From IMG/VR virus record IMGVR_UViG_3300030085_003448, positions 1 to 32,394 of that record: 32,394 nt of DNA; one strand, 5' to 3'. Origin of the DNA: a virus. This document shows, one piece after another, positions 1-32,394 of the stretch. The translations under genes were made by a program, and so were the position numbers. Under the pieces are notes generated by a model, which had not been told where the DNA came from, searched no databases, and was given only the letters and a program-made list of their open reading frames with translations. How positions within the stretch are numbered: position 1 is the stretch's first letter; each line of letters begins with the position of its first letter.

Positions 1-1
1 T

Positions 2-28
2 GGGTGGGGGTCGCGGTGATCCCCACCC
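2..28 (+). other. GC-rich hairpin upstream of first gene
   Basis: GGGTGGGG at 2-9 pairs perfectly with CCCCACCC at 21-28 around an 11-base loop. No T-run follows, so it is not a classic factor-independent terminator. It lies about 37 bases before the start codon at 66. It may mark the 3' end, or stabilise the mRNA, of an upstream gene outside the window (in this context perhaps major capsid). The structure is visible; the role is inferred. Confidence 0.45.
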
Positions 29-65
29 TACTTCATAGCCATTTAGTCAAAAGAGGGAGGACAAC

Positions 66-503
66 ATGGCAATTTTCAAGCGTGATGGCGTCGATGGCGA
101 CAATCATTTTCCTAAAAAGTTCGTAGAATTGTTTGCTGACGGAGCGATCACTGCGGGCGATTGGGTTGCAGTAAGCAACAGCACAACAAAGGGTGTTCTT
201 GGAACAGCCTGTAAGAAGGCTGCTGCCGTAGGCACGAATGGTAACAGTGGTGTTTTTGGAATCGCTACTGAAACCGTTGCTGATGGAGCCCTTGTGCGAG
301 TTCAAACTGCTGGCAAGTTTGACACAGCAAACGTTCATGCCGACTGTGATGTTGGACTTGGTCTTGCGGGACCGATCAGCGTTGCTGGTCGTGCAGACCT
401 TGCTGTGGCCGCAACCTTCCAGATGTGTGGAATCGCTTTGTCTGATGACTCAGCAACCACAAATGTTGCCGCCGTCATGATCATTGATCAGGGTCTTTAC
501 TAA
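66..503 (+). CDS. Small capsid-associated (decoration-like) protein
   Basis: A 145-residue protein rich in Ala, Gly, Val and Asp, with predicted short beta strands and no membrane segment. The central part (about residues 75-105, around FGIATETVADGALVRVQTAG) has the GxA...G..vrVqt.G pattern of phage head-decoration or cement proteins of the DUF2190 type. The start is supported by a strong GGGAGG at 55-60, five bases before the ATG. It is the first gene in the window and is followed by a strong terminator, which matches a highly expressed capsid gene at the end of a head module. The decoration role is inferred from composition and position. It could instead be a small head fibre or minor capsid protein. 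Confidence 0.5.
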   Translation: MAIFKRDGVDGDNHFPKKFVELFADGAITAGDWVAVSNSTTKGVLGTACKKAAAVGTNGNSGVFGIATETVADGALVRVQTAGKFDTANVHADCDVGLGLAGPISVAGRADLAVAATFQMCGIALSDDSATTNVAAVMIIDQGLY

Positions 504-535
504 GACTTATTCGCTACCGGACCTCGGTCCATTTT

Positions 536-578
536 CGGCTGCTGGGGTATACTTCTCCAGCAGCCGTTTTCTTTTTTT
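536..578 (+). terminator. Strong factor-independent terminator
   Basis: CGGCTGCTGG at 536-545 pairs perfectly with CCAGCAGCCG at 557-566 (10 bp, 11-base loop). It is followed at once by TTTTCTTTTTTT at 567-578. It sits between the capsid-associated gene and the adaptor gene, just ahead of the adaptor's GGAG ribosome site at 579-582. The position matches Tphi of T7, which lies after the capsid gene and before the tail genes and lowers tail expression relative to capsid. Confidence 0.88.
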
Positions 579-588
579 GGAGCCCAAC

Positions 589-2034
589 GTGAATCTCAAA
601 GAAATCCGCGAAGAAATCAACTCTGCGTTGGACTACAACCCAGACCTCAAGCAGTACGATGATAACCTCACGAGGGTCATTAACCGGCACTACCTGCAGG
701 TTTCCAGCCAGTATCAGTGGCTGTTCATGCAGAAACGCTATGAGTTTATGATCAGGGCTGACATTGATGGTAGCAGCACTGATACCCTTACAGGAGACGG
801 AACCCGAAAGGTAGTGCTACCCACGACTACTGGTGCCGGTATTAAAAACCTTCCAAGTGATATCGAAGGTAAAACTCTAGTAATCAACAACGTTAAATAT
901 ACGATTACTCGATATGTTGACGCTAGAACCTTCATTATCGACCAGCCATTAGATTCCGGCACATATACTTCATGGAAGATTCAATATGTAATTTACCCAA
1001 TGCCCAAAGATTCCATTGAAGTGTTGGGCATTATGGATCGAGGAATCGTTACAAACGAAACGGTTACGTATAGCTCTGACACTACAAGTTCGACATTGAC
1101 TGCCCCAAATCGTGGCAGATTCATGTTTCTTGATGCTCGAAAAGAAGAGAACCTGTATCTTGACCGTGCGGATACTGGTGATCCGTTTGTAAGCATAGAG
1201 GAAATGCCGCCTGCTATCGTTCGGCCACCAGATTATGCTCCTGTTTTATTTGATTTTGAACACGGTGATGGTCTGCTTATTGCCGGGCAAACATATGAGT
1301 ACTGCTATACATTTTTGTACGCTGGCCAAGAAAGTTCTCCATCTCCCGTTTCTTCAGTTACGTTGCCGACCAGCGGAAAAAAATATAGGGTTGTTCTTGA
1401 TAAACTTATAGACACATCCGCACACAGAAGCAGTGGATCCACCGACACTGGTAGGCTTAAAAAGATTTACAGACGCTTGGTAAATCCTTTAGTTGATCCC
1501 AAATTAATTGTTGCTACAAGATTAGACTCTGGTGTTGGAAATTGGCGTCATATTGCCACAGTTAAAGAAGACACCGGTAAATATGTAGACGAAGGAAAAG
1601 AACTTACAACGGCGACAGTTGTGGGTTCTGATGGAACGCTTAGCGACACCGTTGATCCAACTGGCGATTTGTTCGATTTAGCTTTGCTCGATGAGTCAGG
1701 ACCAAGGCAGTACCTTCGGTTATGGTACACGCCCAAAAGTGACTACATGGTTGAGGCTCGGTATCACAAGAGGCCGTTTCGCCTGGTCAATGACTCGGAT
1801 TCGCCAGATTGGCCTGTGCAGTACCACCACTACTTGGTGTACTCGGCTTTGAAAGACATCGCCATGCAGCACGGGATGGCAACCTATAGTCAACTGTACG
1901 AAGCAAGAGCTAAAGACCTTCTTGAGCGCATGAAGAGCAAGTATTTGTCTCGCAGCGACAGGATGTATGTGCGCCGTGGCTTTGATCGAGCCATGGCTGA
2001 TCGTGAACGTTTTGGCATTCCGAGTAAATCATGA
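589..2034 (+). CDS. Head-to-tail adaptor-like protein
   Basis: A 481-residue protein starting at GTG 589, six bases after GGAG (579-582). The open frame continues upstream to an ATG at 484, but that start lies inside the preceding gene and reads through the terminator. The N-terminal helical part (NPDLKQYDDNLTRVINRHYL, then QYQWLFM) and the C-terminal part (VQYHHYLVYSALKDIAMQHG, then LYEARAKDLLERM) match the pattern of podophage adaptor or tail-tube A proteins (T7 gp11, P22 gp4 type). Residues about 227-300 hold an inserted Ig/FN3-like segment (YTFLYAGQESSPSP) also seen in the next gene. It overlaps that gene by ATGA, indicating translational coupling. At 481 residues it is larger than T7 gp11 (about 196), largely because of the insertion and a central beta-rich part. 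Confidence 0.65.
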   Translation: MNLKEIREEINSALDYNPDLKQYDDNLTRVINRHYLQVSSQYQWLFMQKRYEFMIRADIDGSSTDTLTGDGTRKVVLPTTTGAGIKNLPSDIEGKTLVINNVKYTITRYVDARTFIIDQPLDSGTYTSWKIQYVIYPMPKDSIEVLGIMDRGIVTNETVTYSSDTTSSTLTAPNRGRFMFLDARKEENLYLDRADTGDPFVSIEEMPPAIVRPPDYAPVLFDFEHGDGLLIAGQTYEYCYTFLYAGQESSPSPVSSVTLPTSGKKYRVVLDKLIDTSAHRSSGSTDTGRLKKIYRRLVNPLVDPKLIVATRLDSGVGNWRHIATVKEDTGKYVDEGKELTTATVVGSDGTLSDTVDPTGDLFDLALLDESGPRQYLRLWYTPKSDYMVEARYHKRPFRLVNDSDSPDWPVQYHHYLVYSALKDIAMQHGMATYSQLYEARAKDLLERMKSKYLSRSDRMYVRRGFDRAMADRERFGIPSKS

Positions 2035-4313
2035 AGACACAAAGATTTGAAGTTGCTCGATTGCGCGGAATGGATCAGCGTTGGCGTGTTTCAGCCGATT
2101 CTGCTGCCAAAATTAAAGAAATGTCGTGGGACAGTTATGATGGCTGGAAGAATGCTGGCGCATACGACCTGATTACGTACGATGACTATGACTGGGGCTT
2201 TTTTCACTCTGAGATTACCTCGATTCATTTTTTGTCTCGCCACAATGGTGCGCAGCGGTCTGTAATTTTTGAGGACGCAAAAGGCGGTCTCCGAAAAATA
2301 GCGCCGACTAATTTTGATGTTTTGACATCGGAAAAACCATACGTCGACTTGGAGGACCTTGAAGGAAAGGTCTACAACGGTGGCTCTGGAGTTGCTCAAA
2401 GAAAGCGATTCGTTCCAACAACGTCTTCCATTGGGTCTCAAAGTGTAGCGTTCGGTGGTCGTCTGTATTTGGTTAATGGTGTCGATGAGCCGTCTGTTTA
2501 CGATGGTCGATATGTCAGCCGTGCTGGTTTCTCTTCACAACCGTCTGCGCCATCTGCAACCGTTGTGTTTCGTGAGTACTACAATGAGGCTCGCGATACG
2601 AGTCGCGTAGATGAAACCAAATACATGCTCGGCACCAGGACCAAGGGTCAAGGCCTTGGCAGCTTGAAACCAAAGGGAGCAAAAACAAGCCTTAAGGGTG
2701 CGGGTATTCGCCAAAATTGGCTGGACTCAAAAATTTGCGGGTACCAATACCGGGTAAGTTTCGTAAACAATCGGGGCCAAGAAAGTCCTTTGTCAGACCC
2801 AAGCAACATTTGTCAGTTTGAGTGCTGCGATGGTCGGCGTAGATTTACCTCGATGACGTTGCCTATTGGTGGTCCTGAGGTTGTTGCTCGAAGGATTTAC
2901 AGAACGAGAGATATCTTTGACGATTACGGAAATGCAATCAGTTCTGAGATTGGTCGAAACTTTCACTTTTTAAAAGAAGTTCAAGACAATGAAACGACCA
3001 TGATTGAAGATGGCATTTCTGATGAAAATCTTGGCGGCATTCGGGACCCGGAAGACTTTGGCCCGTTTCCTGCGCAGGCAAAGTACATCGCAACGTTTAA
3101 GAACACTATCTTTGTTGCTGGAATGCCAAACAATCTGATTCAATTCAGCGCGCCTGGAATGCCGGAAGTGTTTCCTCGTGACAACATCTTTGACATTGGT
3201 GATGCTGAGGCAGGTGAAATAACTGGCCTGTATGCCACCACAAACGCTTTAGTTGTCTTCAAAGAGCATGGCATCTACTTTATCAAGGGAAGCCCTCGTA
3301 CGGGGTTTGTGGCGCAAACGCTGACCAGAGACATTGGTTGCATTGCCCCGAACTCGATCAAAGACGTTCCTCAGACCGGCCTCGTATTTCTTTCCAGCAA
3401 TGGCGTCTATGTAGTTCGCGGCATGCTTGAAGACACAAACGCTCCGACACAAGTGGTTGAGTTGAGCACTCCCATTAAAGACTTGGTTGAGCGAATTGGT
3501 TTTTCAGCCGCTGGATCTGCTGTTGGGTGCTTGAATCGAAACAACAAAGAGTACTGGCTATGCGTTCCGACGATTGGAAAGAAAAACAATCTTCTATTGG
3601 TCTGGCACTATGAGATTGGTGCTTGGAGTTTTAGGGAAAACTACCCGATTCAATGCGCAACTGAAGTCCGTGGCCGAAAGTCCTACGTATTTTTTGGTTC
3701 GCATGACACTGAAAACTCTCCTGGCATTCATGTTTATTCTGATTTCTATCGAAAGAAGAATGAGCTTGGCTCTGAATCGTCTTTAGGTTTGGGCCAAGAT
3801 GATGGTGCCCCAATCATTTCGTACACGGCAACGTTGGACTACCCGCTGTATGAAACGTCTCCTATTTCATTCAGCAGTGTTTTCTCAGCAGTTCAAGTTG
3901 GGTACATAAACTGCTATGCAGTGGCGTATGGAAATGAAGACTTAAAAACCAACTTTAAAATCAATCGCTCATCAACCGTAAGTCTGTCTGAAAACAAAGG
4001 CAGAAAACAACAGCATGTTGATCAATCCGAACAGATGCCAGTTTACGCAGGAACAGGGCTACCCGCCTCCGCTGATGTTGCAAAGTTTGACAGTGGAGAC
4101 GTTTGGGGTTTTCATAGGCCAATTGTGATCAGGTACGACGTTAGTCATATGCACAAAACCTTGGCGACTGAGTTCGCTATTCAATTTTTGCAGGACGATA
4201 AAAATACGTTCCCAAACCGGATGATGGTCGTTGGATGGAGCGCAGACGTTAAGGTTGGAGAACAGCGCAACATTCGAATGATGACGGATGTTTTGACTTC
4301 TGAGAAGAGATAA
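2031..4313 (+). CDS. Tail nozzle/tail tubular B-like protein
   Basis: A 760-residue protein close in length to T7 gp12 (about 794). It carries features common in podophage nozzle/tail-tube B proteins: an N-terminal basic segment with MDQRW, repeated propeller-like strands (GGRLYLVNGVDEPSVYDG, about residues 140-165), and an inserted FN3-like segment YRVSFVNNRGQESPLSDPS at about 240-260 ending in ARRIYRT. A core (TFKNTIFVAGMPN, SAPGMPEVFP, LVVFKEHGIYFIKG, VFLSSNGVYVVRG) reads like successive beta-propeller blades. Its start overlaps the stop of the adaptor gene (ATGA), as expected for two proteins assembled one after the other below the portal. The nozzle assignment combines pattern recognition and order; P22 gp10-type hub protein is an equivalent reading. 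Confidence 0.68.
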   Translation: MKTQRFEVARLRGMDQRWRVSADSAAKIKEMSWDSYDGWKNAGAYDLITYDDYDWGFFHSEITSIHFLSRHNGAQRSVIFEDAKGGLRKIAPTNFDVLTSEKPYVDLEDLEGKVYNGGSGVAQRKRFVPTTSSIGSQSVAFGGRLYLVNGVDEPSVYDGRYVSRAGFSSQPSAPSATVVFREYYNEARDTSRVDETKYMLGTRTKGQGLGSLKPKGAKTSLKGAGIRQNWLDSKICGYQYRVSFVNNRGQESPLSDPSNICQFECCDGRRRFTSMTLPIGGPEVVARRIYRTRDIFDDYGNAISSEIGRNFHFLKEVQDNETTMIEDGISDENLGGIRDPEDFGPFPAQAKYIATFKNTIFVAGMPNNLIQFSAPGMPEVFPRDNIFDIGDAEAGEITGLYATTNALVVFKEHGIYFIKGSPRTGFVAQTLTRDIGCIAPNSIKDVPQTGLVFLSSNGVYVVRGMLEDTNAPTQVVELSTPIKDLVERIGFSAAGSAVGCLNRNNKEYWLCVPTIGKKNNLLLVWHYEIGAWSFRENYPIQCATEVRGRKSYVFFGSHDTENSPGIHVYSDFYRKKNELGSESSLGLGQDDGAPIISYTATLDYPLYETSPISFSSVFSAVQVGYINCYAVAYGNEDLKTNFKINRSSTVSLSENKGRKQQHVDQSEQMPVYAGTGLPASADVAKFDSGDVWGFHRPIVIRYDVSHMHKTLATEFAIQFLQDDKNTFPNRMMVVGWSADVKVGEQRNIRMMTDVLTSEKR

Positions 4314-4315
4314 TA

Positions 4316-5356
4316 ATGGCCATTAAGTTTCCAATACGACGACCAGAAGCGGGTGAAGTTGTTCATCCCGACGACTTGAACCTGAACTTCAAAGAGTTCG
4401 TAGATGAACTGAATGGAAACATTGATTCGGACAACCTCAAGAATGACTTTGGGACGGCAGGCAAAATTACAAACAGTTGCTTTGCTGATGAGTCATTTAC
4501 AGAGTGCTTTCAAGACACCTTTAACTCTGTAAGAAGGCCGTCTGGAATGTTTGAGTGCAGCCATGAAACCACTGGTTTTATATCTACAGACGATAACGGA
4601 GTAGAGCTTCCATCAGTAGAGTTTAATGCTGAAGCTGATGGTTGGATTATAGTGGACTTTGCAGCATCCCATATATGGGAAGGCAACGGTTTTGTTAGTG
4701 AGGAAGAGGCTGAAACATATATGGATGTTGGCGAAGAGCACTTTCATCCATTCGCTGGAGAAACCAGCGATAATCTCGGCAACCCTTTAAACGATCCTCC
4801 AGGCGGATGGCTTGGCGTTAGTGGTGGAAAGAGAACAGGACTTGAAACCTCAATTGGAACTATGCTTCCTGGCGATGGACTTACGGTAACTCCTCCGGTG
4901 AAAGTGTTTAAACACAAGAATTACCCGCAAGGCCGCTGGGTTGGAAGACCAATAGATCGTTATGCCGTGCAGTATAAAGTTGAAGTTAATGGAAACGACA
5001 TATCAGAAAGCGGGTGGTTGTTTAACGGCAACCAGCGTTACGGAATTTACCTGTGCGGATCTGTTCCGGTAGTTGCTGGTAAAAACAAAGTAGTCGTATC
5101 TGTTCGGGCTGTTGCGCATTTCGAACTCAAAGCAAGCGAAAGAGGCGTTGGTGCAGTCATCGACGGAGCGGCTGGAAAATATAGCCCGCTCCAAACTTTG
5201 ATTACTATGGATGGAACATCGACGCTTCCAAAGAGAACAAAAATTGATGGTACGGACTTTAATATTCCATCAGATCAAGCCGTCTCAGAATTTGAAATTG
5301 GAATCGATTGTTTTGTTCAGTCTGCAAATTTAGTTGTTCAATACAGGAAAGCGTAA
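4316..5356 (+). CDS. Appendage/fibre-like virion protein, paralogue 1 of 3
   Basis: A 346-residue protein. Its N-terminus (IKFPIRRPEAGEVVHPDDLN, then FKEFVDELNGNIDSDNL) has the same layout as the next two genes: a short strand, an acidic/Asp helix start, an Asn-rich helix and an NG-turn. The remainder is beta-rich, with no membrane segment or known catalytic motif. The last quarter (FEIGIDCFVQSANLVVQYRK) resembles the closing strands of a jelly-roll-like domain. The start lies two bases after the nozzle stop, and the stop overlaps the next start as TAATG. A shared N-terminus with divergent C-termini suggests attachment to one virion site with different tips, possibly tail appendage or collar fibres. 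I do not recognise a named family. Confidence 0.6.
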   Translation: MAIKFPIRRPEAGEVVHPDDLNLNFKEFVDELNGNIDSDNLKNDFGTAGKITNSCFADESFTECFQDTFNSVRRPSGMFECSHETTGFISTDDNGVELPSVEFNAEADGWIIVDFAASHIWEGNGFVSEEEAETYMDVGEEHFHPFAGETSDNLGNPLNDPPGGWLGVSGGKRTGLETSIGTMLPGDGLTVTPPVKVFKHKNYPQGRWVGRPIDRYAVQYKVEVNGNDISESGWLFNGNQRYGIYLCGSVPVVAGKNKVVVSVRAVAHFELKASERGVGAVIDGAAGKYSPLQTLITMDGTSTLPKRTKIDGTDFNIPSDQAVSEFEIGIDCFVQSANLVVQYRKA

Positions 5357-6303
5357 TGGCTAGGATTAAGCTGCCCGAGTTTAAAGAAAATGAGGAGATT
5401 ACATCTTCGCAATTTAATGAAGTCAATGAAGCGTTTAAGTCATTTACAGTGAATGGTGAGAATCTTGCGAATGAGGCAATCAACGAAGACTTTGTTAACA
5501 ACGATGCTGTTTTCGGGAGCGTGAACTCAACAAGCGATGCCGGAAAAGTGATTAGCTGTGTTTCAGCTAAGTCTAGAGGCGACTGGCTTGCGGCTAACGG
5601 AAACTGGCTTCTTGATAAAGATTCTGTCACAGTCACAAATCTCGCTACGTCAGACAAGGCGCTGGTTCGTGCGAGTTGCAGGGTCTACATTGCAGACGTA
5701 GGCGCAAAAACTTTTTTCTCTGGAAGAACGCCTGTAGTAAAACTGATGCTCGCTTATCGCACCAATGTTGAAAGCAGCACTGGCGATGATTCTGGTTGGA
5801 CCTTTCTGCCCGAAACATGCCAAGAATTTCGTCTTGCGTTCAGCACTAAAATACCCAGCGACTCAAGTTTGTCTTGGCAAACAGGAAACGACAGCGGTCA
5901 ATTGTATACAGTTGGTGGAAGCACTAAACGCTTGGAAGATTTGATGGTTCCGATCAAGAGGGGGCTACCTGAAAACAGGTCAGACTTCCCATACGAAGTT
6001 CTTCACAGAGATACAACTGACCCATCAGAAAAAGGCTCAAGCCGTTACAGCCTTTCATATAGGTACCATAATAGTCTTGATTCAGATTTTTCATACACTA
6101 CTGCGTACTTGTTTAATAACGGTACAGGTTTAACATATGACAATGTCCAGTTTGCTCTTTGGGGTTCATTCTGGGGTTTCGATGCTGGCGGTGGAGATCT
6201 TGGGGCAGGCAGTCCAGGCAATGTAAAAGGGTGCCTTAAGCCACAATTTGATTCGTTCACTTTGTATGATTTTAATCTATATGCACATCAAATAAAAAGG
6301 TAG
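5356..6303 (+). CDS. Appendage/fibre-like virion protein, paralogue 2 of 3
   Basis: 315 residues from ATG 5356, which shares a base with the upstream TAA (TAATG). The frame stays open to 5308, but that start lies inside the previous gene. The N-terminus (IKLPEFKENEEITSSQFNEV, then FTVNGENLANEAI) aligns by eye with paralogue 1. Both have an IK(F/L)P opening, an (E)..(D/S)xxxN(L/E) helix, and NGxI/NGEN followed by DNL/ANE. The middle is beta-rich (VRASCRVYIADVG, RTPVVKLMLAY). The C-terminus has a Gly-rich stretch (FDAGGGDLGAGSPGNVKG) before the final strands. It is probably a virion protein of the same structure as its neighbours. Function is unknown. Confidence 0.58.
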   Translation: MARIKLPEFKENEEITSSQFNEVNEAFKSFTVNGENLANEAINEDFVNNDAVFGSVNSTSDAGKVISCVSAKSRGDWLAANGNWLLDKDSVTVTNLATSDKALVRASCRVYIADVGAKTFFSGRTPVVKLMLAYRTNVESSTGDDSGWTFLPETCQEFRLAFSTKIPSDSSLSWQTGNDSGQLYTVGGSTKRLEDLMVPIKRGLPENRSDFPYEVLHRDTTDPSEKGSSRYSLSYRYHNSLDSDFSYTTAYLFNNGTGLTYDNVQFALWGSFWGFDAGGGDLGAGSPGNVKGCLKPQFDSFTLYDFNLYAHQIKR

Positions 6304-6309
6304 AGTGGT

Positions 6310-7104
6310 ATGCCAATAGATGAAACTATATTTGCTGACGTAGCCTCGAATGATACAATCGATGCAAGCGACATACGTAATCGATTTAGAGAACTTCAAC
6401 GTTTTGTAAATGGTGGAATCAGTCCCCGCACGGTTACGTTGGGCGGTGATTTTGAAGACACTGATTTTATTAAGACTCAGCATATTGAAAAGCCTGAGTT
6501 TTACGGATCACCGCATCCAAGAGTAGAAGCGATATCTTCGGACACAATATTCAGAAGACGAAGCAACAACCGCTTGGATCGATACTATCGGCATGAGCAA
6601 ATTGGATCAGTGTTGCAGGATGACTTTTCTGGAGCAGACAACAAGCTGAGCGCATGGCAGCCCATTGATGGAATGGCTGCTACGGTTTTTTGCAGAGAGG
6701 CCTGCACAGCAATGGTCATGGGAAGCTTCTACGTACATGACTCTGGGGGTAGTGATGGATACGCAAACTTAGACAATTTGAGGTCGGCAACAACCAGGCA
6801 AGAAGCGGCCTATACGAGGGCAATGCTGGCTGGTCGAGTAATCGGTGAGACATCTTTATTTTTAGATACCGGGTCTGGACCATCACTGGTAGACAACACA
6901 AAACGCAGAATCTTTTCTCGCGGAGAGCAGGCCTATAATTGCAGGCGAATAAACCACTCATTTACGATTCCAGTTAGTTTGTCGAAAGGTGAAAATAAAA
7001 TCTCATACAGGTTTTACTATCGACTCAAACGGCGAGATGATGAAGGCGTAAGACACATTTACTTTGATGCTAGAAACTTTGTCGTTGACTGCTTGTACAA
7101 GTGA
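6310..7104 (+). CDS. Appendage/fibre-like virion protein, paralogue 3 of 3
   Basis: 264 residues, six bases after the previous stop, with AAGG/GAGTGG upstream of the ATG. The N-terminus (ADVASNDTIDASDIRNRFRE, then LQRFVNGGISPRTV) keeps the helix plus NG-turn layout of the two preceding genes but is more diverged. The C-terminal half has KRRIFSRGEQAYNCRRINHS and alternating strands ending in YFDARNFVVDCLYK. That ending is similar in type to the closing strands of paralogues 1 and 2. It is more basic than its neighbours (many Arg). It is probably the third member of a tandem family of virion appendage proteins; the paralogy is less certain here than between the first two. Confidence 0.52.
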   Translation: MPIDETIFADVASNDTIDASDIRNRFRELQRFVNGGISPRTVTLGGDFEDTDFIKTQHIEKPEFYGSPHPRVEAISSDTIFRRRSNNRLDRYYRHEQIGSVLQDDFSGADNKLSAWQPIDGMAATVFCREACTAMVMGSFYVHDSGGSDGYANLDNLRSATTRQEAAYTRAMLAGRVIGETSLFLDTGSGPSLVDNTKRRIFSRGEQAYNCRRINHSFTIPVSLSKGENKISYRFYYRLKRRDDEGVRHIYFDARNFVVDCLYK

Positions 7105-7125
7105 TATGATTTAGGAGAGGTACCG

Positions 7126-7536
7126 ATGGCTAACGAAGGCACATACATTGCAGGCGCGGCAAGCGGTGCCCTTTCAGGCGCAGCCTCGGGAATGGCGCTC
7201 GGTCCCGCTGGCGCTGTTGTAGGCGGCCTTGTTGGTCTTGGTGTAGGGTTGTTTGGTGCCAGTGAGGCCGAAAAAGCTGAAAAAGAACGCAAAGCACTTG
7301 AAAGAAAACAACGCCGAGAACGCAAAGATGCGCAGGCACGTCTTCGTCGTTCTGAACGAACAGAAGCTGCCGTTAGAAGAGAGCGTTCTGCGCGAGCAGC
7401 AAAAGAACAAACCGATCTTCCGGGGGTTCGCCTTTCGGAAGAAGACCTGGGCCTGTCAGGCAACATGGCGATGGGTGGCGGCACTCCATATGACAACTAC
7501 TTGGCCGTTACCTACGGTCGAAAGACCTTTGTGTAG
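7126..7536 (+). CDS. Glycine-zipper internal virion protein
   Basis: 136 residues with a strong AGGAGAGG ribosome site at 7112-7119. Residues about 8-45 form a long Gly/Ala-rich hydrophobic segment (GALSGAASGMALGPAGAVVG), typical of membrane-inserting glycine zippers. A very basic, Arg/Lys/Glu-rich helix follows (about 48-105). The C-terminus is short and ends with a GGGTPYDNYLAVTYG-like tail. Small proteins of this design occur first in podophage ejection modules, in the position of T7 gp14, and insert into the host outer membrane during DNA injection. Position directly before the large ejection proteins supports that role. No sequence identity to gp14 is claimed. Confidence 0.55.
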   Translation: MANEGTYIAGAASGALSGAASGMALGPAGAVVGGLVGLGVGLFGASEAEKAEKERKALERKQRRERKDAQARLRRSERTEAAVRRERSARAAKEQTDLPGVRLSEEDLGLSGNMAMGGGTPYDNYLAVTYGRKTFV

Positions 7537-7544
7537 GGGTAAAC

Positions 7545-8582
7545 ATGTCTATATCTGATATATCCGATAATTTATTGTTGATGGATGCATTGAGGTCTGA
7601 GCGAGAAAGAGAAGAAGACATTTATCGCGGTCGTTCTTATTTGGGCGCTGGTGCTGAGTTGTTCGCAAATATGACTGCGAACTTTCAAGGTATTACGGAT
7701 GCAGGTGCTCGAATTGCGTTGGCTCAAAAGCAAATCGACGAAATAAAAACGATGCAGGATCAGCCTGTTGAAGTAGATATAGACGACGCCCAAGACAGGG
7801 CCCAGCTTGATCAACTGGGACAAAACATTGCTTCTGCTGCTGCGATGAACCCAACACAGGCATCAAGAATTTTAGGCGAGTACGAACGAACCAAAGAAAA
7901 GACTTTGGATAAATCTAGAATTGACAGAGAGGTCGCCAGACAAACAGGTGAGGCTAAAAAAACAGCCGCACTTCTTCCCGCAAAACAGGAAGCTGAACGA
8001 GCCAAGCTAACAGCAGAGCAAGAAAAACCCGGCGTTTACGATTTTCTTAGCGGGGCTGTTGAGCCTATTTTTACTCTTCTTGCTGCATCTAGGCCGAAGA
8101 CTGAGCAGCGTCGTCAAGAAGACATTGCCACTCGGGCAAACAAAAGAATTGGCATCTTGCAAAAAAGAATTGATACGGGCACCGCAAATGACCCTGACGC
8201 ACTTGCGAAAAGAATTAAAGAATTAAAAGCAGAAGGCCAAGAGGCTGCCAAAAAAACCAACATCCTTCGCGAGCAAAGATTCAGGCGAGCACAGGCGGCC
8301 ATCGGCCTTAGAGAGCCTGAAACTTTTGGGACGAATTTGGCCAACTTGACGGGCGGAACGACTGAAACTGCACCGGCTCTGCCTGAGCCTGAACCGTCTT
8401 TTACTGGCTTTGACCCGCTTTCTCTTGAGTACAAACCAGGCACCGGCAATATTTTTAATTTTTCTGAAACTCCAGACGATGGAGTGGTTGTCTCGGATGA
8501 CAACCCATTAGAAAAAGGCGTTGGAAACCCTAAAAGAGGTTCGTCGCGCTACAGGCTTCCAAAAGATAGAAGGACGAAGTAA
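7545..8582 (+). CDS. Helical internal virion protein
   Basis: 345 residues with AGGGG upstream of the ATG. It is dominated by charged, Ala/Gln/Glu/Lys-rich helices with coiled-coil character (about residues 55-150 and 185-245). The C-terminal third is low-complexity (ETAPALPEPEPSFTGFD) and the extreme end is basic (GSSRYRLPKDRRTK). There is no signal peptide, membrane segment or enzyme motif. It lies between a glycine-zipper protein and the large ejection proteins, and its stop TAA is directly followed by the GTG of the next gene. This matches an internal core or ejection-scaffold protein in the place of T7 gp15. The family is not recognised. Confidence 0.5.
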   Translation: MSISDISDNLLLMDALRSEREREEDIYRGRSYLGAGAELFANMTANFQGITDAGARIALAQKQIDEIKTMQDQPVEVDIDDAQDRAQLDQLGQNIASAAAMNPTQASRILGEYERTKEKTLDKSRIDREVARQTGEAKKTAALLPAKQEAERAKLTAEQEKPGVYDFLSGAVEPIFTLLAASRPKTEQRRQEDIATRANKRIGILQKRIDTGTANDPDALAKRIKELKAEGQEAAKKTNILREQRFRRAQAAIGLREPETFGTNLANLTGGTTETAPALPEPEPSFTGFDPLSLEYKPGTGNIFNFSETPDDGVVVSDDNPLEKGVGNPKRGSSRYRLPKDRRTK

Positions 8583-9113
8583 GTGCCATGGAAAAACGGT
8601 CGGTACGTTCCTCGGTTGCAGCCTGATCCAAATCAGTTCGTTGCAGGCACAAGCATGGAACCAATTGCTGAAGACTTGACGGAATCTAAAGTTCCCGATG
8701 ATTTGTTTACTGAAGCCGTGTCGTTGAGAGTCTTTGCTCTTGGATCGTTCACGGCCTCGTTTTTGAAGAGGGTTCTGCCTTCGTCTGTTTTTTCAGTAAA
8801 AAACGGCATGAGAAGTTTGTTTGGTTCTGGATTTGTAGGCTCCGACATGATTGAGAACGGGTCTATTACTGGGTCTAAAATTACCAACCCCATTAAGGTT
8901 GCGCTTATTGATGGGGGCGCTGCCGGAAATCATACAGTTGCGGGCATAAAGATTACCGACGAATTGATTTCTGTTTTAGAGCAACATGGAACATCTGGAA
9001 TACTTACAGATTTAACAACCGAGTTTTCTATTAAGAAAGCAGATACAATCGACAACACTGGTGGCACTGCTACAAGTAGCGATAAACTGCTTGTCTTGTA
9101 TTTAAGCAAATAG
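8583..9113 (+). CDS. Small trunk-like virion protein
   Basis: 176 residues starting at GTG 8583, immediately after the upstream TAA. AGAAGGACGAAG just before it supplies the ribosome site. The N-terminal half is mixed with a moderately hydrophobic helix (LRVFALGSFTASFLKRVLP). Residues about 90-110 read SDMIENGSITGSKI, a pattern seen in fibre trunk or trimerising segments. The last 25 residues (DTIDNTGGTATSSDKLLVLY) form a compact beta ending. No family is recognised. The setting inside the ejection module argues for a minor virion component. Confidence 0.45.
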   Translation: MPWKNGRYVPRLQPDPNQFVAGTSMEPIAEDLTESKVPDDLFTEAVSLRVFALGSFTASFLKRVLPSSVFSVKNGMRSLFGSGFVGSDMIENGSITGSKITNPIKVALIDGGAAGNHTVAGIKITDELISVLEQHGTSGILTDLTTEFSIKKADTIDNTGGTATSSDKLLVLYLSK

Positions 9114-9123
9114 AGAGAGCATC

Positions 9124-12100
9124 ATGTCTGGAAAAGAAATCGTAGCTAAACTGAACCAACAGATTGGACCATCGGCTCAGGCCTACTACAAAAAAGTCCA
9201 GGGTGATTTCGATTCCGCACTGAGGCGCGCTGATCAACTTGATCGTCAGATTGCGCGACTGACACAGTATCAGCTTTCGTATTCAGGGAAAGGTTCAAGA
9301 AGCCAGAGAGATGCTGACAAACGACTTCTTGGATCCTACACGAGGCTGCAACAAAAAGATGGGAAAGACGTAAAGAAGTGGAATGATCGGAGTAAAGCTG
9401 CGCTGCTAAAGCTTCAAAAAACAACTAACGATCACGTCTCAGAGGCCCAAGCCGCCGTTGGTGGTGATGAAGCAAAAGGTACTTTTGATAAGGCAATAAC
9501 AATGCCTGAAAAGTTCATAGGTGAGCTGAACGAGCACCTTGCGACTTCTGGATTGCTTCCAAAAACGGGTAAACCAAAAAAGGTTGATTTTGCTTTAATT
9601 CATGCGTATGCCATCGCCAGACAAAGGATTGATCAATCGAAGGATGTGACCGAGGAAAACAAGAAAAAGATTAAGGATCAGATTGATGCTGAGGTTGCTA
9701 AACACTTCAAAAACATGAGGTCTGACGTAGGGCTTACTCAAGAAGCAATTAATCCGAATGTATTGATCAACGACTACGCTCCAATTTTGACCGACAGTAA
9801 AATTGCTGAAGTAATGGCGGATGAAGAGTATCTTCGGCGACTTATTCCTTCAATACCGGAAAAACCGGCAGGAGAAGACTACACGATTGAAATCAACTGG
9901 CTGAAGAGAAGCCTTGGAATGCCGGTTAAAGGGGAATCAAGGCAAGCCCCAGCGGCAGCAATGCAAGCCCCAGCAGCTACGGCTCCGGTTGAAGAAAAAC
10001 AGAAGTACATCGGCCCTGGGCTAAAGATAGATGGCGACAACGTAACCGTGGATGATTCACAGCCTGCCGAGGTTCAGGCGGCAGTAATGGACTCTTTGAA
10101 GGCCAAAAGCATTCAGGTTCCTATTTCTTACAGCAAATACGTTCAATCGCCAGCAGTTGTTGCGGCAACGCTTGATCCATCAAAAAGCAGCACTGATTAC
10201 CAAGTTGAGATTGATAAGCTGAAGGCGCGTCGTGATCAGATTCTAGAATCGGCAGCCCGTGGTGGACGCGTCTCTAAAGAACAACTGGCATCGCTGACCC
10301 ACCCTGTACTTGCGGTTGCTGGCTTTCGAGATGCGCTCGATGTCGACATTCCTATCGAGCAGCAATTTCCACAATTGTTTGGTACTGCTCAAGAAGAAAG
10401 CGCAGGCCTTACTGACGAAGAAATCATGGGCCCAGACGAGCCCGATGATGGCCTTATGCCTGATCGAATGGATATTTCACCGTCAGGCCTGAAGGCGGGT
10501 GAACAATTTGATCCGTCTTCTGTTGAGTATAAAGAATCGACCAGTGTTAATCATGCTGGTGAGAACGTAATTGGCGCTGTTGTAAATCGATTTAAGAATG
10601 CAGCAAACCCCAATAGCGACACCGACCCCACAGACATTCTTAACGATTTTGGGCTTCTCCCTGAAGACGTGAAGAGAATGTTTCCAGTTGATCTTCAAGA
10701 GAAAATGTTGGATATCGCTCAAGGGGTAAACATGAAGGGCGGTGGCCCAGATGAAAAAAGAGCGGCGTTGAAAAATTTGCTGGTCGAGTATCAAGGCCAG
10801 TTGGATACGATTATTTCCGAAGATCAGCGATCAGTCTCACACTACGTGACGACAATTGATCAATCAAATCTTTTGAACCCAGATACTATTGAAGTAATTG
10901 AATTGATTAACTTTCTGAATCACCCTGGATCACTTCCAGAAGGCCATGAGGTTCGTCCAGAAAACGTTCAGAGGCAAGTCTTAGGTGATGCTGGCTCAAA
11001 GTTTATTGATGCTGGTTTTGGGTCTTTTGATCCTGATGCCGATCCTGTCGAATCGCCTGTGTCGCTTTCCAGCATTATTGAGCAGGCCCAAGAGTCCATC
11101 ACTGGCGAAGAAATCAAAGTTTCAGATGAGCCCGATGATGACTTTATGCCTGATCGAATGGATACTTCACCGTCTGGTTTAACGGTGGCAACGTCAAGCA
11201 AACGATTTGATCCAACGTCATTTACTGCGAGCAGCCCTGGTGAGTTGGATTTGATTCGATTTGTTACAGGGGGCGCAATATCAGGCAAGCCAGCCTTCAT
11301 TCCAAGTGAAACTCCACTGGTTACCGGTGATACTATTGCTACAGGGCCCATGCAGCCATCGGTCACTGAGCAACTGGCAGCAAGAGGGGAAATGCCTAGT
11401 GGGGGTCGGGCCTATACCCTCAAAGAGTTGGACGATCTTAAAAAAGCGAAGGAGGCCGTTGCCGACGCTCTTTACCGTGGAGATCCAGACGTTTCCTCAT
11501 TGATGAATGAATACACAATCAATGCTGAAATGTTGGGCTTGAAGGATGAAAAAATATCATTGGATGACTCACCATTGAAACGGCAAGCAGACCAAAAGAA
11601 AGCCGATGAGGCTGCTGTGGCTGCAGCCCAAGAGCCTGCTGCGCCTGCTGTAGCTGCAGCACCCAAGGCAGCACCCAAGGCAGCACCCAAGGCAGCACCC
11701 AAACCACCAACCGCACCCAAGGCAGCCCCTAAGGCTGCTCCTGCGAAACCAAGCTATCGTGGCCTCATAGACCTTACGCCATCAGAAATGGATCTCTGGA
11801 AGAGAACAACAGCCGCATTGAAAGACTACGCTGTTCGTACAAATTTGCGCGGCCAGAATATGTCGAAGGTTATACTTCAAACTAGAGAACTGGCTTCAAA
11901 GCTTAATCTAAATCCAAAAACTGGAGATAAAGCATTTGAAGACATCTATTATTCAACTGATTTGGGTAAAAGTGACCCTGAGTACGCTTCATATCTAGAA
12001 GAAACGGGCGTCAAAACAGAAGAGCCGAAAACCCAAGTTGCTGGCGGCCTCGTCGTTCCAGAAGAGGGCGGCAACCCGGCTGCCCCTGCTCCTGAAATGA

Positions 12101-12642
12101 TTTCTGATGAGCAGGATAGGCGAAACAGGGCTATTTTAGCTGAGCCCATGGCTGAAAAAGCACCTGAAAAATTGTATGCAGTTCGGCCGACTGATCCCGA
12201 CAGTGAAGGCAGATTAGTCATTACGTCACTGTACGGTACTAGAGGCGACGGCGAGCACGAAGGCATAGACCTCAGGGCGAGAAAAATTGATGGTAACACC
12301 AATGTGTATTCTGTAATGGATGGCACAATATCTGCTGTACAATCAGAGCCAGTCGGCGGGGCTGGCCGATATGTATACGTTTCTCATGAGGATGGTACTC
12401 AAACAAGATACTTCCATGGGGAAAACATTCCTGAAAATATTAAAGTCGGCAATCGTGTATTGGCTGGTGATTTAATTATGATTGCGGGTGAAAGTGGAAA
12501 CTCGAAAGGTCCCCATCTTCACTTTGAAATTGGTCGTGTAGTTGATGGAAAATTTGAATCTGCAGACCCAATGGTTGAACTTCCAGAAGTTTTTAATCAG
12601 TATGAGCTTGATGAAGACCTTATTTTGAAATCTACCTTTTAG
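9124..12642 (+). CDS. Large virion protein with C-terminal M23 endopeptidase
   Basis: A 1172-residue protein. The C-terminal domain (about residues 1030-1155) is a LytM/M23-type zinc endopeptidase with all expected ligands: HEGID with His1045 and Asp1049, YFHGEN, and PHLHFE with His1131 and His1133. M23 enzymes cut peptide cross-bridges of peptidoglycan. Carried on a large ejection-module protein, this would open the cell wall locally during DNA entry. The N-terminal 200 residues are helical and charged. The middle is low-complexity and acidic. A motif DEPDD..MPDRMD..PSGL occurs twice exactly 230 residues apart, and residues about 835-875 are an Ala/Pro/Lys linker (KAAPKAAPK). A neighbouring giant gene 14 bases downstream supports an ejection complex. 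The M23 call is secure; the virion location is inferred from position. Confidence 0.8.
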   Translation: MSGKEIVAKLNQQIGPSAQAYYKKVQGDFDSALRRADQLDRQIARLTQYQLSYSGKGSRSQRDADKRLLGSYTRLQQKDGKDVKKWNDRSKAALLKLQKTTNDHVSEAQAAVGGDEAKGTFDKAITMPEKFIGELNEHLATSGLLPKTGKPKKVDFALIHAYAIARQRIDQSKDVTEENKKKIKDQIDAEVAKHFKNMRSDVGLTQEAINPNVLINDYAPILTDSKIAEVMADEEYLRRLIPSIPEKPAGEDYTIEINWLKRSLGMPVKGESRQAPAAAMQAPAATAPVEEKQKYIGPGLKIDGDNVTVDDSQPAEVQAAVMDSLKAKSIQVPISYSKYVQSPAVVAATLDPSKSSTDYQVEIDKLKARRDQILESAARGGRVSKEQLASLTHPVLAVAGFRDALDVDIPIEQQFPQLFGTAQEESAGLTDEEIMGPDEPDDGLMPDRMDISPSGLKAGEQFDPSSVEYKESTSVNHAGENVIGAVVNRFKNAANPNSDTDPTDILNDFGLLPEDVKRMFPVDLQEKMLDIAQGVNMKGGGPDEKRAALKNLLVEYQGQLDTIISEDQRSVSHYVTTIDQSNLLNPDTIEVIELINFLNHPGSLPEGHEVRPENVQRQVLGDAGSKFIDAGFGSFDPDADPVESPVSLSSIIEQAQESITGEEIKVSDEPDDDFMPDRMDTSPSGLTVATSSKRFDPTSFTASSPGELDLIRFVTGGAISGKPAFIPSETPLVTGDTIATGPMQPSVTEQLAARGEMPSGGRAYTLKELDDLKKAKEAVADALYRGDPDVSSLMNEYTINAEMLGLKDEKISLDDSPLKRQADQKKADEAAVAAAQEPAAPAVAAAPKAAPKAAPKAAPKPPTAPKAAPKAAPAKPSYRGLIDLTPSEMDLWKRTTAALKDYAVRTNLRGQNMSKVILQTRELASKLNLNPKTGDKAFEDIYYSTDLGKSDPEYASYLEETGVKTEEPKTQVAGGLVVPEEGGNPAAPAPEMISDEQDRRNRAILAEPMAEKAPEKLYAVRPTDPDSEGRLVITSLYGTRGDGEHEGIDLRARKIDGNTNVYSVMDGTISAVQSEPVGGAGRYVYVSHEDGTQTRYFHGENIPENIKVGNRVLAGDLIMIAGESGNSKGPHLHFEIGRVVDGKFESADPMVELPEVFNQYELDEDLILKSTF
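10411..11180 (+). repeat. Two copies of an acidic 27-residue motif, 690 bases apart
   Basis: Nucleotides 10411-10490 and 11101-11180 encode near-identical motifs: (T)(D/G)EEI...DEPDD..MPDRMD.SPSGL, followed by FDP(S/T)S. They are spaced exactly 690 bases (230 codons). The DNA itself is still highly similar (for example CCCGATGATG and TGATCGAATGGATA in both), so either the duplication is recent or both the motif and its codons are constrained. Confidence 0.85.
11656..11703 (+). repeat. 12-base tandem repeat, Ala-Pro-Lys linker
   Basis: GCAGCACCCAAG occurs in four tandem copies; the last copy ends in A. More diverged copies run to about 11748. It encodes KAAPKAAPK-type linker sequence inside the M23-containing protein, a flexible Pro/Ala/Lys spacer. 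Perfect DNA-level repetition makes slippage-driven length variation likely. Confidence 0.9.
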
Positions 12643-12656
12643 GAAGCAGCGGTTAA

Positions 12657-15600
12657 ATGGCAGAACAGGACGATAATACAGTAGAGCCTCCACTTGAGTT
12701 TGACTACGGCGGCTTGCCTGCTGGTGCTTATCAAGAGGGCGTTCCTCCCGGCTATGCACGCGAAGATGTATTCAGCCTTGATAAGCCTGTTGAGTATGCT
12801 CAAGAAGACCGAGATATTGCTGCTAATGCTGCTTATAATTCAGTTTATGGGGTTGTTTCTGAAGAACATCCAGAAGCGGATCATTCTGAGCTTAGGCAAA
12901 GAACGCTCGCTGCGCTAGGTGGCCGAAAGTATGTTCCTGGTCAAACCTATGGAGAAGAACAATACGTTTTTGGTGATCCGCTTGACTCAAACTTAGTTTT
13001 TGCTCCATCAGTTGGTCAGATGGTTCCTAGAACGGGAGCACTTGGAACCATTCCGATTTACAAAATGCAAGAAGAGGCGTCAGCTAATGCCATGAAGGGC
13101 ATGAGGTTTGATCAGCAGGTAAGGCACATGTTGTTTGCTGATCCAAGCCCAGAAACCATGATGACTTTGAAGCAGGCTGTAGACCAGCGTTTAGTTGATT
13201 CTGAGGGAAACATTGTTCGACCCCCTTCTGTTGAAGAGCGGGAGTACATGCCCGACAATGAAACATTGAGGCAAGCTGCTACTTATGTTGCGGGCGCAGG
13301 CGTTGGCTTGGGCGCGGTTGGTGGGTTGGCCGTCTTGGGTCCCGCAGGGGCCGTAGCTGGAGGCCTTCTTGGTGGCATGGTTGGCTCCGGCATTGGAACC
13401 ATTGGCGTTATTGGTGCTGCTGGATTTTCATCGATGCCAGAAGATTACACGGGGTTTGATGGCCTTCAAGACCTTGTAAAGCGAACCTACACTTTGATTG
13501 GGTTTGGTGACGATTTAGCTGGATTTATGGCAACATCAGCACCCGAAGCAAGAGACCTAATGGTTACGAATGTAGTTGCTCTTGCGGAAGGCCTTGGTAT
13601 TGCAAAATCTAATGAATGGCTTGAAGAAAACAAAATTACCAAGCTCGACGACATTTCAAAAAAAGGATCAGAATCCATAAAAGCCATCGAAAAAGAGATT
13701 GCAAAAGACTTTATTCCAGTTGGCCCTTCAATTAATCCAACGTTTCCATTAATGCCAGAGCTTGGTGAGGGAACTATAAGAAAAACTGTAGAAGAAATTG
13801 GTGACAATTTTATTTTAGGGTTGCACGAAATTATAGACGAAATTGGTCGCAGCGATGAATACAAATCTATGCGGTCCCAAGTTCGTAAAGAATTTATGAT
13901 GGAGAAAGAGATTGAGTACGATTTACTTTCTCGAAAAACAAAGCCGACCGATGAAGATTGGCTCGGGTTGAATCTCTTCAATCAAGTATCAGAAGGTATT
14001 GCAACGGAAGAAGACATTAAGCCACAAGTTTCTGGTTGGATCGACAACATGTCGTTCAATAGGCTGCATCCATCATTGCAGGGCGAAATGCCCAATGTTC
14101 AAGTGTTTAAAACGCTTGCCATAACGATTCCTCCAAATCATTCGATGTTCAGCAAAGACATGCCGCCAAATGTTGCCGCTGCAATTCTGGCCGTGCATGA
14201 TGGCCGATCTGACGATGAAATACAGAATCTTGTAAATACGTTGCCGCTTGGTTTTCTACGAAACTCGCCTGGGTTCGATGTTGTAATTGAGAAAAGCTTG
14301 CCAGACTTCGAAAAGGTAAAAGAGTGGGCTACTGACACCAACACCTTCTTGGATGAAAAAACCGGCGCTAGAATTACTCGCATTTTTGAGCGTGAGGCCT
14401 TTGATCTTACACAGGTTCCCGTCTACATGGAGGGCCATGGAACGCTGTACAAGCGGTCAAAAAACGCTGAAATTATGAACTGGGCGGCAAGTATTGTAAC
14501 CGCGCTCAATGAAATTGAGATTGATCTTATTCCTGAGTTTCTTGAGCCTTTGGCGCGAAATCTCGGATATCCGAATGACCTGTACGTTCCCAACTCGGCT
14601 GGATTAGATCGGCAAATGCAGCTTGGCATCAGGGACTACAATTTGCCGTACTTGGTAAAACTTGATGCTCGAATAAAGAGTGGATTGGGTGGCCCTCATC
14701 TTGGAATGCAGGAAGTTGCACGAGCCCTTGGACACAACCCAGATTCGTTTGCGTACAACTTCTTGTCTGCGTACGGCTTCGCTCTTGAAAACTTTAATTG
14801 GGAAAGAAGCATTCTGGGTGGCGCTGCTCGCGCTGGTCGAACTCTTTGGAATGTTCCGTACGCATACACAGGGTTTAAGGCAGCAGCGCCGGGCTACAAG
14901 CTCAGAGCAGCAAAACAAAATCTTCTTACCAATGTGTCGAAAGATTCATCTATTGATCCAGTCGCTGCCCAACATAGACTGTTCGAAGAAATTCTTCTTG
15001 CTCAGATGAACAAGGGTGCCAATCCACTTCAGGACTATGACAAGAAAACAGGCGTGGGTATCTCTACGGCTCAAAAGCAATTGCTGACCGACATGATGGA
15101 GATTGCTGGAATTGAGCCTGAAGTGGTGTTTGCTGCTTTTCGAGAGGCTTCTGGCGATACAATCAAGTTGACGGCTGCTACAGAAGAGCTTGTTCGCAAG
15201 CTTGGCGACAACCAGGTGATGGTTTTTCGGTCGTCAGAGCAATACGGCAGGCTTCACTCTCAGCTTAATGAGATGGTCAATGAGGGCCTGATTTCACCCA
15301 ATGATGCTTCTGTGTTTTTGGCCCAGATCGAAACTCAAGCGTTCAAGGCGGCCAACTCTCCGAACACACGGTTTTATAGTGCGACGGAGGTTATCGACGG
15401 CCTTGAGCTTCGTATCGATCGGGGTATTGACGAGCAAGAAACCAGATTGTTTTTAAATGCGCCAGAGGGTGACAATCGGTTTACTGCCAGAGATGGCATC
15501 TTGCGGTCTTCGTTCGAATATGACGAGAACACCGGAAAGCGCGTCATCAGTTTGTTTACTCGTGGAGACATGGGTGACCTGTGGTCGGCCAATGCTGACT

Positions 15601-18600
15601 TTATGAATTCATTGATGGGTCAAAAGTTCAGCCAAAAGTTGATTGGTATGTTTGATCACGAAGTTGATGACAACGGTGTTCGTCGATTGACTGCTACAGG
15701 TGCTGAACAAATTGGAGATAGTTGGCAGTATTACCGAAGGGTCAAAGATCTTCCAAACGGCTATGTTGCCCGACTGTTCGATGAGTTGTGGATTACTCTT
15801 CACAACTTTTGGAGCAGGCTGCGCAAGCAGCGAGGCGTTCTACCGAAGCAAGTTCGTCAGTTTTGGGACGCCGAGTTTGGCGAACTTCCAAAGGATCGTA
15901 GATTTGTCGAAGGCCTTGTTGATGCTGCTCGGCGCAAGAAAGGTAAAACCATTGTCGTCCCCGGTGATGAACTTGCAGAAGCTCAGCAGGCTAGGCCCAG
16001 AAAAGTAGGAATGGAGCGCGTTGCTCGTCAAGTAGCCATGGATCCCGATACATTGAGGTCTTTCCTTGGTCAGAAGACGCTCACAAGAGTAGAAGTTCGA
16101 ACTGATCCTGAAACTGGTGTGCAGACCCGCATTCCTCGTCGAGTGTATGCTGATTTTAATTATGATCCGCTGGATGTTGGCCGAAAGCTGTTGGCTTTAA
16201 TTAAAGTTCAGCCATACAGAAAAATGATTGCCGAAAGAAGCACTGCGACAATTGGTACTGGCAAGTACGCTGTTCCTGTTCACCGTGTAGGCGCTGTTCT
16301 GGAGGCGGCCAAGCGACGACTGACCGATGCTTTGGGGAGCCTTCCTGACAACCTTAAAAGCAGGATGTATCAACGCAATTATCAAAAATCGGACAAAGGC
16401 TTCACTGAACTTAATAACTTGCAGGACGTAACTGAAGCTGACATCAATGCTTTTTCTGAGCGCATTCGGATGGAGGCCGGTCTTCCGCTTCATTCGAAAT
16501 TTCAAGATGTGCTTGAAGAAATTATAAACACTACTGAGTTTATTGTTCTCAATGCTCGTGAGCGTGCTGGCTTTAAAACGCTTGTCCAAGAGTTGGCTGC
16601 AAATCCAGCCGGTGACCCCATTCCATCGTCCCTGCTTGATCCAAACGCAAATTTAAAAATAATCAGCATTGCTGAGTACAACAGGGTTTTACAGGTCGCA
16701 CAAGACATAGAGGCCAACCCATTAAATCGGATCGATCGAAACTCTGTTCATCCTGGCTATTATCAAACAGTTATAAGATCGCTCAAAAAGCGCAGCGTTA
16801 CAGCTTTGTTTGGGCTTTTAGTTGAAAAAGTCGCGCCATTGTTTGAGGCACAAGCGGCAAGAATCAATAAGAAAAACGCTGACCCGGCCCTTGTAGCTGT
16901 CTGGGAGCAGGGAATGCGCAGGCTTGCAGCATCACCCGATGAAATTGCCAAGGCTGCTGAAAGCGGAAAAGACAAAGACTTCTTTGATTTCTACCAAAGA
17001 ATGGTTCACAGCTTTACCCCGAGAGTGGCCCTTAACAACCTCAAGTCTCTATTTGATATTGTAGATGAGCTTGAGGGCAACAAGAAACGTCTCGATGCGG
17101 ATGCACTCGCTGCGATTCGTGAAGCGGAAAAAGAAGGCACTCCGCCTCCGCTTCAATTTGGATCACTTGATGAGTTTGATATTGGCGTACTATACAAAAA
17201 ATTAAACTTCATTCAAGAAGTGTTGGATGGATTTTACGGAATGACTCGCCAAGAGCGAGTTGCAATTACCAATCTTCGTGAATTGTCTGAGCGTCGGTCT
17301 GGTCTGACGGAGGCTATGTCTAATGCAGATGCTGCGATTGCCGCCGATGCGCTGCAGATTTTGCATACAGGTCTGGCCGAAAAGAAACATTACGTAACAC
17401 GAACTGCTCGTGAAATAATGCGTCGAGCAACAGGATATACAGACCCAGAACTTCCTGCAGGATTCGACAACAGCACAGTAATAGATATTTATGTTGCTCT
17501 GTATACAGGAAATATAGTAAGATTAAAAGCAATAGCGACCCGAATGGGATTCGAGGGCACTTGGCAGGCTAATCTTGTAAATTTGTTTGGTACAAGAGGA
17601 GAAAAGCTTCTGCGCGAGTTTGGCGACACTGAGGCCATGCTTACGAATGTATTGATCTACATGAAAGTCGATGAGGTCATGTTCGGCATCGCAAAAGATT
17701 TAGCTGATCTTGGATACAACACATCCGTGAGAGAACTGATTGGTCGGCAAGTAGAAAGTGGTGTTCCTAGTCTTGATCGGCAAAAGTTCCTTGATCGAGT
17801 GGCCGAGTACATTAACGATGAGATGCAATTCCAAGTAGGAAACGTTGTCGGGGCCGGTAGGCTCAAAAAAGGTGAAAAGATTTCGCCTGCCGAAAAATTT
17901 GGCCCACTGGACAACCCTCATCGCACTGATTTGGATTCCGGTATTATTTCGAAAATGGACCGCGATGCCAAGGCCGAAGCTGCAAGAATCGTTGATCGCC
18001 TGGGACTTCGCAGAGAGATGGGCCAGTTTGCTCGTGTTCTTGTTGGTGATGATACGTTTTTGTTGCCAGAGGCCATGATTGAGGGCCTGAATGATGCAAT
18101 CAATGCAACGTATAATATGCCTTCCGGGTTTCAGACTTTATTTAGAGACTTTGGCCGAACCGGCACCGTCGAGTATCGTCTTAACTCAGAAAATATTTTG
18201 CCGGTAAAGGTTCAAAAATTAAGAGAAATTCTGACAATGTCCAAGAAAGCTGTTGAGCTTATTGCTCATCCAAGAGTTTTTTATAGGCGTTTGTTGATTG
18301 GTGTCGGCGGAATCCCAATGGTTCCCTATATGGCTAGTCTGTTTGTAGGAGGATTAAGCGAAATCCATCTTCCACAAGGCGCAAAAGCCGTAGTTGACAA
18401 TGTTGTTGGAGCAGTTCAAACGCCTGCAATGCTGGCAGCAAATAAGCTAAGCGGTCAGCGTGTTGATTTTGTAGCCGGTGTTCTTGCTCGATTGTATGGT
18501 AACGGATCATACAGGCCACTCACTCGTCCACACGTAACTCCTGATGGTCGAATTTTTACAGCAGACATGGTTGCTAACAATGTTGATGCGTACGGATTTA

Positions 18601-20096
18601 AAACCGCATTTGCAGAAATGACTGCAGACCCAAACGTCCACAGGCGTATTTTGGATGAGTTTACGAAAGCAAATCCAAAAGAAACTGCAGCGCAAATCGG
18701 TGGAACCATTGGTGGTCTTCTTGGTGCAGTTTTAGGTCCAACAATGGCAGCCAAGGGTGCGGCAGCAGGCGCTGCAGGGGGAATAACTCTTGGGTGGTTG
18801 CTGACTGAAAACAACGCATTTGACAAAGCGCACAGGTTTTATCGCGAAGTTGCAATCACCATTGATACATACCAGCGACTCAAAGTGTTCATGAAGGAGT
18901 TGGATTCCGGCCTTGATATTCCAGCAGCCTCGAAACGAACGCTTGAAACCAAACTTGACTATGGAAATATGACTAAAACTGAGATGAGCTATTTTCGAAT
19001 GGCCTTCGCGTTTTGGACATATTTCGCTCAAGCAAATGGTTTGTTTGCGCGAAGCATTATTGAAAATCCAGATCGAGTAATCGCACAACTTAAGCTTGCT
19101 CGCTCAAGCCAAATAGCTGTGACCAAGGGCCAAGATCCAGACCGTGCGCTTGCGCCGTGGGATCGTTCCAGAATTTTCATTCCGTTTGAAATTGGTGGAC
19201 ATGCTGTTCGTCTTCCGTACACAAGTGTGGCGGACACCGTTCAACTGTTTATCGACTTCTTTGGTTTTTTTGGAATTGGATTTGGCCCAGAAGAAACGAC
19301 AACTGCACGAATGGCGGTCGTCAACCGGTTAAATCCACACCTTATCGAGGCGTTTAAGCAGACGTACAAAATGGATCCAGGCAGAGGATACGACCTCGAA
19401 CGCGCCACCATGCAGGTTCCAGCATCATTAATTCAGTTGGATTACGACATTACTGGTGGGGTTTTGTGGGAAATGCTGGACATTAAATATGTCGAATACG
19501 ACGATTTGAAAAAGGGTTGGGGTTTTGATGAAAACACGGGTGTTCGATTCAACCCGAACAACTTGGAAATGCCTGGCCGTGGTATTTATGTAGCTCAAAA
19601 CGCAGCGGCGTACAGCCTACTCATGGGCCTTGCTCAAACGCCGGTTACGGGTCGAATGGGCCGACTCTTTGAGGCTTTTGATCGATCGAATCTTGGACCT
19701 GTAGAGGCAGGAATGAAAGCTGCTGATGTGTACTACCAGGCAGATAAAGAGAAGCCTTTGTTGGCCCGCGTACCGTTCATGACTGAACTCGGCCTTGTAA
19801 AAGGAAGGCGCACCTCTGGGCTTAAGCGACCATCCGATTATGGTATTGGTGGATTAGACACTTCTACTGGTCGCAGATCTATGAGAGAGTATGCTCGACA
19901 TATTGAGCCAGACGGAACTTCTTATATTTTGCCATACGATGATTTTTACCCACTGCCTTTATTGAAGATTTTTGGGGCCTCTGCTGTTTTTATTCAGCCA
20001 GAAGAGCGCAGTACAAACAGAAGCCTTAGAAAACAAACTACTGAGATTGAGAAAAATATAGAGCCTGCTATCCGTAAAGCTAAACTTCAAGAGTAA
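12657..20096 (+). CDS. Giant (2479-residue) internal/ejection protein
   Basis: A single uninterrupted 2479-residue reading frame, the largest gene in the window. An acidic Tyr/Gly-rich N-terminus precedes a glycine-zipper hydrophobic segment at about residues 209-257 (GAVAGGLLGGMVGSGIG). A long helical body follows. A second hydrophobic region near 1880-1910 (PMVPYMASLFVGG) and a third near 2005-2040 (GGTIGGLLGAVLGPTMAAKG) precede the motif LDYGNMTKTEMSYFRMAFAF, then WTYFAQANGLFARS (about 2100-2135). That last stretch resembles the DY..lt..E......FpFytw.r.n pattern I know from very large phage polyvalent/ejection proteins. T7 gp16 (1318) and N4 virion polymerase (about 3500) are the known position counterparts. 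I could not see the single-subunit polymerase motifs, so polymerase identity is unsupported. It is probably ejected with the DNA and crosses the envelope. Confidence 0.68.
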   Translation: MAEQDDNTVEPPLEFDYGGLPAGAYQEGVPPGYAREDVFSLDKPVEYAQEDRDIAANAAYNSVYGVVSEEHPEADHSELRQRTLAALGGRKYVPGQTYGEEQYVFGDPLDSNLVFAPSVGQMVPRTGALGTIPIYKMQEEASANAMKGMRFDQQVRHMLFADPSPETMMTLKQAVDQRLVDSEGNIVRPPSVEEREYMPDNETLRQAATYVAGAGVGLGAVGGLAVLGPAGAVAGGLLGGMVGSGIGTIGVIGAAGFSSMPEDYTGFDGLQDLVKRTYTLIGFGDDLAGFMATSAPEARDLMVTNVVALAEGLGIAKSNEWLEENKITKLDDISKKGSESIKAIEKEIAKDFIPVGPSINPTFPLMPELGEGTIRKTVEEIGDNFILGLHEIIDEIGRSDEYKSMRSQVRKEFMMEKEIEYDLLSRKTKPTDEDWLGLNLFNQVSEGIATEEDIKPQVSGWIDNMSFNRLHPSLQGEMPNVQVFKTLAITIPPNHSMFSKDMPPNVAAAILAVHDGRSDDEIQNLVNTLPLGFLRNSPGFDVVIEKSLPDFEKVKEWATDTNTFLDEKTGARITRIFEREAFDLTQVPVYMEGHGTLYKRSKNAEIMNWAASIVTALNEIEIDLIPEFLEPLARNLGYPNDLYVPNSAGLDRQMQLGIRDYNLPYLVKLDARIKSGLGGPHLGMQEVARALGHNPDSFAYNFLSAYGFALENFNWERSILGGAARAGRTLWNVPYAYTGFKAAAPGYKLRAAKQNLLTNVSKDSSIDPVAAQHRLFEEILLAQMNKGANPLQDYDKKTGVGISTAQKQLLTDMMEIAGIEPEVVFAAFREASGDTIKLTAATEELVRKLGDNQVMVFRSSEQYGRLHSQLNEMVNEGLISPNDASVFLAQIETQAFKAANSPNTRFYSATEVIDGLELRIDRGIDEQETRLFLNAPEGDNRFTARDGILRSSFEYDENTGKRVISLFTRGDMGDLWSANADFMNSLMGQKFSQKLIGMFDHEVDDNGVRRLTATGAEQIGDSWQYYRRVKDLPNGYVARLFDELWITLHNFWSRLRKQRGVLPKQVRQFWDAEFGELPKDRRFVEGLVDAARRKKGKTIVVPGDELAEAQQARPRKVGMERVARQVAMDPDTLRSFLGQKTLTRVEVRTDPETGVQTRIPRRVYADFNYDPLDVGRKLLALIKVQPYRKMIAERSTATIGTGKYAVPVHRVGAVLEAAKRRLTDALGSLPDNLKSRMYQRNYQKSDKGFTELNNLQDVTEADINAFSERIRMEAGLPLHSKFQDVLEEIINTTEFIVLNARERAGFKTLVQELAANPAGDPIPSSLLDPNANLKIISIAEYNRVLQVAQDIEANPLNRIDRNSVHPGYYQTVIRSLKKRSVTALFGLLVEKVAPLFEAQAARINKKNADPALVAVWEQGMRRLAASPDEIAKAAESGKDKDFFDFYQRMVHSFTPRVALNNLKSLFDIVDELEGNKKRLDADALAAIREAEKEGTPPPLQFGSLDEFDIGVLYKKLNFIQEVLDGFYGMTRQERVAITNLRELSERRSGLTEAMSNADAAIAADALQILHTGLAEKKHYVTRTAREIMRRATGYTDPELPAGFDNSTVIDIYVALYTGNIVRLKAIATRMGFEGTWQANLVNLFGTRGEKLLREFGDTEAMLTNVLIYMKVDEVMFGIAKDLADLGYNTSVRELIGRQVESGVPSLDRQKFLDRVAEYINDEMQFQVGNVVGAGRLKKGEKISPAEKFGPLDNPHRTDLDSGIISKMDRDAKAEAARIVDRLGLRREMGQFARVLVGDDTFLLPEAMIEGLNDAINATYNMPSGFQTLFRDFGRTGTVEYRLNSENILPVKVQKLREILTMSKKAVELIAHPRVFYRRLLIGVGGIPMVPYMASLFVGGLSEIHLPQGAKAVVDNVVGAVQTPAMLAANKLSGQRVDFVAGVLARLYGNGSYRPLTRPHVTPDGRIFTADMVANNVDAYGFKTAFAEMTADPNVHRRILDEFTKANPKETAAQIGGTIGGLLGAVLGPTMAAKGAAAGAAGGITLGWLLTENNAFDKAHRFYREVAITIDTYQRLKVFMKELDSGLDIPAASKRTLETKLDYGNMTKTEMSYFRMAFAFWTYFAQANGLFARSIIENPDRVIAQLKLARSSQIAVTKGQDPDRALAPWDRSRIFIPFEIGGHAVRLPYTSVADTVQLFIDFFGFFGIGFGPEETTTARMAVVNRLNPHLIEAFKQTYKMDPGRGYDLERATMQVPASLIQLDYDITGGVLWEMLDIKYVEYDDLKKGWGFDENTGVRFNPNNLEMPGRGIYVAQNAAAYSLLMGLAQTPVTGRMGRLFEAFDRSNLGPVEAGMKAADVYYQADKEKPLLARVPFMTELGLVKGRRTSGLKRPSDYGIGGLDTSTGRRSMREYARHIEPDGTSYILPYDDFYPLPLLKIFGASAVFIQPEERSTNRSLRKQTTEIEKNIEPAIRKAKLQE

Positions 20097-20130
20097 ATGA
20101 CATAAGGAAATCATGTTATTCTTTATTTCG
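20096..20130 (+). terminator. Weak terminator-like hairpin
   Basis: AATGACAT (20096-20103) pairs with ATGTTATT (20113-20120) with one G-U pair, around a 9-base loop, followed by CTTTATTT. The stem is A/T-rich and therefore weak. It lies at the junction between the giant ejection gene and the fibre/surface module. It overlaps a ribosome-site-like AAGGAAA in its loop, so it could instead control the short leader ORF that begins at 20113. Confidence 0.3.
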
Positions 20131-20163
20131 AATCCCACTTCCCCTTCCCCAATGGAGTATTAA
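20113..20163 (+). CDS. Possible 16-codon leader ORF
   Basis: An ATG at 20113 opens a 16-codon frame (MLFFISNPTSPSPMEY) preceded by AAGGAAA at 20104-20110. It ends with TAA at 20161-20163, directly adjacent to the ATG of the LamG-like gene at 20164. The spacing suits a translated leader that couples to the next gene. The next gene also has its own GGAG at 20154-20157, so the leader may be fortuitous. No protein function is proposed. Confidence 0.3.
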   Translation: MLFFISNPTSPSPMEY

Positions 20164-20949
20164 ATGTCCCAAATTCCCGAACTTACTGGTGGTCGTCGTC
20201 TTGTCCACGATGCAATTTCCGAAAAGCAGTGGGTTTCTCGCGGTGCCGAGACCTACGTTGAGCTTTTCAGTGACTTTATCCAAGATGTTGGAGAAACCCC
20301 TGTTCTTCCTTGGGTAGTTACAGAGGCTGGGTCTACGTCTGCAACCGGAGACTTTATCGATGCTGCTGATGGCGTGCTTCGTCTTCTTCACAGCACCGAC
20401 AATGCGGCGGAGGCGATGCTTTTGAGCCTCGGTGGAACAAACGCTATCTCTCCAACTAAAGAAGTTATTCTTGAGGCGCGCGTCAAGTGGACACTGAGCA
20501 CCGACGCAGCGTTCAGTGAGGATAGCGACTACGAGTGCATCGTTGGTCTTGCCAGCGCGGGCTCAGCGGTTAGCGCAAGTGCCGCAGCGTTTGACGGATT
20601 TGACGACACCGTTGCTTTTCGGGTTGGCAGCGTCGGCGGTGCTACCGGGCTGAACATCTACATTGAAAGTGATGATGGCACCAATGACAACGCACCTCAC
20701 GATACCGGAATCGACTGGGTAAGCGGAACATACGTCACCTTGAAAATTGACATGACTGATACGAGCAACGTCAAGTTTTTTGTTGATGGAGTAAAGGCCA
20801 ACAACGGGAAGCAGATTAATATCTCGAATATGGCTGCAACAGACCTCTTGGAGCCATACCTGCTCTTCGCTCGAACGAGCAACGGCGGCACTGAGCGCGC
20901 CCACAGCATGGACATTGACTACGTCAAGTGTACATGGAAGCGAAGCTAA
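20164..20949 (+). CDS. LamG/concanavalin-like surface protein
   Basis: 261 residues with a GGAG ribosome site six bases before the ATG. After a 55-residue N-terminal arm the sequence alternates strands in the jelly-roll manner of LamG/concanavalin-like domains: VILEARVKW (about 99-107), GLASAGS, TVAFRVGS, LNIYIESDDG, YVTLKIDMTDTSNVKFFVDG (about 194-213), and a closing MDIDYVKCTWK. The strand pair 'vtLkidmtd...vkfFVDG' is the most typical LamG signature. Such domains on phage particles usually bind surface glycans or decorate the capsid or fibres. It uses cleaner, more C-ending codons than neighbouring genes, which would fit high expression. Substrate is unknown. Confidence 0.6.
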   Translation: MSQIPELTGGRRLVHDAISEKQWVSRGAETYVELFSDFIQDVGETPVLPWVVTEAGSTSATGDFIDAADGVLRLLHSTDNAAEAMLLSLGGTNAISPTKEVILEARVKWTLSTDAAFSEDSDYECIVGLASAGSAVSASAAAFDGFDDTVAFRVGSVGGATGLNIYIESDDGTNDNAPHDTGIDWVSGTYVTLKIDMTDTSNVKFFVDGVKANNGKQINISNMAATDLLEPYLLFARTSNGGTERAHSMDIDYVKCTWKRS

Positions 20950-20961
20950 TCCTGAACCCCT

Positions 20962-20986
20962 GACTCGGGGGGCAAGAGTCCCCCGG
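20962..20986 (+). other. GC-rich intergenic hairpin
   Basis: CGGGGG (20966-20971) pairs with CCCCCG (20980-20985) around an eight-base loop. An alternative pairing of GACTC (20962-20966) with GAGTC (20976-20980) is mutually exclusive with it. No T-run follows. It lies between the LamG-like gene and the next start and may terminate, attenuate or stabilise mRNA. Confidence 0.4.
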
Positions 20987-21009
20987 ATCACTTCCCTTTG
21001 GAGGCTTCG

Positions 21010-21438
21010 ATGGCTTCAGGTTTTATTACAAATACAGCGCAAACGTCTCTTAGTTCTACAAGTGCTTTTACTTCAACGCTACTTGCCGAACAGACAACAG
21101 GCACCCCCAGTGACGCCCGTTCTCGAGCGTTGCCGGGTTCAGCATCGTTGTCTCAACTCGATTTGGTCTTTACCTCTTGGGCTGATGCTGCACTGACCTT
21201 CGATGTGTATTTGACGTGGGACTCTGCAGGTGATGATCCGCTGACTTCAAAGGCAGAATCTATTTCGGTTACTGCTGGTGGAACGTCAAATACGGTTCAT
21301 ACCGTAATCTCACTGGACAAGTTGTTCATTACTGCTCCATCTGGTCAAACAACTTCAGGTAAATGTTATCTATGGATTAAGCCTGGTGAAGCTTGTGTGT
21401 TGGACAAGGCTCGACTTCACTGGCACGACAAGACATAA
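21010..21438 (+). CDS. Small beta-rich virion protein
   Basis: 142 residues from ATG 21010, with TTGGAGG at 20998-21004 five bases upstream. An in-frame TTG at 20998 is part of that ribosome site and is not the likely start. The protein is Ser/Thr/Ala-rich and beta-predicted: SLSQLDLVFTSWADAALTFD (about 50-69), YLTWDSAG, VHTVISLDKLFIT, then KCYLWIKPGEACVL near the end. No signal peptide or catalytic motif is visible. It lies between a LamG-like protein and a repeat-built fibre, so it is probably a small decoration or fibre-associated protein. The family is not recognised. Confidence 0.5.
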   Translation: MASGFITNTAQTSLSSTSAFTSTLLAEQTTGTPSDARSRALPGSASLSQLDLVFTSWADAALTFDVYLTWDSAGDDPLTSKAESISVTAGGTSNTVHTVISLDKLFITAPSGQTTSGKCYLWIKPGEACVLDKARLHWHDKT

Positions 21439-21447
21439 GGGGGCCTC

Positions 21448-23073
21448 ATGCCAAGCTTCAATTCAAAGTTTTCAGGTGGTGGCGGAGCTTTAAGAGCCAC
21501 AACGATTACCGCCGATGACCTTGAGGTCGATAGCGGAACGCTGTCTATTGACGAAACCAACAACCGCGTCGGCGTCGGCCTTACTACCCCTAAGACTGCA
21601 CTCACGGTAGAAGGCCCAGTTACGCTCAAGGAACAAGCCAACGCTGATGGTGACACTGCAGCATATGGCCAGTTGTGGGTGAAGAACGCAACACCTAACC
21701 AACTTTACTTCACCACAGATGCTGGTGACGACGTTCAGATTACGTCTGGAACCGGTCTTGTTGGCAGTGGCTCTGCTGCCGATGACATTACCGCTGGTGA
21801 TGCTGCGGTAAACCTGACGACGACCTCAGGGAACATCACGATTGATGCTCAAGAGGGTGACGCTGACATCATTTTCAAAGGTACAGACAGCGCCAGTGAC
21901 ATTACCGCACTGACTCTTGACATGTCAGAAGCTGGTGCAGCATTGTTCAACGCTGCCGTTACTGTGGGTACAGACCTTACTGTTACAGGTGGCGACGTAT
22001 CTTACGGAAACGGACAAAACGCAACCCTCTCTGTAGCTGATACAAGCTCTGGTACAGATGGTCGTGACCTCACAATCTCTGCTGGCTCTGCTCCTACAGG
22101 CAGTGCCAACCAAAATGGCGGAGACTTAATCCTTAAATCAGGTGGTGGCGACGGAACCGGAACGTCTATGATTGCGTTCCACACGAAGGTTAATGGTACA
22201 GATGCTGCTGCTGAGCGTATGCGTATTCATACAGACGGCAATGTGGGTATTGGAACCAGCGCCCCAAGCGAGATTCTTCAAGTAGCGTCGGCTGCTCCAA
22301 TTGTCGTAGTCCAAAACACAACGGATGAGCACACCGACGGCGGTGCTGAGTCTAAAGTTCTTTTTGGTGACCACGCCGGAAACGCTTTGAGCATAATTGA
22401 GGGCGCTCACATTGGCTCCTCGGATGACGCAAAGGGTCAGTTCAAGGTCTCGACCAATAATGGGTCTGGCGCTCAACTGGCAATGAGTATTGACGACAGT
22501 CAAAACACAGTGCTTTCTGGCGATCTGTCAATCAGTGGCGGAGACACTACCCTGGGCACCGCTGGGAACACAACAGCTACAACGATTTCTACAATCACCA
22601 ACACTGGAACGACTGTAGGAAAATCCCTGACTATTGCAGCAGGCTCTACCACTACGGGAGCGAACAACCTGAATGGTGGTGACCTAATTCTGAAATCTGG
22701 TGACGGGGATGGTAACGGTACTTCAGGAATCCAATTCCATACCAAGATTAGTGGTGTAGATGCTGCTGCAGAACGCATGCGGATCAACACAAACGGTAAT
22801 GTCGTAATCAATGGATCAACGGCTCACGCTGCATCGCTCGCTCTCGATGGAGCAACTGCTGCTGTGGCGCTGAAGGAAATGGCTAACGCGCCAGCCGACA
22901 CGGCAGCGTTTGGACAGCTTTGGGTAAAGACTGCAACACCCAACCAATTGTATTTTACGACGGATGCAGGTGACGACATTCAGCTTACATCAGGAACATC
23001 CACTGCAGGCGGCGGTGGGTCTGTTACAGCAAATGATGCCAGTTTGATTCTGGCTACACGAGTATTTTCATAG
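21448..23073 (+). CDS. Repeat-built tail fibre-like protein
   Basis: 541 residues with an AAGGGGG ribosome site. It has two types of internal repeat in an A-B-spacer-B-A order. Type A (about 54-102 and 468-520) contains YGQLWVKNATPNQLYFTTDA, then GDDVQITSGT. Type B (about 210-272 and 396-455) contains NGGDLILKSG, then AAERMRIHTDGNVGIGT. GQLWVK..tPNqLyFTtDaG and GNVGIGT.aP are common in long fibres and receptor-binding proteins of environmental phages, the latter often ahead of a chaperone-type S74 domain, which is absent here. It is low in Cys and rich in Gly/Thr/Ala/Asp, as expected for a beta-structured trimer. Probable role: side or tail fibre binding the host surface. Confidence 0.72.
   Translation: MPSFNSKFSGGGGALRATTITADDLEVDSGTLSIDETNNRVGVGLTTPKTALTVEGPVTLKEQANADGDTAAYGQLWVKNATPNQLYFTTDAGDDVQITSGTGLVGSGSAADDITAGDAAVNLTTTSGNITIDAQEGDADIIFKGTDSASDITALTLDMSEAGAALFNAAVTVGTDLTVTGGDVSYGNGQNATLSVADTSSGTDGRDLTISAGSAPTGSANQNGGDLILKSGGGDGTGTSMIAFHTKVNGTDAAAERMRIHTDGNVGIGTSAPSEILQVASAAPIVVVQNTTDEHTDGGAESKVLFGDHAGNALSIIEGAHIGSSDDAKGQFKVSTNNGSGAQLAMSIDDSQNTVLSGDLSISGGDTTLGTAGNTTATTISTITNTGTTVGKSLTIAAGSTTTGANNLNGGDLILKSGDGDGNGTSGIQFHTKISGVDAAAERMRINTNGNVVINGSTAHAASLALDGATAAVALKEMANAPADTAAFGQLWVKTATPNQLYFTTDAGDDIQLTSGTSTAGGGGSVTANDASLILATRVFS
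21607..23010 (+). repeat. Nested direct repeats inside fibre gene (A-B...B-A)
   Basis: Type A copies lie near 21607-21756 and 22849-23010. Type B copies start at 22075 and 22633 (exactly 558 bases, 186 codons apart). Both pairs are clearly similar in protein and partly in DNA. They suggest module duplication within the fibre shaft. Confidence 0.8.
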
Positions 23074-23082
23074 GGATATAGA

Positions 23083-23469
23083 ATGGCTACTTTTTCTCGC
23101 GCTTGCTTGTCTCCAGGCGGAACTGAAGGTGATGGTATTGGTATTGTTGTCAACGGTACAACAGAAACCGACATCCACGAATGCAACACCACAACGACTA
23201 CGATCTACCACGAGGTTCATTTGTGGGCGACAAACATTGGGACGAGTGCCCATACGTTGAAGCTTCTCGTGGGTGGTGCTGACGGTGCTGCTGCTGCAGT
23301 TGCTCAACAGAAAAACTATATCATTCAGCCAGACGAGACTCTCTACGTATCTCCCGGCTTTACGCTTCGTGGTGCTTCAACCAATGTTGAGATTCAGGCT
23401 GTGTTGGCATCAAACGACAATAACGAAGTTATTATTCACGGCTACGTAAACGTCATTGACCAGAGTTAA
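23083..23469 (+). CDS. Small beta-rich virion protein
   Basis: 128 residues with AGGGATATAGA ahead of the ATG and nine bases after the fibre stop. The pattern is a short Ser/Gly N-terminus, a Thr-rich patch (ETDIHECNTTTTTIYHEVHL), WATNIGTSAHTLKLLVGG, then IIQPDETLYVSPGFTLRG and EVIIHGYVNVID. The alternation of strands and turns suggests a single beta-sandwich. The layout 'iHt.......e.yl.atN......l.l..Gg' recurs in small structural proteins of environmental phages, but no named family is recognised. Probably a fibre- or head-associated decoration protein. Confidence 0.5.
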   Translation: MATFSRACLSPGGTEGDGIGIVVNGTTETDIHECNTTTTTIYHEVHLWATNIGTSAHTLKLLVGGADGAAAAVAQQKNYIIQPDETLYVSPGFTLRGASTNVEIQAVLASNDNNEVIIHGYVNVIDQS

Positions 23470-23471
23470 AA

Positions 23472-24347
23472 ATGGGTAGTCGGAGTTTAGTACCAGGAAA
23501 CTTTAGTCACACCAGTGTCGGCAGATCAAAACATGCCCGCACTGGATGGCAGCGTTTCCGAATGCTTGACTCTGATTGCACTATTGAAGACCCCCAGTCA
23601 GTAGCGGGCACGGTAACCGAGAACGCAACTACAACATCATTTACGTTTGCATCGCACACTGCGACGGCAGATAAGTCTCCGATTATGGGGTACGTATCTG
23701 TAAAACCTTTAAGGGATTCAGAAGGTCGTATTCTGACATTCAGTGATTGTTTTTCTCTCAGGCTTCGTATTGAGCTAATCAGCATCAGCGGAGATCATAC
23801 TTCGACTACATCCGGCACTACAAAAAGCAAACCTCAGGTGTTGTTTGGGGTTTGTGCAAATGCTTCGGACATTGATGCTGATGACAATAAACATTTGTCT
23901 TTTGGATGGCGATGCAAAGCCGACAGTAATCAAAGTGAAACCATCGACAAGACTCCAGTGCTTCTAAAATGCAGTCTCCAAACTGACGGAACAGGTCAGG
24001 TTGTTTCGAATGTTACTAGCGGGATTAGTGACGGGACAAAGATCCTTGAATCGGAGATTTCAATTGGGCCAGATCTGGACGCAGCAAGCAACAGCAGCAT
24101 GGTTAACCAGGTATACGGAGATTCTAGCGAAGATTTTGACAAGGCCAGTGGTGGAGCCCTTGCTCTTCAAGATACGGCGCTAAATGTAAACCAAGGTAAC
24201 TGGGGAACAGGGCCGGTTCATCTGTTTTTTGCCGTTGGAGATTGCAACGCAACAAGCGGCGCGTCTACAGTATGCACTTTTGTTTTTCGGGCTTCGTATA
24301 TGGTTGAGGCATCAACATTTGAAAACGGTGGGTTTGGTACAAGTTAA
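23472..24347 (+). CDS. Beta-rich virion protein, paralogue pair member 1
   Basis: 291 residues. The N-terminus LVPGNFSHTSVGRSKHARTG, then W, matches the next gene's RPGNFSHQFVGRRKKVVSGW. The two proteins also align along their length: DSEGRILTFSDCFSLRLRIE against DGTRVTFADSFTLKTQVEII, and FRASYMVEAS against CRLRYMVNSN at the end. The rest is beta-rich with a cluster of Cys. The stop overlaps the next start (TAATG), and no strong ribosome site is seen, so translation is probably coupled to the preceding gene. It is a virion surface protein by position; the fold may be jelly-roll. The function is unknown. Confidence 0.58.
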   Translation: MGSRSLVPGNFSHTSVGRSKHARTGWQRFRMLDSDCTIEDPQSVAGTVTENATTTSFTFASHTATADKSPIMGYVSVKPLRDSEGRILTFSDCFSLRLRIELISISGDHTSTTSGTTKSKPQVLFGVCANASDIDADDNKHLSFGWRCKADSNQSETIDKTPVLLKCSLQTDGTGQVVSNVTSGISDGTKILESEISIGPDLDAASNSSMVNQVYGDSSEDFDKASGGALALQDTALNVNQGNWGTGPVHLFFAVGDCNATSGASTVCTFVFRASYMVEASTFENGGFGTS

Positions 24348-25213
24348 TGAGTAGACGTCCAGGAAATTTTTCGCATCAGTTTGTGGGTCGGAGAAAAAAA
24401 GTTGTTTCTGGCTGGCGTGATTTTGATCCGTTTCACCCGCACGCGACAAACAATGGTTTTCCAAACAGTCAATTGGCTTCACTTACTGTCAATTCATCTA
24501 GACAACTGGTGGCAACGTTTAACGATGCAATCGCAACGGCTGGTAGCACCTTGGCGGGCAGTGACGTATACGCCATACCACTAACGAACAAAGACGGAAC
24601 CCGAGTAACGTTTGCGGATTCGTTTACACTCAAAACCCAAGTTGAGATCATTAGTGCATCGGGTGACATTAAAAACGAAACTAACTATGCACAGCCGTTT
24701 GTGGCCCTGGGTATTGGTCAGCACGCCGACGCAGACAACAGCACAAACCACTATGCGTCCTATGGAATCTGGCTTTGGGATCGGGACGGCAGCAACAACA
24801 TAAAGATGGCAGGCTGTGGGTTCCGCACAAAAGACGTAGACGACCACAGCACAGTACAAGAGTTCGACACCGGAGGGATCATTGACTTCAAAGGCAACCC
24901 ACCGACTGGTCAGGTCATTACCGATTACTATCTTGGTCCGGGTCTGGGGTCTGCATTTACCGATACAAACGTGGTGAACTTGGCTAACTGGATCGGCGAA
25001 AACCAAACCGATAGCTATACGAAACGGTCGGTGCCTGGTTTTGACCTATCAAACGCTAACGGCCAATTCGACGTTGATACACAGGTATACCTGTACGCTG
25101 TCTTCGGTGTTAAGGCGGCGATCGATGGTTCAGAGGATCAAGCTTCAGTAACGTGTCGTTTGCGGTACATGGTAAACTCTAATGACGGCAAAGATGGGAC
25201 GGCAACAGCATGA
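24347..25213 (+). CDS. Beta-rich virion protein, paralogue pair member 2
   Basis: 288 residues, starting inside the TAATG shared with its paralogue. It opens with PGNFSHQFVGRRK and keeps the same order of strands and the same overall length. Distinct features are more aromatic residues (NHYASYGIWLWDRDG, about 142-156) and a Gly/Asn/Asp-rich middle. The stop overlaps the following small gene by ATGA. The close pairing and equal length suggest a duplicated receptor-binding or decoration subunit that has diverged. No enzyme motif is visible. Confidence 0.58.
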   Translation: MSRRPGNFSHQFVGRRKKVVSGWRDFDPFHPHATNNGFPNSQLASLTVNSSRQLVATFNDAIATAGSTLAGSDVYAIPLTNKDGTRVTFADSFTLKTQVEIISASGDIKNETNYAQPFVALGIGQHADADNSTNHYASYGIWLWDRDGSNNIKMAGCGFRTKDVDDHSTVQEFDTGGIIDFKGNPPTGQVITDYYLGPGLGSAFTDTNVVNLANWIGENQTDSYTKRSVPGFDLSNANGQFDVDTQVYLYAVFGVKAAIDGSEDQASVTCRLRYMVNSNDGKDGTATA

Positions 25214-25413
25214 CACAAGATGATTGCAATAATTCTATGTCCAATGTTTCATTGAACTCGCAAACTACTCAAATCGTATCTGATTCAAGTAACCAAAGTT
25301 ACGATCAAATATACCTAAAAGGTGAAATTGAGCAGACCATTTGGGATGCTGCCCTGGCATCTGCTGATGACGCCCTTGTGCTAGTACAATGGTTAGAATC
25401 TAAGAGAGGTTGA
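25210..25413 (+). CDS. Small acidic protein of unknown function
   Basis: 67 residues starting at an ATGA overlap with the upstream stop. The N-terminal 35 residues are Ser/Asn/Gln/Asp-rich and probably disordered. The C-terminal half is a predicted amphipathic helix (IEQTIWDAALASADDALVLV, then QWLESKRG). No family is recognised. The tight overlap on one side and a holin-like gene two bases downstream support a real, co-translated gene, possibly a virion or lysis-timing accessory. Confidence 0.42.
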   Translation: MTQDDCNNSMSNVSLNSQTTQIVSDSSNQSYDQIYLKGEIEQTIWDAALASADDALVLVQWLESKRG

Positions 25414-25414
25414 C

Positions 25415-25606
25415 ATGCAAGCTTTTATCGACAAACTTTTTTGTTCTCAAAAACGAGTATCTTGGCGGCGACTGGCCGTGCTCATTCTCGGAACCGGACT
25501 GTTGGCAACTGGTCTGCTTGAGTCTGAGCAGTGGCTGTATCTAGCCTTGGCTTACATCGCTGGCGACTCGGCTGAAAAGGCTATGGCAGCAATCTCAAAG
25601 AAGTAG
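25415..25606 (+). CDS. Holin-like small membrane protein
   Basis: 63 residues with AGAGAGG just upstream. A basic N-terminus (KLFCSQKRVSWRR) precedes a hydrophobic helix (about residues 20-38, LAVLILGTGLLATGLL). A second, more amphipathic helix follows (WLYLALAYIAGDSAEKAM, about 43-60), then a short basic tail. Size, two helices and charge distribution fit small holins. The actual lysis-like genes lie about 1.8 kb downstream, so the holin call rests only on topology. An alternative is a small virion membrane peptide. Confidence 0.45.
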   Translation: MQAFIDKLFCSQKRVSWRRLAVLILGTGLLATGLLESEQWLYLALAYIAGDSAEKAMAAISKK

Positions 25607-25609
25607 TAA

Positions 25610-25984
25610 ATGGCATTTGTTACGACAAAATTTGACGGTGCGGTATCACATAAAATATCGTACCATTCAAATATGACCAACACCGTCACCAAAAATATAA
25701 CTGGTGGCGCTGGATTATTGCATTCTGTAAAGATTGCAAATACAAATGATGCTGCCGTTTATATAAAGATTGCGAACGCTCATACTGCTACATCTGGAAG
25801 CACTGCTCCTGATTGGATCTTTTCTTGCCCAGCTTCAAGTACGTACTTTTTTGAAATCCCTGGTGGCGTTGCATTCGATGCTCTTTCTTGTTGGGCTACG
25901 GAAAATGCAACACCTGCTGACAACACAGCACCCAGCGCGTCAGGTAACGAGGCCGTTGCTGTAACCATCGTGACGAGTTTTTAA
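25610..25984 (+). CDS. Small beta-sandwich-like virion protein, pair member 1
   Basis: 124 residues, three bases after the holin-like gene. Core strands: LLHSVKIANTNDAAVYIKIA, SGSTAPDWIFSCPASSTYFF, EIPGGVAFDALSCWATENAT, then VAVTIVTSF at the end. The adjacent downstream gene has the same strand order and the same 'vyiKi.n...aP......p......i.gG.aFdA' layout, so the two are tandem paralogues. The stop is immediately followed by the next ATG. Such small proteins in a fibre module are usually surface or cement proteins; the exact role is unknown. Confidence 0.5.
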   Translation: MAFVTTKFDGAVSHKISYHSNMTNTVTKNITGGAGLLHSVKIANTNDAAVYIKIANAHTATSGSTAPDWIFSCPASSTYFFEIPGGVAFDALSCWATENATPADNTAPSASGNEAVAVTIVTSF

Positions 25985-26377
25985 ATGGGCGTGACACTAA
26001 CAACCGTTTTGGGTGATTTGGCTGGAAAGTGCATAGTTGACACTGATTCCGACACTACCGCTGAATCTCATGTGACTGCTGCTTCCGGCTCCGTCTACAT
26101 GGTTGAAATCGACGCGACTGCCGGTGTAGCAACAACTTCTGAGCCAGCTTGCTATGTTAAGATGATTAACAATAGCGGAACTACAACCGGTGGTGGTGGT
26201 TCATCATCTGTTCCAGAGTTGGTTTTTTACGCTCCGATTGGGCAAAAAACTACCTACATTATTTCTGGTGGATGGGCGTTTGACGCTGGTCTTGGTGTTT
26301 GGGCTGTTACTACTGCTGCTTTATCTGGCGATACCTCTCCAACATCTGATGTTAAAGTAACTATTCTTTCTTCATAG
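25985..26377 (+). CDS. Small beta-sandwich-like virion protein, pair member 2
   Basis: 130 residues, starting directly after the TAA of its paralogue. It matches the pattern MVEIDATAGVATTSEPACYV, KMINNSGTT, VPELVFYAPIGQKTTYIISG, GWAFDAGLGVWAV and a VKVTILSS end. It adds a Gly/Ser-rich loop (TTGGGGSSS) not present in the first copy. No strong ribosome site is visible, so translational coupling is likely. Probably a surface or decoration subunit. Confidence 0.5.
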   Translation: MGVTLTTVLGDLAGKCIVDTDSDTTAESHVTAASGSVYMVEIDATAGVATTSEPACYVKMINNSGTTTGGGGSSSVPELVFYAPIGQKTTYIISGGWAFDAGLGVWAVTTAALSGDTSPTSDVKVTILSS

Positions 26378-26385
26378 GAAATAAA

Positions 26386-26616
26386 ATGTACGACGAATAT
26401 ATCGCTAAAGCACAATCAAAAATTAATTCGAAGTTTGGAAACAAACAAGAGGCTTGCGCACTTCTTTTGAAGGCAATTGCTTTGCTTAAGGAAGAGCTTG
26501 CAGAGCTTAAATCTGCTCCCAAGCCTGCCGCCAAGAAGCCTGCTGCCAAGAAGCCTGCTGCCAAAAAAGCTCCAGCTAAAAAGACTGCAGCAAAGAAGTC
26601 AGCACCAAAAAAATGA
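26386..26616 (+). CDS. Small protein with histone-H1-like basic tail
   Basis: 76 residues with AGGAA six bases ahead of the ATG. Residues 1-42 form a charged amphipathic helix (KQEACALLLKAIALLKEELA, about 20-39) that could dimerise. Residues 43-76 are a Lys/Ala/Pro tail, KPAAKKPAAKKPAAKK, with 13 Lys in 34 residues and no acidic residue. This matches the composition of histone H1 C-terminal tails and of bacterial H1-like proteins, which bind and condense DNA without a fixed fold. The opposite strand also has an open frame through the tail, but it lacks a ribosome site. A DNA-binding or packaging role is inferred from composition only; binding to anionic envelope polymers is another option. 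Confidence 0.6.
   Translation: MYDEYIAKAQSKINSKFGNKQEACALLLKAIALLKEELAELKSAPKPAAKKPAAKKPAAKKAPAKKTAAKKSAPKK
26518..26613 (+). repeat. Lys-Ala-Pro coding repeat
   Basis: A 15-base unit of the form AAGCCTGCTGCCAAG recurs three times from about 26521 and then decays into AAAAAAGCTCCAGCT-type variants. It encodes the KPAAK tail of the 76-residue protein. DNA-level repetition implies recent expansion. Confidence 0.75.
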
Positions 26617-26630
26617 TTTACTATCATCAT

Positions 26631-26694
26631 AGTCGGTCATCACTTGTTGGGCTGTGTTGATATTTCTTGGTAGTAATTAGTGTGGTGGCCGACT
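26631..26694 (+). ncRNA. Possible structured intergenic RNA
   Basis: In the 100-base gap between the H1-like gene and the envelope cluster, AGTCGGTCATCAC (26631-26643) pairs with GTGGTGGCCGACT (26682-26694). This gives 13 bp including two G-U pairs, with a 38-base loop. There is no downstream T-run, so terminator function is doubtful. I saw no supported gene in this gap. It may be a transcript-processing site, an attenuator or chance. Confidence 0.35.
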
Positions 26695-26725
26695 TTGCAA
26701 ACTTTACGGTATTGGAATGCTTAAA

Positions 26726-27115
26726 ATGGAACCAGTTACATGGACTACAATAGCCGTTCTTGCGTCCTTGGGTGTTGGATTTGGGGCTGGCTGGGGTCTG
26801 AAGCCTGATGCGGGCGTAAAAGCGATTGAGGCCCAAACAGAAGCTATTGAGACGTTGAATAGCGGTAACCAAGCGCTCGTCGATAAAGTGCAAGAGGTTG
26901 CCGTGGAAGAAGCTAAGCGTGAAACATTTATTGCTGACAAGCTTACAGACATGCCGCCTCCCTGTATTAAAGAAGTCGGCGGAGATCCTATGTCATTGCA
27001 ATGTATGTGGGCTCTATGCATTAGAACGGGTGAAACAGACAAGCAACGATGTGAGCCATCCAAGTTGACCGATAAGCTGTTGGGTGCTTATAGTTGCCCG
27101 GAAACTTCAGAATAG
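26726..27115 (+). CDS. Single-pass membrane coiled-coil protein (spanin-like)
   Basis: 129 residues from ATG 26726; GGA at 26714-26716 has suitable spacing for this start. An upstream in-frame ATG at 26717 has the GGA too close. A hydrophobic helix (TIAVLASLGVGFGAGWGL, about 7-24) is followed by a charged helix with heptad character (AIEAQTEAIETLNSGNQALV, then EVAVEEAKRE) and a Cys-rich end: PPPCIKEVGG, MSLQCMWALC, KQRCEPSKL. Inner-membrane anchor plus periplasmic coiled coil plus disulphide-ready C-terminus is the design of i-spanins (Rz type). No separate o-spanin lipobox was found nearby. Alternatively it is an unrelated lysis accessory. Confidence 0.5.
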   Translation: MEPVTWTTIAVLASLGVGFGAGWGLKPDAGVKAIEAQTEAIETLNSGNQALVDKVQEVAVEEAKRETFIADKLTDMPPPCIKEVGGDPMSLQCMWALCIRTGETDKQRCEPSKLTDKLLGAYSCPETSE

Positions 27116-27128
27116 GTGGGGGTGTGTC

Positions 27129-27419
27129 ATGGAAGCTAAGGATCTTGTTGTTCCTGGTCTGACAATCATTTTTGCTGCTGGGGCAGCCTTTGCTTCTTTT
27201 GAGTCTGCGGCACAAGATGTAGAGGATGTTGAAAAACGTGTGACTGTTCTCGAATCGAATGTCAGCAAACAAGAGGTTGTTGATGTCAAGATCGAGGGTA
27301 TTGAACAACGTCTGGACAAGATGGAAGATATTGTTCAAAAGATGCTGGATATTCAGCAGAAGCAAGCGGTTAACGTCGCTCAAATCTGCCAAGCCACCAA
27401 CGCCAACTGTAGTAACTAA
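27129..27419 (+). CDS. Single-pass membrane coiled-coil protein
   Basis: 96 residues from ATG 27129, with GGTGGGGG upstream of the start. The frame extends back to 27084 inside the previous gene, but that start has no ribosome site. A hydrophobic helix VPGLTIIFAAGAAFASF (about 8-24) precedes heptad-like helices (VEDVEKRVTVLESNVSKQEV and IEGIEQRLDKMEDIVQKML). The C-terminus contains two Cys (ICQATNANC). It resembles small phage membrane coiled-coil proteins of unknown detail and is the second of several such proteins here. It may work with the preceding gene in host lysis. Confidence 0.5.
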   Translation: MEAKDLVVPGLTIIFAAGAAFASFESAAQDVEDVEKRVTVLESNVSKQEVVDVKIEGIEQRLDKMEDIVQKMLDIQQKQAVNVAQICQATNANCSN

Positions 27420-27420
27420 A

Positions 27421-27996
27421 ATGCGTCCGTTGATTCTCGATTACGTTGCGTCTCTTGGGTACACTGTGTTTGAGTCAGGTGAGTACAACCTGAACATCAT
27501 TGGAATCCGAAGCAGGGACCACAAGGCTAACAGCTTCGACGATCGCATCTGTGTTGTCTTTAAGGACGAGCAGGGCTGGGTCACACGTACTTGGGAATGC
27601 ACGACAGAGCCGGGTAAATACTGGCTTGAACACCCCACGAACGTCAACGGCACTGCTATTCTGGTACCTGGTCAGTATAGATCTGTTTGGAAGATCGACA
27701 AGCACCAAGGGAAGTACGATGCCCTCTGCCAGAGAAACGGCACAGTCAAGACTTACAGAGATAGCAATAAAGACGATGTTGTTGACCTTGATGTACAGTC
27801 TATTACTGAAGGCTATTACGGAATCAATATCCACAAGGCTGGATCCGCGTCAACGCAAGTAGACAGGTGGTCTGCTGGGTGCCAAGTGTTTAGCAAAAGT
27901 GCTGACTTCGAAGAGTTCATGAGCATCTGTTACGCGGCCCGAGAAAAATGGGGCAATAGTTTTAGTTATACGCTGATTGACGAACCGGAGTTTTAA
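27421..27996 (+). CDS. YkuD-like (His...SxGC) protein, candidate endolysin/envelope enzyme
   Basis: 191 residues from ATG 27421, one base after the previous stop. The open frame extends to 27259, but that part is antiparallel-frame shadow of the preceding gene. The catalytic-looking core is GYYGINIHKAG (His138) followed after a short interval by DRWSAGCQVF (Ser151, Gly153, Cys154). This is the His-(12-17)-SxGC arrangement of YkuD/L,D-transpeptidase-fold enzymes. Upstream conserved-looking segments are NIIGIRSRD, PGKYWLEHP and GTAILVPGQY. I associate this whole layout with a phage protein family seen next to lysis genes. No other endolysin is visible in the window apart from the virion M23 domain, and the flanking genes are membrane coiled-coil proteins. 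Peptidoglycan cleavage is an inference. Confidence 0.55.
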   Translation: MRPLILDYVASLGYTVFESGEYNLNIIGIRSRDHKANSFDDRICVVFKDEQGWVTRTWECTTEPGKYWLEHPTNVNGTAILVPGQYRSVWKIDKHQGKYDALCQRNGTVKTYRDSNKDDVVDLDVQSITEGYYGINIHKAGSASTQVDRWSAGCQVFSKSADFEEFMSICYAAREKWGNSFSYTLIDEPEF

Positions 27997-28305
27997 ATGG
28001 AGGCGTTGGTCGATTCGCTATTGGCCGACGGTCACCTTGGGGTTTTTGCGGCTTTTCTTGTCTTTCAGTTTATTGCAATGCAAAAGCGCCTGGACAAGCT
28101 TGTTGCTGGCTTTCAAGAACAGCTTGAGACAATGCGCAAAGAGTACACTGAGCGATCAGAAAAAATGCGTGAGCGATACGACAGGGTAATTCAAGAGTAT
28201 CGAAATCGTGAAGATGACCAATCGAAAGACTTCTTGATTACCCGCACAAAAGTACACAATGACATCGTATCTAAACTCGATCGTATTTTAGATCGAGATA
28301 AGTAG
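27997..28305 (+). CDS. Membrane-anchored coiled-coil protein
   Basis: 102 residues starting right after the previous TAA, with GGAG six bases upstream. The N-terminal helix (GVFAAFLVFQFIAM, about 15-28) is hydrophobic. It leads to a long charged coiled coil (about 30-100) rich in Arg, Glu and Lys: FQEQLETMRKEYTERSEKMR and beyond. There is no signal cleavage site. It has the same architecture as the gene at 30954. Roles consistent with this are holin accessory, spanin-like scaffold or superinfection-exclusion protein; none is proved. Confidence 0.48.
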   Translation: MEALVDSLLADGHLGVFAAFLVFQFIAMQKRLDKLVAGFQEQLETMRKEYTERSEKMRERYDRVIQEYRNREDDQSKDFLITRTKVHNDIVSKLDRILDRDK

Positions 28306-28311
28306 GTTCGT

Positions 28312-28950
28312 ATGGAATGTGTTGTTAAAGAAGGATCTGATTGTAAGCTATCGTTGGGTTCATCTATAAGAATATATGACGAAAAGCCTGCTGAAAAGGA
28401 GACCAAGACCGTGTCACAAGAAACCAAAGTAGAAGATGCAGCCCCTGCGCCGGAGCCAGCGCCCGCACCTGCACCAGCGCCTGAACCCGCGCCTGCACCT
28501 GTTGAGACTGTTGCTGCACCGGCTGTGCCAGATCTTGTAGAATCAGTTGGTGTATCTCAGGACATCACAGCAGCAGCAGATGCAGCCAAGTCACTGGGTG
28601 GTGACTACGCGCCAATGGTTGCCATTGCGTTGGCAGGAATGGCTATTGCAGGCGGATCAAAAGCCTGGAGCTACTACCGTGATCGCGCTGAGCAAAAGCA
28701 TGAACAAGAAATGCAGAAGCTCAAGATGGAAGCTCAATCACAAGGAATGGACGGGCAACAGCCTCCACCTTGTCAGGCCGCAAACACAAAGATGCAGGCC
28801 GAAGTAGATGCATTGAAGTCTAAGCTCAGTGCAGTTGAAAAGAAAACATCTATGATCTCTGCTGACTTTGACGGCGAAGACGTAGAGCGCCAAATCAAGC
28901 GTATGAAGAAGCGCATCGATGAGTTGTTTGAGATTACTGATCAAAAATGA
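28312..28950 (+). CDS. Pro/Ala-rich, membrane and coiled-coil protein
   Basis: 212 residues from ATG 28312. Residues about 43-71 are a Pro/Ala/Glu run (APAPEPAPAPAPAPEPAPAP), a stiff extended spacer. A hydrophobic helix follows (about 99-119, PMVAIALAGMAIAGG). The C-terminus has two helical, coiled-coil-like stretches (RAEQKHEQEMQKLKMEAQSQ and later VERQIKRMKKRIDELFE). An internal in-frame GTG at 28411 sits nine bases after a strong AAGGAG (28396-28401) and could give a 179-residue form. The stop overlaps the next gene by ATGA. The design suggests an envelope-spanning protein; the family is not recognised. Confidence 0.5.
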   Translation: MECVVKEGSDCKLSLGSSIRIYDEKPAEKETKTVSQETKVEDAAPAPEPAPAPAPAPEPAPAPVETVAAPAVPDLVESVGVSQDITAAADAAKSLGGDYAPMVAIALAGMAIAGGSKAWSYYRDRAEQKHEQEMQKLKMEAQSQGMDGQQPPPCQAANTKMQAEVDALKSKLSAVEKKTSMISADFDGEDVERQIKRMKKRIDELFEITDQK

Positions 28951-29321
28951 TTGAACTTGCTCTAATTTTTTTCGGGACGTTTGTCGTTCTTCCTGCAGGA
29001 TTGAGTTTTGCGGTAGACGGTGATGGTCGTGATCGAAAAAAGAAAGCAGCGCCTGTCGTGGAAGAGCCAGTAATTGAAGAGCCCCTGCCTGAGCCTGAAC
29101 CGATCCTTGTGGCAAGACTAAAATCGACAAAAAAGACTGTTGTGACCGTCGTTCCAGAATGCTCTGATGAGGAATCCGAAACAAGGTTGCGCGCTGCCAG
29201 TCTTGACTACTTGGAAAAAGTTACCGGACTACCTGACGAGACTGTATTTGAAGTGCAGGATTGTGGCGACGAAGGTATGGTAGACATTCAAATCGTCGAA
29301 ACGATAGAAAAAATAAACTGA
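28947..29321 (+). CDS. Exported Pro/Glu-rich small protein
   Basis: 124 residues overlapping the upstream stop (ATGA). A hydrophobic start IELALIFFGTFVVLPAGLSF (2-21) acts as signal or anchor, followed by basic residues (RDRKKK). A Pro/Glu run PVVEEPVIEEPLPEPEP (about 36-52) reads like the extended periplasm-crossing linkers of TonB-type proteins. The C-terminal 65 residues form a small folded domain with two Cys (PECSDEES, VQDCGDEG) that could form a disulphide after export. It closes the rightward run of late genes. It probably works with the preceding gene at the envelope; the exact function is unknown. Confidence 0.48.
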   Translation: MIELALIFFGTFVVLPAGLSFAVDGDGRDRKKKAAPVVEEPVIEEPLPEPEPILVARLKSTKKTVVTVVPECSDEESETRLRAASLDYLEKVTGLPDETVFEVQDCGDEGMVDIQIVETIEKIN

Positions 29322-29392
29322 CCCCCCGCACCCGGTAGGAATCGCCCATGCTCACGCCCCGAGATGGGACAGACGATGTGGGTGACGGGGGG
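29305..29392 (-). terminator. Convergent terminator with 12-bp stem, leftward
   Basis: CCCCCCGCACCC (29322-29333) pairs with GGGTGACGGGGGG (29380-29392) with one bulged A, giving a 12-bp G/C stem. An inner CCCAT (29345-29349) / ATGGG (29364-29368) stem lies in the loop. Reading leftward, the stem is followed by TCAGTTTATTTTTT (29318 down to 29305), a U-rich tail beginning about three bases after the stem. Reading rightward, no T-run follows. It therefore best terminates the leftward DUF2589-like pair. It lies partly in the 3' end of the rightward gene at 28947-29321. Confidence 0.55.
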
Positions 29393-29403
29393 CCAGGGGG
29401 AGT

Positions 29404-30003
29404 CTAAGCTTTCTTGGCTGCTACAGGTGTAGGCGCAATAGCGTCATTAAGCATGTCCAGAACCTTCATGAGGCCTTCTGGTGGTCCGTCATCACGCGCA
29501 ACCACCTTCACATCGTACTTGGCGCTGTTGTCGCTGCTACGGCTATTCTCGCTGTGGTTAGCCACAGAGCCGTGTACGGTGACCTCGCAAGAGAACAGGC
29601 CAGCGTTGTACTTGGCCTTGGCAGTAAGATCGGCCTTGCTATCTGACGTAGTCTTACTCGATGTGGAGGACTTGACCTCCATGGTGAAGCGCACTTCGGC
29701 TTCTTTGACCGAGAGTGCCGGTGTGTTGATGATGGCGAGTAGCGGAACCTGGAGGTCCACTTTTTCCATCGTCGTGTTCCCGGCAGCGTCTTGTACAGGT
29801 TTGTTGAATCCAAAGTCAACGGTACGGGCAGACAGGTTGCCTTTGCCATCGTCGTTCAGACCAACGTCTTTGATGAAGTCGCTGGACGCCTTCGCAAGCA
29901 GTGTCTGAGCGTTACAAGCAGCCTTGAGTGGACCACCAATGAGTTGTTCCATTGGAAGGCCACCAAACTGTGATGACATTTGTACGAGGCCGGAATCTGC
30001 CAT
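29404..30003 (-). CDS. DUF2589-like protein
   Basis: 199 residues on the minus strand with AGGAGAG before the ATG. The N-terminus QFGGLPMEQLIGGPLKAACN, then AQTLLAKASSDFIKDVG, closely fits the signature of DUF2589 proteins: LP.e.LIGgPL.Aa..AQ.l.A....FI..VG. A beta-rich middle (VDLQVPLLAIINTPALSVKE, then AEVRFTMEVK) and a PPEGLMKVLDMLND C-terminal segment complete the match as I know it. DUF2589 function is unknown. It is the second gene of a leftward pair whose partner also ends in a PPEG(L/Y) segment. The genes converge on the lysis-like cluster. The assignment is by eye. The sequence appears intact and has no signal peptide. Confidence 0.6.
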   Translation of the reverse strand: MADSGLVQMSSQFGGLPMEQLIGGPLKAACNAQTLLAKASSDFIKDVGLNDDGKGNLSARTVDFGFNKPVQDAAGNTTMEKVDLQVPLLAIINTPALSVKEAEVRFTMEVKSSTSSKTTSDSKADLTAKAKYNAGLFSCEVTVHGSVANHSENSRSSDNSAKYDVKVVARDDGPPEGLMKVLDMLNDAIAPTPVAAKKA

Positions 30004-30012
30004 GATGCTCTC

Positions 30013-30507
30013 CTATGGAAGCAGTTTGATTAGCTGGTCGTCGATTCTTGCATAACCTTCTGGAGGCTCACTGCCTTTGAAGATCAGCTTGAGTTTAGCA
30101 GCATTGTTCTCTTTTTTGAACCACGATGGCGTATTGGCGCATGGCCGAACCATCAGCTTGCCTTTCTTCTTGTCCGACGTAAGCCCAGAAATCTCAACAG
30201 ACATCTCCACTTCAAGCGTATCAACACGCAAGCTTTGCCCCGTTGTGAGCGACTGGATCGGGACCGGAACTCTTTTTTGTACCAGTACTCCATCTTCCCA
30301 TGTTGGGAGTTCCATGACGACCATGCGAGGTACATAAATGGGCCTTCCGTCGTCATCTGTAATGGGGTCACCTTTTTCATCTGTCTTCAACTCCCAGAAC
30401 TCTTCATTGGTGATGGAATCAAGTTCGTGACGTTCTGCAATATCAGTCGCAGCTATAACCGCTGATTGTATGGAATGTACTATGTCATCTAATGAATGAT
30501 CAGGCAT
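30013..30507 (-). CDS. DUF2589-associated partner protein
   Basis: 164 residues on the minus strand with TTGGAG five bases ahead of the ATG. The N-terminal helix (SLDDIVHSIQSAVIAATDIA, then ERHELDSIT) has the form of small helical starts I associate with partners of DUF2589 genes. Beta strands follow (VPRMVVMELPTWEDG, VPVPIQSLTTGQSLRV, VEMSVEISGL). The C-terminus GSEPPEGYARIDDQLIKLLP echoes the PPEGLMKVLD end of the downstream gene, suggesting distant paralogy. Nine bases separate the two genes. Its start is only 34 bases from that of the rightward gene at 30542, so the two are transcribed divergently. Function unknown. Confidence 0.5.
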   Translation of the reverse strand: MPDHSLDDIVHSIQSAVIAATDIAERHELDSITNEEFWELKTDEKGDPITDDDGRPIYVPRMVVMELPTWEDGVLVQKRVPVPIQSLTTGQSLRVDTLEVEMSVEISGLTSDKKKGKLMVRPCANTPSWFKKENNAAKLKLIFKGSEPPEGYARIDDQLIKLLP

Positions 30508-30541
30508 GCTATCTCCAAGTTATTATTTATCAGGTGGTTCG

Positions 30542-30961
30542 ATGCGTCAGTTCCTAAAAGCGTACAAGGACATCCTGGTTTACCATGACTACGGTCCACT
30601 TCTTTTGTTTTGGAACATAGCGGACTTGGCCAACAATCGCGTGCTTTGGATGAGCTACGGTGAGGCCATAGATAACGGGATGGAGTGGGCCTACTTTCAG
30701 TACTCTTTGTACTTTGTAGTTGCGCTGGGAATGTTGTTTAGTCTTCCAAATATTCGTTCATGCTCACGCTTTGTTGGTGTCTATCTTCTTCTCTACATTT
30801 TTTCTACCACCCGTTTCTTGGTGAACGTGTTCAATGACCCCGAGTTTGCCGCTGGTGATGTTGGACGCAGCCTTGTTGTGACGGGCGTCTACTTTACCTT
30901 GTGGGTTTGGATATACGTTAAAATGCGTATGGAAGTAATGCACAAGGATCTCCGTGGATAA
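30542..30961 (+). CDS. Multi-pass membrane protein
   Basis: 139 residues from ATG 30542, with CAGGTGG at 30530-30536 upstream. An earlier in-frame ATG at 30506 overlaps the start of the minus-strand gene and is less likely. Three clear hydrophobic helices: FQYSLYFVVALGMLFSL (about 53-69), FVGVYLLLYIFSTTRFLV (about 78-95) and LVVTGVYFTLWVWIYV (about 111-126). The cytoplasmic-looking ends are basic, and the protein ends with KMRMEVMHKDLRG. Size and topology are compatible with a class I holin, but the family is not recognised. The start of the next gene lies inside its last codons. Confidence 0.5.
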   Translation: MRQFLKAYKDILVYHDYGPLLLFWNIADLANNRVLWMSYGEAIDNGMEWAYFQYSLYFVVALGMLFSLPNIRSCSRFVGVYLLLYIFSTTRFLVNVFNDPEFAAGDVGRSLVVTGVYFTLWVWIYVKMRMEVMHKDLRG

Positions 30962-31259
30962 GCCGACTACTGCTGCCGCTATTGTTGCTGCCGTTACCGG
31001 CCTGGTCAGTGCAGGTGCGTTTAAGTTTTATGAGTTCATGCTGAAGCAAAAGAGAGAGAAGCAAGTAGAAGAAAAGGCTGAGCAGGCGCTATACCGTGAC
31101 GACCTCATCAAACGAGTTGAAAAACTCGAACAAGAGCGTGATGAGCACCTTCAGCAAATTATCGACCTGATGACCGACATTGCGGGACTGAAAGTAGAAG
31201 TCGACTACGTCAAACGCGAGAACGAAATCTTGAAGCTCAAGATCGATGCTATGAGGTGA
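30954..31259 (+). CDS. Membrane-anchored coiled-coil protein
   Basis: 101 residues from GTG 30954, with AAGGA before it and an eight-base overlap with the upstream gene. A short hydrophobic helix (AAAIVAAVTGLVSAGAFKFY, about 7-26) precedes a basic stretch and a long coiled coil with good heptads (VEKLEQERDEHLQQIIDLMT and VDYVKRENEILKLKIDAM). It has the same architecture as the gene at 27997, but little visible sequence identity. It pairs with the multi-pass membrane protein upstream, resembling a holin/spanin-type couple. Its end overlaps the convergent small zinc-ribbon gene by 11 bases. Confidence 0.5.
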   Translation: MDKPTTAAAIVAAVTGLVSAGAFKFYEFMLKQKREKQVEEKAEQALYRDDLIKRVEKLEQERDEHLQQIIDLMTDIAGLKVEVDYVKRENEILKLKIDAMR

Positions 31260-31362
31260 TTGGTTCGCCTGGGCCTTCACACTCTGGACAGTTCAGTTCT
31301 CCGAACCAAATGTGTCCACACTCAATACAGCAACGCCTAAAAAGTTCAATCACCTTTGCCAT
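31249..31362 (-). CDS. Hidden 37-codon zinc-ribbon protein
   Basis: A minus-strand frame from ATG 31360-31362 to TAG 31249-31251. Its translation contains CIECG (from residue 12), GHIWFGELN and CPEC. This is a four-Cys C-x2-C-x9-C-x2-C zinc knuckle, unlikely to arise by chance. It overlaps the 3' end of the FmdB-like gene by 17 bases and the 3' end of the rightward gene by 11. A GGA lies upstream of the ATG. It is short and probably missed by length cut-offs. The likely role is a small metal-stabilised module, perhaps a cofactor of the FmdB-like neighbour. The reading was made base by base. Confidence 0.6.
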   Translation of the reverse strand: MAKVIELFRRCCIECGHIWFGELNCPECEGPGEPITS

Positions 31363-31540
31363 TTTTCAATCCGTAGTTGTCCCTGGCCCAGCCGCTACCT
31401 TTGAGGGTGAAGTTAGTGGCACAGATTTTTCTCGTCATATCAGAAGAGCACTGCAAGCATTCAGGGCTTGGATCCCCAAATGCTTGCAGCACTTCTTTCT
31501 TTTCGCCGCACACTTCACAGACAAACTGATACAACGGCAT
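31346..31540 (-). CDS. FmdB-like zinc-ribbon protein
   Basis: 64 residues on the minus strand. MPLYQFVCEVCGEKKEVLQA has the FmdB opening (MP.Y.y.C..CG). A second Cys pair ECLQCSSD completes a C-x2-C/C-x2-C zinc ribbon, and FTLKGSGWARDNYG is the typical FmdB C-terminal motif. FmdB proteins are small putative regulatory proteins found in bacteria and in phages; function in phages is unknown. Its stop overlaps the hidden zinc-ribbon gene, and it starts six bases after the end of the 219-residue gene, so the two are probably co-transcribed leftward. Confidence 0.75.
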   Translation of the reverse strand: MPLYQFVCEVCGEKKEVLQAFGDPSPECLQCSSDMTRKICATNFTLKGSGWARDNYGLKNGKGD

Positions 31541-31545
31541 CGTAT

Positions 31546-32205
31546 TTAGTCGTTAAATACAACAGGCTCAGGCTCTACATCTACTTCTGGCGTTGTCTTC
31601 TCAGGAGTAACTGTAGTTTGCTTCGTTGCGTTTGATGCGAGTGCCCCGACAAGTTGCTTAATCATGTCCTTAAGATCAGAATCGTCTGTGTTCTTTGAAG
31701 ACAAGGCTTGAATGACTTCTTCTGGAATGGGACTGTTTGTCACATTCACAGTGGTGGTAACCGGAACTCCGTTCTGGTAGGAGAGTTCAGTCGCGTTTTC
31801 AATGTCGACGAACTTGACTACAAAAAAGACTTGCTCAATGTTGTGGTCATCTTTTTCGATCTTCACGTCGTGATCGACGATTTCCCACGTTCCGTTTGGT
31901 TGACTGTTTCTGATGGTCTTAAGCATTCCATTAATGGCGCTGTTGACAATGTTTGTCCAACCATCCTCGGTAACCTTTCCTTGCAGCAAGTGAAGTCCCC
32001 AGTGGCAGTCTCCGAGACGGGTCCGAAACTCAGAGCATTCTTTAGCTTTAGCTTTCGAGATCTTTCGTTCGTCGACGACCTCGTTCAGCATGCGCAGAAA
32101 AATCGATGTCTGGTTGATGTACGAAACAGTGTTGTTTTTGCTAGCGGTCTCTGTACGGGCACCGAATGGATTGCGCGCTTTTTGTGCTTCATCGAAAAGA
32201 TTCAT
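31546..32205 (-). CDS. Unknown 219-residue protein
   Basis: 219 residues on the minus strand with CTGGAG seven bases before the ATG. The N-terminal half is helical: YINQTSIFLRMLNEVVDERK, LGDCHWGLHLLQGK, NIVNSAINGMLKTIRNSQ. A central beta part carries charge and hydrophobic alternation (VFFVVKFVDIENATE). The C-terminus is a disordered, acidic Thr/Pro/Glu tail (VTPEKTTPEVDVEPEPVV). No signal peptide, membrane helix or enzyme motif was seen. I do not recognise it. It lies between the HNH-like gene and FmdB, in one leftward cluster, and the mixed helix/strand design suggests a DNA- or RNA-associated accessory role only loosely. Confidence 0.5.
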   Translation of the reverse strand: MNLFDEAQKARNPFGARTETASKNNTVSYINQTSIFLRMLNEVVDERKISKAKAKECSEFRTRLGDCHWGLHLLQGKVTEDGWTNIVNSAINGMLKTIRNSQPNGTWEIVDHDVKIEKDDHNIEQVFFVVKFVDIENATELSYQNGVPVTTTVNVTNSPIPEEVIQALSSKNTDDSDLKDMIKQLVGALASNATKQTTVTPEKTTPEVDVEPEPVVFND

Positions 32206-32220
32206 TTTTAAACTCCAGGT

Positions 32221-32394
32221 TCACTTTCGTGATCTATTTTTTGATGCGCTTTCTACCTTCAGATTTTTGCGCGAATTGTTTTTTGGGTTTCCGTCTTTGT
32301 GGTGAACGTCTTTACCGTCACCTTTTTTAACTCGGCCCACCATTGCCATGATTCGGCGGGCGGCATTCCTGCCTGCCCGTCGCTTCTTCTGATC
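32221..32394 (-). CDS. HNH-like endonuclease, 5' end cut by window edge
   Basis: The minus-strand frame runs open from the right edge to TGA at 32221-32223 (57 codons visible). The end reads DVHHKDGNPKNNSRKNL, then KVESASKNRSRK. This is the classic HNH signature: a His-His pair, followed by an Asn cluster, NL and a basic NR end. Most of the N-terminal part is outside the window. Many phages carry small HNH proteins, some linked to packaging and others mobile; which applies here cannot be told. A possible internal start (MAMVGR, near 32349) would give a 42-residue form. Confidence 0.62.
   Translation of the reverse strand, partial: DQKKRRAGRNAARRIMAMVGRVKKGDGKDVHHKDGNPKNNSRKNLKVESASKNRSRK

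Follow-up and report, generated by a model that had tools for sequence, protein, structure and literature searches.

Among described systems, those closest in gene organisation to the locus analysed here are the phage lysis cassettes and type 10 secretion systems made of holin, endolysin and spanin (PMC10847048), where a small non-enzymatic partner stands beside interchangeable murein hydrolases, as it does here. Such holin-endolysin systems are also used outside phages (PMC10847048). The two proteins described below, A and B, differ from them in having no transmembrane helix, their unit includes no spanin-type pair and the lytic role that we propose for it is putative. The aerolysin-like beta-pore formers (PMC9558359, PMC4947156) offer another comparison, in which the likeness consists of a beta core and an alternating Ser/Thr-rich insert with a hydrophobic tip. 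This is a likeness of sequence pattern, with no match in sequence or fold, and A is a protein of 199 aa with flanking helices and no secretion signal. The comparison is a working likeness and not a membership; indeed, on the features tested (transmembrane helices and a solved fold) A and B fall outside both holin systems and beta-pore formers. In Archaeoglobus fulgidus a cluster of short genes related to DUF2589, AF0414-AF0417, is reported to be up-regulated on lactate (PMC3949148). It resembles A and B by description alone, and its presence in an archaeon without murein counts against a role tied to murein hydrolases (PMC3949148). We found almost no literature on DUF2589, a family without assigned function, and none on its Pfam entry PF11655.

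The window, that is the whole stretch of DNA analysed, comprises bases 1-32,394 of a 41,818-base IMG/VR virus record. Gene A (29404-30003, 199 aa) and gene B (30013-30507, 164 aa) both lie on the minus strand, 9 bp apart, and A is preceded by a plausible Shine-Dalgarno sequence, TAGGAG. Their neighbours are an endolysin-like enzyme and coiled-coil or membrane proteins of lysis type, followed by minus-strand genes for RecT, RecE, a helicase and a primase. The endolysin-like cell-wall enzyme (27259-27996, plus strand; phrog_33083 endolysin, E 1.2e-15; phrog_3000, E 1.2e-37) is a conserved neighbour located 1.4 kb from A. The sequence-only reading had described two adjacent leftward genes within a phage late region, next to lysis-like genes, and the two ORFs and the nearby lysis-like enzyme agree with that description. 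By eye, the pattern HK.GS...GC at the C-terminus of the 27259-27996 product resembles an L,D-transpeptidase-type catalytic site. A search of 14 related phage records of 58-75 kb for an integrase gave none, and the lineage is therefore probably lytic.

Both proteins belong to DUF2589, as that reading had also supposed. A matches PF11655 with 149.7 bits (E 1.1e-43; residues 17-187, profile positions 1-153 of 154) and B with 56.3 bits (E 6.3e-15; residues 6-161, profile positions 2-153 of 154), near-full-profile matches above the family cut-off of 23 bits. B is a divergent partner of A that lacks the long insert described below, and the two are homologous by profile-profile comparison (probability 96.7%, E 3.6e-10). 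The predicted PPEGL and PPEGY segments and the LPMEQLIGGPL..AQ signature were present. Searches of PHROGs, NCBIfam and PADLOC gave no match for either protein, nor did a PDB sequence search with the A and B alignments.

AlphaFold models of A and B (mean pLDDT 57 and 64) showed the same topology of a long N-terminal helix, a beta-hairpin, two more strands and a C-terminal helix. In A the N-terminal helix spans residues 18-48 and is followed by the beta core, a Ser/Thr-rich insert of 46 residues and the C-terminal helix. A second hairpin, proposed for residues 112-159 (29527-29670, minus strand) from column hydrophobicity, alternation and length classes in steps of four, is absent from the model, where the insert has a pLDDT of about 27. 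Segments 123-132 and 137-147 of the insert alternate between hydrophobic and polar residues (permutation p 0.008 and 0.004) around a Gly/aromatic tip, and Ser and Thr make up 34% of the insert versus 12% of the rest of A. Among 52 diverse A proteins the anchor-to-anchor distance across the insert is mainly 54, 58 or 66 residues; 47 of the lengths are even and 42 belong to the series 50/54/58/62/66 while a control segment was irregular, a pattern that we take as descriptive, since the sequences share ancestry. A step of four corresponds to two residues added per strand, which is why we read the insert as a probable long beta-hairpin, either membrane-entering or an assembly arm. No transmembrane helix is apparent in either protein, the 19-residue mean hydropathy peaking at 1.12 for A and 0.94 for B, and inspection by eye revealed no apparent signal peptide. 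Foldseek searches with these weak models gave no PDB match at E <= 0.001 and found solely a viral homologue, A0A516MP19, 39% identical.

Relatives of A and B are encoded in at least 189 and at least 103 viral stretches, respectively. Related loci were fetched through the endolysin gene so that non-carriers were included, which gave 66 loci with sufficient sequence. The pair lies 0.5-1.9 kb downstream of the endolysin gene in 37 of them, every time on the opposite strand; of the other 29, four have the pair at a different place in the record and 25 have it nowhere, these 25 including records of 54-72 kb and possibly incomplete ones. Two loci (L313 and L315) showed a clean empty site, where a plus-strand lysis gene is followed after 81 bp by the homologue of 31546-32205. 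The A-B pair is an accessory unit. The proposal of a self-contained phage accessory unit holds for its accessory status, through presence/absence and empty sites, and needs amending otherwise: the unit extends beyond two genes, with a zinc-ribbon gene 0.84 kb upstream as a member in most relatives, and it is not confined to phages because cellular operons are widespread though uncommon.

This third gene (31346-31540, minus strand) encodes a 64 aa protein of the Zinc_ribbon_8/FmdB family, with 43 bits to PF09723 over a cut-off of 34.4. A longer, spurious plus-strand ORF (31256-31549) overlaps it. In the endolysin set 20 of the 25 loci with A and 1 of the 26 without A have the zinc-ribbon gene, a contrast that partly reflects shared ancestry since the two groups are also unequal in RecT and RecE (23/25 versus 7/26). 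In the window it is separated from B by two plus-strand genes (30506-31259; ORFs 30506-30961 and 30954-31259), the former with a membrane-protein-like product and the latter with one membrane segment and a coiled coil by eye. These intervening genes are found in 52 of 129 loci with the pair and in 7 of 25 in the endolysin set. In 25 loci without them, some redundant, the zinc-ribbon gene and B overlap by 4 bp or lie 5 bp apart, which suggests zinc ribbon, B, A as the ancestral order, and the zinc-ribbon gene is apparently the third member of the unit. Within PF11655, the combination of canonical and divergent tandem members with a zinc ribbon is a feature of the present unit.

Between the convergent units, 3' of A on the minus strand, lies a GC-rich hairpin with a U-rich tail (29318-29396; -48.4 kcal/mol, z -3.2), missed by a simple terminator scan owing to its long inner arm. 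The minus-strand U-tail would suit termination of B-A transcription. In 41 distinct copies of this 79-nt element 99% of the predicted pair cells are intact, sequence conservation is very high and two-sided changes occur at just two positions. It is present in 25 of 38 loci with A and in 3 of 42 without A, empty sites included. Its persistence where the A-B pair is missing leads us to reject the idea of a terminator private to these genes. The element has no Rfam match, is single-copy, and its inner loops are conserved beyond the needs of a plain terminator.

The unit is not restricted to one phage lineage. In phages reached through locus L144, which form groups independent of the window's lineage, 23 of 27 contigs combine A and B, in three gene orders, with a small CxxC...CxxC protein distinct from the window's zinc ribbon. 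Some of these contigs look T4-like, judged by eye from their capsid, neck and sheath genes, and in two of them (L196 and L219) the order A, zinc ribbon, B is found inside the structural module; in L219 it lies 113 bp after a gene that by eye resembles the gp23 major capsid protein. In another group (L204-L210) the unit has a GH24 lysozyme gene about 0.95 kb away.

Cellular carriers of the pair include Vibrio, Shewanella and other genomes. The pair was found in 9 of 398 sampled genomes of one phylum, 3 of 369 of a class, 19 of 296 of an order and 3 of 300 of another order, and includes stand-alone operons with no phage genes around them. All 35 distinct cellular loci have B or a positional counterpart alongside A. 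A conserved protein of 83-144 aa, which we call C1, is present in 16 of these 35 loci and a zinc ribbon in 4. C1 (L138:10653-11012 and homologues) follows the DUF2589 pair, carries the motif YHIGF.RKP.W, has no Pfam match and represents an undescribed family. In a third cellular subgroup the genes after A encode two different conserved proteins, about 230 and 190 aa long (L265:1535-2215 and 2219-2779, and homologues), again with no Pfam matches; homology to B of the positional counterpart in this subgroup, B', was unsupported (hhalign 5.6%).

The sequence-only reading had anticipated non-random gene neighbourhoods across genomes, and cellular pairs do recur beside murein hydrolases. A peptidoglycan hydrolase lies within 1.6 kb of the pair in 14 of the 35 cellular loci, on the same strand in 13 and in some at a distance of only 3-28 bp. 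The enzymes are diverse: Muramidase (L159, L163), GH24 (L162, L183, L254), Pesticin (L141, L256, L187), GH19 (L182, L186, L252), Amidase_3 (L184, confirmed) and, by eye, M15-like (L188, L265). A single match lay farther away (L143, 5.2 kb), and with the queries used no hydrolase was found in the remaining 21 loci of the 35 that lack a near one. The near zone represents 23% of the examined flank, giving a p of about 1e-9 for the linkage, a value biased by the origin of most query enzymes in these same loci; the five enzymes never used as queries were all near (p 6e-4). In an unbiased Pfam scan the top four families among same-strand near genes were GH19, Muramidase, Pesticin and Phage_lysozyme, none of which was among the top 25 families listed at 4-7 kb. 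Since the hydrolases are unrelated while the pair is conserved, it is more likely that the pair provides a step which all these enzymes share than that it makes specific contact with a single enzyme.

These loci give DUF2589 an operon logic: its members come in constant pairs, have a small third partner and are repeatedly linked to peptidoglycan-cutting enzymes. Because the insert of A looks like an amphipathic hairpin and the hydrolases are interchangeable, we tentatively suggest, as a possibility that we rate short of probable, that A and B are a hairpin-bearing, membrane-active partner for exchangeable murein hydrolases. A and B would be the paralogous core subunits of an accessory cassette, with the zinc-ribbon protein and beside lysis genes, and the shared step would be access to the wall rather than inhibition of a single enzyme. 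The insert of A may fold into a long beta-hairpin, amphipathic and with aromatic and Gly residues at its tip; with B and the small partner as scaffold, A could oligomerise and its hairpins be pushed into the membrane, and the resulting beta-lined lesion might let cytoplasmic hydrolases through. In the phage this would add to holin-endolysin lysis or shift its timing, and the integrase result fits such a function during lytic growth; in bacteria the chosen hydrolase would act on the producer, as programmed release, or on its neighbours. Several observations count against membrane insertion: the low pLDDT of the insert and the want of a solved fold leave no structural tie to pore-formers, amphipathic hairpins also serve as assembly arms in non-membrane complexes, most cellular loci gave no near hydrolase, and the T4-like trio follows a major capsid gene. 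The phage's own membrane-protein genes, moreover, could be holins. Should hydrolases from the cytoplasm indeed reach the wall by way of the pair, several phage groups and bacteria would possess an unrecognised alternative or supplement to holins. In a wider view, which we consider unlikely, DUF2589 A and B with a small partner (zinc ribbon or C1) would be soluble beta-hairpin proteins that together act as a holin-like permeabiliser in several phage groups and in many bacteria, with exchangeable murein hydrolases serving lysis, release or killing. The operon logic makes the function of DUF2589 directly testable in E. coli.

The cellular neighbourhoods can also be read differently. A, B and the small partner could serve as adaptor or chaperone, loading effectors, wall-degrading ones among them, onto a delivery route while the effector itself is swapped between strains. 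The neighbours do resemble polymorphic effectors (Pesticin, lysozyme, GH19, muramidase, amidase), L184 has a Tle1-like phospholipase, in our reading of its position and sequence, and a peptidase-domain ABC exporter and an HlyD adaptor adjoin the pair in one Vibrio plasmid. Yet no shared secretion gene recurs near the pair and export would be of little use to a lytic phage, and we regard this explanation as rather doubtful. Dependence on type VI secretion was unsupported: the sheath gene VipB is present in 19 of 34 DUF2589 genomes versus 48 of 119 order controls, leaving 15 carriers without it. The tight linkage to hydrolases might also reflect cytoplasmic inhibitors guarding the producer from the adjacent enzyme, which is highly improbable, as the same conserved pair would need to block enzymes of several unrelated folds and by eye has no apparent signal peptide to reach the periplasm, where the substrate is.

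Other explanations start from the phage. Capsid and tail proteins often have long hairpin arms, and together with the position of the unit in the structural module of the T4-like L196 and L219 this would suit virion or assembly proteins with the hairpin as an assembly arm. We find this quite improbable, given that the unit is dispensable in one lineage (25 records without it), lies here on the strand opposite to the late genes, moves between sites, has no PHROG matches and forms cellular operons outside any phage context. The opposite orientation, presence/absence and site mobility are on the other hand typical of accessory phage genes, and the cassette could hold, in a tolerated site, fitness genes that have nothing to do with lysis, for instance genes for superinfection exclusion or counter-defence. 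This is unlikely: PADLOC gave no match for A, B, C1 or the tested zinc ribbons, and the linkage of the cellular versions to murein hydrolases would be unexplained. Lysogenic conversion in particular is disfavoured by the lack of integrase in the 14 large records.

On the Vibrio plasmid pVDT1 (L161), where the pair stands beside the HlyD adaptor and the exporter, an annotated toxin-like glycosyltransferase domain lies farther away; annotated toxin-like neighbours on Vibrio plasmids were excluded from the family scans. In the window, a plus-strand gene at 12657-20096 encodes a protein of 2,479 aa with nearly no profile matches, located after an M23-type virion protein (9124-12642).
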